Made by a program: the position numbers and the translations under genes. A model generated the notes under the pieces. It was given only the letters and a program-made list of their open reading frames with translations, did no database searches and was not told the DNA's origin. Below, one piece after another: positions 1-64,000 of a stretch of 64,000 nt of DNA. The stretch is from Chitinophaga pinensis (GTDB lineage Bacteria; Bacteroidota; Bacteroidia; Flavobacteriales_D; Crocinitomicaceae): the NCBI GenBank assembly GCA_945883825.1, contig CAMCYF010000001.1:1-64000 (forward strand). Direction: 5' to 3'. Every line of letters starts with the position of its first letter. Within the stretch, counting starts at the first letter, position 1.

Positions 1-423
1 TAAATCTGTTTTTGTTGTATAACCTAAAATGGCCATTCCAGCAAAAGCACCAGCTGCAACAAAGAATGTTGATGCGATTGAAGCAATATTGTACACTAGA
101 AAAATTGTAGATAAACTTAAACCCATTAGACCAGAATACAGAATAAAAAGTGCGAGTAAAAGACCCATTGATAAGCGATTGTATCCCCATTGAATTAATA
201 ATCCAATTCCTACTGGTGCAAATGCGATAACCCAAAAAATTGGGGAAATTCCACCTTCAGCACTTATAAACAAAGTCGTGAAATAATCTGTATTTGTCCC
301 TACCGTATAAGCAAGAATTCCTGAAATACCTAGTGCTCCAAACATATAGGTATAAACATTTCGGAAAAAGTCTCTTGCTAAATCCGCTGATAAACTGCTT
401 TGATTTTCTAGTCCTTGATTCAT
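1..423 (-). CDS. Bax inhibitor-1/YccA-family membrane protein, C-terminus cut off by the window edge
   Basis: The reverse strand reads open from an ATG at 423 to the window edge, giving 141 residues without a stop. Several hydrophobic helices are visible, and the final visible segment (VAAGAFAGMAILGYTTKTDL) matches the conserved core of the BI-1/YccA family, whose members are about 230 residues with seven helices. Known for the family: multi-pass inner-membrane proteins linked to membrane stress and, in E. coli YccA, to FtsH protease control. Inferred: an inner-membrane protein of that kind. Only 2 bases separate it from folE upstream, so it is probably the last gene of the mtaB-ptpS-folE operon. 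The last third of the protein lies outside the window. Confidence 0.85.
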   Translation of the reverse strand, partial: MNQGLENQSSLSADLARDFFRNVYTYMFGALGISGILAYTVGTNTDYFTTLFISAEGGISPIFWVIAFAPVGIGLLIQWGYNRLSMGLLLALFILYSGLMGLSLSTIFLVYNIASIASTFFVAAGAFAGMAILGYTTKTDL

Positions 424-425
424 GG

Positions 426-977
426 TTAATGTAGTTTTGTTTGCACTAAATTAATAAATTCTTTTCTTGTGGAATCATTTGATAAAAATAATCCTGTAAA
501 TGCACTTGTTGTTGTTTGCGCATTTTGTTTTTGCACGCCTCTCATTTGCATACACATGTGGCAACATTCAATTACTACGGCAACACCTTTTGGCTCTAAT
601 GTTCTTTGAATACAATCCCTAATTTCAATTGTTAGGCGTTCTTGAACTTGCAGTCTACGAGAATACGCATCAATAACGCGTGGAATTTTACTCAAGCCAA
701 CAATTTTACCATTTGGAATGTATGCTACATGCGCTTTCCCAAAAAAAGGAAGCATATGATGTTCACAAAGCGAATAAATATCTATATTTTTCACTAAAAC
801 CATTTCGGAATATTCTTCGTGAAAAATAGCTTGATTTATTAAATCATCTGGATTTATGTTGTAACCACTTGTTAAAAATTTCATTGATTTTGCTACACGT
901 TCCGGTGTTTTTAATAAACCTTCTCTATTAGCATTTTCTCCAAGTTGTTCTATGATTGACTTGTATTCTTTTTCCAT
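426..977 (-). CDS. folE: GTP cyclohydrolase I
   Basis: GTP cyclohydrolase I turns GTP into 7,8-dihydroneopterin triphosphate, the first step to folate, tetrahydrobiopterin and queuosine precursors; it is cytoplasmic and usually a homodecamer. The 183-residue protein carries the zinc ligands Cys71 and His74 in [12 protein letters not shown] and Cys142 in HMCMQMRG, plus the substrate-pocket stretch [20 protein letters not shown]. It is shorter at the N-terminus than the E. coli enzyme (222 residues), which is common in bacteria. The ATG at 977 is the natural start. It lies 40 bases downstream of a pterin-synthase-family gene and 2 bases upstream of the BI-1 gene. The neighbouring pterin synthase suggests a biopterin-like or deazapurine product in addition to folate. 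Confidence 0.96.
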
Positions 978-1017
978 TTTACTTTTCTAAAAATAGTTTT
1001 TTAATTAATTTATTATT

Positions 1018-1449
1018 CTAAAATGGTTCTTTTCCACCATAATAGTTGACGTAGTTGTTTTCAGTTTCAACGAGCTTTATTTTTGCTAATTCACCTCCAT
1101 TTTTGGCGATTATGTCATAAATTTCATCCCAAATTGCAATTGCTAAATTTTCAGTTGATGCCATTTTCCCTTTAAAGAATGGAACATCTAAATTTAGGTT
1201 TTTGTGGTCTAAGGGTTCAATTACTTTCTCTTTTAATATTTGACTTAAAGTTTTTAAATTCATGACAAACCCTGTATTTTCATCAGGAACACCTTTAACA
1301 GTTACAAAAAGCTGAAAGTTGTGACCATGCCAATTTTTATTGCTGCACTTTCCAAAAACTTCCCAGTTTTTTTCTTCAGACCATTCTTCCTGCCATAATT
1401 TATGAGCTCCATTGAAAGTTTCCCTTCGTGTAATGTAAATAGTATTCAT
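1018..1449 (-). CDS. 6-pyruvoyl-tetrahydropterin synthase / 6-carboxytetrahydropterin synthase family protein (QueD/PTPS)
   Basis: This 143-residue enzyme belongs to the QueD/PTPS family, which converts dihydroneopterin triphosphate to either 6-carboxytetrahydropterin (queuosine pathway) or 6-pyruvoyl-tetrahydropterin (biopterin pathway). Zinc ligands are His16 (NGAHKLW), His41 and His43 (WHGHNF); the catalytic cysteine is Cys35 and the Asp-His pair is at 81-82. The cysteine-to-HGH spacing is C-X5-HGH, as in animal PTPS (CNNPNGHGH), whereas typical QueD has C-X3-HGH. Known: family members differ in product and some are bifunctional. Inferred: with folE next door this could be a true PTPS making a biopterin-type cofactor, but a queuosine role remains possible because queE occurs elsewhere in the window. 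The gene sits 11 bases after mtaB. Confidence 0.88.
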   Translation of the reverse strand: MNTIYITRRETFNGAHKLWQEEWSEEKNWEVFGKCSNKNWHGHNFQLFVTVKGVPDENTGFVMNLKTLSQILKEKVIEPLDHKNLNLDVPFFKGKMASTENLAIAIWDEIYDIIAKNGGELAKIKLVETENNYVNYYGGKEPF

Positions 1450-1460
1450 ATTAAAAGATT

Positions 1461-2774
1461 CTAAAATTCAGTACTGAGTGAACATTTCATGATTCCATCT
1501 CTATCAATTTCTGTCAAACGAATACGTTGAAAAGTATTCGTTAGTTTCGCATCAAATGGAAATTTTACTTTTATGTAGTTTTCAGTAAACCCAAACATGT
1601 ATCCTTCATCTTCTTCGTGTTCAAACAAAACTATGTGCTCAGTGTTCAGATTTTCGGTATAAAAATTTCTTTTTTTTCTGTCGGAGATTAAATGTAGTTG
1701 TTTGCTTCGTGTTCTTCTAACTTCCATTGGTACTGCAGCGCCTAACTTAGGTGCTCCGGTATTTGCCCTTTCAGAATAGGTAAAAACATGTAAATAAGAA
1801 ACATCTAAATCTTTAATAAATTCAATCGTTTCATTGAAATCTTCATCGCTTTCACCTGGAAATCCAACAATTACATCTACCCCAATGCAGCTATCTTTTC
1901 GCAAGGATTTTATTCTTTCTACACGTTCAGCATATAATTTTCGTTCGTATTTTCTTCGCATAAGTTTTAGCAAACGATCGCTTCCAGATTGAAGTGGAAT
2001 GTGAAAATGCGGAGCAAATCGTTTTGATTTCGACAAGCAAAAATCAATTATTTCATTACTTAGTAAGTTTGGTTCTATTGATGAAATTCTGAATCGCTCA
2101 ATGTCTTTTATCTCATCAAGTTCTTGAATCAGTCCATAGAAGTTTTCTTTTTCACCTTGCCCAAAATCTCCAATATTTACGCCAGTTAAGACAACTTCTT
2201 TTACATCTGTAGCCGCAATTTTTTCGGCTTGACTTACAGTTTCCTTAATACTTCCATTTCGACTCTTTCCACGAGCTAAAGGAATGGTGCAAAAACTACA
2301 GAAATAATCGCAACCGTCTTGAATCTTGAGAAAAGAGCGCGTTCTATCACCAAAAGAATAGGAGGGGACAAATTCTTTTGTTTCTTTTATATTATCAAAA
2401 GCAACTTTTGCTACGAGTCTCTTACTGCTTTCCTTTTCTAAGTGCTCTAAAATATTGAATTTCTCATTTGCTCCTAAAACCATATCAACTCCTAGAATTG
2501 AAGCAATCTCAGTGGGTTTTAACTGCGCGTAACATCCAACAATAACGATATATGCCTCAGGATTTATTTTTCCAGCTCGTTTAACAAGTTGCTTGCATTT
2601 TTTATCTGCATTCTCAGTAACTGAACAAGTATTAATAATATACACATCAGGAGTATCTTCAAATTCCACTTTGGCAAAACCTGCATCTTCGAATAAACGA
2701 GCAATGGTTGATGTTTCGCTGAAGTTTAACTTACAGCCCAAAGTATAAAAGGCGACTTTTTTAAACTGAATCAT
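1461..2774 (-). CDS. mtaB: tRNA N6-threonylcarbamoyladenosine(37) methylthiotransferase, MtaB type
   Basis: A radical-SAM methylthiotransferase that adds a methylthio group to t6A37 of tRNAs reading ANN codons. The 437-residue protein has the three N-terminal cluster cysteines (Cys14 in TLGCKLN, Cys50 in NTCSVT, Cys81 in VGCYAQ) and the radical-SAM triad Cys155, Cys159 and Cys162 in DGCDYFCSFCTIP, then a TRAM-like tail. TLGCKLNFSE and the order of motifs fit the MtaB branch better than MiaB or RimO. A longer reading from a TTG at 2783 is possible, but that TTG is part of a TAACTTTG promoter box, so the ATG at 2774 is preferred. The t6A precursor is made by the Sua5-type enzyme at 34 kb. It leads an operon with the PTPS-family gene, folE and the BI-1 gene. 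Confidence 0.92.
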   Translation of the reverse strand: MIQFKKVAFYTLGCKLNFSETSTIARLFEDAGFAKVEFEDTPDVYIINTCSVTENADKKCKQLVKRAGKINPEAYIVIVGCYAQLKPTEIASILGVDMVLGANEKFNILEHLEKESSKRLVAKVAFDNIKETKEFVPSYSFGDRTRSFLKIQDGCDYFCSFCTIPLARGKSRNGSIKETVSQAEKIAATDVKEVVLTGVNIGDFGQGEKENFYGLIQELDEIKDIERFRISSIEPNLLSNEIIDFCLSKSKRFAPHFHIPLQSGSDRLLKLMRRKYERKLYAERVERIKSLRKDSCIGVDVIVGFPGESDEDFNETIEFIKDLDVSYLHVFTYSERANTGAPKLGAAVPMEVRRTRSKQLHLISDRKKRNFYTENLNTEHIVLFEHEEDEGYMFGFTENYIKVKFPFDAKLTNTFQRIRLTEIDRDGIMKCSLSTEF

Positions 2775-2780
2775 GTACTG

Positions 2781-2788
2781 CAAAGTTA
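2781..2788 (-). promoter_or_regulatory. TAACTTTG -7 box just before mtaB
   Basis: On the minus strand TAACTTTG fits the Bacteroidota -7 consensus TAnnTTTG. It ends 6 bases before the mtaB ATG, so a transcript started in the usual place would have almost no leader. No clear TTG -33 element was found at the usual distance, which lowers confidence. Confidence 0.4.
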
Positions 2789-2905
2789 GGGTTTTGCTGA
2801 ATTTATTGTACTATTCGTTTTAAGTTTCTTTAGTTTTTAAATTAAAAGCTGTTTTTATGGTTTTTTTTGGCTTTTCAATTCATAAGAGGCGAAAACTGTG
2901 TCTTA

Positions 2906-3355
2906 TTATAAAACTTGTATTATCTCAGATTCAACTCCATTAAAGTGAATGCTTTCACCTTTTACCTTTCCAATGAGTGCTTTTCCAACAGGTGCTTCAG
3001 GATTTATTGCAAAAATAACTTGATCTTTAAAAGTAAGTGAACCAAGTCCAACAGAAATATAAAACCAACCTTTGTCTGTTTGAACCAAGCTTCCAAGATG
3101 TATTTTGCTGTTAGACTTACTTGGATTGATCTTTTGAACTATTTCTCCCATTTTTTGAAATTCATTGATCTGATACCGCAATTTTTCCTGTTCTAATTGA
3201 GCCATTGCTACTCCTGTCTCATGTTTGTCGCCCGCAGAACTTTTAGCATCGCGTGATCCAGACAAGAGTAAATCATCTAAAATATTTTGTATTTCATCAA
3301 TTCGAAATGTTAATTGTTTTCTTAAGGTCTTATGAATGGATTCTTTTAATGTCAT
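2906..3355 (-). CDS. GreA/GreB-like protein (possible transcription factor acting in the RNA polymerase secondary channel)
   Basis: A 149-residue protein with a probable coiled-coil N-terminal half carrying SAGDKHETGVAMAQLEQEK, followed by a small beta domain with FAINPEAPVGKALIGKVKGE. This layout matches GreA/GreB-like proteins: a two-helix coiled coil plus an FKBP-like C-terminal domain with the PxSPxGxALxG-type motif. Known: such factors enter the RNA polymerase secondary channel to rescue stalled complexes. The version seen here is the short Bacteroidota form, sometimes mislabelled as an acyl-carrier-protein synthase. Inferred: a transcription factor, but whether it stimulates RNA cleavage is unknown. 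It stands alone, with about 70 to 130 bases on each side. Confidence 0.65.
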   Translation of the reverse strand: MTLKESIHKTLRKQLTFRIDEIQNILDDLLLSGSRDAKSSAGDKHETGVAMAQLEQEKLRYQINEFQKMGEIVQKINPSKSNSKIHLGSLVQTDKGWFYISVGLGSLTFKDQVIFAINPEAPVGKALIGKVKGESIHFNGVESEIIQVL

Positions 3356-3425
3356 TAGTAAATTAAAAAAATAGTTGTAGGCTTTTTAGCTAATTAAAGT
3401 TTCAGAATTATGAAAAAATACGCTA

Positions 3426-4865
3426 TTAATTTATAAAAACTTTCTTTGTTATACTTGAATTTGAAACTTGAATTTTAATTACATAGGAACCTCTATTAAA
3501 CTTTTTAATTTCAATGCTAGATTTAAATACAGCACTATGAAAAATCTCTTTGCCTTTTAGGTCATAGATTGAAATACTTTGAATGTCTTTCTCTAAAAGT
3601 TTCGTTCCTAAATTTATATTTAAAATATCACTACTTGGATTTGGATAGATGGTGATACTCTGATCAAGCAAACTGAGGTTATTAATTGCAAGCGCTAAAT
3701 TACATTGTAGAAATCCATTGTAGTTAGTTGTTGTAGTTCCAGATGGAGTAACATAATTGAAAGTGTAGGTAGTTCCATTCCAACTGTAATTTGTTGCATA
3801 CGGACTTCCATTATTGAGCGTGTAAGATAAATTGTATCCATTATTTGAAGCATTTTCTGTACAAGATGTGATTAAAGCACCGCTTAAAGGGCCCCAATTT
3901 TCTGTTCTTGCTGGTTGAGCATGGGCTTGAGGTACGATTTCTAAAGTTGCATCTTCCGTTACTTGTCCAACCATGTTTTTTATCATGTAAGGTGCTGATG
4001 CCGTTCCATGGTAATGATAAACGCCATTTAAAGAGTGTCCGTGGTTTATGTCAAGGCTTGTCATAGCTGTCCCGTCTGGCTCTAAACTTCCATAAACTGC
4101 AAATCCATCTAAGGCATAAGCAATTGGGAGAGTAGAAGTTGTTTGATTGTATAAGTGCAAAGGTGCTGTATGATAATGGTAGTCATCTCCTCTTCCACAA
4201 TGTCCACCAAAATTATCTAATTGTCCGTCTAGAAAGGCATCAACACCTGTATTTGTATAAGGGTTAAAAATTGGAACGCCATTAATTGCAAGTGCTATCG
4301 CACCTCTGGTAAAATGACTTTCGTTAACAGGTACTGGAGTTGTTTCGATAATTGGATTTAAAGGAATACTCCAATGGTTATTCCCTGTATAGCATTGTGG
4401 AATTGGAACTTGCTGTTGCCAACCATGATTGGAAATTCCAACCATCATGGTATGTGTTGTAGGAATGCCTTTTGATTCAACATAGAAGTAGTTATTATCC
4501 CAAGAGGTTGTGACATTTGCTAAAAATGGAGAAAAAGCTGCATTGATTGTATTTGGGTCTGTAAAACTAAAAAACAATGTATTTAAGCAAAGAAGAAGTA
4601 GGGCAGTGGCTTTAAGTTTAGTTCGTTTGAGAAGAAAAGAAATAAGGACTAAGGTAATTATCAAAGAAAAGCTAATTAGGAGTCCATTTATATTGCCTTT
4701 TTTAGTTTCGGTTTTCGGCGCAACACTAATTTCCTTGTTTAATTTTTCAATTGCCTTGTAGCGTTCAATAATTCCTTTTTGTTCTTTTGAAGATAATTTT
4801 GCTAATGGAAAATGGCTAATTGAGGCATTGTTTTTTTGAATATAAACTTCACCATTTTTGAGCAT
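3426..4865 (-). CDS. YHYH-domain surface protein with T9SS C-terminal sorting domain (lacks its signal peptide in this frame)
   Basis: From the in-frame ATG at 4865 the product is 479 residues. A charged region of about 50 residues is followed by a hydrophobic segment, a central YHYH domain with DDYHYHTAP and GVYHYHGTASAPYMI, and a C-terminal sorting domain (SITIYPNPSSDILNINLG ... GSYVIKIQVSNSSITKKVFI). YPNPSS and the final lysine-rich strand are typical of T9SS type A cargo, so the protein is expected on the cell surface. The function of YHYH domains is not established. No signal peptide exists in this frame, but one lies directly upstream in another frame (see 4866-4998), so the gene appears to carry a one-base frameshift. 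The stop is about 70 bases from the GreA-like gene. Confidence 0.85.
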   Translation of the reverse strand: MLKNGEVYIQKNNASISHFPLAKLSSKEQKGIIERYKAIEKLNKEISVAPKTETKKGNINGLLISFSLIITLVLISFLLKRTKLKATALLLLCLNTLFFSFTDPNTINAAFSPFLANVTTSWDNNYFYVESKGIPTTHTMMVGISNHGWQQQVPIPQCYTGNNHWSIPLNPIIETTPVPVNESHFTRGAIALAINGVPIFNPYTNTGVDAFLDGQLDNFGGHCGRGDDYHYHTAPLHLYNQTTSTLPIAYALDGFAVYGSLEPDGTAMTSLDINHGHSLNGVYHYHGTASAPYMIKNMVGQVTEDATLEIVPQAHAQPARTENWGPLSGALITSCTENASNNGYNLSYTLNNGSPYATNYSWNGTTYTFNYVTPSGTTTTNYNGFLQCNLALAINNLSLLDQSITIYPNPSSDILNINLGTKLLEKDIQSISIYDLKGKEIFHSAVFKSSIEIKKFNRGSYVIKIQVSNSSITKKVFIN

Positions 4866-4998
4866 CAAAAAACTTCCTTGTTCTGATGTTTTTCCCGTGT
4901 TCCAAATCTTATCGTTTCCATGGGGTTTTTCTCCTTGGTGTGCTAAAAGCTTAGAAGTAAAAAAAAAGTAAAAGTAAAATTGTCTGTAAAATTCTCAT
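4866..4998 (-). pseudogene. Detached 5' end of the YHYH gene: signal peptide separated by a frameshift in a 9-base homopolymer
   Basis: Reading the minus strand from the ATG at 4998 gives MRILQTILLLLFFYF and then a stop. If the homopolymer at 4959-4967 (nine A on the plus strand) had eight bases, the frame would continue as MRILQTILLLLFFTSKLLA, then HQGEKPHGNDKIWNTGK, and run without a stop into the YHYH protein. That restored N-terminus is a textbook signal peptide with a cleavage site after LLA. So the real gene is probably 3426-4998 with a one-base insertion in this sequence. It may be a sequencing error, a true mutation, or a slippage-prone on/off switch; the sequence alone cannot tell. 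Confidence 0.75.
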
Positions 4999-5022
4999 AA
5001 TTTGTAAATATACCTTGAATGT

Positions 5023-5787
5023 TTAAAATAAATAAGGGAAAACTGCTTTACGGTTTTTTGGGTAATTTGGAAATTTCTCTTTGTACCAATTGTGGTGATT
5101 TAGAGCACGAGGAACAAGGTTAGCGAAGGTCCAAATAGCAAAGCTGAGGGCAGGTAGATTCCATGCCATAATTGCAAAACCAGTCCATTCGATGATTTCT
5201 CCAAATAAATTGGGAGAAGAAATATAATCGAATAAAAATCCTTTCGGTATTTGGTAGTTTTTCTCTCCCTTTTTCCTTAGACCAATTAAAATAGCGTCAG
5301 ATTTTAAGTTAATTCCCATTCCGAAAATAAAAATTAGAAGACCAACTTTAAAATGAGGACTGCTTAACCATTCTAAATTATAGTTATTTGGTGAAGCTAA
5401 TTCTGAAAGGAAATAACCATTGATTCCTGCATTTACGATATTGAAAATAATTGCGCTTAGAGCAATTGAAAGGGGCATTTTTTTATCTGTAGGTTTTATT
5501 CGTAAAGGATAGATAATAGTTCGATTGGTATAATGAAAAATCCATACAGCAAATAAAATCCACACATAAGAATCCATTGAATAAGTTCCGAAAACAAGGA
5601 AATAAGACATGATTAGCAATGAAGGAAGCTCCATGATGAACCAGCCAACTTTATTATTCAAGGTAAGGCCCCATTTATCTGAGGTATGTCTTCCAAATGG
5701 AGCGGTTACATAAAACATGGTAATGTGAACAATTAGAGCTAGAGCAATCCATATAAATACAATATACTCAAGGGTTTCAGTTTTCAT
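5023..5787 (-). CDS. 3-oxo-5-alpha-steroid 4-dehydrogenase-like membrane reductase
   Basis: A 254-residue polytopic membrane protein with about six or seven hydrophobic segments. The C-terminal part (FLFDYISSPNLFGEIIEWTG, then NLVPRALNHHNWYKEKFPNY) matches the conserved NADPH-binding tail of the steroid 5-alpha-reductase family (PF02544), including the PN-x-GE-x2-EW core. Known: family members reduce a double bond next to a keto group in steroids, polyprenols or other isoprenoids. The substrate here is unknown. It is 3 bases downstream of an SDR gene resembling 3-beta-hydroxysteroid dehydrogenases, which suggests that the two enzymes act in sequence on one lipid. It is the last gene of the minus-strand run that starts with dapF. 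Confidence 0.8.
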   Translation of the reverse strand: MKTETLEYIVFIWIALALIVHITMFYVTAPFGRHTSDKWGLTLNNKVGWFIMELPSLLIMSYFLVFGTYSMDSYVWILFAVWIFHYTNRTIIYPLRIKPTDKKMPLSIALSAIIFNIVNAGINGYFLSELASPNNYNLEWLSSPHFKVGLLIFIFGMGINLKSDAILIGLRKKGEKNYQIPKGFLFDYISSPNLFGEIIEWTGFAIMAWNLPALSFAIWTFANLVPRALNHHNWYKEKFPNYPKNRKAVFPYLF

Positions 5788-5790
5788 ATT

Positions 5791-6783
5791 TTAGAAAGTT
5801 TGTTGATTTCTTGCGTTTTCAAATTGCCACTTAAAAAAATCGCTAAGGGTTTCTTTTAAAGGTCTAGGATTGTGATGAAGGATTTCTTTTGCCTTAGAAT
5901 AATCCATTTTTGGATGCCCTTCTTTGATTGCAATTATTGACTCATGGGTTAAGGAAGGTTCGGTTTTCGTTAGTTTACTAAAGATCCAAATAAATGGCAG
6001 TGTTGCCTTCAAAAACCAAAATGGTAGAATGATTTTTGGAATTTTTTTATTTGCAACAAGATGAATTTCTTCGAGTAGCTCTTTAAAACTATAGTATTTT
6101 CCGGAAAGTAAATAGACCTCCCCATTTTTGCCCTTTAAAATTGCTTGATAAATTGATTCTGCAAGATCACGAACATCGACTAAGTCATAGCCACCTTTTG
6201 GAATCATAGGAATTTTCTCCTTGTAAAAATTCATTAGTGCAGCTCCCATTTTTGAAGGTTTAAAATCAAAAGGCCCCAAAACACAACTTGGTCGAACTAC
6301 AACAACTTCAATATTTTGATTTTTTGAGTTAGTGAGAATTTCATGTTCTCCTTTTGCTTTTGAATAATCATAAGCAAAATTTTCTTGACTTTTATATGAT
6401 CTTTGTTCGTTGTAAATTGTTGTATGTGGTAAATCGTGAACTGCATGTACACTGCTGACATGAATAATTTTTTTTACTTTATGTTGGATTGCTACTTCAA
6501 GAATATTTTTGGGACCTTCGGTATTTGTTTTAAAAACAAGACCATCACGATCACCATTTATACTAATCATTGCGGCGCAGTTGATGACGAAATCACAGCC
6601 CTCAATTAATTTAGATAAATCAGATTTGTTTAATACATTTCCTTGAACTAATTCAAGGTCAAGATTTTGAAGGCCTCTTGAGTCAGAATTATAAAAAGCT
6701 TTTACCTTGCATCCTTTTTCAATAAGTTTTCTGCAAACAACATTTCCGACATGACCGCTTGCACCAGTAACTGCAATTTTCAT
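5791..6783 (-). CDS. NAD(P)-dependent epimerase/dehydratase-family SDR, 3-beta-hydroxysteroid-dehydrogenase-like
   Basis: A 330-residue extended short-chain dehydrogenase. The N-terminal Rossmann motif is VTGASGHVGNVV and the catalytic YxxxK is in YDYSKAKGEHE near residue 140, preceded by the serine-containing HVSSVHAVHD. The hydrophobic stretch near the C-terminus (LPFWFLKATLPFIWIF) suggests membrane contact, as in 3-beta-HSD-type enzymes and dihydroflavonol-reductase-like proteins. Known: the fold oxidises or reduces sugar, sterol or flavonoid alcohols; the substrate cannot be read from sequence. The stop lies 3 bases before the steroid-reductase-like gene and the start 45 bases after the beta-mannosidase, so it probably belongs to the same transcript. 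Confidence 0.82.
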   Translation of the reverse strand: MKIAVTGASGHVGNVVCRKLIEKGCKVKAFYNSDSRGLQNLDLELVQGNVLNKSDLSKLIEGCDFVINCAAMISINGDRDGLVFKTNTEGPKNILEVAIQHKVKKIIHVSSVHAVHDLPHTTIYNEQRSYKSQENFAYDYSKAKGEHEILTNSKNQNIEVVVVRPSCVLGPFDFKPSKMGAALMNFYKEKIPMIPKGGYDLVDVRDLAESIYQAILKGKNGEVYLLSGKYYSFKELLEEIHLVANKKIPKIILPFWFLKATLPFIWIFSKLTKTEPSLTHESIIAIKEGHPKMDYSKAKEILHHNPRPLKETLSDFFKWQFENARNQQTF

Positions 6784-6828
6784 AGATAAAGCTTATAAAT
6801 TTAGTATTTAATCTAACAAGAAATATAT

Positions 6829-9303
6829 CTAGCGAAAAAAACAAGCGAAATCCTTTTGTTCAGGGATTTCATTGAAGTGAATTAAAATTTGATGCTTCCC
6901 AGGAAGAAGTTGAATGAAGTTCTTGTCAAATGATACTCCAATTTTAGCTGAATACAACCAGAAATCAGCCAAAAACTGATTGTTGTTAATCTCAATTATT
7001 GCTGTTTTATTCAGTAGATCAATAGTAGTTAGATTTAGATTAACTTCTGCTTTTTTAGTATTATTAAGGCTTTTAAAAGATTTTTGCTTGCTGAAAAGAA
7101 ATACACGCTCGTAATCAGATCCTATTCGAACTTTTACAATTTTGTTATCAGCTTGAAATTTCCCCAATGAAAGTTGTTTCATATAGGAAATACTCAGTTT
7201 TTGCGACTTTGAAGAAAGAAGCTTTCCATCCAAAGAATAAACTTCAATTGAAAGCTGAATAGCATTTTCGTTGCTTTTTGGAGCATCGGACTTCAAGAAT
7301 AATTCAATATTTCCTTTAGCATCTATTTTTTTTAATACAGCAATTTGTCTGTAATCATCACGAACAGCATAATGCAATGCTTTCCAAGATCCATAATAAT
7401 CAATACTTGACCAAGTTGGTGCCGGCCAACAATCGTTTAACTGCCAATACAAAGTCCCCATACATCTTGGAGCATCTAAACGATGACTATTAATTGCGGA
7501 AGAAATTGCATATGCTTGTGTTAGTTGGGAGTGATATACAAATTCTTCAAAACTATTAGATTTTCCATAAAGTAATTTTGCTTGCTTTTCTATCATACTA
7601 TTTCCAACATAACTTTTTTGATGGTGTTTCATCACTTTTGAAGTAAGTGACCAATCTTCTTTAGCTGAAAATTTTGCTAAACTTGAAAATTCCGGAAAAC
7701 TTTGGAAGCCATATTCGGCATTAAATCGACCAATTTTAGTTGTAAAATTTGATAATGGATCTGAACCATGCCAAACACCCCAATAATGCTGAGAGCCATG
7801 ATTGTAAAACTCATCTTTCCCCCAATTACTGAGTGGCGAAGTATGAACATAGGAAGTGTTTGTCCAGTTTGATGCAACTTCTTTAGCAAGTTTATTAAAT
7901 AAATCATCGTATGCTTTTTCGATTATTTTTTGAGATTTATCCTTTAAAAAATACTGTAGTTGAAAACCCCAGTTTTTCCATGCCATATCTACTTCATTGT
8001 TTCCATTTAGTAGTATTACACTTGGGTGGGCACTTATACGAGGAATTTGATAGGTTAATTCTTCTTCCACAGATTTTAAAAAAGTACTGTCTCCAGGATA
8101 CATTGCACAGGCGAACATTAAATCTTGCCAAACTAATAACCCTTTTTTATCACAGGTTTTATAAAAAATATTATCGGGATAATAACCGCCCCCCCAAACT
8201 CTCACCATATTAAAATTTGCAGCAAGCATTTGATCAATCATATTTTCAATAGCAGAATCTTTAACTGCAGCAGGAAATACAGATTGTGGAATGTAATTGG
8301 CTCCTTTGCAGAAAATCGGAATGTCGTTTACGTGAAACTCATAAGAAGTTCCCCATTCATCTTTATTTTGGACTAATTTCGCTGTCCGCACTCCAAATTC
8401 AATAATGTATTTATCGAGGACCAATCCATCAGCGTTTAAAAGTTTCAAGGTATCTAGATATAAATTTGGTTCACCGAATCCAACAGGCCACCACAATTTT
8501 GGATTCTCCAATTGAAAATCAACTAAAAAATGATTGGGTTTAAGTGAATCAATTACTAAGGGTCTTTTTCCAAATAAAGAAGAAGAAATAAACCCATCAA
8601 CCAATGGTTTCTTGGTGTCTAAAATATAAAGTAATGTTGCGACATTGCTGGATTGATAGAGCGTGTTTACGACACACGATTTAATCGCGTTAAATCCAGA
8701 AGGAATAATACTTATAGGTTTTGAAAAACCGATGGTGTTCATTCTTAGTGCCCAATCCCAGCCGAATTGATACTGTGGTTTACGGCTTAAAGGCGCCACT
8801 TTCATTTTAGCGGGATCGTTTGGAGCAGGATAATGAAAATCTTCATTTTCATACCGTGATTTATGAAATAATACAGGTGGTGTAATAGTTACTAATAATG
8901 TATTGTATCCGCAGATTACAGATTTTTGTATCTCAAACTCATAAGGACGGAAGAAATTTTCCGTTGACCCAATAAACTGATTATTAAGAATAATTTCTCC
9001 GTAGGTATCAATATTGGGGAATTGCAAAATTAAGTTCCGTGAACTCGCCTCTTTTTCAGTGAGGTAAAAGGTGCTTCTGAATTGCCAAACATGATCTTCA
9101 ATCCATTGAAATTCTTTTTCATTATCGCTATAAAAAGCAGGAGGTAATTCCTTAAGTTCCATTAATTTTTCTTGAATACTTCCAGCTTTCCCAAAAGAAT
9201 ACCATTCTTTTTTCAAGGGATGATAAAATTCCCAAGAAAGTTCTTGTTGCCCGAATGAAGAAATTGAAACTATTAGAAGAATTAGTGCTATTAACGTTTT
9301 CAT
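6829..9303 (-). CDS. Beta-mannosidase, glycoside hydrolase family 2, secreted
   Basis: The 824-residue protein starts with a signal peptide ending near SISSFGQ, so it is exported, probably to the periplasm. The GH2 order is visible: an N-terminal jelly-roll (residues about 25-200), an immunoglobulin-like domain, then a TIM barrel. The proposed acid/base is Glu437 in NGNNEVDMAWKNWG and the nucleophile is Glu530 in FNAEYGFQSFPEF; CMGTLYWQLNDCWP also matches the mannosidase branch. Known: these enzymes remove the beta-linked mannose at the base of N-glycans or from manno-oligosaccharides. The neighbour upstream is a glycosylasparaginase (23 bases away), the other enzyme that dismantles the N-glycan core, which favours glycoprotein turnover over plant mannan. 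Confidence 0.93.
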   Translation of the reverse strand: MKTLIALILLIVSISSFGQQELSWEFYHPLKKEWYSFGKAGSIQEKLMELKELPPAFYSDNEKEFQWIEDHVWQFRSTFYLTEKEASSRNLILQFPNIDTYGEIILNNQFIGSTENFFRPYEFEIQKSVICGYNTLLVTITPPVLFHKSRYENEDFHYPAPNDPAKMKVAPLSRKPQYQFGWDWALRMNTIGFSKPISIIPSGFNAIKSCVVNTLYQSSNVATLLYILDTKKPLVDGFISSSLFGKRPLVIDSLKPNHFLVDFQLENPKLWWPVGFGEPNLYLDTLKLLNADGLVLDKYIIEFGVRTAKLVQNKDEWGTSYEFHVNDIPIFCKGANYIPQSVFPAAVKDSAIENMIDQMLAANFNMVRVWGGGYYPDNIFYKTCDKKGLLVWQDLMFACAMYPGDSTFLKSVEEELTYQIPRISAHPSVILLNGNNEVDMAWKNWGFQLQYFLKDKSQKIIEKAYDDLFNKLAKEVASNWTNTSYVHTSPLSNWGKDEFYNHGSQHYWGVWHGSDPLSNFTTKIGRFNAEYGFQSFPEFSSLAKFSAKEDWSLTSKVMKHHQKSYVGNSMIEKQAKLLYGKSNSFEEFVYHSQLTQAYAISSAINSHRLDAPRCMGTLYWQLNDCWPAPTWSSIDYYGSWKALHYAVRDDYRQIAVLKKIDAKGNIELFLKSDAPKSNENAIQLSIEVYSLDGKLLSSKSQKLSISYMKQLSLGKFQADNKIVKVRIGSDYERVFLFSKQKSFKSLNNTKKAEVNLNLTTIDLLNKTAIIEINNNQFLADFWLYSAKIGVSFDKNFIQLLPGKHQILIHFNEIPEQKDFACFFR

Positions 9304-9326
9304 AAATTTAATAAGTCAATCAATAA

Positions 9327-10316
9327 CTACCAATTCCTATCAAAACCAGCATCTACCATTTTATCTTCTGTGGCAGTTTTTAGCGCATAATTAAATCCAG
9401 CATAGACAGAATATCCTCCGAAATTTCCTTTTTTATCAATTGCAATAAATCCACATTGTAAATTCGTTAAATCGCTGTGTTTTTTAATTATACGATTTAC
9501 AACTTCTTTACAAGCATCTGTGGGAGAATAACCATGTCTCATTAATTCTACAACCATACTACTTCCGGCTACACGAATAATTGCTTCCCCTAAACCAGTA
9601 GAAGTTGCGGCACCAATTTCATTATCAACAAATAAACCAGCTCCGATTATTGGAGAATCTCCAACACGCCCGTGCATTTTGTACGCCCAACCACTTGTGG
9701 TGCAAGCGCCGCTTAAATCGCCATTGGCATCCATTGCAATCAAGCCAATTGTATCGTGGTTTTCGTGATTAATAATTGGTTTTTTGAATACATCTTTATT
9801 TTCTTTTTTCCATTTTTCCCAATCTTTTTTTACTTCAGGCAATGGCATTTTTGCTTTTTTAAAACCATTTTCACTTGCAAACTTCTCTGCGCCTTCTCCA
9901 ACAAGCATAACATGTTGCGTAGTTTCCATAACTGCTCTTGCCACTGAAATTGGATGTGCAATTCCTTCCATAAAAGCCACTGCACCACAGCGCGATTTTT
10001 CGTCCATTATGCATGCGTCAAGTGTAACATGGCCATCTCTGTCAGGGCGTCCGCCAATTCCAACACTGCGATTAGCTAAGTCTGCTTCTGTAATTCGAAC
10101 TCCATTTTCTACTGCATCAATTGCTTTTCCTCCCTTACTCAAAACTTCCCATGCTGCACGATTTGCTTCCAAGCCGTGAATCCAAGTTGATAATACAATT
10201 GGCCCAGAAGAAACACCTTCAAATGAAGATGCAAGAATGTTCGCCCCTTTTATTGGTTCAAGCAAGGAAATAGCACCTAAGCTCAATCCTGCTTTAAAAA
10301 ATGCTCTTCTTTTCAT
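9327..10316 (-). CDS. N4-(beta-N-acetylglucosaminyl)-L-asparaginase (glycosylasparaginase), Tat-type signal
   Basis: A 329-residue Ntn-hydrolase that cleaves the bond between asparagine and GlcNAc in glycopeptides. The enzyme self-cleaves at an Asp-Thr bond; here Asp188-Thr189 in NHDTIGLIAMDANGDLSG supplies the new N-terminal threonine nucleophile, and GWAYKMHGRVGDSPIIGAG and ATSTGLGEA form the substrate pocket. The N-terminus MKRRAFFKAG is a twin-arginine signal, so the folded protein is probably sent through Tat to the periplasm, like the Elizabethkingia (flavobacterial) homologue. Its start codon overlaps the mltG stop (ATGA), and the beta-mannosidase follows after 23 bases. Together the two hydrolases fit breakdown of N-glycan cores. 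Confidence 0.93.
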   Translation of the reverse strand: MKRRAFFKAGLSLGAISLLEPIKGANILASSFEGVSSGPIVLSTWIHGLEANRAAWEVLSKGGKAIDAVENGVRITEADLANRSVGIGGRPDRDGHVTLDACIMDEKSRCGAVAFMEGIAHPISVARAVMETTQHVMLVGEGAEKFASENGFKKAKMPLPEVKKDWEKWKKENKDVFKKPIINHENHDTIGLIAMDANGDLSGACTTSGWAYKMHGRVGDSPIIGAGLFVDNEIGAATSTGLGEAIIRVAGSSMVVELMRHGYSPTDACKEVVNRIIKKHSDLTNLQCGFIAIDKKGNFGGYSVYAGFNYALKTATEDKMVDAGFDRNW

Positions 10317-11389
10317 CGTTTATTCTTTTTTTTAAGTTCAGCAGCCAACCAATTTTGGAAAACTCGTGCATTCTTCATATGTTCTGCGCCAGAAACAGCA
10401 AAATTGTGTCGATGCGAATAATCAGGTTTCGCACACATATAAATAAAATTTACATCGGCCTTATTTAAAACAGCATCCACAACTGAAGTAGGAGGAAGGC
10501 AAATTGGCCCAGGAGGTAACCCCATTATTTTATAGGTATTGTATTCACAATTAATCTCGCGGTGGATATTTAATAAGCGCTGCACTCCTTTTAAAATATC
10601 TCCCCAACAAAATTTAAAGGTTGGATCAGACTGCAAACGAATACCTTGCTTAATGCGATTTAAATAAAGTCCGGATATAATTGGCCATTCTTCAGAAACA
10701 ATTGATTGTTCAGAATAAACAATACTCGCAAGAGTTACAACTTCACTTTGGGAATTTAATCCAATTTGCTTTATTTTTTCTTTTCTTTCATTAGTCCAAA
10801 AAATCTTGAATTCTTTGGCCATTCGTTCAACAAATTGTTTTTCATCTGTATCGTAAAAAAATTGGTAGGTATTTGGAATGAAAAGTGCAGGTATTTGTTG
10901 CGGTGTAAAACCATATTTTTTTAAGGTGTTTTTATCGTTTAAGTATGAAATTAATTTAGCGCTATCAAGAAATAAGCAGAATGAAACTTTTTCAGCTAAA
11001 TCATTTATTGTTATGCAGTTATTAAATGTTACTTCAACTTCTTTTTCATTATTTCCATTTCCATTGGCATTTATTTTAAAACCATTTAGCAAAGTTCGAT
11101 AACTCGTGCTAGGTTCAATGCAATATTTACCTAAAGCAATTTTATTGGGTTTTAAGTTTTTGTATTCTCCAACCGAAATAAATGCATTTAGATTATCAAT
11201 AATACCCTCTTTTTTTAACTGAATTGCTAAACCATTCAAATCTAATGGCGAGACTATAAAAAAATCTTTTTTGATTACATTACAACTGAGCTTATTTCCA
11301 GAAATGAAAAGCATTATTTTCGGAACAGCAATTGCTATTAGTACAAGTGAAATAATTACACTAAGAACTATTTTATTTCTTTTAAACAT
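10313..11389 (-). CDS. mltG: Endolytic murein transglycosylase MltG (YceG-like)
   Basis: A 358-residue inner-membrane protein with one N-terminal helix (residues about 7-30) and a periplasmic YceG domain. MltG cuts nascent glycan strands and helps end peptidoglycan polymerisation. Family landmarks are RIKQGIRLQSDPT, then NTYKIMGLPPGPICLPPTSV and the late NFAVSGAEHMKN. The catalytic stretch, usually ASIVExE, reads ASIVYSEQ here: the second glutamate (Glu227) is kept but the first position is tyrosine. Whether activity uses the remaining Glu is not known. The gene overlaps the GNAT gene upstream by 22 bases and the glycosylasparaginase downstream by 4, so translation is probably coupled. Confidence 0.92.
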   Translation of the reverse strand: MFKRNKIVLSVIISLVLIAIAVPKIMLFISGNKLSCNVIKKDFFIVSPLDLNGLAIQLKKEGIIDNLNAFISVGEYKNLKPNKIALGKYCIEPSTSYRTLLNGFKINANGNGNNEKEVEVTFNNCITINDLAEKVSFCLFLDSAKLISYLNDKNTLKKYGFTPQQIPALFIPNTYQFFYDTDEKQFVERMAKEFKIFWTNERKEKIKQIGLNSQSEVVTLASIVYSEQSIVSEEWPIISGLYLNRIKQGIRLQSDPTFKFCWGDILKGVQRLLNIHREINCEYNTYKIMGLPPGPICLPPTSVVDAVLNKADVNFIYMCAKPDYSHRHNFAVSGAEHMKNARVFQNWLAAELKKKNKR

Positions 11390-11895
11390 AGTTGATAATT
11401 TACTTCGTCAATTCGCTTTCCTTTGTATAAAAGCCAGTTTTTCTTTGTGCCAATATGCTTAAATCCAATTTGTTCAAAAAAGTCAATACTTGCTTTATTG
11501 TCAGCATGAATAGCGCATTGTAAATTACTGAGTTCTAAAACATCTCTAGTATATTCAATCATTAATTTCATGCTTTCTTGGGCATATCCTTTTCTTCGTT
11601 CTTTTTCCTCGGCTATTAGAATTCCAATTGCAGCAAATCCATGTCTGAAACTCACATCATACAAGTCAAAAGCACCAATTGGAAAATCATTTTCGATTAG
11701 ACAAATAATCATGCGTAATTGACCTGAATTTCTAATATTTGATTGCTGTTCAATTAATTGATGAATAGAATGCATAGAAAATGGGATTTCTGTATTTGAT
11801 ATCTTCCAATTTGAAGGATTGTTTTCCCAAATAAAAAGAGTTGGTGCATCCTCTTTTTCTACTGCTCTTAGGTAGATAGATTCTCCTTTTAACAT
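11368..11895 (-). CDS. GNAT-family N-acetyltransferase, RimJ/RimL-like
   Basis: A 175-residue acetyltransferase of the GNAT fold. The start MLKGESIYLRAVEKEDAPTL is typical of the RimJ/RimL group, and the acetyl-CoA pyrophosphate-binding loop is in EKERRKGYAQESMKLMIEY; the C-terminal strand ADNKASIDFFEQIGFKHIGT is also characteristic. Known: group members acetylate protein N-termini, antibiotics or small amines. The substrate here cannot be inferred. The gene starts 7 bases after dapF and its 3' end overlaps the start of mltG by 22 bases, which indicates one transcript. Confidence 0.88.
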   Translation of the reverse strand: MLKGESIYLRAVEKEDAPTLFIWENNPSNWKISNTEIPFSMHSIHQLIEQQSNIRNSGQLRMIICLIENDFPIGAFDLYDVSFRHGFAAIGILIAEEKERRKGYAQESMKLMIEYTRDVLELSNLQCAIHADNKASIDFFEQIGFKHIGTKKNWLLYKGKRIDEVNYQLCLKEIK

Positions 11896-11902
11896 GCTAA
11901 AT

Positions 11903-12691
11903 TTATTCTTTTATTAAATTAATTTCTCCAGAATATACAAATTCTGCTGGACCAACTAGGAAGATGTCATAATAGCCATTGGAGGCATCTCGTTTGAATT
12001 CAATTTTCAAATTCCCACCTTTTGCTTTTACCTCAATAAAATTAGTCCCTGAATTATGTATTTTATCCCAAACAAGTGCACAAGCCGTAGCTCCAGTTCC
12101 ACAAGAAAGTGTTTCTTCCTCAACGCCCCTTTCGTAACTTGCAATTTCAATTTTAGTTGGGCTAATTCCTTTTAATAGGTTTACATTTATGCCTTCGCTA
12201 ATGTATTTTGGTGAAAAACGAATGCTTTTTCCAAAATTTAGAATTGTTTCACAAGAAATATCATCACTGATTTTTACATAATGAGGCGAACCTGTATAAA
12301 GTTCGAATTCATTTTCAAATTCATGAACGTTTTCTACATTTCCCATTTGGATTTTGATGTTATTAGCAGTTTTACTGGCCAAATGAGAGCCATCAAAGGC
12401 ATCAAATGTAAGATCCGAAACTTCTATTCCCAATGTTTCAGTAAAAGCAACTGCGCAACGCGCACCATTTCCACAAAAACTTTTGCTACCGTCTGAATTG
12501 TAATAATCCATTTCGAAAGTTTTAGAGAAAGATTGATTGATTTTAATTAATCCATCTGCACCAATTCCAAAACGACGATTACAAAGCAGTTTGATGTCAT
12601 CTACAGACAATGCATCATAACTTCCAGATAAATTATTCAGTAAAATGAAATCATTACCTGTTCCTTGGTATTTTGAAAATTTTATTTGCAT
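11903..12691 (-). CDS. dapF: Diaminopimelate epimerase
   Basis: Converts LL-diaminopimelate to meso-diaminopimelate for peptidoglycan and lysine. The 262-residue protein has both catalytic cysteines: Cys73 in SFCGNGARC and Cys197 in EETLSCGTGATAC, and the N-terminal GTGNDFILL motif. Length and architecture are normal for the family. It opens a seven-gene minus-strand run that ends at 5.0 kb. A TATATTTG promoter-like box (12703-12710, minus strand) lies 11 bases before the ATG, although a matching TTG element at the usual distance is not evident. Another gene of the same pathway, dapB, is at 60 kb. Confidence 0.97.
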   Translation of the reverse strand: MQIKFSKYQGTGNDFILLNNLSGSYDALSVDDIKLLCNRRFGIGADGLIKINQSFSKTFEMDYYNSDGSKSFCGNGARCAVAFTETLGIEVSDLTFDAFDGSHLASKTANNIKIQMGNVENVHEFENEFELYTGSPHYVKISDDISCETILNFGKSIRFSPKYISEGINVNLLKGISPTKIEIASYERGVEEETLSCGTGATACALVWDKIHNSGTNFIEVKAKGGNLKIEFKRDASNGYYDIFLVGPAEFVYSGEINLIKE

Positions 12692-12812
12692 AGAATTAAG
12701 GCCAAATATACCTAATTAAAGTTAATTATTCTTAACAAATTTTTAACAGCTATAAATCAAATAAATCCTGTGTTTAGTTGTTAATATACCGTTCACTTTT
12801 AAATTTAATTTC

Positions 12813-14285
12813 ATGAATTACCTCTCTTTTTTTAAAATTTTTGGTATTGGTTTATTAGGCGGTGCCATCCCTTTTGCAACATATGTATATTTTCAGTCCT
12901 CTTCAGGATTTCTCTCTGATAGAGTTATAGATGGAAATAAAAATAGTTATGCTCGTTCAGTAGGATTAAATGGTGTTTCTGACGCAAATGATTTTACACA
13001 AGCATCAGAAAGCACAATAAATTCAGTTGTTCACGTCACAACTAAAGTTGTCCAAACTACTTTTCAACGCGATCCCTTTCAAGAATTTTTTAATGGTCCT
13101 GGAGCTGGTGGTCGTGAATTTAAACAATATGGTTCTGGTGCTGGTTCTGGTGTAATTATTTCTTCAGAGGGTTATATTATTACAAATAACCACGTAGTTG
13201 ATAATGCAAGTGAAATAGAAGTTATATTAAACGACAATTCAAAATACACTGCAAAAATTGTAGGGACTGACCCAGCAACTGATTTAGCAGTTTTAAAAAT
13301 TGAAGGAAAGGGCTTTAAAGCTATTCCAATAGGAAATAGTGACGATTTAAAAATTGGTCAGTGGGTTCTTGCGGTCGGAAATCCTTTTAATCTTACATCT
13401 ACAGTAACTGCAGGAATTGTTTCTGCTAAAGCTCGAAATATAAATCTACTGAGTGAACGTTCAGGAAAAGATGTATTTCCTATTGAATCTTTTATTCAAA
13501 CTGATGCAGCCGTTAATCCTGGAAATAGTGGTGGTGCTCTCGTAAATACAAATGGAGAACTTGTTGGAATTAATACTGCTATCGCTTCTCAAACTGGAAG
13601 TTACAGTGGATATTCATTTGCTATTCCTGTTAATTTAGTTCAGAAAGTAATGCGCGATTTGATCGATTATGGAATAGTTCAACGTGGATTTTTAGGGGTT
13701 CAAATTTCTGATATTACTCAAGAAATAAAAGAAAAAGAGGGTCTTCCAAATTTAAAAGGTGTCTATCTAGCAAAAATTAACGAAGGAGGAAGTGCAGATA
13801 AAGCAGGAATTAAAGATGGGGAAGTGATTTTAAAAATTGGTAGTAAGGAGGTTAATTCTGTTGCTTCACTTCAAGAAGAAATTGGAAAAAGACGTCCTGG
13901 CGATAGAGTTTCAATTACTTTAAGGAAGAAAAATGGAGATGAGGTGACAAAAGAACTTGTTTTACGTAACCAAGATGGAGAGACTTCGTTAGTGACCAAA
14001 GAAGAAATAAAAAAGAATGTAGCGCTAGGTGCCACATTTATTGAATTAACAGATAAAGAAAAGAAAGAGTTGAATATTACATACGGTATTAAAATTAAAT
14101 CTATAGGTGCAGGAAAACTACAATCTTTAGGGCTTAAAGTTGGAACAATAATAACTAAGGTAAATAATGAAACTATTTCTAGTGTAGAACAATTAACTAC
14201 AAAGTTAAATGATCAAAATCGCGGAATTTTACTTGAAATTATGTCTGAAAGCGGAAGGAGAGAGTATGTTGGATTTGGTTTATAA
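12813..14285 (+). CDS. HtrA/DegP-family periplasmic serine protease with two PDZ domains
   Basis: A 490-residue trypsin-like protease of the Do/DegP family. An N-terminal hydrophobic segment (residues about 6-28) serves as signal or anchor. The catalytic triad is His127 (TNNHVVDN), Asp157 (ATDLAVLKI) and Ser239 (NPGNSGGAL). PDZ1 covers about 285-380 (RGFLGVQIS) and PDZ2 about 400-490. Known: such proteins degrade or refold damaged envelope proteins. The gene stands between the divergent dapF and rpoD with about 120-155 bases on each side. No recognised stress-sigma promoter was seen. DegQ or DegS-type naming would be arbitrary, so no symbol is given. Confidence 0.93.
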   Translation: MNYLSFFKIFGIGLLGGAIPFATYVYFQSSSGFLSDRVIDGNKNSYARSVGLNGVSDANDFTQASESTINSVVHVTTKVVQTTFQRDPFQEFFNGPGAGGREFKQYGSGAGSGVIISSEGYIITNNHVVDNASEIEVILNDNSKYTAKIVGTDPATDLAVLKIEGKGFKAIPIGNSDDLKIGQWVLAVGNPFNLTSTVTAGIVSAKARNINLLSERSGKDVFPIESFIQTDAAVNPGNSGGALVNTNGELVGINTAIASQTGSYSGYSFAIPVNLVQKVMRDLIDYGIVQRGFLGVQISDITQEIKEKEGLPNLKGVYLAKINEGGSADKAGIKDGEVILKIGSKEVNSVASLQEEIGKRRPGDRVSITLRKKNGDEVTKELVLRNQDGETSLVTKEEIKKNVALGATFIELTDKEKKELNITYGIKIKSIGAGKLQSLGLKVGTIITKVNNETISSVEQLTTKLNDQNRGILLEIMSESGRREYVGFGL

Positions 14286-14440
14286 ATCGAATGAATATTA
14301 ATTCTCAATTGTTAATAAAATAGTTATAAATTATTTAAATATAGACTAAAAAATATTTTTCAGTTAGTTTTTTTTCGCGTTACTTTGCAAATTAGAACAT
14401 ACAATATATACTAATAATTTAAAAGGAATCTAAATCATAC

Positions 14441-15307
14441 ATGAGACAGCTAAAAATAACCAAATCGATAACAAATCGTGAAAGTCAATCACTCGATAAA
14501 TACCTTCAAGACATTGGTAGAGAAGAGTTGATTACAGCAGAACAAGAGGTTGAATTAGCGCGAAAAATTAAAGCCGGAGATCAGCAAGCACTAGAAAAAT
14601 TAACGAAAGCAAATTTGCGATTTGTTGTTTCTGTTGCAAAGCAATATCAAAATCAGGGTTTAACACTCCCAGACCTTATCAATGAAGGAAATCTTGGCTT
14701 AATTAAAGCAGCACAGAAATTTGATGAAACACGAGGGTTTAAGTTTATCTCTTACGCAGTTTGGTGGATTCGCCAATCAATTTTACAGGCTTTGGCTGAG
14801 CAAGCTCGAATTGTTCGTTTGCCACTTAACCAAGTTGGTTCACTTAATAAAATCAATAAAGCATTTTCTCGCCTAGAACAAGAATACGAACGTCCACCTT
14901 CAGCAGAAGAATTGGCGGAAGCTCTAGAGGTTCCTGAAGAAAAAATCAAAGAAAGTTTAAGTGTTTCAGGTCGACATGTATCTATGGATGCTCCACTTAC
15001 CACAAATGAAGATGGTGGTACATTAATGGATGTAATGGCGAATAACGATTCACCTAAAACAGATCATGTTTTAATGGCAGAATCACTTCAAAAAGAAATA
15101 GAACGATCTTTAAGTACGCTTACTGATAAAGAAAGAGAAATTATTCGTTTGTTTTTCGGTATAGGAATGAATCACGGACTTACTTTAGAAGAAATAGGTT
15201 CTAAATTTAATTTAACACGCGAAAGAGTTCGTCAAATAAAAGAAAAAGCAATTCGTCGTTTGCGCCATGCTTCGCGAAATAAGTTGCTAAAATCTTATTT
15301 AGGATAA
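14441..15307 (+). CDS. rpoD: Primary sigma factor RpoD (short Bacteroidota form)
   Basis: A 288-residue housekeeping sigma factor. It lacks region 1.1 and begins with region 1.2 ([19 protein letters not shown]). Regions 2.1-2.4 hold [37 protein letters not shown] and [10 protein letters not shown]; region 3 follows; region 4.2 holds the helix-turn-helix [20 protein letters not shown]. The short size and divergent region 2 are typical of the Bacteroidota factor that recognises TTTG and TAnnTTTG elements, which fits the promoters found in this window. The 5' leader contains AAAAGGAATC about 20 bases before the ATG and a TTACTTTG box near 14380. A clear intrinsic terminator follows. Confidence 0.97.
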
Positions 15308-15317
15308 TCATTTATAG

Positions 15318-15357
15318 CAAAAGGCTATCGGTTTATAACTGATAGCCTTTTTTGCTT
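15318..15357 (+). terminator. Intrinsic terminator after rpoD
   Basis: A perfect stem of AAAGGCTATC with GATAGCCTTT surrounds an 11-base loop and is followed by a T run, 11 bases after the rpoD stop. It ends rpoD transcription and rules out the longer TTG start of the gap gene, which would sit inside the hairpin. Confidence 0.88.
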
Positions 15358-15381
15358 TTTATATTTTCAATCAAATTAAAA

Positions 15382-16830
15382 ATGGATACAGAGTTAAGTT
15401 ATGAAAAAGTGCTTCAATTGCACATAAAAAAAGAAAGAGCTGCTGTTAAACTTCAAAGTAAAGTTGGTCAATTACTCTACGATAAGGGAATTGAATTAGT
15501 TTTATTTAGACAGAGTTTAATAGATGTTACCATTTCCGAGATTTTAAATTTACATGAATATGCGGGAGAGGTTGTGAATAAACCAATTGATGTTTTTACT
15601 ACTTCAGATTTAGCAGATATTATTCTTTCTTCTGATATCGTTCCTTCAAAATTAGATATTGGTAAATTAGCTAGTGAATGGATTGTTGAACAAGATGCTT
15701 ATTCTTCTAAAGCTGATTTTTTAACTTTTAAATTAAAAAACCTTAAAGATTCTTCTTCGGAAATAAGTCCTAGAGATGTTGTTTTATATGGTTTTGGACG
15801 AATTGGTCGTCTAGCAGCCCGTGAATTAATTAAACAAGCTGGAAAAGGGCAGCAATTGAGATTGAGAGCAATAGTTACTCGTGGTTCTTCGGATGCCGAT
15901 ATTATAAAACGTGCATCTCTTTTAAGAAGTGATTCAGTTCATGGCTCATTTAAAGGGACAGTAGTTGAAGATTTGGCAAACAAAGCGATCATTATTAACG
16001 GTCAGATTGTGAAAATGATTGATGCTGCAAATCCAGAGGACATAGATTATATGCAGTATGGAATTACAAATGCTTTAATAATTGACAATACTGGTGTGTT
16101 TACAACTAGGGAGGCGCTATCAAGACATCTTCAAGCCAAAGGAGTTAGTAAAGTTTTATTAACGGCACCAGGAAAAGAAGTTCCAAATATAGTTTATGGA
16201 ATTAATCAAGGTTTATTAGATTTAGAAAACGAAAATATATATTCTGCAGCATCTTGTACAACAAATGCGATTTCACCGATTTTAAAAGTTGTGAATGATA
16301 AATTTGGTGTAGTAAAAGGTCATATAGAAACGGTTCATGCCTATACAAACGACCAAAATTTATTGGATAACATGCATAATAAACCAAGAAGAGGTCGTTC
16401 TGCAGCAATTAATATGGTTATCACTTCTACGGGTGCCGGAAGTGCAGTGACTAAAGTAATTCCTGAATTAAAGGATAAACTAACAGCAAATGCTGTTCGG
16501 GTCCCAACACCTAACGGATCTTTGGCTATTTTGAGTTTGGAACTTGCTAAAAAAACAAGTATTGATGAAATAAATGCTGTAATTAAAGATGCGGCTTTGA
16601 ACGGAGATTTAGTAAATCAAATTTATTATTCTTTTGATCCTGAATTGGTGTCAAGTGATATAATTGGCAATACTTGTTGCTCGGTTTTCGATTCAAATGC
16701 TACAATTGCTTCTTTAGATGGTAAAAATATTGTTTTGTATGCATGGTATGACAATGAATTTGGATATACAAAACAAGTAATTCGCTTGGCAAAATATATC
16801 ACAAAAGTTAGAAGAGCAATTTATTATTAA
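15382..16830 (+). CDS. gap: Glyceraldehyde-3-phosphate dehydrogenase, long form
   Basis: Catalyses the NAD(P)-linked oxidation of glyceraldehyde 3-phosphate in glycolysis or the reverse in gluconeogenesis. The 482-residue protein has the cofactor-binding motif YGFGRIGRLAAREL at 136-149, catalytic Cys292 in SAASCTTNAIS and His319 in VHAYTNDQ. It is about 130-150 residues longer than the common GAPDH because of an N-terminal helical extension and an insert; this long form is usual in Bacteroidota. The ATG at 15382 is chosen over an upstream TTG that lies in the rpoD terminator. It is followed after 61 bases by cmk. Confidence 0.94.
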   Translation: MDTELSYEKVLQLHIKKERAAVKLQSKVGQLLYDKGIELVLFRQSLIDVTISEILNLHEYAGEVVNKPIDVFTTSDLADIILSSDIVPSKLDIGKLASEWIVEQDAYSSKADFLTFKLKNLKDSSSEISPRDVVLYGFGRIGRLAARELIKQAGKGQQLRLRAIVTRGSSDADIIKRASLLRSDSVHGSFKGTVVEDLANKAIIINGQIVKMIDAANPEDIDYMQYGITNALIIDNTGVFTTREALSRHLQAKGVSKVLLTAPGKEVPNIVYGINQGLLDLENENIYSAASCTTNAISPILKVVNDKFGVVKGHIETVHAYTNDQNLLDNMHNKPRRGRSAAINMVITSTGAGSAVTKVIPELKDKLTANAVRVPTPNGSLAILSLELAKKTSIDEINAVIKDAALNGDLVNQIYYSFDPELVSSDIIGNTCCSVFDSNATIASLDGKNIVLYAWYDNEFGYTKQVIRLAKYITKVRRAIYY

Positions 16831-16879
16831 GAAGACCTGAGCAGATTATTTTTGGTATCTTTTTTAATCTTAATAATTG

Positions 16880-16887
16880 TAATTTTG
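16880..16887 (+). promoter_or_regulatory. TAATTTTG -7 box just before cmk
   Basis: TAATTTTG fits TAnnTTTG and ends 4 bases before the cmk ATG. The nearest upstream TTTG is 25 bases away, longer than the usual spacing, so the call rests mostly on the -7 element and on the same arrangement at other genes in the window. Confidence 0.35.
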
Positions 16888-16891
16888 AAAA

Positions 16892-17578
16892 ATGATTAAA
16901 AAACAAATCACCATAGCAATTGATGGTTATTCAGCTTGTGGGAAAAGTACGCTAGCAAAAGATTTGGCGAAGAAACTTTCATTTATTTTTATTGATTCTG
17001 GAGCAATGTATCGTGGTGTTGCGCTTTATTGTCTTCAAAATAATTTGTTTGATGATGATACTAATCCAAAGCAAGTAGATATTATTCATGCCCTTAAAAA
17101 TATTACTTTATCTTTTCAACTGATCAATGATAACAATTGCTTGTTTTTAAATGGTAAAAATGTTGAAGAATTAATTCGAGGTGGTGAGGTGGCTGCAGTT
17201 GTTTCAAAAGTTGCAAGAATCAAAGAAGTGAGAATGAAATTAGTGATGGAACAGCAAAAAATGGGCGCAAATGGAGGAATTGTAATGGAAGGTCGTGATA
17301 TCGGATCTGTAGTTTTTCCGAAGGCTGAATTAAAACTATTTATTACAGCTTCTCAAGAAATACGTACTCAGCGTAGATATTTGGAACTAAAATCAAAAGG
17401 AATTGAAGCCAAAATAGAAACTATTTCTTCAAATTTAGCCGAAAGAGATTTAATGGATTCGAGTAGAAAAGAAAGTCCTTTAATTCAAGTTGCTGACGCA
17501 ATTGTGCTGGATAATTCTAAATTGACAAGAGAAGAACAATTAGATTTTGTGTTAGACTTAGTTCGCAATCTAGTATAA
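16892..17578 (+). CDS. cmk: Cytidylate kinase
   Basis: Phosphorylates CMP and dCMP with ATP, in the cytoplasm. The 228-residue protein has the P-loop DGYSACGKSTLAKDLA at residues about 11-26, the DSGAMYRGVALY motif that binds the nucleoside, GIVMEGRDIGSVVFP in the middle and the lid-like RDLMDSSRKESPL near the C-terminus. In many bacteria it is near rpsA; here it follows gap. It ends exactly where the convergent gene on the other strand ends (no gap). A TAATTTTG box lies 4 bases before the ATG. Confidence 0.96.
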   Translation: MIKKQITIAIDGYSACGKSTLAKDLAKKLSFIFIDSGAMYRGVALYCLQNNLFDDDTNPKQVDIIHALKNITLSFQLINDNNCLFLNGKNVEELIRGGEVAAVVSKVARIKEVRMKLVMEQQKMGANGGIVMEGRDIGSVVFPKAELKLFITASQEIRTQRRYLELKSKGIEAKIETISSNLAERDLMDSSRKESPLIQVADAIVLDNSKLTREEQLDFVLDLVRNLV

Positions 17579-18259
17579 TTAATAGAAGTCTTTTCGAAAA
17601 CCAAGGTTAAAAGTAAAGAGCATAGCAGAATTAAAAGGGTAGTTTGTTGATTCATTAACCACGCCATTGCTGGCTTGGCGGATAATTAAGTAATTTCCAC
17701 TTAAATCACAAAAGAAGGTGCCAATACTCGGAAAGGTATATTTTAATCCACCTTGAAGGCCAACACCTAGATTTAAAATAGTTCCCTTTGTATCGCCATA
17801 ATTTTCAAAATCACTTTCATTCTCTGGGTATTTCCAATCTTCATATTTTCTCTTTATATTATTCACGCAAACTAGGATTGTACTTCCACCATAAATGGAG
17901 AACCCATTATCATAACCATTTATTAGGTAAGACCTTGTTCCTCCTTCTAAGGTTAGATATCCAGTAGAAACAATATAATTGCGTATAAGTGAATATGGAG
18001 GTGTTGTAGAATATACATTTTCTTTAATAGAATCTTCATTATTCCTTGGGATATAATAAGAAAAACGACCGTAAATAGTTGTTTGGTTACTTCTTGGATA
18101 TTCAAGTCCCAAATTAAGGCCAAAAAATGTTTTTTTTACTCCGAAACCATTGAGTGTTCCAAGACCCCCATTTAGACTTAGTTGCGAAAAAAGATTGCTT
18201 GCTAAAAACGTAACAAGGAGAATGAAAAAAAGATATTTCTTGCTATTTGATTTCTTCAT
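17579..18259 (-). CDS. Exported protein of unknown function, probably an outer-membrane beta-barrel
   Basis: From the ATG at 18259 the product is 226 residues: a lysine-rich start, a hydrophobic segment (YLFFILLVTFLASNLF) and SQ as a likely cleavage site. The rest is rich in glycine and aromatic residues in alternating strands (LNLGVGLQGGLKYTF and MLFTFNLGFRKDFY at the end), with a terminal aromatic residue as in many outer-membrane barrels. No family was recognised. A TAGATTTG promoter-like box is at 18284-18291 on the minus strand, about 24 bases before the ATG, which argues against the earlier TTG start at 18286. It is divergent from the large secreted protein at 18341 and ends tail to tail with cmk. 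Confidence 0.7.
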   Translation of the reverse strand: MKKSNSKKYLFFILLVTFLASNLFSQLSLNGGLGTLNGFGVKKTFFGLNLGLEYPRSNQTTIYGRFSYYIPRNNEDSIKENVYSTTPPYSLIRNYIVSTGYLTLEGGTRSYLINGYDNGFSIYGGSTILVCVNNIKRKYEDWKYPENESDFENYGDTKGTILNLGVGLQGGLKYTFPSIGTFFCDLSGNYLIIRQASNGVVNESTNYPFNSAMLFTFNLGFRKDFY

Positions 18260-18302
18260 TGGTAAAGCCTTTATTTTATTCAACAAATCTATTGATTTTT
18301 TC

Positions 18303-18334
18303 TTTGTTTACTAAATTAAATTGAATTATTTTTG
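18303..18334 (+). promoter_or_regulatory. Promoter TTTG-N20-TATTTTTG for the 1425-residue secreted protein
   Basis: TTTG at 18303-18306 and TATTTTTG at 18327-18334 are 20 bases apart, as in the Bacteroidota housekeeping promoter. The -7 box ends 6 bases before the ATG at 18341, so the transcript would be nearly leaderless. Confidence 0.65.
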
Positions 18335-18340
18335 AAGACT

Positions 18341-21300
18341 ATGCCAAATATTAAAATACAAATATTTTTTGCAGCTCTTTTTTTTAGTTCAATTTTAAGA
18401 GCTCAATTATGGGTAGATGATATGAATAACCCTAATTTAAGTCTCTACGAGATTCAAGAATCATTCGAAGAGTATTGGAAAAATAGAGTAGTGGAGAAGG
18501 GAAAAGGATTCAAAGCATTTAAACGTTGGGAAAATTATATAGAGCCTAGAGTTTATCCTAGCGGAGACATAACCCTACCATCTCAAACGTATGGTAATTA
18601 TAATGATTGGAAATCTCAGAATTTAAATTCAGTTATTCCAAATACTATCAATGGTAATTGGACTATTGTTGGGCCAGTAGGAAAACCATCAGGCGGGGGA
18701 GCAGGCAGATTAAATTTCATTCGCTTTGACCCTAACGATAGCAATATAATGTATGTTGGCGCTCCTGATGGTGGACTTTGGAAATCAATTAATGGTGGTG
18801 TAAGTTGGTCTACTAATACAGATGATTTAGCTGTAATTGGAGTTTCAGATATTGCAATTGACCCTTCAAATTCTCAAATTATGTACCTGGCAACAGGTGA
18901 TAATGATGCAGGTGACACTTATAGCATTGGAGTTTTAAAATCTATTGATGGAGGAACTACATGGAACTCGAGCGGTTTAGTTTTCCCTGTTGAAAGTGCA
19001 AGAAGAATTAGCAAAATTTTGATAAATCCCAACAATACACAAATAATCATGGCCTTTGCAAGCAATGGAATTTGGAGAACAACTGATGGAGGTGTAAATT
19101 GGACGCAGCCAACGGGGACATTCAATAGCATAAAGGATGCAGAATTTAAACCAGGAGATCCATCAGTTATTTATGCTGCAAGCACCGTTTTTAAAAAATC
19201 AACAGATGGTGGTCTTAATTGGGTCACTATAAATACTGGTTTGACAGGTGTAAGGAGATTAGCAATTGCTGTTACGCCAGCAAATCCAGAATATGTGTAT
19301 GTACTAGCAGCTAATTCAACTGATAGCGGATTTTTGGGTTTATTAAGATCTACAAATAGCGCAACATCATTTATAACAAGAATGTCCTCAACTCTAACGA
19401 ACAATATATTGGGATGGGATGATGGTACAGATGAGGGAGGTCAAGGATGGTACGATTTAGCTCTTGCCGCCTCACCAACAAATGATGAGGAAATTATAAC
19501 TGGTGGTGTCAATCAATGGAAATCAATAAATGGAGGAACTACATTTTCTTTAATTTCTCATTGGTCTGGTGGATATGGCAAACCTTATGTTCACGCTGAT
19601 GTTCATGATATTATTTATTTTCCTGGTTCAGGAACAACTTGCTTTTCAGCTAATGATGGTGGTATTTTTAAATCAATTGATAACGGCGTTTCTTGGACGG
19701 ATATTAGTTCAAATTTATCAATAGCACAGCAATATAGATTTAGTTTATCAAGTACAAACTCCACAATGGTATTAGCCGGTCACCAAGATAATGGAACAAA
19801 TAGGACTGTAAATGGAACTTCATGGACTCAAGTAAATGGCGGTGACGGAATGGATTGTTTTATAGATAGAACAAACAATAATTTCCAAATAGCTTCTATT
19901 TACTATGGTAATTATTTTAGAACAACATCAGGTTCAACAAATTTTTCAAACATAGATGATCCTGCGGTTGAAGGTGATTGGGTTAGTCCTATACATCAAG
20001 ATCCTGTTGCACAGGCTGTAGTTTATGCAGGAGGTAGACCAGCTCTGTATAAGACGAGTAATATTGCTGCTTCTACAGTAACATGGACTGAATTAGCAAC
20101 TCCAAATCCTGCAGCAAATACAATTAAAGAATTTGCTCTTGCTCCGAGCAACAATCAAGTAATTTATGTTGTGAAATCGGGTAGTGGAGGGATTTCAAGA
20201 TCTGTAGATGGAGGTGTCACTTTTACCTCTTGTACAAATCCTACCACGGCTGTTTCGCCAACTTGGGTTGCAGTTTCAAATACAAATCCAGATGTAGCAT
20301 TTGTCGTTTATTCAGGATACACTGCAGGTGATAAAGTGTTTAAAACCAATGACGGTGGATTATCGTGGATTAATTTGTCGTCAGGCTTACCGAATATTCC
20401 TGTTAATTGTATTGTTTATCATAATGGAACATTAAATGGAGATGCTGTTTATATCGGAACGGATGTTGGCGTATATTACAGAGATAATTCTTTGTCATCT
20501 TGGGTAGATTTTACCTCAGGTCTTCCAAATTGTGCAGTGAGAGACTTAGAAATTTTTTATCCTAACAACAAATTACGTTGTGCAACTTATGGTAGAGGCA
20601 CATGGGAATCTGATTTGTACATTAGTATTCCTGTAGCTCCTGTAGCAAGTTTTATAAGTGATAAAACATCAATTTGTCAAGGTCAGTCAGTTCAATTTAC
20701 AAGCACTTCAACTGGAACACCAACAACCTATTCTTGGACATTTCCTGGAGGCTCACCTGCAACAAGCTCTGAACAAAATCCAATTATAAGCTATAATTCT
20801 GCTGGAACATACACTGTAACGCTAAATGTTGCAAATTTAAATGGAGATGATTCAGAAATACAAACGACCTTTATAACTGTTCTCTCTCCTCAAAATCTCC
20901 CACTAATTGAAGGGTTTACCGGCATTGCTTTTCCGCCTCTTGGTTGGTCGATTTTGAATACTGATCAAGGATCAACTTGGACAAGAAATTCAACAGTTGG
21001 TTTAGCACCAAGTTCCGGTAATTCAATGATTTTTTTAAATTATTCTGAAAATGACATAGGTAATCAAGATGAATTCCGATCGCCAATTTTAAGTTTTACA
21101 AATTTATTGTCTGCTCAAATTTCTTTTGATGTTGCTTATGCTGCATATAACTCTAGTTATATTGATGGATTAGAAGTTCTAATATCCTCTGACTGTGGAA
21201 TTACTTGGAATTCACTTTATCTAAAAACAGGACTAACAGTAGGTCCTGGAAATCTTCCTACAGCGCCGCCAACTACATCTAACTTTACACCTACTTCAGC

Positions 21301-22618
21301 TCAATGGAGAAACGAAACGATCAATTTAGACCAATATATTGGGGAACCAAGTGTAAGAATTGCTTTTAGAAATCTTCCTGCTTATGGAAATAACTTATAC
21401 ATTGATAACATAAATATTTCAGGCGTTTTTATACCTCCTCCTGTTGCTAATTTTTCTTCATCAACACCATTAATTTGTCAGGGTGAAACAGTTCAATATA
21501 TAAGTACTACATTAGGGTCACCCACATCTTATTCTTGGTCGTTTCCTGGTGGAGTTCCCTCTACAAGCACTACAGCAAATCCAATTGTTAGTTATTCTTC
21601 TGCTGGATATTATGCTGCAAGTTTAATAGCTACAAATAGCTCTGGAAGTGATACAATAGAATTCTCAAATTATATTAACGTAACAGCTAATTCCATAAAC
21701 ACAACCGCAGTATCAGCTTGTGATTCTTATAATTGGAACGGTACAACGTATACATCATCTGGAATTTATAGTGGAACAACAGTCAATTGTGTTAGCGAAT
21801 CTTTAAATTTGACAATTACACCTAGTTCAACAAATACAACAGAAGTATCAGCTTGTGATTCTTATAATTGGAACGGAACAACGTATACATCATCTGGAAT
21901 TTATAGTGGAACGACAGTAAATTGTGTTAGCGAATCTTTGAATTTGACAATTACGCCAAGTTCAATAAATACAACAGAAGTATCAGCTTGTGATTCTTAT
22001 GAATGGAACGGAACAACGTATTCATCATCTGGAATTTATAGTGGAACAACAGTTAATTGTGTTAGCGAATCTTTGAATTTAACAATTACGCCTAGTTCAA
22101 CAAATACAACAGAAGTATCAGCTTGTGATTCTTATGTATGGAACGGAACAACGTACTCATCATCCGGAATTTATAGTGGAACAACAGTCAATTGTGTTAG
22201 CGAATCTTTGAATTTGACAATTACGCCTAGTTCGATAAATACAACAATAATTACATCGCTTGATTCATATATGTGGGGTGCAAATGGAGTAAGCTATACT
22301 CAATCTGGATTATATACTGGACCCACAGTTTCTTGTGTAACTCAATATCTTAATCTCACCATTAATTCATCAGGTATATCAGAAGAAGAACTTGCTCTTT
22401 TTTCAATTTATCCAAATCCAGTTGTAACTATTCTTTATATCGACTACAGTGATCAAAAGCAAAGAGCTTATTTAATTTTCGATAATTTTGGATCAATTGT
22501 TAAGAAAGGATTTTTAGAAAAAAAATCTGAAGAAATTTCTGTTTTTGAGTTTAGTTCAGGGTTTTATTATTTTCATCTCGAAGGAACAAAACCGCGAAAA
22601 TTCAGTAAAATAAATTAA
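18341..22618 (+). CDS. Large secreted T9SS protein: sortilin-like Asp-box propeller, PKD domains, 45-residue repeats, sorting domain
   Basis: A 1425-residue exported protein with a signal peptide ending near SSILRAQ. Residues about 100-760 form a beta-propeller marked by repeated Asp-box motifs (SINGGVSW, SIDGGTTW, TTDGGVNW, STDGGLNW, SVDGGVTF, TNDGGLSW), as in VPS10/sortilin-type and BNR proteins. Two PKD-like domains follow (about 765-850 and 1032-1118), separated by a jelly-roll-like adhesion segment starting LPLIEGFTG. Then come five 45-residue repeats (1120-1343) and a T9SS type A sorting domain (LFSIYPNPVV). Inferred: a surface adhesin or binding protein; an enzymatic role is not supported. 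The ATG at 18341 replaces a TTG that is part of the promoter box. Confidence 0.85.
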   Translation: MPNIKIQIFFAALFFSSILRAQLWVDDMNNPNLSLYEIQESFEEYWKNRVVEKGKGFKAFKRWENYIEPRVYPSGDITLPSQTYGNYNDWKSQNLNSVIPNTINGNWTIVGPVGKPSGGGAGRLNFIRFDPNDSNIMYVGAPDGGLWKSINGGVSWSTNTDDLAVIGVSDIAIDPSNSQIMYLATGDNDAGDTYSIGVLKSIDGGTTWNSSGLVFPVESARRISKILINPNNTQIIMAFASNGIWRTTDGGVNWTQPTGTFNSIKDAEFKPGDPSVIYAASTVFKKSTDGGLNWVTINTGLTGVRRLAIAVTPANPEYVYVLAANSTDSGFLGLLRSTNSATSFITRMSSTLTNNILGWDDGTDEGGQGWYDLALAASPTNDEEIITGGVNQWKSINGGTTFSLISHWSGGYGKPYVHADVHDIIYFPGSGTTCFSANDGGIFKSIDNGVSWTDISSNLSIAQQYRFSLSSTNSTMVLAGHQDNGTNRTVNGTSWTQVNGGDGMDCFIDRTNNNFQIASIYYGNYFRTTSGSTNFSNIDDPAVEGDWVSPIHQDPVAQAVVYAGGRPALYKTSNIAASTVTWTELATPNPAANTIKEFALAPSNNQVIYVVKSGSGGISRSVDGGVTFTSCTNPTTAVSPTWVAVSNTNPDVAFVVYSGYTAGDKVFKTNDGGLSWINLSSGLPNIPVNCIVYHNGTLNGDAVYIGTDVGVYYRDNSLSSWVDFTSGLPNCAVRDLEIFYPNNKLRCATYGRGTWESDLYISIPVAPVASFISDKTSICQGQSVQFTSTSTGTPTTYSWTFPGGSPATSSEQNPIISYNSAGTYTVTLNVANLNGDDSEIQTTFITVLSPQNLPLIEGFTGIAFPPLGWSILNTDQGSTWTRNSTVGLAPSSGNSMIFLNYSENDIGNQDEFRSPILSFTNLLSAQISFDVAYAAYNSSYIDGLEVLISSDCGITWNSLYLKTGLTVGPGNLPTAPPTTSNFTPTSAQWRNETINLDQYIGEPSVRIAFRNLPAYGNNLYIDNINISGVFIPPPVANFSSSTPLICQGETVQYISTTLGSPTSYSWSFPGGVPSTSTTANPIVSYSSAGYYAASLIATNSSGSDTIEFSNYINVTANSINTTAVSACDSYNWNGTTYTSSGIYSGTTVNCVSESLNLTITPSSTNTTEVSACDSYNWNGTTYTSSGIYSGTTVNCVSESLNLTITPSSINTTEVSACDSYEWNGTTYSSSGIYSGTTVNCVSESLNLTITPSSTNTTEVSACDSYVWNGTTYSSSGIYSGTTVNCVSESLNLTITPSSINTTIITSLDSYMWGANGVSYTQSGLYTGPTVSCVTQYLNLTINSSGISEEELALFSIYPNPVVTILYIDYSDQKQRAYLIFDNFGSIVKKGFLEKKSEEISVFEFSSGFYYFHLEGTKPRKFSKIN
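21698..22372 (+). repeat. Five tandem 135-base (45-residue) coding repeats
   Basis: Units begin at 21698, 21833, 21968, 22103 and 22238. The first four are nearly identical and encode SACDSYxWNGTTYxSSGIYS followed by GTTVNCVSESLNLTITPSS; the fifth is diverged (SLDSYMWGANGVSYTQSG). Period and frame are kept exactly. The same repeat family forms an array in the next gene. Confidence 0.93.
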
Positions 22619-22755
22619 GAAAATAGTAAGTTAATCAAGTTTTTGATATTATTTTTAGGTTATATTTTAACTAAAAATACTTCTAGTTGAATCTTAATAA
22701 GTATTTTTGTTTGACTTTACTATTTATAACTAAACGACTTTAAAACCAATTACTT

Positions 22756-25700
22756 ATGAAATCTCTTTACTTATTTTTATTTTTATTTGTCAGTTTCTTA
22801 TTTAAAGCACAAACTTTTGAATCTTTTAATTTTACTGGAGCTTTAAATGCAAATGGATGGACAACACACTCAGGTACTGCAGGGCAATTACAAGCGTTAA
22901 CTTCTACATCTAATTCTGGAGCTAGTCTTTATTTCAATAACCTTCCACTATCAGTGGGAAACAGGGTGCAATTAATCGCAGGTAATAGTGAGGATGTAAA
23001 TAAAGCAATTACAGGTATTTCAGGAGCTGGGTATTTTTCTTTTCTAATTAACGTGCCCAATACAACGGGTATGAATCCTGCTGGTGAGTATTTTGCTAGT
23101 TTTGGAGCAACTTCAACATCATTCGCTGCTAAAGTTTATGTTAAACCGGGAACTGAACCAAACACTGTAAAATTTGGTATATTAAATACAACTGGAACTG
23201 CAACTTATAGCTCAACAAATTACCCTTGCAATACAACACATTTTATTGTTGTTAAATTAAAAGCATCTGTTGTTAGTCCTGCTCAACTAGCTGAGGCATC
23301 TCTTTGGGTTAATCCAGTTCCAGGATCTACTGAACCGATAGCAACTGCAATAAATGCTGCTGGTAGTTCGGCTTTCACAATCTTTGCGCTCATTATTTTA
23401 AGACAAGCAGGTGCTTTAGCAACCTCAACTTCTACAGGAAATTTAGAGTTAGACGAAATTCGTTACGGTTCCACTTGGGCTTCAGTGACCCCAGCAAATA
23501 CTGTAAGTTGCGTTTCATATGATATTTCCAATGTATCAAAATGTAGCTCTTATCAATTTAACAATCAAACCTATACAACATCAGGTACCTATATGATAAC
23601 CCTTCCAAATGCAAATGCTGCAGGATGTGATAGTGTAATCACCTTAAATTTAATCATTAAACAACCATCTTTCTCAACGATTAATATTACAAATTGTGGA
23701 GAATATACACTGAATGGCTCAACCTATACAAGCACAGGTCAATATACTCAAACTTTAATTGATGCAAATGCGGTAGGTTGTGATAGTACTATTACCTTAA
23801 ATTTAAATATTGTGAGTTCTATCAACTATTATCAAGATTTAGATAATGATGGTTATGGAAACCCAAATGTTGTTGTTTCTGCCTGTAGTGTCAATCCTGG
23901 GTACGTCGCTATAAGTGGAGACTGCAATGACAATAATGCTCTAGTTTATCCTGGAGCAACAGAAGTGCCTGAAAATGGAGTAGACGAAGACTGTAATGGT
24001 CTAGATGCACCATTGCTCCCAATTCAGTTAGGCACCTATCAATTTACAGGTACTACAACTTGTCCAAGTTCTGATAATGCTGTAGTTTCACAACCTACCA
24101 ATGCAACATTTTCCTTGTTTAGCACTTTAAATACAACATGTTCATCTTCAGCTGGAGTTTTTAATAACAGTGCTTGGAATCAAAGCTCAACGATTGATTT
24201 AAATGAATACAACCAGTTTTCTATTAATTCTTCTAGTTGTAATAAACTAAAATTAGATAGAATTGCTTTTCACCATAGAGCAAGTTCAACAGGAGGAACT
24301 CCAACTTGGGTTATTCGATCTAGTCTTGATAATTATTCATCAAATATAGGGTCAGGTCTTTCAGGTAATAATGGGGGAGTAATTATAGACGACACTGTCT
24401 ATTTAGGAACTACTTTTCATGATTTATCAAATGTTTCATTTAGATTTTATCTAATAGGAATGGGTTCGTCATCTGCTACTTGGAGAATGGATAATGTATC
24501 TCTTTTCGGAAATGTTATTGCTATTACAACACCTATACTTCAATCTGCAACAATCTCTTCAAATGCAACCTCGGTTTGTGCCGGAACAGATGTTATTTTT
24601 ACATCAACATCCACTAATACATGGTCTTCTGCAACTTATCAATGGCAATTAAACAATACTGATATACCAGGTGCAACAAGTAGTTCTTATACATCTGGAA
24701 ATTTAACAAATCTTGATGTTGTAAGACTTCTAGTTTCTACATCTCTTGGTTGTATTGCAAATCCAATTTTTACAAGCAGTGGTATTGAAATAAGTGTGAA
24801 CAATACTTCAATAAATTCAACATCACAAACTGCTTGTGGCTCTTATCTTTGGAATGGAACAACGTATAACACATCTGGAGTTTACATTGGTGCAACTATA
24901 AATTGCGTAACAGAATCATTGAATCTGACAATAAATCCAAGTTCTACAAACTCGACATCACAATCAGCTTGTGACTCTTATGTATGGAACGGAACAACCT
25001 ATAATACATCTGGAGTTTATACTGGCGAAACTGTAAATTGCGTAACAGAATCTCTGAGTTTAACCATTACACCTAGTTCTACAAACTCAACATCACAATC
25101 CGCTTGTGGAAGTTATACATGGAATGGAACGACATATTCTGAATCTGGAGTTTATACTGGTGTGACTGCAAACTGTGTTACAGAATCTTTGAATTTAACC
25201 ATAACACCAAGCTCTACAAATTCAACTTCAGCTTCGGCTTGTAACTCTTATTCTTGGAATGGAACAACGTATAATACATCTGGAGTTTATACTGGTGTGA
25301 CTACAAACTGTGTTACAGAATCTTTGAATTTAACCATAACACCAAGCTCTACAAATTCAACTTTAGCCTCTGCTTGTAACTCTTATTCTTGGAATGGAAC
25401 AACGTATAATACATCTGGAGTTTATACTGGTGCAACTTCAAACTGTGTAACTGAAACTTTAGATTTAACCATAACGCCTAGTTCTATAAATACTACAACT
25501 ACATCATCTACCGGCTCGTATACATGGAATGGTCAAACATATACATCTTCAGGAGTCTATACTGGTACTACAGAAAATTGCGTAACGCAAGAATTGAATC
25601 TTACAATTACACCATTATCTGCTACTCTTTCACTTCAAATGTTCTTGGATGGATATTACATTTATGGTTCAAATCCTGCAAGCATGAGAGCGGCTAGATA

Positions 25701-26241
25701 TATTAATCTTATCGAATCTGGATCAGTAAATCCTGGAACTAATACAGATGTTGACGTAATTACTGTTGAATTACGAAGTGCAGCCAGTCTTAATGAAGTC
25801 GCTTATAGTGTTTCTCCTATTTTACAAAAGAATGGTAGCGTGCAGTGTACGTTTCCTTTAGGTGCATTAGGTAATTCATATTACGTTGTAGTTAAACATA
25901 GATCTTCATTGCCATTATGGAGTGCAAATCCTGTAACTATATTAGGTTCAACAGCTCTTAGTTTTGCAAATAATATTACAACTGTTTATACTGACGGTTC
26001 TATAGCCCCAATGACAGCATTAGTTTCAGGTTTGTATGCATCAAGATTGGGAGAGTTGAATGGAGATGGGTATTTAGATGGTGTGGATTATACAGTTTTC
26101 GAAACAGACATTTATTTATCGCAATATGGTGGTTTATACTTGCTAAATGGAGACTTAAATGGTGATGCTTACGTTGACGCCAGCGACTTCTCAGTTTTTG
26201 ATTTTAACGCAAGTTTAGGTTCTTATGAACAAAGACCTTAG
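22756..26241 (+). CDS. Large secreted multidomain protein with MopE-like calcium-binding motif, 45-residue repeats and dockerin-like C-terminus
   Basis: A 1161-residue protein with a signal peptide (ending FLFKAQ). Residues about 20-250 form a domain shared with the protein at 51076. Two CxSY repeats follow (252-355), then a MopE-like segment with DLDNDGYGNPN and DCNDNNALVYPGATEV (358-420), a galactose-binding-like region, an Ig-like region, six 45-residue repeats (687-956) and a final domain. The last 65 residues hold two calcium-loop motifs, LNGDGYLDGVDY and LNGDAYVDASDF, resembling a dockerin pair. No T9SS sorting domain is present, in contrast to its paralogue. Inferred: a secreted adhesive or scaffold protein; no enzymatic domain was recognised. 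Confidence 0.82.
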   Translation: MKSLYLFLFLFVSFLFKAQTFESFNFTGALNANGWTTHSGTAGQLQALTSTSNSGASLYFNNLPLSVGNRVQLIAGNSEDVNKAITGISGAGYFSFLINVPNTTGMNPAGEYFASFGATSTSFAAKVYVKPGTEPNTVKFGILNTTGTATYSSTNYPCNTTHFIVVKLKASVVSPAQLAEASLWVNPVPGSTEPIATAINAAGSSAFTIFALIILRQAGALATSTSTGNLELDEIRYGSTWASVTPANTVSCVSYDISNVSKCSSYQFNNQTYTTSGTYMITLPNANAAGCDSVITLNLIIKQPSFSTINITNCGEYTLNGSTYTSTGQYTQTLIDANAVGCDSTITLNLNIVSSINYYQDLDNDGYGNPNVVVSACSVNPGYVAISGDCNDNNALVYPGATEVPENGVDEDCNGLDAPLLPIQLGTYQFTGTTTCPSSDNAVVSQPTNATFSLFSTLNTTCSSSAGVFNNSAWNQSSTIDLNEYNQFSINSSSCNKLKLDRIAFHHRASSTGGTPTWVIRSSLDNYSSNIGSGLSGNNGGVIIDDTVYLGTTFHDLSNVSFRFYLIGMGSSSATWRMDNVSLFGNVIAITTPILQSATISSNATSVCAGTDVIFTSTSTNTWSSATYQWQLNNTDIPGATSSSYTSGNLTNLDVVRLLVSTSLGCIANPIFTSSGIEISVNNTSINSTSQTACGSYLWNGTTYNTSGVYIGATINCVTESLNLTINPSSTNSTSQSACDSYVWNGTTYNTSGVYTGETVNCVTESLSLTITPSSTNSTSQSACGSYTWNGTTYSESGVYTGVTANCVTESLNLTITPSSTNSTSASACNSYSWNGTTYNTSGVYTGVTTNCVTESLNLTITPSSTNSTLASACNSYSWNGTTYNTSGVYTGATSNCVTETLDLTITPSSINTTTTSSTGSYTWNGQTYTSSGVYTGTTENCVTQELNLTITPLSATLSLQMFLDGYYIYGSNPASMRAARYINLIESGSVNPGTNTDVDVITVELRSAASLNEVAYSVSPILQKNGSVQCTFPLGALGNSYYVVVKHRSSLPLWSANPVTILGSTALSFANNITTVYTDGSIAPMTALVSGLYASRLGELNGDGYLDGVDYTVFETDIYLSQYGGLYLLNGDLNGDAYVDASDFSVFDFNASLGSYEQRP
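24814..25623 (+). repeat. Six tandem 135-base (45-residue) coding repeats
   Basis: Units begin at 24814, 24949, 25084, 25219, 25354 and 25489. The consensus is NSTSxSACxSYxWNGTTYNT, then SGVYTGxTxNCVTESLNLTI and TPSST; the last copy is diverged (TGSYTWNGQTYTSSGVYTG). Same length and core as the array in the preceding gene, but with a clear subtype (VTESLNLT instead of VSESLNLT). Confidence 0.93.
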
Positions 26242-26364
26242 AAAGTTTAAATATATTTAGAAACTTTTTTTGTTGTTTAAGAATTCGGTGTTAATTCTCT
26301 AAAATAGATAACAAATAGTTTTTATAATTTTAATTACTTAGAAATCCCTGAAAATTAGATTCCA

Positions 26365-28992
26365 CTATTTTAACAAAGATATACTACCAACTAAAGTTTT
26401 CACCTCTTTACTTGAACTTTCACTGTAAGTTAAATAATATGAATATACTCCATCTAATGCTCTGCTCTGACCATAATTACCGTCCCAATATGCAGAAACA
26501 TCATGACTCTCAAAAACCAACTCTCCCCATCGATTGTAAATCCAAAATCCAAAATTTGATGGATCTACAAGTCCAGAAAATATAGGCTGAAAGACATTAT
26601 TACACTCGTCACCATCAGGTGTGAAAGTGTTCGGAATATACACCGAAAAATCATTCATTATTTGAATACTATTTAATGTAGAATTTATACAACCAAATGA
26701 AGATTCTACTGCTAGAGTGACCAATTGAAATCCTTCAGAAAATGGAAATGTATAATCAAATTCAGTTTGATTTTGAATAAAACTAATCCCTTCTATTGTC
26801 CAAGTATTAGAAATTCCACCAATAGAAGTATTCACTATATGTCCTATGGGATCTCCTATTGAAATAGTGGAAGGACTAAAATAAAAATTTGCCGTGGGAT
26901 TAGGATAAACTGTTACGCTTACATTTTCGAGTTGTGAAGCACATCCGTTTTGATTTGTCCCAATAACCTGGTAAGTGGAGGAAGTAGTTGGGAATACTAT
27001 TAAACTTCCATTTATTTCTTGAGTAAGAGTAGGTGACCATTGGTAGCTAAGAGCTCCTGATGGAGTTAAAGTAGCTGATTCACCCTCACAAATTGATTCA
27101 TCATTTATACTAATGACAGGCAGGGCCATGGAAGAAAGGCTCAAGTAAATAATAGAATCGCAGCCATTACTATTTTGTAAGGTAACGGTATAATTTCCTG
27201 CAGCAGAAAGAATAAGACCGTTAAAATTATAACTTGAATTGATACAAAAAGAGTCACTGATATTACTATTTGTTATTGGTAGTTCAGATATAATAATGGT
27301 ATCACTATCCGAACAGCCGTTAAGATCATAAACATCAACATTAAATACACCAGCGACATAAGTTGTAATAGCTGAAGAAACAGCACCATTTGACCAAACT
27401 TGGCTACTAAAATTCCCATTTACTTGAATAACTAATGAATTTCCTTGACAAAAGGATAAATCAGGACCTAGATTAACTGAAATTGAATTTAATGCCACTA
27501 CGATAGAATCCCTAGCAAATCCACATACACTGGGAACCTCAACCCAATAAACGCCTGGGGCACTCACTTGAATATTGGAGGTATTAGCTCCGTTACTCCA
27601 TAAATAACTTGGGAAAATTGTGTCTAATGTCAATGCGATACTTTGTCCGGGACAAATAGCGGTATCTACTCCAAGATTAGGACTGGGGCCAGCAATAGGA
27701 AGTTGATAATTGTATAGTAGTTGTCCATTTGTCCCTGGAGTTGCCCCATGACTAGTTCCCGCACAAGCCGGACCGGTATGAAGTACCATTCCAGAATTAC
27801 CACCTGCAACTTGCGTTAGTACATTTGCTGGAGCACTTGGAGAAGAAAAAGCAACAGTCCCACCGCCTCCTCCTCCTCCTGGTCCATGGCAGGCAGCAAC
27901 CCATAAAGTACTAAAAATATCACCGCCATTTCCACCTTTTACGTCAATATTTAGTGATGAAGAAACTGTATTGGTGATAAGATAAACACAACCACCTGCA
28001 CCTGCACCACCTGCACCTTCTGAATCCGAATTACCTATTACATTTGCCCCACTTGCATTGATAATGTTATTATTTCCATTGATGAGAGGAGAAATCAAAA
28101 ATACCATGCCTCCACCATTGCTACCCTCTGTTGCCGTCAAGCCATTATCGAGATATCCACCACCGCCGCCGCCGCCTAAAAATGCTTTATAATTCGAGTA
28201 ATTCAATCCAAAGCCACCTACACCAAAAGAAGCATCTAATTGGCAGCTTCCATACCATTCATTTCCACCCCTTCCACCGGAACCACCATTTCCACCTCCG
28301 CCTGCTCCAGGATTTCCAGTATTTGAACCACCTCCACCATTTGCTAAAGGTGCTCGATTTCCATCTTGCCCTAATGGAGCAGCAGCTATTCCTTCCCCTT
28401 TTTTTCCAGCATTATTTGATGAATTAGCCCAATTCATATCACCACAATTAAAAAACCCTGTTGTGAAAGTACCCCCAACAAAACCAGCACCAGAAACATT
28501 TATGTCGGAGTTAAACGTTATACTTCCAGTCGCTTTAATGGCTACAATTCCACCAGTGGTGCCATTCCAGGGTTGACTAGTTACTGTCCCAGAAATAGTA
28601 ACATTGTTATACACCGCTACTTTTATCAATTGAACAAAACCACTTACTGTATATGATTTACATAGATTAGACTCAAAAGTCAAAGTATTTCCAACTTTTG
28701 AAAGAATCGTTGCAAATTCAAAATTTCCAGCGTTATTTAGGTTGGTAATGGCCCCAAAAGCTTGAACATTACCCGTAGTGATTGTGGCGCCTTTCATCTG
28801 AATTAAAAGAGCATAATCGCCAACATTAAAAGAAGATGCGTTAGAGACAGTTACTGAATTAATGGAGACATTAGTAACGCTGGTATAAGAATTGACAGTA
28901 CCAGAAATGGTTTGTGCATTAGTTTGTTGAGCAAAAAAGTAAGACAATAAATAAAAAAAAATAATTACGATAAAACGAGAATTCGTTAACAT
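26365..28992 (-). CDS. Secreted glycine-rich protein with gliding-motility-associated C-terminal domain (T9SS type B)
   Basis: An 875-residue exported protein. After the signal peptide comes a beta-rich region of about 180 residues, then a region with long glycine stretches (residues about 215-390: GGGGSNTGNPGAGGGG, FLGGGGGGGYLDNG, GPGGGGGGGTVAF). Several PKD/Ig-like repeats follow (SNGANTSNIQVSAPGVYWVE type). The C-terminus (VYIPNTFTPDGDECNNVFQP, then FWIYNRWGELVF and WDGNYGQ) is the gliding-motility-associated domain that directs type B T9SS cargo. Inferred: a surface or extracellular adhesin; the glycine stretches may pack as polyglycine II helices. It is convergent with the preceding large gene (about 120 bases between stops). 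Confidence 0.87.
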   Translation of the reverse strand: MLTNSRFIVIIFFYLLSYFFAQQTNAQTISGTVNSYTSVTNVSINSVTVSNASSFNVGDYALLIQMKGATITTGNVQAFGAITNLNNAGNFEFATILSKVGNTLTFESNLCKSYTVSGFVQLIKVAVYNNVTISGTVTSQPWNGTTGGIVAIKATGSITFNSDINVSGAGFVGGTFTTGFFNCGDMNWANSSNNAGKKGEGIAAAPLGQDGNRAPLANGGGGSNTGNPGAGGGGNGGSGGRGGNEWYGSCQLDASFGVGGFGLNYSNYKAFLGGGGGGGYLDNGLTATEGSNGGGMVFLISPLINGNNNIINASGANVIGNSDSEGAGGAGAGGCVYLITNTVSSSLNIDVKGGNGGDIFSTLWVAACHGPGGGGGGGTVAFSSPSAPANVLTQVAGGNSGMVLHTGPACAGTSHGATPGTNGQLLYNYQLPIAGPSPNLGVDTAICPGQSIALTLDTIFPSYLWSNGANTSNIQVSAPGVYWVEVPSVCGFARDSIVVALNSISVNLGPDLSFCQGNSLVIQVNGNFSSQVWSNGAVSSAITTYVAGVFNVDVYDLNGCSDSDTIIISELPITNSNISDSFCINSSYNFNGLILSAAGNYTVTLQNSNGCDSIIYLSLSSMALPVISINDESICEGESATLTPSGALSYQWSPTLTQEINGSLIVFPTTSSTYQVIGTNQNGCASQLENVSVTVYPNPTANFYFSPSTISIGDPIGHIVNTSIGGISNTWTIEGISFIQNQTEFDYTFPFSEGFQLVTLAVESSFGCINSTLNSIQIMNDFSVYIPNTFTPDGDECNNVFQPIFSGLVDPSNFGFWIYNRWGELVFESHDVSAYWDGNYGQSRALDGVYSYYLTYSESSSKEVKTLVGSISLLK

Positions 28993-29037
28993 AAATATTG
29001 AAATTAAAACATTATTAATGTCGTGTTTTTTTATTTG

Positions 29038-29298
29038 TTAATTTTCATTGAAAACTTCAATAGAAAACGAATAGCTTTCCATAATTTGATTTACAAGCAT
29101 TTTTTTACAGGCATCATCTACTTTTTTTGTTGCTTCAGCCTCAGATTTAGCATCAATAAACAGACGAATATGTTTACCAATACGTACGCCATCAATTTCT
29201 GGCAGACCAATATTTTTCATAGTATTAGATACAGCTTTTCCTTGAGGGTCTAATAATGCGTCGTGCGGCATTACATCTATTTCAGCTTTAAACTTCAT
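29038..29298 (-). CDS. purS: Phosphoribosylformylglycinamidine synthase subunit PurS
   Basis: An 86-residue protein matching PurS, the small subunit that with PurQ and PurL makes formylglycinamidine ribonucleotide in purine synthesis; PurS dimers bridge ammonia transfer between the other two. Key features are EIDVMPHDALLDPQGKAVSN, then GVRIGKHIRLFIDA and a C-terminal helix with CKKMLVNQIMESYSF. Length is normal. Its start overlaps the 3' end of pssA by 11 bases, an unusual partner; purQ and purL are not in the window. Confidence 0.88.
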   Translation of the reverse strand: MKFKAEIDVMPHDALLDPQGKAVSNTMKNIGLPEIDGVRIGKHIRLFIDAKSEAEATKKVDDACKKMLVNQIMESYSFSIEVFNEN

Positions 29299-30211
29299 GT
29301 TTCTTTAGTTGATAATTTTCTATAAGTGATAAAAGTAAATACAAAAATACAATAATGAGAATTGCCCAAATCCAAAATAGCAGAATAATTATCAACGAAC
29401 TTCCAACAAGAATATAGCGGAATTTATTTTCATTCCAAGTCCATGTTTTAAATTTGAGAGAAATTAAAGGGATGTCTGTAACCATTAATACTGAAAACAA
29501 TACTGTAATTGCTGACAAAGTATAGCAATCAAAAAGTAGTAAAATCCATTTTTCTTGGTGTTCCCATTGATTTAAATTAACGGAAAAATACAGCGGAAAA
29601 AAAAGAAAAAATATCGTGTTTAAAGGAGTTGGAACTCCCCGAAAACGCTCGCTTTGGCGCTTGTCTAAGTTAAATTTTGCCAAACGAAACATTGCAAAGA
29701 AAGGGATTATTAATGCAATAAAAGGTAAGTACTTTATGGAAGCATCAAAATCATTTGGCACACCATAAATTAATGCTTGAATCCAATCCCATATTTGTAT
29801 GAAAGCATAATAACTTAATTCTGTTGGCGCACCATAAATTAATGCTTGAATCCAATCCCATATTTGAATGAAAGCAAAATAACTTAATTCTGTATTTTGA
29901 AAATTTGTTCCAGATTCTTTAGCTAGCAAAGCACTGAAATCAATCCCTATAACGATCATTACTAACATTATAATTCCTGGAGCAATTCCAAAAGTCACCA
30001 TATCAGCAAGCGAATCTAATTGTTTTCCAAGTTCTCCTTGAAGGTTCATTTTTCGAGCAATGAAGCCATCAAGAAAATCAAAAACCATAGCCGCTAATAT
30101 AAATAACGGAGCAAGATCTATTCTTCCGAATAAGGCCAAAATAATTGAGAAAAAACCACAAAGCATATTTGCAGCAGTAAATAAATTTGGAATATTGAAC
30201 ATCCTGAACAT
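29288..30211 (-). CDS. pssA: CDP-diacylglycerol-serine O-phosphatidyltransferase with an internal 23-residue tandem duplication
   Basis: An inner-membrane enzyme that makes phosphatidylserine, the precursor of phosphatidylethanolamine. The 307-residue protein has the complete CDP-alcohol phosphotransferase signature: Asp45, Asp48-Gly49, Ala52-Arg53, Gly62, Asp66 and Asp70. Multiple hydrophobic helices are present. Residues 107-129 (TELSYFAFIQIWDWIQALIY plus GAP) are repeated at 130-152 with only minor changes, an exact in-frame duplication in the loop after the active-site helices, absent from typical family members as far as I recall. The start could also be the ATG at 30202. The 3' end overlaps purS by 11 bases. 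Confidence 0.9.
   Translation of the reverse strand: MFRMFNIPNLFTAANMLCGFFSIILALFGRIDLAPLFILAAMVFDFLDGFIARKMNLQGELGKQLDSLADMVTFGIAPGIIMLVMIVIGIDFSALLAKESGTNFQNTELSYFAFIQIWDWIQALIYGAPTELSYYAFIQIWDWIQALIYGVPNDFDASIKYLPFIALIIPFFAMFRLAKFNLDKRQSERFRGVPTPLNTIFFLFFPLYFSVNLNQWEHQEKWILLLFDCYTLSAITVLFSVLMVTDIPLISLKFKTWTWNENKFRYILVGSSLIIILLFWIWAILIIVFLYLLLSLIENYQLKKHEV
29762..29899 (-). repeat. 69-base tandem duplication inside pssA
   Basis: Two copies, 29762-29830 and 29831-29899, each 69 bases. The first 62 bases differ at two positions and the last seven diverge. The repeat keeps the reading frame and encodes 23 extra residues rich in tryptophan and isoleucine. Confidence 0.93.
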
Positions 30212-30332
30212 CCTCTTGTATTAATTTAGTTAAAGATCATGTAAATTTTCTTTGACTATTTTTATCCTACTATTCTGCAAAGAACACAATTTTTTAGCAA
30301 AGAAGGTGTTATTGAATATAAAAAATCTTTTT

Positions 30333-31418
30333 ATGCGTATTTTTTTAGGTTTTCTTTTTTCTTTAGTAACTATTTCCTTAAGTTTTTCTCAAACTTCGGC
30401 ACCTAAATATTCGAATGAATTTATGTCTCTAGGAGTTGGGGCAGCTTCTTTAGGTTTGGGTTCTGCAGTTGTTGCTTCTTCAAATGATGTAAATTCAATT
30501 TATTGGAATCCAGCGGGTTTAACGAATGTTGACAAATTTTTGGAGGTTTCTTTCATGCATTCTGAATACTTTGCAGGAATTGCAAAATACGATTATTTGG
30601 GTTTTGCCCATTCAATTAACGCAAAAAGTACAATTGGTTTTGCAGCGCTTCGCTTCGGTGTGGATGATATTCCAAATACTACTCAGCTTATAGATAACAA
30701 TGGTGTAATTAACTATAATAACATTACAAAATTCTCAGCAGGTGATTATGCTTTTCTGTTTTCTTATGCTCGAAAGTTAAAAACTCCAGGATTAAGCATT
30801 GGAGGTACTGCAAAAGTTATCTACCGTAAAATTGGTGACTTTGCAAAAAGTTGGGGTTTTGGTTTGGATGCAGGTTTACAATATCAGCGACCAAAAAATT
30901 GGCGTTTTGGACTTATGGCAAGAGATGTTTCTACAACATTTAATGCATGGGTGTTTGACATAAATCAGCAAACAACAGCTGTTTTTTTAAGTACGGGAAA
31001 TTCTTTACCGAATGATGGTATTGAATTAACACTTCCGCGTTTCATTCTTGCAAGTGCTTGTAAATTTGATATTGGTAAAAAAGGAATTAATATCGGCGGG
31101 GAAATGGATGTTGATTTAACAACTGATGGACAAAGAAATACTTTGATTCAATCAAATTCTATTTCTATCGACCCACATTTTGGAATTGCTGTCGGCTATA
31201 AATCACTTTTTTCTGTTCGTGGAGGCATCTCAAATATTCAAAAATTCAGCAATATTGATGAAACTTCTTATTGGGGTTTTCAACCAAATTTAGGGCTTGG
31301 AATTGGTATTAAGGGATTTAACTTAGATTACGCTTTTACGCGAATGGGAGCAGCAGATGCAGGCTACTATACGCACGTTTTTTCTATAAATATGAAGCTT
31401 TCTAAACCTGTTAAATAG
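30333..31418 (+). CDS. PorV/PorQ-like (FadL-type) outer-membrane protein
   Basis: From the ATG at 30333 the product is 361 residues with a signal peptide (MRIFLGFLFSLVTISLSFSQ). The N-terminus EFMSLGVGAASLGLGSAVVA followed by SIYWNPAGL is the hallmark of the PorV/PorQ group of 14-strand FadL-like barrels; the rest alternates strand residues and ends in SINMKLSKPVK. Known: PorV is a shuttle that brings T9SS cargo to the attachment complex and PorQ acts in the same complex; many Bacteroidota have extra homologues. Inferred: an outer-membrane protein of that group; which role it has cannot be said. It ends 2 bases from the convergent phosphatase gene. Confidence 0.82.
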   Translation: MRIFLGFLFSLVTISLSFSQTSAPKYSNEFMSLGVGAASLGLGSAVVASSNDVNSIYWNPAGLTNVDKFLEVSFMHSEYFAGIAKYDYLGFAHSINAKSTIGFAALRFGVDDIPNTTQLIDNNGVINYNNITKFSAGDYAFLFSYARKLKTPGLSIGGTAKVIYRKIGDFAKSWGFGLDAGLQYQRPKNWRFGLMARDVSTTFNAWVFDINQQTTAVFLSTGNSLPNDGIELTLPRFILASACKFDIGKKGINIGGEMDVDLTTDGQRNTLIQSNSISIDPHFGIAVGYKSLFSVRGGISNIQKFSNIDETSYWGFQPNLGLGIGIKGFNLDYAFTRMGAADAGYYTHVFSINMKLSKPVK

Positions 31419-31420
31419 TT

Positions 31421-32656
31421 TTAGAAAAACTTACAGCTGAAAACGGCTGTATCATCTACAAAATTCAATTCGCCTTTCCATTCGTCTAATTTTGAAAATA
31501 AAATATTATTCATGTCTTCCATTTTTAAAGTAGAATATGCCTTTACGTTGTCAATTAATCGGTTAACTCCAAAGTGTTCTCCATCTTTATTTTCTAATTC
31601 TACAACTCCGTCTGTATAGAGAACAAAGGTAGTATTTGGACTTAAGGTTAATTTCCCAACATTAACGTAAGGTAATTCATCCAGCATGCCAAGTCCGATG
31701 CACCCTTCATTTAAAGCTGTGATTTTTCTACCATGAAGTAAGAATGGTTGATTATGGCCGGCATTTACGTATTTCATTTTTCTAGTATGCGCATTGTAGT
31801 GTGCTATGAAAAAAGTTATGAATTTTTCTCCTTTTGTACTTTTCATTACTTTTTTATTGAGTTCTTCCATCAAAAAAGTCATTTCGAAGCGCTGGTATTT
31901 AAAAAGTGTTCTTATAGTTGCTTGAAAGTTTGCCATTAGCAAAGCTGCACTAATTCCTTTACCTGAAACATCCGCAATGCAAATAATATATTCTTCATCT
32001 CCAAGAGGTATAAAGTCATAATAATCGCCACCAATTGCGTGACGAGGAATATAACGTGCAGACAAATCCATTTTCCGATTAGATGGTAATTCTGATGGAA
32101 ATAGTAGTTTCTGCATTTCAGAAGCAACTTCTAAATCTTTTGAAATTCGTTCTTTAATAATATTTTGCTTTACTAATCTTTGATTTTCAATTGCTACTGC
32201 AATTATATTGGCGAGTGTTTGGGTAAAAGAAAAGTGACTTGGTTCCAATTCATGCGACACTGAACTACTTGAAATTAGTAAGTAGGCGAGGGCTTTGTTT
32301 AAGTGAAATACCGGGACAATTGCTTGAAACTCTTTTATAATTGTATTTGTTGATGATTCTACAAGCGTGATTTCCTTAAATCGTTCAAAGTCTTTTTCTA
32401 CTTCTTTTAGCTCTATTTTCCCTTTATATCCAGTTTTTACTAAGCAATTCCATTCTTCTTGGTGATGTAGTAATATAAATTTCTTAAATCCTAATTGTTC
32501 TTTTAAAATAAATGAAAAAAGATTCAATAATTGCTCGATTGGCAAATTTGAATTGATTGCATTTGTAATTTCAAGTAATGCTTGAAGTTTTATATCCTTC
32601 AATTCTATTTGATATTGAATGTCTGAGCTTTTAATAAATGACATACTAAAGATCAT
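31421..32656 (-). CDS. PP2C-family SpoIIE/RsbU-type serine phosphatase with GAF-like sensor domain
   Basis: A 411-residue protein. Residues about 25-165 resemble a GAF sensor domain, followed by a coiled-coil linker (SKDLEVASEMQKLLFPSELP) that is typical of RsbU-like phosphatases. The catalytic part has the metal-binding aspartates in IGGDYYDFIPL, IADVSGKGISAALLMAN and FVLYTDGVVELEN, and the end FVDDTAVFSCKF. Known: these enzymes dephosphorylate anti-sigma-factor antagonists in partner-switching systems. No kinase or antagonist gene is adjacent, so its target is unknown. The start overlaps the lpxD stop by 11 bases, suggesting coupling with lpxD. Confidence 0.9.
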   Translation of the reverse strand: MIFSMSFIKSSDIQYQIELKDIKLQALLEITNAINSNLPIEQLLNLFSFILKEQLGFKKFILLHHQEEWNCLVKTGYKGKIELKEVEKDFERFKEITLVESSTNTIIKEFQAIVPVFHLNKALAYLLISSSSVSHELEPSHFSFTQTLANIIAVAIENQRLVKQNIIKERISKDLEVASEMQKLLFPSELPSNRKMDLSARYIPRHAIGGDYYDFIPLGDEEYIICIADVSGKGISAALLMANFQATIRTLFKYQRFEMTFLMEELNKKVMKSTKGEKFITFFIAHYNAHTRKMKYVNAGHNQPFLLHGRKITALNEGCIGLGMLDELPYVNVGKLTLSPNTTFVLYTDGVVELENKDGEHFGVNRLIDNVKAYSTLKMEDMNNILFSKLDEWKGELNFVDDTAVFSCKFF

Positions 32657-33566
32657 TCATAAATTTCGGTAATTGCCGAAGTGCGACCATTTCTCTAAAT
32701 TTTTCTTTTGCTTCCGAGCATGGTGAACCAAAATATGTTTTTCCACCTTCCAAGCTTTTTGCAATTCCAGACTGCGCTAAAACAACTGCAGCTTCACCAA
32801 CAACAACATTACTAGCACATCCAACTTGTCCCCATAAGATTACATTGTTCATTATTGTTGCACAACCAGCTATCCCAACTCCAGCAGCAAAGAGGCAATT
32901 TTCACCGACTTTTGTATCGTGACCAATATGAACTTGGTTATCAATTTTAGTCCCTTTTCCAATAGTTGTAACACCAGTTACACCTGCATCGATTGTACAA
33001 AGAGCGCCTATTTCTACATCTGAGGCAATTTTGACAAATCCACAGGTATGCATTCGTTCATACGAAGTAGTTTTTTTTTTGTAATAGAAAGCATTGTGTC
33101 CAATGACAGTATTTGCTCCAATGATGACATTCTCCCCAATTTCTGTTTTGTCCATTAGGCTTACACCAGAATAAATACGGCAATTTTCCCCAATTTTTAC
33201 TTTATTACCAATGTATACATTGGGGTAAATAATGGCACTTGGATGAATATAAGCTTGGTTATCTTCTTTTGGTTCTTCAATTGGACTAAAGTAATTCGTT
33301 AGAAAATTAAATCCATCGAAAGGTTGATCCATTATCAATAGCGCTTTTCCTGGAGGACAAGCAACAATTTTATCAATAATGATTGTAGTTGCAGCAGATT
33401 GCAAAGCTTTCTCATAATATTTTGGGTGATCAACGAAAACAATGTCCCCAATTTCAACCATATGAATTTCATTTATTCCTGCAATGATATGATTTTCTTC
33501 CCCAATAAATTCACAAGAAAGCAAGGTGCTAATTTCAAGTAGTGAATATGGTCTGTTTAATTTCAT
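32646..33566 (-). CDS. lpxD: UDP-3-O-acylglucosamine N-acyltransferase-like protein (LpxD family)
   Basis: LpxD adds the N-linked hydroxy-fatty acid in lipid A synthesis. The 306-residue product has an N-terminal uridine-binding-type domain (residues about 1-90) and a left-handed beta-helix of hexapeptide repeats (IYPNVYIGNKVKIGENCRIY, IIGANTVIGHNAFYY, IGKGTKIDNQVHIGHDTKVG, with the probable catalytic His in VHIGHD). The ATG at 33566 is preferred to one at 33617, because a promoter lies between them. The product is somewhat shorter than E. coli LpxD, and Bacteroidota often carry two LpxD-like proteins, so it could also act on another acyl acceptor. It is followed by the phosphatase gene with an 11-base overlap. 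Confidence 0.82.
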   Translation of the reverse strand: MKLNRPYSLLEISTLLSCEFIGEENHIIAGINEIHMVEIGDIVFVDHPKYYEKALQSAATTIIIDKIVACPPGKALLIMDQPFDGFNFLTNYFSPIEEPKEDNQAYIHPSAIIYPNVYIGNKVKIGENCRIYSGVSLMDKTEIGENVIIGANTVIGHNAFYYKKKTTSYERMHTCGFVKIASDVEIGALCTIDAGVTGVTTIGKGTKIDNQVHIGHDTKVGENCLFAAGVGIAGCATIMNNVILWGQVGCASNVVVGEAAVVLAQSGIAKSLEGGKTYFGSPCSEAKEKFREMVALRQLPKFMNDL

Positions 33567-33581
33567 AGGTAGATTATCATT

Positions 33582-33613
33582 CAAAAATAGGACTTTCTTT
33601 TTGTGTTTTTCAA
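33582..33613 (-). promoter_or_regulatory. Promoter TTG-N21-TATTTTTG for lpxD
   Basis: On the minus strand TTG (33613-33611) and TATTTTTG (33589-33582) are 21 bases apart. The -7 box is 15 bases before the ATG at 33566 and lies inside the longer alternative reading frame, which supports the shorter lpxD start. Confidence 0.6.
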
Positions 33614-33685
33614 GCATTTTTTTCTATTTATCACCTAGCAAATGTTAAAATGATTTAATGAAATGGATTTAATTAGAGATTATTA

Positions 33686-33715
33686 TTGCATTTCAAAAAC
33701 TTTTAAGTAAATTTG
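33686..33715 (+). promoter_or_regulatory. Promoter TTG-N19-TAAATTTG for rpmE
   Basis: TTG at 33686-33688 and TAAATTTG at 33708-33715 have the optimal 19-base spacing. The predicted leader before rpmE is about 25 bases. Confidence 0.7.
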
Positions 33716-33746
33716 CAATCCATTTTCGAACTGTAACTACATTAAA

Positions 33747-34001
33747 ATGAAAAAAGAAACACATCCAGATGACTATAGATTAGTTGTATTCAAAGACATG
33801 TCAAACGACTATTCTTTTGTTTGCCCATCTTGTTCAATTACGAAAGAAACTATTACTTGGGAAGATGGAAAAGAATATCCTTTAGTGAAATTAGATATTT
33901 CTCATAAGTCACATCCATTCTTTACAGGAATTGCCCAATTTGTTGATACAGCAGGTAGAATTGATAAGTTTAAAAACCGTTACGGTCGTCATTTGAAATA
34001 A
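33747..34001 (+). CDS. rpmE2: 50S ribosomal protein L31, type B
   Basis: An 84-residue ribosomal protein. The start MKKETHPDDYRLVVFKDMSN, the FVCPSC pair, and the C-terminal HPFFTGIAQFVDTAGRIDKF and YGRH end are typical of L31 type B. Type A L31 has two zinc cysteine pairs; here only one CxxC-like pair remains, so zinc binding is probably reduced or absent. It stands alone, with its own promoter upstream and an intrinsic terminator downstream. Confidence 0.96.
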   Translation: MKKETHPDDYRLVVFKDMSNDYSFVCPSCSITKETITWEDGKEYPLVKLDISHKSHPFFTGIAQFVDTAGRIDKFKNRYGRHLK

Positions 34002-34027
34002 AATTAAAAGAAATAGATATATATTTT

Positions 34028-34054
34028 AAGCCTTCATTTGAAGGCTTTTTTTTT
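34028..34054 (+). terminator. Intrinsic terminator after rpmE
   Basis: A perfect 8-base stem, AAGCCTTC and GAAGGCTT, with a 4-base loop and a run of nine T. It lies 26 bases after the rpmE stop and also separates it from the convergent Sua5-type gene. Confidence 0.92.
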
Positions 34055-35018
34055 ATTCTCTAAATTTTAGCGTAGATCGATTTAGTCTGTCATTCATCGT
34101 TTTTCCAAGTCCGAAGTCAGGTAATCTTTCAATAAATAGAGCCGTAAATTCTCGCTTATCCATTTCTATAATAGCGTCGTATAAATTAGCTGCAGCTTCC
34201 TTTAAATCTCCAGATTTACTTAAAATTATTTTATTACTATCATCAATAGTGTGATTTTGATCTTTAAAAAATATAAAGCCATTATTTTTCTCGGAATAAT
34301 CAATACTAGTTTCATCAAAGAAAAAAAACGGGGTTTTAGGCGCATAGTGATGTTCTACCATTCCGCTTGTTATAACTTGTTTTTCACTCGTATTTTTTAA
34401 TTCTGGAGTATAAGAAAGTTTTGCTGATAAGTCCTCAAGAGAAATACTTCCTAAGCGATAAACAACAACTTTCTTTTCATTAAGGCCAATAATTGTTGAT
34501 TCCAATCCATTTTCACAGGAACCACCATCTAAAATATACGGAATCTTACCATTTAGATCTTGCATTACATGCTCAGCTTTTGTTGGACTTACCATTCCGT
34601 ATAGGTTTGCGCTAGGTGCAGCAAGTGGAAAATCTAATTCACGGAGAATAGCATTTAATAAAGTGTGATTTGGAACACGAACGGCTACCAATTCTTGATT
34701 TGCAGTTATTTCATTAGGCACAAGTTCACTTTTTTTCAAAAGAATTGTTAAGGGACCTGGCCAAAATTTATTGGCTAAATTTAATAGCTCTTGTGGAAAA
34801 TCAAGCACATAAGGATGAATTTTCTCTATACTTGCAAAATGAAGAATGAGGGGATTGGAATTCGGTCGATTTTTTGCTTCATAAATTTTCTTGACAGCTG
34901 CTGTATTGCATCCGTTTGCTGCAAGTCCATAGACAGTTTCTGTAGGAATAGCTACTAATTCTCCGGATTTTAATAAGTGAATGGCCTCTTGAATAGTTGT
35001 TCCAATTATTGTCTTCAT
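34053..35018 (-). CDS. L-threonylcarbamoyladenylate synthase, Sua5 type
   Basis: Makes threonylcarbamoyl-AMP from threonine, bicarbonate and ATP, the first step of tRNA t6A37 formation. The 321-residue protein has the YrdC domain (GELVAIPTETVYGLAANG, KIYEAKNRPNSNPL, PLAAPSANLYGMVSPTKAEH) at about 10-200 and a C-terminal Sua5 domain (SGMVEHHYAPKTP onward), so it is the long Sua5 form rather than the short TsaC. The product feeds the same modification that MtaB (1.5-2.8 kb) methylthiolates. A TATATTTG box at 35038-35045 (minus strand) lies 19 bases before the ATG. Confidence 0.93.
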   Translation of the reverse strand: MKTIIGTTIQEAIHLLKSGELVAIPTETVYGLAANGCNTAAVKKIYEAKNRPNSNPLILHFASIEKIHPYVLDFPQELLNLANKFWPGPLTILLKKSELVPNEITANQELVAVRVPNHTLLNAILRELDFPLAAPSANLYGMVSPTKAEHVMQDLNGKIPYILDGGSCENGLESTIIGLNEKKVVVYRLGSISLEDLSAKLSYTPELKNTSEKQVITSGMVEHHYAPKTPFFFFDETSIDYSEKNNGFIFFKDQNHTIDDSNKIILSKSGDLKEAAANLYDAIIEMDKREFTALFIERLPDFGLGKTMNDRLNRSTLKFRE

Positions 35019-35090
35019 CTCACCAATTACTTTTTTGCAAATATACAGATTTGTTGCTCTTATTTAGGATGCACCTTTTTTTCTATTATC

Positions 35091-35121
35091 TTGCTTAGGT
35101 CGAATTTCAGTAGTATATTTG
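35091..35121 (+). promoter_or_regulatory. Promoter TTG-N20-TATATTTG for the response regulator
   Basis: TTG at 35091-35093 and TATATTTG at 35114-35121 are 20 bases apart, giving a leader of about 20-25 bases before the ATG at 35148. The box lies inside a longer open frame, which supports the later start. Confidence 0.62.
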
Positions 35122-35147
35122 CCTTGTTTAAAACTATTCTAAATAAG

Positions 35148-35822
35148 ATGAATTTAATTCTTGCAGATAGTAATGATTTAATTCGAATTGGTTTACGCGC
35201 AATTTTATCCACTGAAAGAGCCATTACAATTGTTAGTGAAGCTCATAGTGGTGAAGAACTTCTTGAGCAAGTTAAATCGTTTGATACTTCATTGGTCTTG
35301 ATAGATTACACCTCAAGTGGTTTTAATATCGATATTATTCCAAAGGTTTTAAGTATAAATAAGCGAATTCGTTTTGTCGCGATTACCGCAGAACAAAGTC
35401 CTCAAACGCTTGTAGACGCTCTCCGTTCTGGGATAAGCAGCTATATAAAAAAAGACTGCGATGTTAATGAGATTTTAATGGCAGTCAAAGAAACCGGAAA
35501 TGGCAACAAATTTTTTTGTGGTCAGATTTTAGAAAGTATTCAGCGCGCAAATATTGATGTAAACGACTTAGATTTTGAATCTTTTTCTTGTGAAGCGGTT
35601 GTTGTTTCAGAAAGGGAAAATGAAATAATTATTTTGATTGCTGAAGGCTTAACGAATGAACAAATTGCTATTCAGTTATTCTTAAGCAAACATACTATTA
35701 ATACGCACCGAAAAAATATTATGGCAAAATTAGGTGTTAAGAACACTGCAGGAATTGTAATGTATGCAGTAAAAACAAATTTAATTTCTCCGAATAAATT
35801 TCTATTTGCCCCTGTGGCTTAG
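35148..35822 (+). CDS. LuxR/NarL-family response regulator, orphan
   Basis: A 224-residue two-domain regulator. The receiver domain has Asp7 and the phospho-acceptor Asp53 (LVLIDYTSS), with the conserved threonine and lysine in VAITAEQ and SYIKKD. The C-terminal LuxR helix-turn-helix reads VSERENEIIILIAEGLTNEQ followed by IAIQLFLSKHTINTHRKNIM. A longer frame upstream has no receiver-domain sequence, and the promoter lies in it, so the ATG at 35148 is used. No histidine kinase is adjacent, so its partner is unknown. It converges with the TonB-dependent receptor gene, overlapping it by 4 bases. Confidence 0.92.
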   Translation: MNLILADSNDLIRIGLRAILSTERAITIVSEAHSGEELLEQVKSFDTSLVLIDYTSSGFNIDIIPKVLSINKRIRFVAITAEQSPQTLVDALRSGISSYIKKDCDVNEILMAVKETGNGNKFFCGQILESIQRANIDVNDLDFESFSCEAVVVSERENEIIILIAEGLTNEQIAIQLFLSKHTINTHRKNIMAKLGVKNTAGIVMYAVKTNLISPNKFLFAPVA

Positions 35823-38449
35823 AGTCGGACGATAAATTTTAAATTATATCTTCTAGAAGTTAAATAATTTGGAATGGAATAATATTTTCCTTCCACGTCT
35901 TGAATCCATTGTTTAGAAAGAACATTGTTTATTCCCAAAAGGTTAAAAACTTCAAATGATATTTCTGCCTCAGAAAAATTCTTGTTCCAGAAATTTTGTT
36001 TTTTCTGTTTTTTTGAAATTAAAGCATAAGACATTCCAAGGTCTACTCTGAAATAGGATTTCATTCTTAAAGTATCTTTGTAACGAGAATGATCAGGCGG
36101 ACCATAAGGAAGTCGAGAGCCAAATTGCATGCCCATTTGAACAGTAAAATTTTCAAGACCTGGCATTTGATCTTGGACTAATGCTCCAAATGTGAAAAAC
36201 TGGTCTGTTGGTCGTGGAACATAACCTGGATAGATTGTTGCACTATCAATAATTTCTTGATCTTCGCTGTAACCAAAAATAATTCTTTCCCCTGCTGCAT
36301 TATAATATTCTTTGTATGAATCATTTTTTATATCCTCCTTCGTTGAAAGAAGTCCAAGTTTAAAAAAAGTTTCTATTCCTTCAACAAATTCTCCATGAAT
36401 ATTAGCATCTATTCCATAGGCGTATGCAACAGCATTATTTTCAGCAAAATAGCGGGTTCGCACATTGTCAATTTCATATGGATTAACATCCCATAGATAT
36501 TTATAGAAAATCTCAGAAGTCAATTTAAATGGTGCTTCTCTTCCCCACATATTGAAGTAAATATCTGTGCCTGCAACAAAATGCAATGATTTTTGGGATT
36601 TAACATTCAAGTTCAAGTTTCCATCAAAAGTTCTAAATTCTCTGTAAAATGGGGGTTGATAATAAAGCCCTGTGGCAAAACGATAACTTATATTTCTTTT
36701 TGCAATTTTATTGTCTTTTACCATGTATGTATTTGGAAAAAAAGTACAAGAAATTCTAGGTGTAAAAAATAATTCTTGATTGATACTTGTATATCCTGAT
36801 CTAATTCCAAGTGCTAAAGCAAACTTACTTGAAGCCTCACTAATTATTTCTGTAAATAATTGTTCTTGTTTCGAACCATTGACTTTTACCTTTTTACTAA
36901 TTTCAACAAGTTTATTATTCGTTATTTTTGACCAAGTTGAATTAAGTTGCATAAATCCCGTAATTCTGTATGTTTGCAGTTGTAATTTCCCTTTTATAGT
37001 CTCAAATAATTCAACCTCTGATGAATTTAATTGTGGTAAGCTATAACCTGCAGAATCTACCATTTTCCATTCACTTAAAACGTCATTAAAAACATCTTTT
37101 TGAAATTGTGTTCCCCATTTCAGTACGCTACTCAAATAACTAGTGCGTTCATTATTTTTGAATCCTGCGAAGAGTTTATGTTCTCCAGTATGGTAAACAC
37201 TCAAAATAGTTGCATTTAATCTATTTCTTGCATGGTTTAAAAAAGTGCCAATTCCCAAAACTGCAATTGAATCTCCATAGGCTTCTTGAGATGGATCGGT
37301 TTCTAAGAGGTTGATGTAATATTGACCTTGAATATCAAAATATTCTCTTTCGTCGGAATTAAAAATAGAAGTATAAAAATCTAGCTTTGTCTTTGGACTT
37401 GCCTGCCATTTTAGAGCAACTCCTGCCATCATTGTTTGGAACCTAGTTTGTTCTTGCCCATCAAAATAAATTCTAAATGAATAGGCTTCATTTGCTGTTC
37501 CAAAATCTGTTTCTGAAGTTTGGGGAGTAAAACGAAAATTATTGGAGGAATAATGACCAAGTACTGAAAAGATTAAGTTTTCATTTATATTATAATTACA
37601 AAGAAATTGAGCATCCATAAAGACAGGATTATAGGCTCCTTTTGTAGGTAAAGAATTTAAAAAATAACCATTTGAACGATAGCGTGCGCCAACGAGATAA
37701 TTAAACCTATGATTTACTTCCTGTTCAAGGTGTGATTCTACTCCTAATAAGGAGAGCAATCCAGAAGTTTTAAATTTTTTCGGTGTTTTGTACGTAATGT
37801 CTAAAACTGAACTTAAGCGATCACCATATTGTGCGTCAAAACCACCAGCTGAAAAACGAACATCTTCCACTAAAGCTGAGTGAATAAAACTCATACCTTC
37901 TTGCTGTCCACTTCTTGTTAGAAAAGGACGAAATACTTGAAATCCATTTACATAAACTAAATTCTCATCGTAATTTCCACCACGAACATTATAATTTGTA
38001 GTTAGCTCGTTATTTGATGTTGCAGCAGTTGTTAGTGCCAAAGTTCTTTCCACGCTTCCAGTTATCTTCTGCGCATCAATCGTTGGCATTTTTTCAATTT
38101 CAAATGGGTTTTGTTTTGTTTTGATGATTGAAACACCAACTTGTTGAAGAATTGGAAAGTAAATAGTTTCTATGTGGACAGTTTTTTCTATTTTTATGAG
38201 GATACGCCGTGTTTCTTTAAATTCTCCAATTGAATAAACTAAATCTAATGTGTCTACATTATTTATCAAAAAGAAATAGGAACCCAATGAATCTGTAAAA
38301 GTCGATTGAACTATAGTTTCTTTTGTTTTAACCAATACATTTTCAAGTGGCACATTGTTTTTACCCTCACATTTTCCTTCCACACGAATTCCTTGGGCTA
38401 TTGAATAAGCACTTAAGGAACAAAAGAAAAGCAAGTGGAAATAGTTCAT
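35819..38449 (-). CDS. TonB-dependent outer-membrane receptor with carboxypeptidase-regulatory-like N-terminal domain
   Basis: An 876-residue outer-membrane receptor. After the signal peptide (ending YSIAQG) residues about 22-95 form a carboxypeptidase-regulatory-like domain, then a plug domain (about 115-235, with VRGGNYDENLVYVNGFQVFR and SFIHSALVEDVRFSAGGFDA) and a beta-barrel ending in YLTSRRYNLKFIVRL. Known: such proteins import siderophores, vitamins or glycans using TonB energy. No SusD-like lipoprotein or hydrolase is adjacent, so the substrate is unknown and a SusC role is unlikely. A TAACTTTG box ends 5 bases before the ATG. Confidence 0.92.
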   Translation of the reverse strand: MNYFHLLFFCSLSAYSIAQGIRVEGKCEGKNNVPLENVLVKTKETIVQSTFTDSLGSYFFLINNVDTLDLVYSIGEFKETRRILIKIEKTVHIETIYFPILQQVGVSIIKTKQNPFEIEKMPTIDAQKITGSVERTLALTTAATSNNELTTNYNVRGGNYDENLVYVNGFQVFRPFLTRSGQQEGMSFIHSALVEDVRFSAGGFDAQYGDRLSSVLDITYKTPKKFKTSGLLSLLGVESHLEQEVNHRFNYLVGARYRSNGYFLNSLPTKGAYNPVFMDAQFLCNYNINENLIFSVLGHYSSNNFRFTPQTSETDFGTANEAYSFRIYFDGQEQTRFQTMMAGVALKWQASPKTKLDFYTSIFNSDEREYFDIQGQYYINLLETDPSQEAYGDSIAVLGIGTFLNHARNRLNATILSVYHTGEHKLFAGFKNNERTSYLSSVLKWGTQFQKDVFNDVLSEWKMVDSAGYSLPQLNSSEVELFETIKGKLQLQTYRITGFMQLNSTWSKITNNKLVEISKKVKVNGSKQEQLFTEIISEASSKFALALGIRSGYTSINQELFFTPRISCTFFPNTYMVKDNKIAKRNISYRFATGLYYQPPFYREFRTFDGNLNLNVKSQKSLHFVAGTDIYFNMWGREAPFKLTSEIFYKYLWDVNPYEIDNVRTRYFAENNAVAYAYGIDANIHGEFVEGIETFFKLGLLSTKEDIKNDSYKEYYNAAGERIIFGYSEDQEIIDSATIYPGYVPRPTDQFFTFGALVQDQMPGLENFTVQMGMQFGSRLPYGPPDHSRYKDTLRMKSYFRVDLGMSYALISKKQKKQNFWNKNFSEAEISFEVFNLLGINNVLSKQWIQDVEGKYYSIPNYLTSRRYNLKFIVRL

Positions 38450-38454
38450 TGAGG

Positions 38455-38462
38455 CAAAGTTA
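38455..38462 (-). promoter_or_regulatory. TAACTTTG -7 box just before the TonB-receptor gene
   Basis: On the minus strand TAACTTTG ends 5 bases before the ATG at 38449. No TTG element was found at the normal distance. The divergent gene rimB has the same box at the same position relative to its ATG. Confidence 0.4.
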
Positions 38463-38508
38463 TTAATCTAACGATTAAGAGTATCTATTATTTTGAAAAA
38501 TAGCTGTC

Positions 38509-38542
38509 TTTGTAGTATTTTATGAATTATGCTTTAACTTTG
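38509..38542 (+). promoter_or_regulatory. Promoter TTTG-N22-TAACTTTG for the rimB-rimK-astE-like operon
   Basis: TTTG at 38509-38512 and TAACTTTG at 38535-38542 are 22 bases apart. The -7 box ends 4 bases before the ATG at 38547, so the mRNA would begin at or next to the start codon. Confidence 0.58.
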
Positions 38543-38546
38543 TTCA

Positions 38547-38972
38547 ATGCTTGAGAAGAAAGAAAAAATTCTTATTGGAAGAAGAGAAACTGCTCGATTG
38601 CCAGACTTTGGCTTAGAAAATGTTCAAGTTAAAATAGATACTGGCGCTTATACTTCGAGTATTCATGTTTCTTATTGTAAAGAAAATAATGGTCGCTTAG
38701 AAGTTGTTTTTTTAGATGATAAGCATTCGGGATTTAACCCAGAACACTTATTTTTTGATGATTTTCGTATTCGAAAAGTAAAAAGTTCTACAGGAGTTGT
38801 TCAAAGTCGCTATTTTATTTCTGGCCAAATTTTTATTGCTGGACTTTTAATTCAAACTGAATTTTCTCTAACAGAAAGGAAAGACATGCGTTTTCCAATT
38901 TTAATTGGAAGAAAATTATTAAACAAACATTTCATCGTTGAAACAAGCAAAAAATATACTTATCCAAAATAA
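38547..38972 (+). CDS. RimB-like retropepsin-fold putative protease (RimK-associated, PF05618)
   Basis: A 141-residue protein of the family named ATP-dependent zinc protease or RimB. It has the aspartic-protease-like signature [12 protein letters not shown] near residue 30 and the end [20 protein letters not shown]. Known: in Pseudomonas, RimB works with RimK in modifying ribosomal protein S6, and the fold resembles retroviral aspartic proteases rather than a zinc enzyme. Immediately downstream (4 bases between) is a RimK-like ligase and then an AstE/aspartoacylase-like gene. Inferred: trimming of RimK-made glutamate tails or control of RimK. It starts right after a TAACTTTG promoter box. Confidence 0.87.
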
Positions 38973-38976
38973 TAAA

Positions 38977-39855
38977 ATGAAAATTGCAATTTTATCTAGA
39001 AATCCAAATTTATATTCAACAAAAAGATTGGTTGAGGCTGCTGAAAGTCATGGTCATGTCGCACATGTTATAGATCATTTAAAGTGCAATATAGAAATAG
39101 AACAGAAAGGTCCAGCTTTATATTATGACAATAAATATTTACTTGGTTATGATGCTGTAATTCCAAGAATTGGTGCTTCTGTTACTTTTTTTGGTACGGC
39201 TGTCGTTCGACAATTTGAAATGATGAATGTCTTTACTGCTGTTAATTCTCGTGGTATTATCCATTCTAGAGATAAACTGCGCTGTCTTCAAGTTTTATCT
39301 AAAGAAGGAATTGGACTTCCAAAAACAGTTTTTACAAATTACTCTAAAGATGTTAAACATGTTGTGGATTCCGCAGGTGGAGCACCTGTTGTATTAAAAT
39401 TATTGGAAGGAACACAAGGTTTAGGTGTTGTTCTAGCTGAAAACATGAACGCTGCTCAATCAGTTTTAGAAGCATTTAATGGCTTAAAAGCGCGGGTAAT
39501 CGTTCAAGAATTTATACGTGAAGCAAAAGGCGCTGATATTCGTGCTTTTGTTGTTGACGGTGAAGTTGTAGGAGCAATGCGCAGACAAGGAAAACCTGGG
39601 GAGTTTAGATCAAATCTTCACCGAGGAGGAACTTCGTCAATAATTGAGCTTTCAACCGAGGAGAAATACACAGCCGTTTTAGCGGCTAAAGCTGTTGGTT
39701 TAGGAATTGCAGGCGTTGATCTTCTTCAATCTGCTCGTGGACCTTTAGTATTGGAAGTAAATTCTTCTCCGGGCTTACAGGGAATTGAGAAAACAACTAA
39801 AACAGATATTGCATCCAAAATAATTCAATACATTGAAAGAAATGTCAATCGCTAA
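38977..39855 (+). CDS. rimK: RimK-type ATP-grasp alpha-L-glutamate ligase
   Basis: RimK adds glutamate residues to the C-terminus of ribosomal protein S6 in E. coli. This 292-residue protein starts [20 protein letters not shown] and has the ATP-grasp landmarks [58 protein letters not shown] and [16 protein letters not shown], very close to RimK in length and order. Upstream non-ATG starts overlap rimB and are not needed. The gene is 4 bases after rimB and overlaps the next gene by 14 bases. The acceptor protein in this organism is inferred only from the name-giving family; rpsF is not in the window. Confidence 0.93.
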
Positions 39856-40810
39856 AAAGCAAGCAGCTTCATTAATTATTCTTGGTGAGGAAATTAGACC
39901 TGGAAAATCGTATCAGCTGAATTTAGATGTTGCAAAATTACACACACGAACTCCAATCCTTGTTCCTGTTATTGTAAATAGAGCAAAAGAAGATGGCCCG
40001 ACTGTCTTATTAATGGCTGGAATTCATGGAGATGAGATTAATGGGATTGAAATTGTTCGAAGATTTATTTATAAAAAATTAAATATTCCTACAAAAGGAA
40101 CAATAATTTGCTTACCAGTTTTTAATATTTTTGGTTTTCTAAATGTTAGGCGTGAATTACCGGATGGTCGCGACTTAAATCGAAGTTTTCCTGGCTCTTC
40201 TAAGGGGTCTTTGGCAGCTCAATTTGCCTACCATTTCATGAAAGAAATTGCTCCTCATTGCGATTATATTATCGATTTTCATACGGGTGCAAGTCAACGA
40301 AATAATTTCCCGCAAATTCGCTGTGTTTTTTCTGATGAGACGAGTAAAGAATTAGCAAAGGTTTTTAATCCACCTTTCATTCTGCATTCTAATTTAATTG
40401 CAAAAACCTTGCGCGAGTCAGTTTCAAAAAAGCAGAATAAAATTCTTCTATTTGAAGGAGGAAAGTCTAATGACATTGAAGAAAATATTATTGAAGAAGG
40501 ATTAAATGGCGCCAAAAATATTATTTCTTCTCTTGGTATGCGAAATTATAAATACGATATTTCAAAAGATCGAACGCCAATTTTACTTTCCAAGTCTAAG
40601 TGGTTAAGGTCTCCTATTTCAGGGATGTTCCATATTTTCATTAATAATGGAGTACATGTACAGAAAGGGCAATTGATTGGACATGTGACGGATCCTTTTG
40701 GAAAAGCAGAACGAAAAGTTATTTCCAATTTATCGGGTTATATTATTTGTGTAAATGAATCACCAGTAGTTTACAAAGGTGATGCAATAGTGCATATCGG
40801 AAATGAATAG
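39842..40810 (+). CDS. Succinylglutamate desuccinylase/aspartoacylase-family protein (M14-like), RimK-linked
   Basis: A 322-residue zinc-dependent amidohydrolase of the AstE/AspA family. Zinc-binding motifs are [11 protein letters not shown] (His and Glu) and a later histidine in [20 protein letters not shown] binds the substrate carboxylate. A C-terminal lipoyl-like beta domain starts [10 protein letters not shown]. Known: AstE removes succinate from succinylglutamate; the branch found next to RimK has no assigned substrate. Inferred: removal of an acyl or glutamyl group linked to RimK action. The start overlaps rimK by 14 bases, so the three genes are one operon. It ends 57 bases from the convergent bestrophin gene. 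Confidence 0.88.
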
Positions 40811-40867
40811 CTTTTTCTAGTAAAATAACAATGCCTGTATCTCAAATTTTATAATGAGTAATCCTAT

Positions 40868-41734
40868 TTATTTTTCTAAAATATTTTTAATGTCTTTTTC
40901 AATTATCTCACATATTTGGTCTATTGGAAGGTCGTTGTCATCGTATCCAAAAGGATCTTCAATTTCTTCTGCTAGGACTTCCATGCTTACTAATGCATAA
41001 AAAACAAAGGTGGTAATAAGAACAGCCCAATAGTCAAAATGATAGAAAACAATTGGAAGAGTTATCACATATAAAAAAATAAATTTCTTAATAAACAAGC
41101 TATAAGAATAGGGAATTGGTGTATTTTTAATTCGCTGACAACCTCCCAACGATGCTATTAATCCGTTTAAATTGACATCTATTTGAATCAGATCTCCTTG
41201 ATTTAAATCTCCCTTTTTTTCTAATTCCTTTAATTTAGTGTAAATTAATTTCATTACTTGCACTGGACTGTTGTCTTTGCTTGAATCCTCGTACTTTTCA
41301 AATACTAAATTCTTCTTGTTAGCTCTTAAATTATTTTTTGCATTGTGAATATAAAGTCTAAATAATTCAGCTAATTCCTTTTTATCTTCTTCGCTGCTTA
41401 TTCTGCATGAAATTTTTAAGAAGGCGCTTCGACAATCATTAACGATAGCACCCCAAAGCTTTCTTCCTTCCCACCATCTATCGTAGGCTCCATTTGTTCG
41501 AAAAAGTAGTAGTAAAGACATTACAAATCCGATTAAAGAATAGATAGCCGTTAATTCCTTGGTGTAGCTGCTTAATAAATCTTGATGTGTTTTAGTAAGT
41601 AGGTGCAATAACGAAATAATTATAGTCGCAAGAATTGAAATAAAAATTAATTGCTTCCAAAGAATTCGAATTGTATCGCTTTTATTTAGAGAAAAAATTA
41701 GACTGAGCCAACTTTTAGGATTGTAATTTATCAT
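40868..41734 (-). CDS. Bestrophin-family membrane channel (UPF0187/YneE-like)
   Basis: A 288-residue membrane protein. FRTNGAYDRWWEGRKLWGAI near residue 80 is the bestrophin signature, and the acidic C-terminal motif EIEDPFGYDDNDLPIDQICE forms the calcium-clasp-like region of the family. Known: bacterial bestrophins form pentamers that conduct cations or anions, while animal homologues are calcium-activated chloride channels; ion choice cannot be read here. A TACTTTTG box (41755-41762, minus strand) lies 20 bases before the ATG. It diverges from the M14 peptidase gene. Confidence 0.92.
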   Translation of the reverse strand: MINYNPKSWLSLIFSLNKSDTIRILWKQLIFISILATIIISLLHLLTKTHQDLLSSYTKELTAIYSLIGFVMSLLLLFRTNGAYDRWWEGRKLWGAIVNDCRSAFLKISCRISSEEDKKELAELFRLYIHNAKNNLRANKKNLVFEKYEDSSKDNSPVQVMKLIYTKLKELEKKGDLNQGDLIQIDVNLNGLIASLGGCQRIKNTPIPYSYSLFIKKFIFLYVITLPIVFYHFDYWAVLITTFVFYALVSMEVLAEEIEDPFGYDDNDLPIDQICEIIEKDIKNILEK

Positions 41735-41820
41735 GAAGTGTAAATTTGTAAATTCAAAAGTAAATTTTTTTTAGCTAACTATTTTGAGTAATTTCGGATG
41801 GTAAATTTACAAAACAAAAA

Positions 41821-44238
41821 ATGAGAAATTCTTTACTTATACTTTTATTTATTGCTCAATCACAACTTTTATCTTCGCAAACTAATTTTACTCCTAAAAC
41901 TTTTTTAGGATATTCTATTGGTCAGCAATTTACAAGGCACTATCGTGTTGTCGATTATTTTTCAGCTTTGCAAGCAGCATTTCCTCAAAATATCAAAGTT
42001 GAAAAATATGGTGAAACATATGAAAAACGTGATCTGCTTTTGGCATTTATTGGTTCTGAGGAAAATATTAATAGACTAGAGGCTATTCGTTTAGCGCATT
42101 TAAACAACGATGTGTCTGAAAAAGTATCAATTGTTTGGCTTAGTTATAATGTTCATGGAAATGAAAGTTCAGGAACTGAAGCGGCTATGCAAACTGCCTA
42201 TTTATTAGTAACAAAAAATAAGGAGTATTTAAAAAATACAATTGTAATAATCGACCCCTGTTTAAATCCAGATGGCCGCGATCGCTATGTTAATTTTTAC
42301 TACCAAAAGGGTAATTTTCCGCCTGATATAAAACGTTTTAGTGCTGAACACAATGAAACATGGCCAGGAGGAAGGTCAAACCATTATTTCTTTGATTTAA
42401 ATAGAGATTGGGCATGGATGACACAAATAGAATCCCAACAACGTATGAAGCGCTATAATCAATGGTTACCGCATGTTCATGTAGATTTTCATGAACAGGG
42501 GATAAATGAACCTTATTATTTTCCTCCAGCAGCAGAACCTTATCACGAGGTTATAACTGATTGGCAAAGAAAGTTTCAAAAGGATATTGGAAAAAATAAT
42601 GCTTCTTATTTTGACAAAGAAGGATGGATGTATTTTTCCAAAGAAATATTTGATTTGCTTTATCCAAGTTATGGGGACACTTATCCAACTTACAGCGGAT
42701 CAATTGGAATGACATTTGAGCAGGGTGGGAGTGGAAGAGCAGGCTTAGCTGTAATTACGCAAGTAGGAGATACTCTAACTTTGCAAAATAGAGTTGATCA
42801 TCACGTTACAACAGGATTATCCACAGTTGAGATGAGTTCAAAAAATAACGATAAGCTCATCAAAGAATACCAATCTTTTTGTGCGAATAAAAATTATAAA
42901 TATAAATCCTATGTGATTTCAGGTCCACAAAATAAATTACAGCCTCTGATGGAATTGATGAAAAAAAATGAAATCAAGGTTAGCTTTTCAAAACCAACTA
43001 ATTTTAAGGGCTTTAATTTTAAAACTGGTAAAATAGAGTCCTTAACAAGTAGTCAAAATGATTTAATTATTTCTACAAACCAAATTAAAGGAACGCTTGT
43101 TAATGTGCTATTTGAACCTCAGACTAAATTAACAGATTCATTGACATATGATATCACAGCTTGGGCCTTACCTTATGCTTTTGGTTTAGATGCTTGGGCG
43201 AGTGAAGTTCTGCTTGAAGGAAATGGTACTGCTGTTATTTCTCATGATAAAAATAGTCCTAATTCTGATTGCTATGCTTATTTGTGTGAATGGAATTCTA
43301 TGAAATCAAGTCGATTTTTAGCTGCTTTACAGCAAAAAGGAATCAAGGTTTATTTCACAGAGAAACAATTTATTATTGAAGGGAAAAAGTATGCTCCAGG
43401 AACTTTAATTTTATTGCGTGGAGAAAATAAAGGAAAAACATTCGACGAAACTATTATTACTCTTTCTAATCAATTAGAAATCTCTTTAACAGCACTTAAG
43501 TCGGGATTCGTAGATGAAGGAAATGATTTTGGTGCAAGCAGTGTGAAGCATATTTCAAAGAAATCAATTGGTGTTTTAACTGGCGAAAAGACTTCTTCTT
43601 TAAGTTCTGGAGAGCTTTGGTATTTTTTCGAACAAGACTTAAAATATCCTGTTCACATGCTTTTAATTGAAGATTTGGAAAGCGCTTTGCCGAGCTTAAG
43701 CACTTTAATTGTACCAGAAGGTCAATATCAATTTTCAGATAATAAAGCGGTCTTAGATTGGATTGAAAAAGGCGGTAATTTAATTGTAATGGGATCTGCG
43801 GCAGAAAGTTTTGCTGGAAATGACGTTTTTGGACTTAAAATAAAAGATGCCGATACTTCTAATTCAGAGAAGGAAATACCTTTCGGAGATGTTGAACGTC
43901 AACAGTTAAGTAGTATTGTAAATGGTGCAATTTATCCTTGTAATATAGATTTTTCTCATCCACTTAGTTTTGGGTATACTGGCTATTTTACGCTAAGAAT
44001 GAATTCAAATGTTTATGAACTTAAAGAGGGCAGCGTATTTAAACTAAAAAAAGGTGCAATTCCCGTAAGTGGATTTGTAGGCTCTAATGTTGAAAAAAAA
44101 CAAACAGAAGCTTTAATTGCAGGTGTCCATTCTATTGGTTCTGGAACAGTAATTTATTTTCTAGAAAATCCTTTATTTCGAGGATTTTGGGAGAATGGAA
44201 AGTTAATGCTTGTTAATTCCATTTTTATGGTTAAATAA
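41821..44238 (+). CDS. Secreted M14-family zinc carboxypeptidase-like protein
   Basis: An 805-residue exported protein with a signal peptide ending QLLSSQ. The peptidase domain (about 35-330) has the zinc ligands His112 and Glu115 in VHGNESSGTE, a third histidine in HVHVDFHEQG, the substrate-binding NPDGRDRY and DLNRDW, and the catalytic Glu in GMTFEQGGSG. The C-terminal part (about 570-720, with LPSLSTLIVPEGQY and WIEKGGNLIVMGSA) resembles a glutamine-amidotransferase-like fold seen in related Bacteroidota peptidases. No T9SS sorting domain is present, so it is probably periplasmic. It diverges from the bestrophin gene. Confidence 0.9.
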   Translation: MRNSLLILLFIAQSQLLSSQTNFTPKTFLGYSIGQQFTRHYRVVDYFSALQAAFPQNIKVEKYGETYEKRDLLLAFIGSEENINRLEAIRLAHLNNDVSEKVSIVWLSYNVHGNESSGTEAAMQTAYLLVTKNKEYLKNTIVIIDPCLNPDGRDRYVNFYYQKGNFPPDIKRFSAEHNETWPGGRSNHYFFDLNRDWAWMTQIESQQRMKRYNQWLPHVHVDFHEQGINEPYYFPPAAEPYHEVITDWQRKFQKDIGKNNASYFDKEGWMYFSKEIFDLLYPSYGDTYPTYSGSIGMTFEQGGSGRAGLAVITQVGDTLTLQNRVDHHVTTGLSTVEMSSKNNDKLIKEYQSFCANKNYKYKSYVISGPQNKLQPLMELMKKNEIKVSFSKPTNFKGFNFKTGKIESLTSSQNDLIISTNQIKGTLVNVLFEPQTKLTDSLTYDITAWALPYAFGLDAWASEVLLEGNGTAVISHDKNSPNSDCYAYLCEWNSMKSSRFLAALQQKGIKVYFTEKQFIIEGKKYAPGTLILLRGENKGKTFDETIITLSNQLEISLTALKSGFVDEGNDFGASSVKHISKKSIGVLTGEKTSSLSSGELWYFFEQDLKYPVHMLLIEDLESALPSLSTLIVPEGQYQFSDNKAVLDWIEKGGNLIVMGSAAESFAGNDVFGLKIKDADTSNSEKEIPFGDVERQQLSSIVNGAIYPCNIDFSHPLSFGYTGYFTLRMNSNVYELKEGSVFKLKKGAIPVSGFVGSNVEKKQTEALIAGVHSIGSGTVIYFLENPLFRGFWENGKLMLVNSIFMVK

Positions 44239-44306
44239 TCAAGTTTTAAAAATAAGTTTTTAGAACTTTTTTTTAGTATCATTGTTCTAGATTTTAAACT
44301 GTGAAC

Positions 44307-45287
44307 ATGTTTGTATTAGATTATTTTAATAGACTCAACAAAAATTTTCTTTCTGAAAAAACAAAAATTAAGAGTGAAAGAATAATCTTAAATATAGCTA
44401 TTGCAAGCTTTGCATTGCATCTCGCAATTATTTTTTTAGTTGATTTTGGAATTATTAAAGTGGATTCCTCAGATCTTTTGAGTAATCCAATCGTTGCGAT
44501 TTATACACCATTTTCTTTTATACTATTGTATGAAGTATATCTTTTAATATATTATCTCCCTAAATCATTTACTACATACATAAGTAAGCAGTATGAAATT
44601 ATTACTCTAATTGTAATAAGACGATTGTTTAAAGATCTTTCAAATTTAAAGCTTACTTCAGATTGGTTTAGTAATAAGCAGGATTTACAATTTACCTACG
44701 ATTTAGCAACTTCAATACTCTTGTTTTTTTTGATTTACCTTTTTTATGTCCAAAGTAAAATTCGATTTACTCCTGCTAAACAAGATGAAAATCATGTTGG
44801 AGCTATTTCTTCGTTTATTAAAATCAAAAATCAAATAGCAACTTTTTTAGTTCCTGTATTTCTAATATTAGCAATTTATTCTCTATCTAATTGGTTATTA
44901 AACATTTTTTTACCTAAAGAAGATTTAATTAATTCCTTTACGAATATCAACAATATCTTTTTTGAGCAATTCTTTACTATCTTAATTGTCGCTGATGTTC
45001 TTTTGCTTCTTTTCTCTTTATTTATAACAGACGAATTTCACAAAGTAATTCGAAATTCAGGATTTATTATTTCTACTATATTAATTAGAATATCATTTTC
45101 CATTAGTGGAGGCTTAAATAATTTATTAATTATTAGCGCAATTACCTTTGGACTTTTAATTCTGCTTATCCACAATAAATTCGAAAGGAAAATTTCTAAT
45201 GAATCTTCTAAGCTTTATTTTTTTTTATTACTGATGTTTATTAGTCTTTTAAATCATACTTATTGTAAAATTTACCAAAATTTATAA
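44307..45287 (+). CDS. Multi-pass membrane protein of unknown function
   Basis: A 326-residue protein with about eight hydrophobic segments (for example IILNIAIASFALHLAIIFLV, TSILLFFLIYLFYV and FFTILIVADVLLLLFSLFI) separated by short charged loops. No signature of a known transporter or enzyme was recognised. The ATG at 44307 is preferred to a GTG two codons earlier. It lies about 70 bases after the M14 peptidase and 127 bases before the proteorhodopsin gene, which has its own promoter, so joint transcription with the rhodopsin is possible but not required. Codon and base use look like its neighbours. Confidence 0.75.
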   Translation: MFVLDYFNRLNKNFLSEKTKIKSERIILNIAIASFALHLAIIFLVDFGIIKVDSSDLLSNPIVAIYTPFSFILLYEVYLLIYYLPKSFTTYISKQYEIITLIVIRRLFKDLSNLKLTSDWFSNKQDLQFTYDLATSILLFFLIYLFYVQSKIRFTPAKQDENHVGAISSFIKIKNQIATFLVPVFLILAIYSLSNWLLNIFLPKEDLINSFTNINNIFFEQFFTILIVADVLLLLFSLFITDEFHKVIRNSGFIISTILIRISFSISGGLNNLLIISAITFGLLILLIHNKFERKISNESSKLYFFLLLMFISLLNHTYCKIYQNL

Positions 45288-45326
45288 AAAGTTAATATTA
45301 ATGTGTTAAAACTTTTTTTTAAAATA

Positions 45327-45357
45327 TTTGTTTTAGTTAAAAACATTTTTAAATTTG
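45327..45357 (+). promoter_or_regulatory. Promoter TTTG-N19-TAAATTTG for proteorhodopsin
   Basis: TTTG at 45327-45330 and TAAATTTG at 45350-45357 have the optimal 19-base spacing. The predicted leader is about 50 bases and starts with a small inverted repeat, AGGC at 45361-45364 and GCCT at 45377-45380, enclosing CGGAATCCG. Confidence 0.78.
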
Positions 45358-45414
45358 TTTAGGCGGAATCCGAAAAGCCTTTAATAGAGTAGGATAAAGT
45401 AAACTTTTTTTATT

Positions 45415-46122
45415 ATGTTATTATCTGTTTTACCTATTGCAACTGACAACTATGTTGCTTTTACGTTCTTTATCGGAACAATGGCTATGATGGCCGCTTC
45501 AGTATTTTTCTTTTTTGAGCTAAGTAACACTAAACCAGAGTGGAGAACTTCCATTCTTGTTTCTGGCTTAATTACTTTCATTGCAGCAGTTCACTACTAC
45601 TACATGAGAGATTACAACCTTAGTACTGGTGAATCACCAATCTTCTTCCGTTATGTGGATTGGATTCTTACAGTTCCATTAATGTGTGTTGAGTTTTATT
45701 TAATCACCAAAAAAGCGGGTGCGAAAATTAACTTGTTATGGAAATTAATTTTTGCTTCTGTAATTATGTTAGTTACTGGTTATTTTGGAGAAGCAGTAGA
45801 CAAAGGTCATGCAGCAATGTGGGGTCTATTTTCAGGTTTAGCTTACTTCTACATTGTTTATGAAGTATGGATGGGAGATGTTGCAAAACTTTCTAAAGCG
45901 AGCAGTCCTTCAGTTCAAAAAGCAGTAAACTCTTTATTGAAGTTTGTTGTTATTGGTTGGGCTATTTATCCATTAGGTTATATGATAGGAACTGCTGACG
46001 GACAGTGGTATTCTTTTATGGCAGGATGGGCAAGCATGGACATCATTTATAACATAGGTGATGCTGTAAACAAAATTGGTTTTGGTTTAGTAATTTATGC
46101 ATTGAGCAGAAATAACGAATAA
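45415..46122 (+). CDS. Proteorhodopsin, light-driven proton pump, probably green-absorbing
   Basis: A seven-helix retinal protein of 235 residues. Key residues match proton-pumping proteorhodopsin: Arg79, proton acceptor Asp82 and donor Glu93 in RYVDWILTVPLMCVEFYLI, His60 next to the acceptor (AVHYYYMRDY) and the retinal-binding Lys220 in helix G (IGDAVNKIGFGL). The spectral-tuning position is Met90, as in green-absorbing flavobacterial forms; blue forms carry Gln. The DTE-type motif, rather than NQ or NTQ, means a proton pump and not a sodium or chloride pump. It has its own promoter, a leader of about 50 bases and a terminator. The gene that makes retinal follows directly on the same strand. 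Confidence 0.98.
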   Translation: MLLSVLPIATDNYVAFTFFIGTMAMMAASVFFFFELSNTKPEWRTSILVSGLITFIAAVHYYYMRDYNLSTGESPIFFRYVDWILTVPLMCVEFYLITKKAGAKINLLWKLIFASVIMLVTGYFGEAVDKGHAAMWGLFSGLAYFYIVYEVWMGDVAKLSKASSPSVQKAVNSLLKFVVIGWAIYPLGYMIGTADGQWYSFMAGWASMDIIYNIGDAVNKIGFGLVIYALSRNNE

Positions 46123-46144
46123 TTAATTAATAATTACAACTTTT

Positions 46145-46181
46145 AAAGAGGCTAATACGTTAAGTTTAGCCTCTTTTTTTT
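46145..46181 (+). terminator. Intrinsic terminator between proteorhodopsin and crtY-blh
   Basis: Stem AAAGAGGCTAA with TTTAGCCTCTTT around a loop of about 9 bases, followed by T residues. It ends most rhodopsin transcripts 23 bases after the stop, so crtY-blh is probably expressed at a lower level by read-through or from its own start. Confidence 0.9.
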
Positions 46182-46215
46182 AGCCAAATAATTAACGAAA
46201 ACAAAAAAAGTAGAT

Positions 46216-48252
46216 TTGGAAGGCCCAACAATTGAGAAAAGTAAGGTATATGATTTTTTATTCATCGGGTTGGGAGCGAGTAATAGTTTAATTTTATTAT
46301 CCCTACTCAAAAAAAAGTGTCTATCGAATAAAAAAGTTGCAATTATTGAGGCAGATGATAAAGATACAAATGATAAAACCTATTGTTTTTGGGCTGCTCC
46401 TTCTGATTCAATTGTACTTGAACTTGCACCACTAATTTCTCATTCTTATACTAAAATTGAGGTAAATCAGTCTACATCTCAAAACATTGAAGACCAACCT
46501 TATCATTACATTAAAAGTATTGATTTATATAATCATACTCAAGCAGCATTGAAAATAGACAATGCAACTATTTTTAGAGATACTGTTAATCATATTTCTT
46601 CTGAAGGTGATTTCTATACTGTTTCTTCCAATAGCACAAATTATTTAGCATCTTATATTTTTGATAGCCGTCCGCCATCTCTTAGTGATTTAGGTCAAAA
46701 AGAAATTTATCTGCATCAATCATTTTATGGCTTACACATTAAGTGCGAAAATGAGGTTTTTAATGAAGATGAATTTGAAATGATGAACTTTAAAGTGGAG
46801 CAGGATGCTTTTACACAGTTTATCTATATTCTGCCATTTTCTAAAAAAGAGGCTTTAGTTGAACTCACTAGATTTGGCGAAAAAAAAATAGATGTTGCTT
46901 ATGCCAAGGAGATTTTAAATAAGATTATTTCAAAAGATTACGGGAATTATGAGGTTTTAGCAGATGAAGATGGTTGTATTCCAATGACTACTTTTAGAAA
47001 TTCAGCGAATTCTTCCGAAGGAATTTTGCATACTGGTGCCCGAGCAAATTTAATAAAGCCAAGTACTGGTTATGCATTTAAAAGAATGCATGCTTTTGCA
47101 AATAAAACATCAGAAGAAATTCTCAAGGGTAATTATAAGCAATTCAATAAGCTTTCACTTGAAACCAAAAAAAGATTTCGTTTGTATGATAGACTTTTAT
47201 TAATAATTCTACTTTATTGGCCAGGAGAAGGAAAAAAAATATTTACACAGCTCTATAAAAAGCAAGGTATCCATACAATTTTTTCATTTTTAGACGAGAA
47301 AACAACACTTCTTCAAGAATTAAAAATCTTTGCCTCTTTACCTATTCTTCCATTTCTAAAAGCAGTTTATATTTTTTTTAAAAAATATAATTATCTACGT
47401 TATATTATTGCATTTTTAGCTGTTGTTATTTATTGGGTTTTTGATTATTTCACACTTTTAAGTCCGCTAATTATTAGTTTAATTTTAATCCCTGGGTTTT
47501 TATATGTTGGGATTCCCCATGGTGCCTTAGATCATATACTAATTGCGAGAAAAGAAAAGACCTTGTTACAATTTTGTATTAAGTATTTTTTAATCATGGG
47601 AATCTATTTTATAGTGTGGCAATTTTTCCCCATGTTATCTTTATTATTTTTTATTTTATTTTCTGCTTTTCACTTTGGAGAATCTGAATTAGAAGAGGAA
47701 GGATTGAATTTATCTTCTCTTCTTTTGTATGCTAAAGCCTTTATTTTTGGCTTGTGTATTATATTATTTATAATTTTTACACATCACACAGAATCGAAAG
47801 AAATAATATCATTGTTTAATGTAAACTTTCCTCTGTCTCTTCGTATTTTTGATCAGTCAATTTATGCCGTCTGGATTGCATCGATTTCTTTCCTATATAT
47901 TTTAATTCAAATTCTACTTTCAAAAAAATATGCACACTTTGGATTACTATTTCTATTGCTTTTGGGAATTAAAACACCTTTAATTTTAGCTTTTGGACTT
48001 TATTTTATATTTCAACATAGTCTTAACGCATGGGGGCATTTACAGCATGGTCTAAAAATGGATGGCTTTACATTGTATAAAAAGGCTTTACCATTTACAC
48101 TGTCAGCAATTTTTTTTCTCTGCGCTATGCTATTTTATAATTCAGTTGCTGTTTTAAATCTAAATGAATTTATTGCTACACTTTTTATTTTTTTATCCTG
48201 TATTAGTTTGCCACATTTTTTACTTATGCATCTTTTTTATAAGGTTAAATAG
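46216..48252 (+). CDS. Fusion of lycopene beta-cyclase (CrtY) and beta-carotene 15,15'-dioxygenase (Blh)
   Basis: A single 678-residue protein. Residues 1 to about 385 are a flavin-dependent lycopene cyclase: the dinucleotide-binding start YDFLFIGLGASNSL, the acidic IIEADD strand and the later GARANLIKPSTGYAFKRM, which is typical of CrtY. From about 395 there are around eight membrane helices of the Brp/Blh family with the metal-ligand histidines His435 and His440 (GIPHGALDH), His486 (FHFGESE), His601 and His608 (QHSLNAWGHLQHG) and His667 and His672 (LPHFLLMH). Inferred: lycopene to beta-carotene to retinal by one polypeptide for the rhodopsin upstream. The only usable start is the TTG at 46216; no ATG precedes the conserved part. 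Confidence 0.95.
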   Translation: MEGPTIEKSKVYDFLFIGLGASNSLILLSLLKKKCLSNKKVAIIEADDKDTNDKTYCFWAAPSDSIVLELAPLISHSYTKIEVNQSTSQNIEDQPYHYIKSIDLYNHTQAALKIDNATIFRDTVNHISSEGDFYTVSSNSTNYLASYIFDSRPPSLSDLGQKEIYLHQSFYGLHIKCENEVFNEDEFEMMNFKVEQDAFTQFIYILPFSKKEALVELTRFGEKKIDVAYAKEILNKIISKDYGNYEVLADEDGCIPMTTFRNSANSSEGILHTGARANLIKPSTGYAFKRMHAFANKTSEEILKGNYKQFNKLSLETKKRFRLYDRLLLIILLYWPGEGKKIFTQLYKKQGIHTIFSFLDEKTTLLQELKIFASLPILPFLKAVYIFFKKYNYLRYIIAFLAVVIYWVFDYFTLLSPLIISLILIPGFLYVGIPHGALDHILIARKEKTLLQFCIKYFLIMGIYFIVWQFFPMLSLLFFILFSAFHFGESELEEEGLNLSSLLLYAKAFIFGLCIILFIIFTHHTESKEIISLFNVNFPLSLRIFDQSIYAVWIASISFLYILIQILLSKKYAHFGLLFLLLLGIKTPLILAFGLYFIFQHSLNAWGHLQHGLKMDGFTLYKKALPFTLSAIFFLCAMLFYNSVAVLNLNEFIATLFIFLSCISLPHFLLMHLFYKVK

Positions 48253-48361
48253 TAGAAATAAATAGCTTAGTAGGTTTTTATTTTAGCTTCACTAATTTAT
48301 TGCGAGACACTATTTAGTTATATTGGTTTTAAAAACTCTTTTCATGTTTTTTTGTAATCTC

Positions 48362-48392
48362 TTTGTGAATTTCAAAAGAATATCTATCTTTG
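48362..48392 (+). promoter_or_regulatory. Promoter TTTG-N19-TATCTTTG for rpsO
   Basis: TTTG at 48362-48365 and TATCTTTG at 48385-48392 with 19-base spacing. The leader to the rpsO ATG is about 55 bases. Confidence 0.78.
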
Positions 48393-48450
48393 CACCCGCT
48401 GTTCCAATGAGTGGAATTGCTACATAATAATTATTTAACTAAATATTGGC

Positions 48451-48720
48451 ATGTACTTAAACACAGAAGTTAAAAAAGAAATCTTCGCTAAACACGGAGG
48501 TTCGGAGACAAACACAGGGTCTACAGAAGGTCAGGTTGCTTTGTTCACGTATCGTATTAGTCATTTGACAGAGCACTTGAAGAAAAATCGCAAGGATTTT
48601 GGAACGCAACGCTCTCTTCAATTATTAGTAGGAAAAAGAAGAAGTTTATTGGATTACTTAAAAAGTAAAGACATAGAGAAATACCGTGCATTGATTAAAG
48701 AATTAGGATTACGTCGTTAA
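48451..48720 (+). CDS. rpsO: 30S ribosomal protein S15
   Basis: An 89-residue ribosomal protein that binds 16S rRNA in the central domain. The FAKHGGSETNTGSTEGQVAL start, the HLKKNRKDFGTQRSLQLLVG helix and the KYRALIKELGLRR end are those of S15. The pair rpsO-pnp is conserved widely. In E. coli S15 represses its own translation through a pseudoknot at the mRNA start; a comparable structure was not resolved here. A hairpin with a T run follows, before pnp. Confidence 0.98.
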   Translation: MYLNTEVKKEIFAKHGGSETNTGSTEGQVALFTYRISHLTEHLKKNRKDFGTQRSLQLLVGKRRSLLDYLKSKDIEKYRALIKELGLRR

Positions 48721-48742
48721 TTCTAAGCACAAATTTATTGAT

Positions 48743-48780
48743 TGGGGGGACATTCGATTCAGTTCGACTGTCCCTTTTTT
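48743..48780 (+). terminator. Hairpin with T run between rpsO and pnp
   Basis: An imperfect stem, GGGACA with TGTCCC plus inner TTCGA and TCGA pairing, followed by six T. It may be a partial terminator or an mRNA processing site that sets the rpsO to pnp ratio. Confidence 0.72.
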
Positions 48781-48829
48781 GTTTAAAAAAAAGATAGGAT
48801 TTAATAATATAATATAATTAAAAAGAAGT

Positions 48830-50974
48830 ATGAATTTAGGAATTAGAAGATCAATCATCACCGGTGGGAAAGAAATCTCAGTGGAGACAGGAAAATTGGC
48901 AAAACAAGCAGATGGATCTGTGGTTGTTAGAATGGGTGATACAATGCTATTAGCAACTATTGTATCTTCTCAAGATGCAAAAGAAGGAGTAGACTTTTTA
49001 CCATTAACAGTTGATTACCGAGAAAAATATTCGGCGGCTGGTAGATTTCCAGGAGGATTTTTTAGACGTGAAGCTAGACCATCTGAAACGGAGATTTTAG
49101 TAATGCGTTTAGTTGACAGAGCACTGCGTCCTTTATTTCCTGATGATTATCATGCTGAGGTTCAATTAATGATTCAATTGATGTCGTATGATGGCATTCA
49201 TAATCCTGATGCCTTGTGTGGATTTGCTGCATCTGCTGCAATTGCTGTTTCAGATATTCCGTTTAATGGCCCAATGTCTGAAGTTCGTGTTGGTCGTGTT
49301 GATGGTGAATATATTTTAAATCCAACTATGGCTGAAATGGCTATCTCTGATATTGATATCGTTATTGCAGGTACAATGAAAGACATCAACATGTTGGAGG
49401 GAGAAATGCAAGAAATTTCTGAAGAAGAATTAATCGAAGTTTTTAAAATTGCACACGTTGCTATTAAAGAACAATGTCAATTTCAATTGGATTTAGCTGC
49501 AGAAATTCCAAGTTCTCAACCTAAGCGCACATATTCGCATGAATCTCACGACGAAGCGGTTAAAGCGAGAGTTTTTGAATTAGCTATGGAAAAATGTAAA
49601 GATGTAGCTCGAATGGGCTTAGCAAATAAAGCAAAACGAACAGAATTGTTTGATGAAATCAAAGCGGAAGTTAAAGCAAGTTATTCTGATGAAGAATTAG
49701 CGGAAGTCGGGAAATTTATTTCTCCCTACTTTTCTGAAGTTAAAAAGAAAGCAGTTCGTTGGGTAATGTTAAATGATCGCAAGCGTTTGGATGGTCGTCA
49801 ATTTGATGAAATTCGTCCTATCTGGGCTGAGGTAGATTATTTACCAATGGTTCACGGTTCTGCAGTATTTACTCGTGGAGAAACACAATCATTAACAACA
49901 TTAACCCTTGGTGGTAAAATGGATGAGCAATTAATTGACGGTGCAACTTTTAAAGGAACTGAGCGTTTTATGTTACATTATAATTTTCCTCCATTTTCTA
50001 CAGGTGAAGCAAAACCTTTACGTGGAACTTCTCGAAGAGAAATTGGTCATGGAAACTTGGCACTAAGAGCGCTTAAGCCAGTTCTTCCAGATGATAATCC
50101 TTATACTATTCGAATTGTTTCTGATATTTTAGAATCCAATGGTTCTTCTTCTATGGCAACTGTTTGTGCAGGAACTTTAGCATTAATGGATGGCGGAATT
50201 CAAATCAAAGCACCAGTTTCAGGAATCGCAATGGGTTTAGTTGCTGACGAAGGTAAATTTGCTATTCTTTCCGACATCTTAGGGGATGAAGATCATTTAG
50301 GTGATATGGATTTCAAAGTAACAGGAACTGCGAAAGGAATTACTGCTTGTCAGATGGATATAAAAGTAGATGGTTTACCATATGAGGTTCTTATTCAGGC
50401 CTTAGAGCAAGCAAAAGCGGGTCGTCTTCATATTTTAGAAAAAATAATAGAAACAATGCCAGCGCCAAGAGCTGAGTTGAAACCTCAAACTCCACGAGTA
50501 GAAATGTTTGTTGTTCCAAATGATATGATTGGTGCTATTATCGGACCTGGAGGAAAAATTATTCAGGGACTTCAAAAAGAAACCAAAACAATTATTACGA
50601 TTGAGGAATTACCTACAACAGAAGGCCGAGTTCAAATATTATCTAGCAATGCAGATGATATGAATGAGGCAATGCGTAGAATAAAATTAATTGCTTTCCC
50701 ACCTCAAGTGGAAGATGGAGCTACGTATCACGGAAAAATTAAATCAGTAAAGGACTTTGGTTGCTTCGTAGAAATACTTCCAGGAACAGATGGTTTAATT
50801 CATATTTCTGAATTCTCTTGGGAGAAAGTTGCAAAAATGGAAGATGTTTGTAAAGAAGGTGAGATGCTTGATTTTAAAGTTATTGGAAAAGATCCAAAAA
50901 CTAAGAAATGGAAATTATCTCGAAAGGTTTTGTTGCCACGACCAGAAAGAGAGACTGAAGAATCAAATTCATAA
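48830..50974 (+). CDS. pnp: Polyribonucleotide nucleotidyltransferase (PNPase)
   Basis: A phosphorolytic 3'-to-5' exoribonuclease. The 714-residue protein has two RNase PH domains (about 1-215 and 310-540; the second with HYNFPPFSTGEAKPLRGTSR and VPVSGIAMGL-like active-site sequence around Asp residues of DILGDEDHLGDMDFKV), a linking helical domain, a KH domain (PNDMIGAIIGPGGKIIQGLQ, about 565-620) and an S1 domain (VKDFGCFVEILPGTDGLIHI, about 635-700). It ends shortly after S1, without the acidic tail seen in some groups. It follows rpsO after 109 bases that hold a hairpin. Confidence 0.97.
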   Translation: MNLGIRRSIITGGKEISVETGKLAKQADGSVVVRMGDTMLLATIVSSQDAKEGVDFLPLTVDYREKYSAAGRFPGGFFRREARPSETEILVMRLVDRALRPLFPDDYHAEVQLMIQLMSYDGIHNPDALCGFAASAAIAVSDIPFNGPMSEVRVGRVDGEYILNPTMAEMAISDIDIVIAGTMKDINMLEGEMQEISEEELIEVFKIAHVAIKEQCQFQLDLAAEIPSSQPKRTYSHESHDEAVKARVFELAMEKCKDVARMGLANKAKRTELFDEIKAEVKASYSDEELAEVGKFISPYFSEVKKKAVRWVMLNDRKRLDGRQFDEIRPIWAEVDYLPMVHGSAVFTRGETQSLTTLTLGGKMDEQLIDGATFKGTERFMLHYNFPPFSTGEAKPLRGTSRREIGHGNLALRALKPVLPDDNPYTIRIVSDILESNGSSSMATVCAGTLALMDGGIQIKAPVSGIAMGLVADEGKFAILSDILGDEDHLGDMDFKVTGTAKGITACQMDIKVDGLPYEVLIQALEQAKAGRLHILEKIIETMPAPRAELKPQTPRVEMFVVPNDMIGAIIGPGGKIIQGLQKETKTIITIEELPTTEGRVQILSSNADDMNEAMRRIKLIAFPPQVEDGATYHGKIKSVKDFGCFVEILPGTDGLIHISEFSWEKVAKMEDVCKEGEMLDFKVIGKDPKTKKWKLSRKVLLPRPERETEESNS

Positions 50975-50995
50975 AAAAGAATACTATTTAGATAG

Positions 50996-51023
50996 AAAAG
51001 GGCGATTAAATTCGCCTTTTTTA
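50996..51023 (+). terminator. Intrinsic terminator after pnp
   Basis: Stem AAAGGGCGA with TCGCCTTTT around TTAAAT, followed by a T run, 22 bases after the pnp stop. Confidence 0.82.
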
Positions 51024-51075
51024 TTTACTATAGTTCTCACTTTAATCAGATTTCTTAATTTTAAAAAAAATTAAT

Positions 51076-52284
51076 ATGCTAAAAATCTACATTAGTTCTC
51101 TCGCAATTCTTGCTTGTACTTTTTTATTTGCTCAAACCTTTGAATCATTCAACTTTGATGGCGCATTAAATGCAAATGGCTGGACAACCCACAGTGGTGC
51201 AGTGCCAGGTCAATTTCAAGTTCTAACAACACCTTCTAATTCAGGAAATAGTTTGTCGTATAGCGGCTTGCAAAATTCAATTGGAAATAGAGCAATATTT
51301 ATAGCCGGAAATACTGAAGACGTTAATAAAGCAATTTCCGGAATTTCTGGAGTAGGATATTTATCGTTCTTAATGAATGTCACAAATGCAGATACGCTAT
51401 CGACTACGGGTGTTCATTTTATTGGATTTGGTGGCGCAGCAGGAACTTCTTTAGCTGCTTTTGCTGGACGAGTTTATGTTAAAAAAGGTCTTTCTCTAAA
51501 TACTTTTCAATTAGGAATCCTTAATTATACAGGAGGAACACCTTCTCCTACGCCAAATTATCTGTTAACAGAATTTCCAGCGGGGACGACTTTGTTAGTC
51601 GTTATTAAACTTAATAATACAACTTCTCCAATACAAGCATCACTTTTTGTGAATCCAGTTCCAGGAAGTGCTGAACCTATTCCTACTATAGAAAGTTCTT
51701 TGGGGACTTCTATTTTCAATTCTTTTGCTTCAGTTTATTTGCGTCATGGATCAGGAATAAGAAATGTAGAAATAGATGAAATAAGAGTAGGATCAAGCTG
51801 GGAGTCTGTTACACCAGTCCCTTGCGATTTACCAGCCCCTAACTTTCAAGATATAGATGCTGATGGATTTGGAAATCCAGACGTAGTTCAGTTTTCGTGT
51901 ATTCCTATTTTAGGTTTCGTATCAAATAATACTGACTGTAACGATAATAATAATCAGGTCTATCCAAATGCAACAGAAATATTAGGTAATGGTATTGACG
52001 AAAACTGTGATGGTGTTGATGGTACTTTAAGTTTGGCGGATATTTCAAATTTTAATGCTTCTATTTATCCAAATCCAAGTAACGGAACATTTGTTGTTCG
52101 TTTTAATACTTCATTAAACGAGGGAGATTTAATCTTTACAGATATTAACGGGAAGATAGTGCTTTCTGGAAAAATAGCTGGTTCAATCTTTGAATTCAAT
52201 GATGTAAACTTGAAAAAAGGTGTTTACTTCCTTACTATTACTTCAAGTATTGGAATTACAACCCAACGAGTTATCATCAATTAA
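51076..52284 (+). CDS. Secreted T9SS protein with MopE-like motif, paralogue of the 22.8-26.2 kb protein
   Basis: A 402-residue exported protein (signal peptide ending TFLFAQ). Residues 21 to about 255 share a domain with the 1161-residue protein at 22756: both read FESFNF(D/T)GALNANGWTT near the start, (V/I)GNR then IAGN(T/S)EDVNKAI further on, and ELDEIR/EIDEIRVGSSW-type endings. A MopE-like calcium-binding segment follows (DIDADGFGNPD, DCNDNNNQVYPNATEI, GIDENCDGVDG), then a T9SS type A sorting domain (ASIYPNPSNGTFVVRF ... TTQRVIIN). Inferred: surface-attached or released; function unknown. It follows pnp after a terminator and converges with maf. Confidence 0.85.
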   Translation: MLKIYISSLAILACTFLFAQTFESFNFDGALNANGWTTHSGAVPGQFQVLTTPSNSGNSLSYSGLQNSIGNRAIFIAGNTEDVNKAISGISGVGYLSFLMNVTNADTLSTTGVHFIGFGGAAGTSLAAFAGRVYVKKGLSLNTFQLGILNYTGGTPSPTPNYLLTEFPAGTTLLVVIKLNNTTSPIQASLFVNPVPGSAEPIPTIESSLGTSIFNSFASVYLRHGSGIRNVEIDEIRVGSSWESVTPVPCDLPAPNFQDIDADGFGNPDVVQFSCIPILGFVSNNTDCNDNNNQVYPNATEILGNGIDENCDGVDGTLSLADISNFNASIYPNPSNGTFVVRFNTSLNEGDLIFTDINGKIVLSGKIAGSIFEFNDVNLKKGVYFLTITSSIGITTQRVIIN

Positions 52285-52329
52285 GCTATTAAATAATTAC
52301 CACACAAAGTCCTCAGAAATACTTGTATT

Positions 52330-52893
52330 TTATTGTAAGAAATCATTGATGGCAAGGTGTAATTTGCTAGTTGGTAATCCCATAACATTCGTGTACGAAC
52401 CATTTATTTTTTGGACACCAATCATACCTATCCAATCTTGAATTCCATATGCACCAGCTTTGTCCATTGCATCATTTGTTTTAAGATAAGAATCAATTTC
52501 CGAATCACTTAATTTATTGAAAGTTACTTCAGTTTTATCTTGAAAAGTGATGTATTTTTCTTTATTACGAATTGTTACACCTGTAATTACAAAATGAGTT
52601 TTCCCAGAAAGTTTAAGCAGAATTTTTTTAGCCTCTTTTTTGTCTTTTGGCTTTCCAATAATTTCATTTTCTAATAGCACTATTGTATCAGAACAGATGA
52701 GAATTTCATCAGCATCTATCTTGTGAATGAGTGCATCTGATTTTTTATAAGAAAGAAATTCTGCAATAGTTTCTAATTTTAAAGAACTATCAAAAGATTC
52801 ATCAATTTCAGGTTTTAGGGTCCTAAATATAAATCCCATAGAACTTAGCAATTCTCTTCTTCTCGGAGATTCAGAACCTAATACTATTTTCAT
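52330..52893 (-). CDS. maf: Maf-family nucleotide pyrophosphatase
   Basis: A 187-residue protein with the Maf signature LGSESPRRRELLSSMGF at the N-terminus, CSDTIVLLENEIIGKPKDKK in the middle and GAYGIQDW followed by SYTNVMGLP near the end. Known: Maf proteins hydrolyse non-canonical or ordinary nucleoside triphosphates (dTTP, UTP or modified pyrimidines, depending on the branch). The overlap with the prenyltransferase gene upstream (4 bases) indicates coupled translation, an arrangement common in Bacteroidota. Confidence 0.93.
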   Translation of the reverse strand: MKIVLGSESPRRRELLSSMGFIFRTLKPEIDESFDSSLKLETIAEFLSYKKSDALIHKIDADEILICSDTIVLLENEIIGKPKDKKEAKKILLKLSGKTHFVITGVTIRNKEKYITFQDKTEVTFNKLSDSEIDSYLKTNDAMDKAGAYGIQDWIGMIGVQKINGSYTNVMGLPTSKLHLAINDFLQ

Positions 52894-53816
52894 TTGTAGT
52901 TGAATAAAAAAGACAAGAGTGGAAGAAACATGCTAATTTTGATTAGCATGTTAATTGTCTTGAAATTTAAGGGTTTTATAAAACCGTAATAAATAAAAAT
53001 AAATAAGTTAATTAATCCTGCTCCTATCAAAAATAAAAGAGATAGGTTAGTAACTTCTATTATCGCTGTCATGTAAAAGAGTATGCCAATTATTAAGGGG
53101 ATTTGTAAAAGAATCATTGCAATCCAAGCTGCTTTTTGAACACCATATTTCATAGGGATAGTAATGACATTCATTACTTTATCACCAATCATGTCGTCAA
53201 TATCTTTTGTAATTTCTAGCGCAAAAATTTGGAGAAACCCACAAAAAGATATAAAATAAATAAAAGAATAATCGAGATTTGTAGACCAGCTTTCCGAATC
53301 ATATGAAGAAAAAATATACGTGCTTTCATTCGCAATTCTAAAGTACCAAACTGCTATAAGTGGAATACATGATGCAAGTATCGCAACGATAAAATTTCCA
53401 ATAATAACTTTTCGCTTTAAATAAACGCTATAAAACCAGAGTAAATTTATAGAACCAAGATGAATAAATACAAATAGAAAGCTATTGTATTTAAAAGATA
53501 AGTAAATTGAGATAAGTACTGCAATACTATTTAAAATCCAATGAATTAAAATTACCCATCTTTTTTTTAAATGTTTTGATACAATTACTCGCTCTGGTTT
53601 ATTAATTCTATCGGCTTTAATGTCAAAATAGTCATTTATCATATTTCCAGCTGCAGCTATTATAACTGTTGATAAAATAAGAAGTGAATAATCAAAAATT
53701 GAAAAATCAACTTTTTGAAATGAATTATTTTTTAAAATAAAATAGGCAATCCCCATCATTGAGAAAAAAATAAATAAAAGATTTGATAGTCGAATTAAGC
53801 GAAAAATAGATATCAT
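52890..53816 (-). CDS. UbiA-family prenyltransferase (geranylgeranylglycerol-phosphate geranylgeranyltransferase-like)
   Basis: A 308-residue inner-membrane protein with about eight helices. The first aspartate-rich motif NDYFDIKADRINKPER is at 61-76 and the second, EITKDIDDMIGDKVMN, near 205. Known: the UbiA fold moves a prenyl chain to an aromatic or polar acceptor using magnesium at these aspartates; the Bacteroidota branch next to maf is often named after archaeal lipid synthases, but its acceptor is not established. It overlaps the PorE-like gene by 4 bases and maf by 4 bases, so the three genes are one transcript. Confidence 0.88.
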   Translation of the reverse strand: MISIFRLIRLSNLLFIFFSMMGIAYFILKNNSFQKVDFSIFDYSLLILSTVIIAAAGNMINDYFDIKADRINKPERVIVSKHLKKRWVILIHWILNSIAVLISIYLSFKYNSFLFVFIHLGSINLLWFYSVYLKRKVIIGNFIVAILASCIPLIAVWYFRIANESTYIFSSYDSESWSTNLDYSFIYFISFCGFLQIFALEITKDIDDMIGDKVMNVITIPMKYGVQKAAWIAMILLQIPLIIGILFYMTAIIEVTNLSLLFLIGAGLINLFIFIYYGFIKPLNFKTINMLIKISMFLPLLSFLFNYK

Positions 53817-55822
53817 AAGATTATTTTATAAACTGTTCGACGATTTTTTTGATGTGCTTTTTCTTTTTCTTGTTCTGAATTCATTTTTTCAATTTCTACA
53901 TCTGAAATAATAGTCTGTGTTGAGCCATATCCTTTATATGAAAGTCGATTTGCATTAATTCCATTAGAAATTAGAAAGTCGAATACTGATTTAGCTCTTT
54001 CACTCGATAAAATTAAATTGTCAGTCCTGTTTCCTCTTGAATCTGTATGCCCACCCAATTCTATTTTATGTTGTGGATTTTCTTTTAAATATGCAACAAA
54101 TTCGAGTAATTCAATTTTTGACGTTTCACGAATTTTGGATTGATTTACATCAAAAAAAACATTTGAAAGGACATTTTCCACCTCACTTGTTTCGGGATTT
54201 AGCGGAATATCTAAATGATAATTTTCCTGTCCATCTGCGATACTTAAATTAAAGTTTAAGGAGTAGGGGAAATAACCCGGGTAAGAAACACTAATTGCAT
54301 AATCCCGATTTATAGGAAGTGCAACCATAAAAGAACCATCTATTTTATCTGCATCGGAAATAATTACTACTTGCCCACTTTCTATGTCAATAAGTTGAAA
54401 ATGCCCTGCTAGTGCTTTTCTGGTTTTTAAATCAAAAACTAATCCATCAAAATAAAAAGTTTTTGTTGGTTTTATTTCATCTGGTAGATTAAAATAATAA
54501 ATATCTAAATCACCATAACCTCCGGGCCTATTGGAAGCTAAAAACGCAATATCACCTTTTGCTGATACCATTAATGAATTTTCATCAAATAATGTATTGA
54601 TTGGGTATCCGAGATTAACTGCTTTTGACCAATTACCTTTTTTATCCATGCGACTTACGAATAAGTCAGATCCACCCATACCTACGTGTCCTCTTGATGC
54701 AAAGTAAAGTGTTTTTCCATCCGGATGAATGTGAACAGATTCCTCAGCATAAGGAGTATTTATTGTGTTTGGAAGTCGTTCAGCAGCACTCCACTTTCCA
54801 TCATTTTGAAGTTTAGAAAAATAAATATCTGATTCTTTTTTTCCATTTTTATTTCGAACACCTCTTATAAAATAAAGGGTGTTTCCGTCTGCAGAAATTG
54901 AAGGTTGTGTTTCCCAATTATATGAGTTTACATTTCCAGGAAGATTAATTGGATTTAACCATTTATTTCCTAATTTCTTTGAATAAAATAAATCACAGCT
55001 CCCATAACCGAATCTATCGAATCCATAATCTCCTGTTTCATCAGAACAAGCAACAAAAATTAAACTTTTACCATCAGAAGAAATTGTTGGAGCACCTTCA
55101 TTGTTTATTGTGTTAACATTTGAAGGCATTGGAATCGCTTTTTTCCAATTTTCATCTTCATTACTTTCAGAGACAAAAAAATCCTCCTGAAATTGAGAGG
55201 CGTTATTTATAGGCAAACGTCTTGTGAAAAGCATTGTTTTTCCGTCAACTGTTATACTCGGATAGTATTCCGGATAAATTGAATTTATTCCTTCTCCCAG
55301 ATTAATCGGATCGAAAGGTATTGGATTTTTTAATGCAATAATTGCAAAGCGTGCATTTGCCTCCATTTCTCGCGCCTTAGACATCCATTCTTCAACTGCA
55401 TTTGGATTGCGAATAAATAGCTCAATATTTTTTAAAGCATCTGTGTAAAGTCCGATTTTTAACTCACAAGTTGCTAAGAAAAAATTTGTTTTACTACTAA
55501 TACTGTGAGTTGGATGAATAATTAATGCTTTTTTGTAATGGAAAATTGCTTTTTCAAGGTCTCTATTTTTTTCATTTAATTCAGCAGCTAAAACATGAGC
55601 CTCCCAAAAATTCGGGTCTTTTTCAATAGCTTTATTAGCAAATTCAATCCCTAATTTGAATTCAGGAATATTTGATTCTGGATTGATGTTTTCCATTGGC
55701 GCCGACCGCGCTTTTTCAAATAGTTTTATTGCTTTTTTGCTTTTACTTGAATATGGAAATTGCGAAAATGAGAAGTTTTCGTATAAAAAAAACATTAAAA
55801 ATAAAACTAGGGATTTTATCAT
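53813..55822 (-). CDS. OmpA-family envelope protein with TPR, PD40 propeller and carboxypeptidase-regulatory-like domains (PorE-like)
   Basis: A 669-residue exported protein (signal peptide ending FSFSQ). The order is TPR repeats (about 60-140, NFWEAHVLAAELNEKNRDLE), a PD40/WD40-like propeller (about 185-465, repeated SADGNTLYF, HPDGKTLYFAS and LASNRPGGYGDLDIYYF), a carboxypeptidase-regulatory-like domain (about 470-540) and a peptidoglycan-binding OmpA domain (about 555-669, ELGGHTDSRGNRTDN and LSSERAKSVFDFL). This is the domain order and nearly the length of PorE, which ties the type IX secretion machine to peptidoglycan. Other family members share the order, so PorE identity is a candidate only. 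Confidence 0.83.
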   Translation of the reverse strand: MIKSLVLFLMFFLYENFSFSQFPYSSKSKKAIKLFEKARSAPMENINPESNIPEFKLGIEFANKAIEKDPNFWEAHVLAAELNEKNRDLEKAIFHYKKALIIHPTHSISSKTNFFLATCELKIGLYTDALKNIELFIRNPNAVEEWMSKAREMEANARFAIIALKNPIPFDPINLGEGINSIYPEYYPSITVDGKTMLFTRRLPINNASQFQEDFFVSESNEDENWKKAIPMPSNVNTINNEGAPTISSDGKSLIFVACSDETGDYGFDRFGYGSCDLFYSKKLGNKWLNPINLPGNVNSYNWETQPSISADGNTLYFIRGVRNKNGKKESDIYFSKLQNDGKWSAAERLPNTINTPYAEESVHIHPDGKTLYFASRGHVGMGGSDLFVSRMDKKGNWSKAVNLGYPINTLFDENSLMVSAKGDIAFLASNRPGGYGDLDIYYFNLPDEIKPTKTFYFDGLVFDLKTRKALAGHFQLIDIESGQVVIISDADKIDGSFMVALPINRDYAISVSYPGYFPYSLNFNLSIADGQENYHLDIPLNPETSEVENVLSNVFFDVNQSKIRETSKIELLEFVAYLKENPQHKIELGGHTDSRGNRTDNLILSSERAKSVFDFLISNGINANRLSYKGYGSTQTIISDVEIEKMNSEQEKEKAHQKNRRTVYKIIL

Positions 55823-55827
55823 TGCAA

Positions 55828-56451
55828 TTAGGGAATGTGCATGAATTTATGAGTCTGTAACGAAATTCGCCACTTATTATTGCTTTTTACAAACTCAATA
55901 ATTAGGGGCAATAAGCTATCACTTTTAGACCATTCTGGTTGTAAATAAAGTTTGCAACTAGGCTTAACTTTTTCTGCATGTTTTTCGGCCCAAGCTATAT
56001 CTGAAGCATGATTTATAACAATTTTAAGCTCATTAGCAAGTTGATAAGCTTCTTTGCAAGGTGCTTTAAATTTCTTTGGAGAAAAACAATACCAATCTAC
56101 AATGCCTTTTAATTCATAACAACCTGAAGTTTCAATTGCAACATCTATTTTGAGTATTTTTAATTTTTTAATTAAAAAAGTTAAATCATAGAGCGCTGGT
56201 TCTCCACCTGTTATAACAACAAAATCGACAGTTGTTTTTTCTATTTCAGAAACTAAATAATCAATACCAAGAATTGGATGCAATTCACTATCCCAACTTT
56301 CTTTTACATCGCACCAAACACAACCAATATCACAACCTGCCAATCTAACGAAATAAGCTGCTCTTCCTGAATAGGTTCCTTCACCTTGTATTGTGAAAAA
56401 ATGCTCCATAATGGGAAGTCCTTGATCTGCGTTAACTGCCTTAATTTTCAT
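55828..56451 (-). CDS. queE: 7-carboxy-7-deazaguanine synthase (QueE)
   Basis: A radical-SAM enzyme that converts 6-carboxytetrahydropterin to 7-carboxy-7-deazaguanine in queuosine synthesis. The 207-residue protein has EHFFTIQGEGTYSGRAAYFV and the cluster cysteines Cys40, Cys44 and Cys47 in AGCDIGCVWCD, followed by VVITGGEPALY. The ATG at 56451 is chosen over a TTG at 56457 that belongs to the TAACTTTG promoter box. The earlier pathway steps, folE and a QueD/PTPS-family gene, are at 0.4-1.5 kb. It is separated from the OmpA-family gene by only a few bases on the same strand. Confidence 0.92.
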   Translation of the reverse strand: MKIKAVNADQGLPIMEHFFTIQGEGTYSGRAAYFVRLAGCDIGCVWCDVKESWDSELHPILGIDYLVSEIEKTTVDFVVITGGEPALYDLTFLIKKLKILKIDVAIETSGCYELKGIVDWYCFSPKKFKAPCKEAYQLANELKIVINHASDIAWAEKHAEKVKPSCKLYLQPEWSKSDSLLPLIIEFVKSNNKWRISLQTHKFMHIP

Positions 56452-56454
56452 GTG

Positions 56455-56462
56455 CAAAGTTA
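56455..56462 (-). promoter_or_regulatory. TAACTTTG -7 box just before queE
   Basis: On the minus strand TAACTTTG ends 3 bases before the ATG at 56451. No TTG element at the usual distance. The position predicts a leaderless queE mRNA. Confidence 0.4.
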
Positions 56463-56592
56463 ATAATTACAATCTTTATCTTCACTCTATTTTTATCGGG
56501 CTTAAAATTTTTTTGTAAGTGAAAAATACAACTTTATTTAAAATTTGTATTTAATTAAATAATTAATGTAATTTTACTCTAAGTTTTTAGAT

Positions 56593-57558
56593 TTGAAAAA
56601 ACAATATTTCTTTTCATTTGTACTCGCTACGCTATCATTTATAGCTGCAAAATCACTTCAAAAGGTTGGTGTAGAAAATTACTATTATGAAAAGGCAACA
56701 ACTTTTTTAAAAGAAGATGGGTTTTTAAATTTTACTCGGCCAAATCGTATCTCCTTGCTTCCAATGGGAATACAATCTTTTTCTGATATTACTTTTCTCG
56801 ATTCTACTGTTTTAATTTGTCTTCAGGAGGATAAAAAATCGCTGGTTTTATTGGATTTATATTCGAATCATGTTTCTAGTCCATTAAACATTGATTTACC
56901 AAATAAAATCAATGATTTTTCAAGAATTGATTCTACAATTATTTTAATTGATGATGAATCGAGGGTTCACTTTCTATTACCTCCTTATGATTCAACTTCA
57001 CTTGTTAGTGAAAGTGATGTCTTAGGTGCTTGGAAATCTTCTGCTACCTGCATTCATGAATCGACTAGGCGAATGTTTATTTTAACTCAAAATAACATTG
57101 ATGTTGATAATCCTGTAAGTAATTCAATCTATACATATAATACTTCTAAACGTAAATTAAATGAAAAGGTGCTTTTTGATATTTTGATTAGTGACATCGA
57201 ATTATTTGCACTAGAAAATAATATCACTATCCCAAAAAATAAATCTACGGAATTGAATGATACTGTTTCTCAGTTTATTTTTAATCCTATTGCAATGTCT
57301 GTTCATCCAAAAACAAATGAAATTTATATTCTTTCATTAGAAAACAGAAGTATTATCGTTTTTAATCAATTTGGAGAGGTGATTGACATCAAAATTTTAG
57401 ACGAAAAATTAGTTTCAAATCCTAGAGCAATTACTTTTCATCCTTCTGGAGATTTATTAATCTCAAATTCTGATTTAATGTCGCCAGCAATCGTTCGTAT
57501 AAAGTGGAATAAACTATTTCATTCAAACACTACACACGGATTAGTTCCTGTTCGATAA
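56593..57558 (+). CDS. Exported or membrane-anchored protein, probable SdiA-regulated-like beta-propeller
   Basis: A 321-residue protein with a short lysine start and hydrophobic segment (YFFSFVLATLSFIAA) that could be a signal or anchor. The rest has propeller-like repeats (ITFLDSTVLICLQEDKKSLV; MSVHPKTNEIYILSLENRSI; AITFHPSGDLLISNS) resembling SdiA-regulated or YncE-type proteins, which often bind small ligands or serve as scaffolds. The only start near the signal is a TTG at 56593, embedded in a TAGATTTG motif, so the exact N-terminus is uncertain. It overlaps the convergent wbqC-like gene by 18 bases. No catalytic motif is seen. Confidence 0.7.
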   Translation: MKKQYFFSFVLATLSFIAAKSLQKVGVENYYYEKATTFLKEDGFLNFTRPNRISLLPMGIQSFSDITFLDSTVLICLQEDKKSLVLLDLYSNHVSSPLNIDLPNKINDFSRIDSTIILIDDESRVHFLLPPYDSTSLVSESDVLGAWKSSATCIHESTRRMFILTQNNIDVDNPVSNSIYTYNTSKRKLNEKVLFDILISDIELFALENNITIPKNKSTELNDTVSQFIFNPIAMSVHPKTNEIYILSLENRSIIVFNQFGEVIDIKILDEKLVSNPRAITFHPSGDLLISNSDLMSPAIVRIKWNKLFHSNTTHGLVPVR

Positions 57559-58140
57559 AATCCAATTTCTTATAAAGGGCCCCTCATTCATGAGTAAGTC
57601 AATCATGGATAAATTCGAATAAAATCCCTTTCTGTATGAAAAAACTTGCTGGTATTCTTTGATTTCAAATGAATTCTTCATAAAATCAAGAGTTCTAAAA
57701 TCTCTTTCAGTTTGTTCAGTATATATTTTCGTATAACTAATTGTTTTATTTATTTCAAGAACAGAAAATAAGAATTCAAAAATACGTTGATTTTTATCCA
57801 ATAGAAATTCATCTTTAGCAAGTAAAATTTGATTTATTTGTTGCTCATAATCTTCAAAATAGGGAGCAGAGGCATAAGCACTTTTTATGGCTTTCCAATG
57901 ATTTGTTTGCCACGATTTCCCAAAATCAATTCGAATATCTTTTGTCTTTATTTTTATACCGTTGGAGTGTTTTAATGGGATACTCAAGCGTAAAACTCCA
58001 TTTCCTGAAAGAATTTCACAGCGATTTCGAATGCTTTGCTTAACAAAATTCTCGTGAATTTCTAGATGTGTAGTAGCTTCCGAAAAATATTCCTTCAAAT
58101 AATGAACCGAAGGAAAATAAGCAATCGGAAGAATCGTCAT
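57541..58140 (-). CDS. WbqC-family protein
   Basis: A 199-residue protein matching the WbqC family (PF08889): the start ILPIAYFPSVHYLKEYF, the core NRCEILSGNGVLRLSIPLKH and IDFGKSWQTNHWKAIKSAYA, and the end NEGPFIRNWIL. Known: members were first found in lipopolysaccharide O-antigen loci, but their reaction is not established. In Bacteroidota this gene often ends the parA-parB-dapB-lepB cluster, as here. Its start codon shares one base with the lepB stop (ATGA-type overlap). Confidence 0.87.
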   Translation of the reverse strand: MTILPIAYFPSVHYLKEYFSEATTHLEIHENFVKQSIRNRCEILSGNGVLRLSIPLKHSNGIKIKTKDIRIDFGKSWQTNHWKAIKSAYASAPYFEDYEQQINQILLAKDEFLLDKNQRIFEFLFSVLEINKTISYTKIYTEQTERDFRTLDFMKNSFEIKEYQQVFSYRKGFYSNLSMIDLLMNEGPFIRNWILSNRN

Positions 58141-60026
58141 TAATGAATAAATTTGAAAATTCGATCTACACGAATACCCAAATAAGAACTTTTAGAGAAC
58201 CATACAAGTGATGCGCGACCTACAACATGATCTTCAGGGACAAAGCCCCAAATTCGAGAATCTGCTGAATTATAGCGATTGTCTCCCATTAACCAATAGT
58301 AATTCATAGAAAATGTATAAGTAGTTCTTTTTTTACCATCGATAAATATATCTCCGTTTTTCTTTTCTAGAAGCTGATGCCCTTCATACGCTGTTATTAT
58401 TCTTCTATACCAAGCAATATTATCTTTTGATATTTTAATTGTTTGACCTTTTACTGGAACTTGAAACTCCTGAAAATCTGTAGTTGTATTATTTATATTG
58501 AAATCTTTTGGAAAAACACTTGCATTTTCGATTAATTCCATGGCATTTGGGATATATTCGGGACTTACACTATAGCGAGGTGTCCTATATATTTCCATTT
58601 TAATTTTAAAGTCTTTTTCAATTATTTTTCTTTCAGATTTTGTAAGTGTTAATAAATAAAAATCAGAATTTTCTTCGTTAAAATCTGTTCTAGATCCATT
58701 AGGGTCATTTTCTAATTTATACCTTTCATACATTTCTGTTGCAGTAGGAAAAAGAACACTTTTTTTCGGAACTTTATACTGCAAACATTGATTTTCAGAG
58801 ACAAAAGCTTTTTTTCCATTAACATAAAGAACAGAAGCTTCCACTTTCATTTTATCTCCTGGAATTCCAACACAGCGTTTAATATAATTTTCTCTTTTGT
58901 CTACCGGTCTAAAAACCAAACCACCGTGTTTTTCAGGAAGTGTACCAGTCATATCGGGGTCCCCAGGAAATTCTCCACGCGCTAATTTTTGGCGTGCTAG
59001 TTGCTTCCATTTTGAATGCGATTCAATATAATACTTTAGTAACTCACTATTTGCGATACTATCAGCACGCTGTTCAGTTTCTCCCCTTTCCTTAAGCTCA
59101 GCACTTAAATTTTGGAATTTATATCCTATTTCGGGAGAGTTTCTGAATTGATAAAAAGCTTCATTGTTGATTATTCCATGATAATCATGCCCCATCAAAC
59201 CATCTGGCATTCTTGGGTCAAAAACCGCAGTATCTCCTGAAGGATAATTAAATACTACAACGTCATTTCGATTTACTTTTCCAAAACCTGGTAAGCGAGT
59301 ATATGATCCTTTTTCTAATGTAGTGTAGGATTTTATATTAATCCAAGGAATTGTGTTGTGGACCAAGGGGTAGGAGAGGGGAGTTACAGGTACTTTTGAG
59401 CCGTAAGCTAATTTATTTACAAAGAGAAAATCTCCTACTAAAAGTGTTTTTTCCATAGATCCTGTTGGAATTTGGAAAGGTTCAAAGACATAAGTTCTAA
59501 TAATACTTGCAGCAACAAGTGCAAACAAAATTGAATCGCCCCATTCCTTTATTCTAGATTTTACCCCAGGCTTTTCTCTTGAAAACATTCCAAAAGCAAG
59601 TGCAATAAGATGCCCTAGAACAGGAACAGAAAGAAATAATACGATGTGATCGCCCCATTTACGCATTTCAATTTCCCGGGAATTAGTCCAATTAGTTTCA
59701 TTTAGAAATGGAAGTTCAGAATTAGCGATTTTAGCAAAAAGAAGGTAGGGGAAGAAAATTCCTTGCAGCGTATCAGTAAAGGAAAAGAAGCCAAATCTTC
59801 TTATATAACTTACATTAATCGAAGCAAGCATGACTAAATGAACTCCTGGGAATAGTAACAACAAGGACCAAAAAGGTTTATCAATCGTGATTTTAAAAGC
59901 TACATAATAATTATAACCAGGTATTAAGGCTTCCCAACTTTTTCGTCCAGCTTTTGTGAAACTTTTTGGCCATAGTGCAATGTAAGGATGCAAAAGAATC
60001 AATAAATAAAAATAAATAAAACTCAT
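58140..60026 (-). CDS. lepB: Signal peptidase I, enlarged Bacteroidota form
   Basis: Removes signal peptides at the outer face of the inner membrane. The 628-residue protein has an N-terminal multi-helix region (about 1-145, resembling a DUF5684/4-helix membrane domain), then the catalytic Ser190 in PFQIPTGSMEKTLLVGD and the general base Lys383 in ENYIKRCVGIPGDK, and the late box WLMGDNRYNSADSRIWGFVP. Two long insertions lie between the boxes (about 265-370 and 405-540). E. coli LepB is 324 residues, so this form is nearly twice as long; the length is common in Bacteroidota. It lies 3 bases after dapB and overlaps the WbqC-family gene by 1 base. Confidence 0.95.
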   Translation of the reverse strand: MSFIYFYLLILLHPYIALWPKSFTKAGRKSWEALIPGYNYYVAFKITIDKPFWSLLLLFPGVHLVMLASINVSYIRRFGFFSFTDTLQGIFFPYLLFAKIANSELPFLNETNWTNSREIEMRKWGDHIVLFLSVPVLGHLIALAFGMFSREKPGVKSRIKEWGDSILFALVAASIIRTYVFEPFQIPTGSMEKTLLVGDFLFVNKLAYGSKVPVTPLSYPLVHNTIPWINIKSYTTLEKGSYTRLPGFGKVNRNDVVVFNYPSGDTAVFDPRMPDGLMGHDYHGIINNEAFYQFRNSPEIGYKFQNLSAELKERGETEQRADSIANSELLKYYIESHSKWKQLARQKLARGEFPGDPDMTGTLPEKHGGLVFRPVDKRENYIKRCVGIPGDKMKVEASVLYVNGKKAFVSENQCLQYKVPKKSVLFPTATEMYERYKLENDPNGSRTDFNEENSDFYLLTLTKSERKIIEKDFKIKMEIYRTPRYSVSPEYIPNAMELIENASVFPKDFNINNTTTDFQEFQVPVKGQTIKISKDNIAWYRRIITAYEGHQLLEKKNGDIFIDGKKRTTYTFSMNYYWLMGDNRYNSADSRIWGFVPEDHVVGRASLVWFSKSSYLGIRVDRIFKFIH

Positions 60027-60029
60027 GAT

Positions 60030-60749
60030 TTAAAATTTTAAAATGTCAGACATGGTATAAACCCCTTTTTTTTTATGAATAAATTCTGCCGCTATTATTG
60101 CACCTAGTGCAAAACCTTTGCGATTGTGTGCTTTGTGTTCAATCGTTAATGTGTCAATTTCAGAAGTATAGGAAATTATGTGCGTACCTGGAACGTTTTC
60201 CTCTCGGATAGCGCTTATTGGCAAATCGCTTTTCTCCATATTTTGAGATTGCCCTGTTAATTTCCAAGATAAATAAGTAGGATGATTAGAAATCAAATCT
60301 TTTGCCAAGGTTACTGCAGTTCCGCTTGGAGCATCAATTTTTTGTGCGTGATGTATTTCTGTTATAGAAGCTACATAGTCTGTTTTATCATTCATTAATC
60401 TCGCTAAGTACTTGTTCATTTCAAAAAATAAATTTACTCCAATCGAAAAATTACTTGAATAAATTAAACTTGCCTCACGCTTATCAATATGATTTATAAT
60501 TTCTGCCAAGTGTTCTTCCCAAGCTGTCGTTCCAACAACAATTGGAATTTGCCCATCAGCGCATAATTTGATATGTTTAAGAGCTAAATCAGGTTGTGAA
60601 AATTCTATTGCAACATCCGTAGTTCTTAATTGGCTGCTTTCCAATGGATTTTGACTATTAAACTTTACAACAACACTGTGGCCTCTAGAAATAGCAATTT
60701 CTTCTATTGCTTTCCCCATTTTCCCATAACCAATTAGTGCGATATTCAT
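60030..60749 (-). CDS. dapB: 4-hydroxy-tetrahydrodipicolinate reductase
   Basis: Reduces hydroxy-tetrahydrodipicolinate with NAD(P)H on the way to diaminopimelate. The 239-residue protein starts with a Rossmann motif ALIGYGKMGKAIEEIA and has the catalytic EIHHAQKIDAPSGTAVTLAK. It is a little shorter than E. coli DapB (273), as usual in the group. A TATTTTTG box ends 5 bases before its ATG, so it may have its own leaderless transcript in addition to belonging to the par operon. The upstream DUF5683 gene ends 23 bases away. Confidence 0.96.
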   Translation of the reverse strand: MNIALIGYGKMGKAIEEIAISRGHSVVVKFNSQNPLESSQLRTTDVAIEFSQPDLALKHIKLCADGQIPIVVGTTAWEEHLAEIINHIDKREASLIYSSNFSIGVNLFFEMNKYLARLMNDKTDYVASITEIHHAQKIDAPSGTAVTLAKDLISNHPTYLSWKLTGQSQNMEKSDLPISAIREENVPGTHIISYTSEIDTLTIEHKAHNRKGFALGAIIAAEFIHKKKGVYTMSDILKF

Positions 60750-60754
60750 TGTAA

Positions 60755-60762
60755 CAAAAATA
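60755..60762 (-). promoter_or_regulatory. TATTTTTG -7 box just before dapB
   Basis: On the minus strand TATTTTTG ends 5 bases before the dapB ATG, within the 23-base gap after the DUF5683 gene. No TTG element at the usual spacing. Confidence 0.35.
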
Positions 60763-60772
60763 CGATTTTAAA

Positions 60773-61315
60773 TCAATGAAAAGTAAGGTTTAAACGAATT
60801 CCAGGAGAATTGGACGACATTAATGTAGCATCAAATTTTAAAGTAAGATCAGGACTAACATCAAATTTCAAAAAATGTGCTTCAACTCCTGCGTCTATTA
60901 TTTGGATAAAATAAACAGCTGCAAGTCCAAGAATACTTAAATCTCGATTATTTAGATAGGAATTATAAAGTGCTAATACAGAATAATCATCGTATTGAAT
61001 CCATTCTTGGTTAAGTGCACCTCCGTTTTGTCTGTTGGAATATTCTGTTTTTAAACTTGTTGCAGTAATTTGATTTACAGCTAAACGATACCCGATAATT
61101 CCCAAGCCTGTGTAAATAAGAGGAACTTTCCAAAAAGCATTTTTAAATTTCTTTTCGCTTTTAAAAGAGGTATAAATTTGACCTCCACCGGGAACAATTG
61201 CAGAATAGAGCATTGCTTTTTTATAAGGATGGACAATGGAATCTTTTTCTTTTATCGTTTGGCTAAAGACAAAAGGCAGTGAAAAAAACAAGAAAAAAAC
61301 AAGAAGTAATCTCAT
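60773..61315 (-). CDS. DUF5683 membrane protein
   Basis: A 180-residue protein. The signal-like start (LLLVFFLFFSLPFVFSQ) is followed by the DUF5683 core KKAMLYSAIVPGGGQIYTSF with another hydrophobic helix (FWKVPLIYTGLGIIGYRLA), and it ends in a beta-like tail. Function is unknown; the gene is nearly always found between parB and dapB in Bacteroidota. Its start overlaps the parB stop (TAATG). Confidence 0.85.
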   Translation of the reverse strand: MRLLLVFFLFFSLPFVFSQTIKEKDSIVHPYKKAMLYSAIVPGGGQIYTSFKSEKKFKNAFWKVPLIYTGLGIIGYRLAVNQITATSLKTEYSNRQNGGALNQEWIQYDDYSVLALYNSYLNNRDLSILGLAAVYFIQIIDAGVEAHFLKFDVSPDLTLKFDATLMSSNSPGIRLNLTFH

Positions 61316-62193
61316 TAATCTTTAAATAATGCTATTAATCTTTGTAAATCTGCTTCTGAATTAAATTGAATAATTATTTTACCCTTACCAAACTCTGATT
61401 TTTGTATGGTAATTTTAGAACCTAAGCGATCTGCAAGAAAAGACTCATGAGTTGTATCAGCGGTGTTTATAAAATTAGTTTTTGTTGCTCCTTTCTTTTT
61501 ATTGGGGAACTTTAGTAAGTTCTCAACATCTCTTACTGATAATTTTTCAGTAATAATTTGGTGAAAGGCAGTCATTTGTTCCTCTAAATCTACTACAGAA
61601 ACTAGCGCCCTGGCATGCCCCATAGAAACTAAATTGTCTCTAACCGCAGATTGTATTTCAATAGGAAGTTTGAGTAAGCGAATGTGATTTGCAATATTTG
61701 AGCGAGACTTTGCAATTTTTTCACTTAGTTGTTCTTGTGTAAAATTACATTCTTCTAGAAGTCTTTCGTAAGAAACAGCAATTTCAATAGCATTTAAGTT
61801 TTCCCTTTGAATATTTTCTACTAATGCCATTTCTAACATCTCTTGATCATTTGCTATTCGAATATAACAGGGGACTTCATCGATACCCGTAAGTTGAGAA
61901 GCTCGAAAACGGCGTTCTCCAGAAATTAATTGGTATTTATCTCTTCCAAGTTTACGAACTGTTAGTGGCTGAATTATTCCGTATGTTTCAATTGATTTGC
62001 ACAATTCGTTTAATGCTTCTTTCTCAAAATGTGTTCTTGGATTAAAAGGATTGGCCTCAATAAATTTAATAGACACCATTGCTACTGAGCTAGTTGTTAC
62101 ATTTGATATTGAGGTGATATCAGTATTAGAGTTTTCTAATAAAGCGCCTAGTCCTCTTCCAAGAGCAGGTTGTTTTGTTGGTTTAGAGCTCAT
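61315..62193 (-). CDS. parB: Chromosome partitioning protein ParB
   Basis: A 292-residue CTPase-type ParB that loads at parS sites and helps segregate origins. It has the N-terminal GRGLGALLE, the ParB core NPFNPRTHFEKEALNELCKS, GERRFRASQL and the helix-turn-helix FTQEQLSEKIAKSRSNIANH, and a C-terminal dimer domain. It overlaps parA by 11 bases. No palindrome matching the parS consensus was noticed in the window. The gene order parA-parB-DUF5683-dapB-lepB-wbqC is a known Bacteroidota run. Confidence 0.96.
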   Translation of the reverse strand: MSSKPTKQPALGRGLGALLENSNTDITSISNVTTSSVAMVSIKFIEANPFNPRTHFEKEALNELCKSIETYGIIQPLTVRKLGRDKYQLISGERRFRASQLTGIDEVPCYIRIANDQEMLEMALVENIQRENLNAIEIAVSYERLLEECNFTQEQLSEKIAKSRSNIANHIRLLKLPIEIQSAVRDNLVSMGHARALVSVVDLEEQMTAFHQIITEKLSVRDVENLLKFPNKKKGATKTNFINTADTTHESFLADRLGSKITIQKSEFGKGKIIIQFNSEADLQRLIALFKD

Positions 62194-62995
62194 TGTTTAT
62201 GTCAATAATTTTATCGTCGTTACCAATTTTTGTCAAATTGTTTTTTTGCAAAATTTCTCTTGCGAAATTAAGGTAATTTATTGCTCCCTTAGATGCTGCA
62301 TCGTGCATAATCACTGAAGTGCCATGACTTGATGCCTCACTTAGAGTTGTATTTCTATGAATTACAGTATCAAAGACAAGTTCTTGAAAATGTGTTTTCA
62401 CCTCTTCTACAACTTGATTTGCAAGGCGTAAGCGTGTATCATACATTGTTAATAGCATCCCCTCAATTTCCAAATCAGGATTTAAACGGCCTTGAACAAT
62501 TTTTATGGTGTTAAGCAATTTACTTAAGCCTTCTAATGCAAAATATTCACACTGAACAGGAATCATAATTGAGTCTGCAGCTACTAGAGCATTTACTGTA
62601 ATTAAACCAAGAGAGGGGGAGCAATCGATTAGTATAAAATCGTAGTCATCTTTTATTGTTGATAAAGCTTGTCGAAGTAAATATTCTCTATTCGGTAAAT
62701 TTATCATTTCTAATTCTGCACCTACTAGATCAATGTGAGATGGTAAAATATGCAAATTTGGACTCTCTGTTTTAATAATTAATTCATTGATTGCAAGGTT
62801 ATTTACCAAGCAATCATAAATATTTCTGGTCGTTTTAGGGTCAAAACCCATGCCAGAAGTAGTGTTGGCTTGGGGGTCTGAATCAACAATTAGTGTTTTG
62901 TATTCTAATACGCCAAGACAAGCACCTAAATTAATTGTAGTAGTAGTTTTCCCAACGCCACCTTTTTGATTCGCTATTGCGATTATTTTCCCCAT
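62183..62995 (-). CDS. parA: Chromosome partitioning ATPase ParA (Soj)
   Basis: A 270-residue Walker-type ATPase. The deviant Walker A motif is KGGVGKTTTTINL at the N-terminus, with DSDPQANTTSGMG and the later LIDCSPSLGLITVNALVAAD. Known: it forms nucleoid-bound gradients that move ParB complexes. It leads the six-gene minus-strand run. The TAACTTTA sequence upstream resembles a -7 box with one mismatch. About 175 bases separate it from the divergent secreted-protein gene. Confidence 0.97.
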   Translation of the reverse strand: MGKIIAIANQKGGVGKTTTTINLGACLGVLEYKTLIVDSDPQANTTSGMGFDPKTTRNIYDCLVNNLAINELIIKTESPNLHILPSHIDLVGAELEMINLPNREYLLRQALSTIKDDYDFILIDCSPSLGLITVNALVAADSIMIPVQCEYFALEGLSKLLNTIKIVQGRLNPDLEIEGMLLTMYDTRLRLANQVVEEVKTHFQELVFDTVIHRNTTLSEASSHGTSVIMHDAASKGAINYLNFAREILQKNNLTKIGNDDKIIDINNEL

Positions 62996-63172
62996 GAACT
63001 TATTTTGAAGTATAAAGTTAAGTTTTGTTGAGCATGTAATTAGTAAAAATAACAGGAACTTATTAACTGATTTGATAATAAACTTGTTTATATCTTAAAT
63101 CTCCAAAATACTCTTTTGGTATGAAAAAAGAAAAACTACTTTATTTTTTTGTAAATTTGATAAAGTAGAATT

Positions 63173-63880
63173 ATGAAGTTTTATTTATTTTTATTCATAT
63201 TTACCCCAATATTCTTATTTGCCCAGCAAAGTGCAGGAATATATTCAATTTATTTCCCTATTTCTAAAAATTTATTGCAGCCAACAAGGGTTCAATCCTC
63301 ACAAAGCGGAGTAGGCGGCATAGGTGTTATTAACACAGGTAACTTAGGCAATAACAGAAATTTAATTCCACAATTCGCACCTTTTCTTCACGATTCAGTT
63401 AGAATAACACTTGAAAAGTTTGTTGAAGAAGTGCTAAGTTCAGAGACAGTTTGTATCTATAAAATGAATCAAAAAAATGAAGCGATATCGTCTTCAGGAT
63501 TTTCTAGAAGTATTAGAGGTCTTCCGAGAAACTGCCTTAGAAATGCAATTAAATTTTATGACAAAGATTATTATGTTCGAGTTAAAGTGTGTTTTGGTGG
63601 ATATTCTGTTACTTCTCCTTCTCTTTTTGGTTTTCAGAAAGGATATATCCAGCCTACAGTAAGTATTCGAATTAGGGCATACGACGTTGAACGAAAGAAA
63701 ATCTACAATCGGAAAATTAGGCACACTAATTTCCCAAGACTAAAGAATACTCAATTTTCTATTGGTTTTGGAACAAATACAAAAGTAATTCAACAAGAAA
63801 TTTTAAGCTCAGATATGATATTTTCAATGCTGAAAGAAACAATTTTTGCTTACAAAAAAAAATACCTTAATCAAGAATAA
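63173..63880 (+). CDS. Exported protein of unknown function
   Basis: A 235-residue protein with a clear signal peptide (YLFLFIFTPIFLFAQ). The mature part has a glycine-rich segment (GVGGIGVINTGNLGN) and several basic regions (GFSRSIRGLPRNCLRNAIKF); no known domain was recognised. A TAAATTTG box at 63152-63159 lies 13 bases before the ATG without a clear -33 element. The next gene starts 6 bases after its stop on the same strand, so the two may be cotranscribed. Confidence 0.72.
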   Translation: MKFYLFLFIFTPIFLFAQQSAGIYSIYFPISKNLLQPTRVQSSQSGVGGIGVINTGNLGNNRNLIPQFAPFLHDSVRITLEKFVEEVLSSETVCIYKMNQKNEAISSSGFSRSIRGLPRNCLRNAIKFYDKDYYVRVKVCFGGYSVTSPSLFGFQKGYIQPTVSIRIRAYDVERKKIYNRKIRHTNFPRLKNTQFSIGFGTNTKVIQQEILSSDMIFSMLKETIFAYKKKYLNQE

Positions 63881-63886
63881 TTTAAA

Positions 63887-64000
63887 ATGAAAAAACTCCA
63901 TCTTAAAATTGGAACATTTTTGAATAATGAACTAGTTATTGACGAGGCAGGGATTGATCCCCATCATTTGGAATTATTCTGTGATGAATATGGTAACGTA
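63887..64000 (+). CDS. Partial coding region cut off by the window end, unknown function
   Basis: From the ATG at 63887 the frame stays open to the window edge, giving 38 residues that begin MKKLHLKIGTFLNNELVIDE and continue AGIDPHHLELFCDEYGNV. It starts 6 bases after the preceding gene. No family could be recognised from so short a fragment. Confidence 0.45.
   Translation, partial: MKKLHLKIGTFLNNELVIDEAGIDPHHLELFCDEYGNV

Follow-up and report, generated by a model that had tools for sequence, protein, structure and literature searches.

A crtY-blh fusion gene next to proteorhodopsin in a Crocinitomicaceae genome that carries a second lycopene cyclase gene

The fused gene and its surroundings

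The window, by which we mean the whole stretch of 64,000 nucleotides analyzed here, contains a single forward-strand reading frame (46216 to 48252; 678 codons plus stop) with domains of both a CrtY-type lycopene cyclase and a Blh-type beta-carotene dioxygenase. The frame has no internal stops and sits within a 277,672-base contig. Its exact start is uncertain, since it opens with a TTG codon and no in-frame ATG precedes the CrtY domain. An earlier note on this DNA had recognized the two enzymes in one polypeptide from short peptide motifs. Each of the quoted motifs is present in the translation, and both domains were found to be full length and over their Pfam cut-offs.

The CrtY half (residues 13 to 383; 46252 to 47364, forward strand) has a FAD-type Rossmann fold and matches the Pfam profile Lycopene_cycl (PF05834) with an E value of 7.5e-41 (140.9 bits versus a cut-off of 23.4), spanning profile positions 1 to 378 of 380. 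The two NCBIfam lycopene cyclase models, TIGR01790 and TIGR01789, also align to it almost end to end, with scores below their cut-offs (83 versus 209.5 bits and 64.3 versus 215.2 bits, respectively). Because of these scores, it is filed on its profile matches as a CrtY-like member of PF05834 and not as the NCBI equivalog. The domain of the CarR-type cyclases (PF18916, TIGR03462) gave no match in the fused protein at an E value of 0.01. A sequence search for solved relatives returned none that was convincing, the best being a thioredoxin reductase (E 0.066). The fold search with the whole model was filled by matches to the CrtY half and bears on that half alone; residues 8 to 387 resembled a geranylgeranyl-reductase-like protein (Z 24.2, 352 residues, rmsd 4.0).

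The Blh half (residues 429 to 675; 47500 to 48240, forward strand) is a multi-helix domain that covers nearly the whole of the BCD profile PF15461 (E 2.9e-34; 119.4 bits versus a cut-off of 28) and also exceeds the cut-off of the NCBIfam Blh model TIGR03753 (131.1 versus 95.25 bits). Residues of presumed functional importance were conserved in both halves, in alignments whose rows include duplicates and near-copies. E216, the glutamate of the ELT motif to which we ascribe a catalytic role in lycopene cyclase, was present in every CrtY row, whether fused (113 of 113) or unfused (48 of 48), and K281, Y324, D325 and F358 (the last within the FLDE motif at residues 358 to 361) were invariant across the same rows. 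At G18 and G20, which belong to the FAD-type dinucleotide motif, and at E216, no alternative letter was seen among the 110 to 113 fused and 44 to 48 unfused rows aligned there. Likewise, four histidines of the Blh half (H435, H486, H601, H667), which we take to bind iron, were invariant in all 112 fused rows; H486, H601 and H667 also occurred in 35 of 35 unfused Blh rows, and H435 in all 32 of these with a letter at that position.

The junction between the halves (47365 to 47499, forward strand) is compact in its predicted secondary structure. In the structure model, just three residues separate the C-terminal CrtY helix (residues 377 to 390) from the first Blh helix (394 to 412), with no long linker between them. 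From FLDE to the GxPHG motif, 105 of 106 distinct fused frames had a spacing of 72 to 77 residues; in the remaining frame (L070) it was not measurable by motif. The model, built from 53 aligned sequences, had a mean pLDDT of 91.8 and a pTM of 0.87, and such a high pTM over 678 residues suggests that the two halves are held in a fixed arrangement.

The fused gene was said in the earlier note to lie directly after proteorhodopsin, and indeed a rhodopsin gene of 235 amino acids (45415 to 46122; Pfam PF01036, E 1.7e-41) precedes it on the same strand, at a distance of 93 bases. It is the sole rhodopsin match in the genome. Its D, T and E residues occupy what we take to be the proton-pump positions, and a Met stands at the presumed spectral-tuning position, which suggests green absorption.

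The interval between the rhodopsin stop and the fusion start contains a terminator-like hairpin (-14.2 kcal/mol) followed by a run of eight T (together 46145 to 46181, forward strand). A hairpin-plus-T element of -10 kcal/mol or lower, mostly with other letters, was found at 44 of the 52 distinct loci with rhodopsin upstream, although these loci are related and the 44 are not independent cases; base-shuffled windows gave such hairpins 0.5 times on average and at most twice (50 rounds). The element looks as a terminator would. Because it stands in between, the place of the fused gene after rhodopsin need not mean simple co-transcription, and partial read-through would allow the cell to produce more rhodopsin than enzyme. 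A simple promoter scan gave 16 sites versus 16.9 in shuffles, and a simple terminator scan gave four sites within genes (1.1 expected). The hairpin was not among these four, in our reading because the scan permits only shorter loops.

Upstream of rhodopsin lies a gene for a hydrophobic, membrane-type protein of 328 amino acids (44301 to 45287, forward strand), for which no Pfam match exceeded the cut-off. Of the 188 loci fetched, 15 contain a homologue, or 13 once two same-place pairs are discounted. These homologues mostly adjoin rhodopsin or crtY-blh and also occur near the unfused pairs L162 and L169, making this protein a candidate partner of the rhodopsin system.

Spread and origin of the fused gene

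A search for proteins spanning both enzyme families, as proposed in the earlier note, recovered the fusion in 48 of 200 genomes of the window's family, these being classed as fused by reading the match rows of the family search. In total, 63 of the 200 genomes (the window's own included) matched the fused protein. Among the 48, the fused frame is broken by contig ends in G180 and G195, with the halves on two contigs; G021, G057 and G186 hold partial fusions, and the fusion of G072 is without its first 53 residues. The 15 matching but non-fused genomes comprise nine with a stand-alone CrtY, four with a stand-alone Blh and two with relics (G046, G160). G057 is a tenth genome with a stand-alone CrtY, which it carries besides its fusion. 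For two of the stand-alone cases (G029, G044), the contig breaks off on the side expected to hold Blh, and a fusion is possible there.

Beyond the family, five of 395 genomes in a sample of the phylum were fused (the window's own counted); at most three candidates were scored per genome in this sample, and separate blh genes may be missed. Of 14 genomes from f23, the other fusion-bearing family, six matched, with five fused frames and one Blh piece at a contig end. Among named genome contigs, both halves lay in one frame at 79 of the 80 named loci, a rate that is biased toward fused genes because these loci, the best 80 of at least 436 relatives, were ranked by match; the family and phylum rates are less biased. 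Some of the 79 are incomplete, either because the contig ends within the gene (L063, L065) or through damage (L050, L062). At L004/L050, the fused gene is without the first 53 CrtY residues in a genome without detected rhodopsin, and at L062 the frame stops early within the Blh half though the match continues.

Pooling of all loci, with nine exact duplicates dropped and L067 left out as a locus without a fused frame, gave 105 distinct fused proteins, counting that of the window. Their identity to the window's protein falls as low as 33 to 35%. A chance frame or an assembly error, the latter a worry of the earlier note, is ruled out by this number of distinct proteins. The titles of the fused loci are mostly those of uncultured Bacteroidota (Flavobacteriales, Crocinitomicaceae, Cryomorphaceae, Chitinophagaceae), and going by their names many come from lakes, ponds and sea water. 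Mislabelled bins probably account for two further titles, Parcubacteria (L034) and Streptomyces griseus (L088). L034 falls within the fused clade in the trees; L088, a near-copy of another row, was left out of them.

Mobile sources were also considered. A scan of viral contigs yielded 25 pattern matches and zero relatives, and only 17 of 72,556 plasmid records matched, every one confined to the CrtY half; a viral and a plasmid origin were rejected.

Separate trees were made for each half (quick type, with SH-aLRT support only), leaving out window duplicates and rows with at least 72% identity to a kept row. In the Blh tree (99 rows), 70 fused rows and the split locus L067 formed one branch with a support of 99, and in the CrtY tree (100 rows), 66 fused rows and L067 formed one branch with a support of 98. 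As the fused rows form one clade in the tree of each half, the fusion is, by this evidence, of single origin in this sample. Fused genes of f23, which belongs to another class, nest within the fused clade at two separate positions in each tree (L114; L115), and the fusion has thus apparently moved between classes later. In the CrtY tree, the fused branch adjoins L167, from a genome with separate, overlapping crtY and blh genes. In the Blh tree, however, L167 lies away from the fused clade on a long branch. It may therefore not be the true sister of the fused clade, which leaves the choice of an ancestral pair uncertain.

Separate crtY and blh genes are arranged much as a precursor of the fusion would be. 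At all 23 loci with separate genes (L067 included), the two lie on the same strand, and at 21 they are adjacent, with crtY first and often overlapping; the exceptions are L163, with 590 bases between the genes, and L169, with the genes 6.8 kb apart. At L167, the CrtY tail (34 residues) and the Blh lead (43 residues) add up to 77, a common spacing among fused frames. The fusion thus looks like an end-to-end join of neighbouring genes with no residues lost or gained. The reverse step may be represented by L067, the one split among the 80 named loci, where an ATGA stop-start overlap stands at the junction (1570 to 1610) beside a run of A; this split can be a real fission or a sequence error.

Such an arrangement raises the question of whether the joined state matters at all. 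A stop lost between two overlapping genes would produce a neutral fusion, with two enzymes that work independently and gain nothing in transfer, and the gene order at the separate loci, the undiminished spacing at L167 and the renewed split at L067 are all what this account would predict. Nevertheless, the joined state has been kept in the 105 distinct proteins despite their divergence, with a junction of nearly constant length, and a single split was seen among the best 80 of at least 436 relatives, a ranking that favours fused genes. The Blh half of L167 also falls outside the fused clade, unsure as its placement on a long branch is. We regard neutral fusion as a serious but not the favoured account of the join.

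Rhodopsin and the second lycopene cyclase

Rhodopsin was present in 43 of the 48 fused genomes versus 13 of the 152 other family genomes (Fisher's test, P = 1.9e-26, ignoring kinship); weak matches in G075 and G153 were not counted, and G046, among the 13, has merely a fragment. The five fused genomes without detected rhodopsin are G021, G072, G127, G158 and G189. In G021 (59% complete) and G158 (610 contigs), the absence may reflect gaps. In contrast, G127 (contig C71; 99% complete) and G189 (contig C18; 93% complete) carry a full-length fusion (L194 and L195, respectively) with rhodopsin undetected, which disfavours a strict link between the two genes.

At the 105 distinct fused loci, where rhodopsin neighbours were detected by motif, rhodopsin lay immediately upstream of the fusion in 52 and immediately downstream in 11. 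It was elsewhere in the fetched stretch in three and outside it in 39, and some of these 39 carry rhodopsin elsewhere in the genome (e.g., G191). In four of the 200 family genomes, rhodopsin occurs together with a stand-alone Blh while CrtY has no match, from which it follows that retinal does not require the fusion. Further rhodopsin genomes have neither the fusion nor a stand-alone Blh. The two relics indicate that the module can decay, in G046 along with rhodopsin. In G046 (L192, 1861 to 2407), CrtY residues 4 to 79 are followed 49 bases on by rhodopsin residues 151 to 235, as a deletion would leave them, and in G160 a Blh tail of 56 residues is left.

The genome of the window encodes a second lycopene cyclase, a CarR/CrtYcd protein of 228 amino acids on contig C18 (PF18916, E 1.4e-33; TIGR03462 also matches). 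A CruF-like gene and a gene for a CrtZ-like protein of 159 amino acids adjoin it, with overlaps of one to four bases. The CruF-like protein exceeds the cut-off of PF04240, while the NCBI CruF models score below theirs. No Pfam or NCBIfam model matched the 159-amino-acid protein, whose histidine pattern we take to be that of CrtZ. A search for CrtZ through PF04116 had given a single find, a protein of 335 amino acids resembling sterol desaturase; the crtZ-like gene emerged from inspection of the genes around CrtYcd. A CrtD desaturase over its NCBI cut-off is encoded on contig C1.

Genes for a CrtI-type desaturase and CrtB lie on contig C11, apart from the fusion. The same-strand row there (L149, 7488 to 12574) comprises an ECF-type sigma factor, crtI, crtB and idi-, queD- and photolyase-like genes, the last three named by eye, and is perhaps a light-stress unit. 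Another locus (L191, 5019 to 5354) encodes a small protein with about six VDYESQA-like repeats after a signal-like start.

This pigment set covers six of the eight genes of the flexixanthin pathway of Algoriphagus, which leads to a monocyclic pigment (crtB, crtI, cruF, crtD, crtYcd and crtZ, found or likely here), with crtE and crtW outside the comparison; the available text on that pathway differs from the present case in mentioning no CrtY-Blh retinal branch (PMC10784355). Another report describes the single-peptide CrtYcd of Algoriphagus as a monocyclase (PMC2889829), and by analogy the CrtYcd of the present genome is predicted to be monocyclic.

CarR matches were found in 174 of the 200 family genomes (171 over the cut-off). 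The 48 fused genomes include 46 with such a match, the exceptions being G021 (59% complete) and G195. Of the 10 stand-alone-CrtY genomes, a CarR match was absent in six and only weak in two (G029, G044), compared with absence in 20 of the 190 other genomes (P = 4e-4, ignoring kinship). Exclusion of G029 and G044 leaves six of eight stand-alone-CrtY genomes without CarR. These counts point to a tendency of stand-alone CrtY to replace CarR, while fused CrtY is added to it.

It could be argued that the cyclase half also feeds general pigments and that the fusion is the main source of beta-carotene in the cell. CrtY is common in Bacteroidota, with 122 of the 395 phylum genomes matching the fusion profile and the matches listed being mostly CrtY-only. 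However, the wide presence of CrtYcd in the family and in nearly all fused genomes, its position in this genome beside crtZ- and cruF-like genes, and the fact that the fused gene tracks rhodopsin instead make a general pigment role unlikely.

A proposed route from lycopene to retinal

The earlier note had proposed that the fusion favours retinal over free carotenoid. This part of its reading fits the present results, and the second, unrelated lycopene cyclase adds weight to it, while the passage of beta-carotene from one half to the other, through which the note explained the effect, is at this stage a guess. As the cell has another enzyme that can act on lycopene at the first step, the fused cyclase looks dedicated to retinal, and the fusion is probably a private supply line for the light-driven pump.

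We infer the two enzyme activities, the product of the second cyclase and an internal hand-over of beta-carotene along the following lines. Lycopene from CrtB and CrtI would enter two routes, one to hydroxylated monocyclic pigments and one to retinal. On the retinal route, the fused protein would act as one membrane enzyme. The CrtY half would close both ends of lycopene to give beta-carotene, whose central bond the Blh half would cleave, each molecule then supplying two retinals to the proteorhodopsin encoded nearby. CruF, CrtD, CrtYcd and CrtZ would serve the pigment route, probably as a separate set, with monocyclic, hydroxylated products expected. With the cleaving enzyme present wherever beta-carotene is made, little of it would be lost to CrtZ. 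A variant of this scheme concerns the number of ends closed. A monocyclic CrtY was reportedly described in 2003, going by the title of a reference by Teramoto. Since the accessible text of PMC2889829 states that monocyclic CrtY enzymes exist, closure of one end alone is conceivable, and the fused CrtY may yield a single retinal per lycopene.

Overall, a dedicated branch from lycopene to retinal that serves proteorhodopsin, is insulated from the pigment pathway and is largely gained and lost with rhodopsin is the explanation that we hold with reasonable confidence. It is supported by gene content and slightly weakened by the two nearly complete genomes (G127, G189) with a fusion and no detected rhodopsin. 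The stronger proposal is substrate channelling, in which a rigid CrtY-Blh unit passes beta-carotene straight to the cleavage site, hidden from CrtZ and the membrane pool, within such an insulated line gained and lost with rhodopsin. Physical channelling is plausible and compatible with the compact junction, its fixed length and the confident whole-chain model, and the fixed junction would permit transfer inside the protein; as a complete account, however, we put it forward tentatively. That one half is catalytically dead and acts only as an anchor or partner, as the damaged relatives L004/L050 and L062 might be taken to suggest, is very improbable given that the conserved residues of both halves are invariant in 112 to 113 fused rows and mostly common to the unfused enzymes.

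The fusion shares its families, its crtY-then-blh order and its link to rhodopsin with the PR photosystem cassette, in which crtY and blh are separate; it differs in forming one polypeptide and in having crtB and crtI elsewhere. Among joined proteins, Thecamonas trahens has a four-domain CrtI-CrtB-CrtYc/d-Blh protein, according to the available text of PMC10016063, with a lycopene cyclase ahead of a C-terminal Blh domain as here. It belongs to a eukaryote, however, uses the unrelated CrtYc/d cyclase and includes CrtI and CrtB. The cyclase fusions of fungi and thraustochytrids likewise join consecutive carotenoid enzymes, but combine a CrtYcd-type cyclase with phytoene synthase or desaturase, and in the accessible parts of these two sources Thecamonas alone has an attached Blh domain in such eukaryotic fusions (PMC2889829, PMC10016063). 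No description of a bacterial CrtY-Blh fusion was found among the papers listed from the open-access full text of PMC, which mostly excludes subscription papers and preprints, nor is one described in the available text of PMC5877348, PMC4915679 and PMC9680020. The Thecamonas four-enzyme protein, with its different cyclase, is the nearest published case within that literature. Protein databases may well list the domain pair.

In the organisms described here, the last two steps to retinal would be carried by one protein that has been kept across deep divergence, alongside a second, unrelated cyclase. To our knowledge, how retinal supply is kept separate from other carotenoids in rhodopsin-bearing bacteria has rarely been addressed. 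The fusion makes the insulation of the retinal branch directly testable, and it may also serve as a single-gene part for producing retinal from lycopene.
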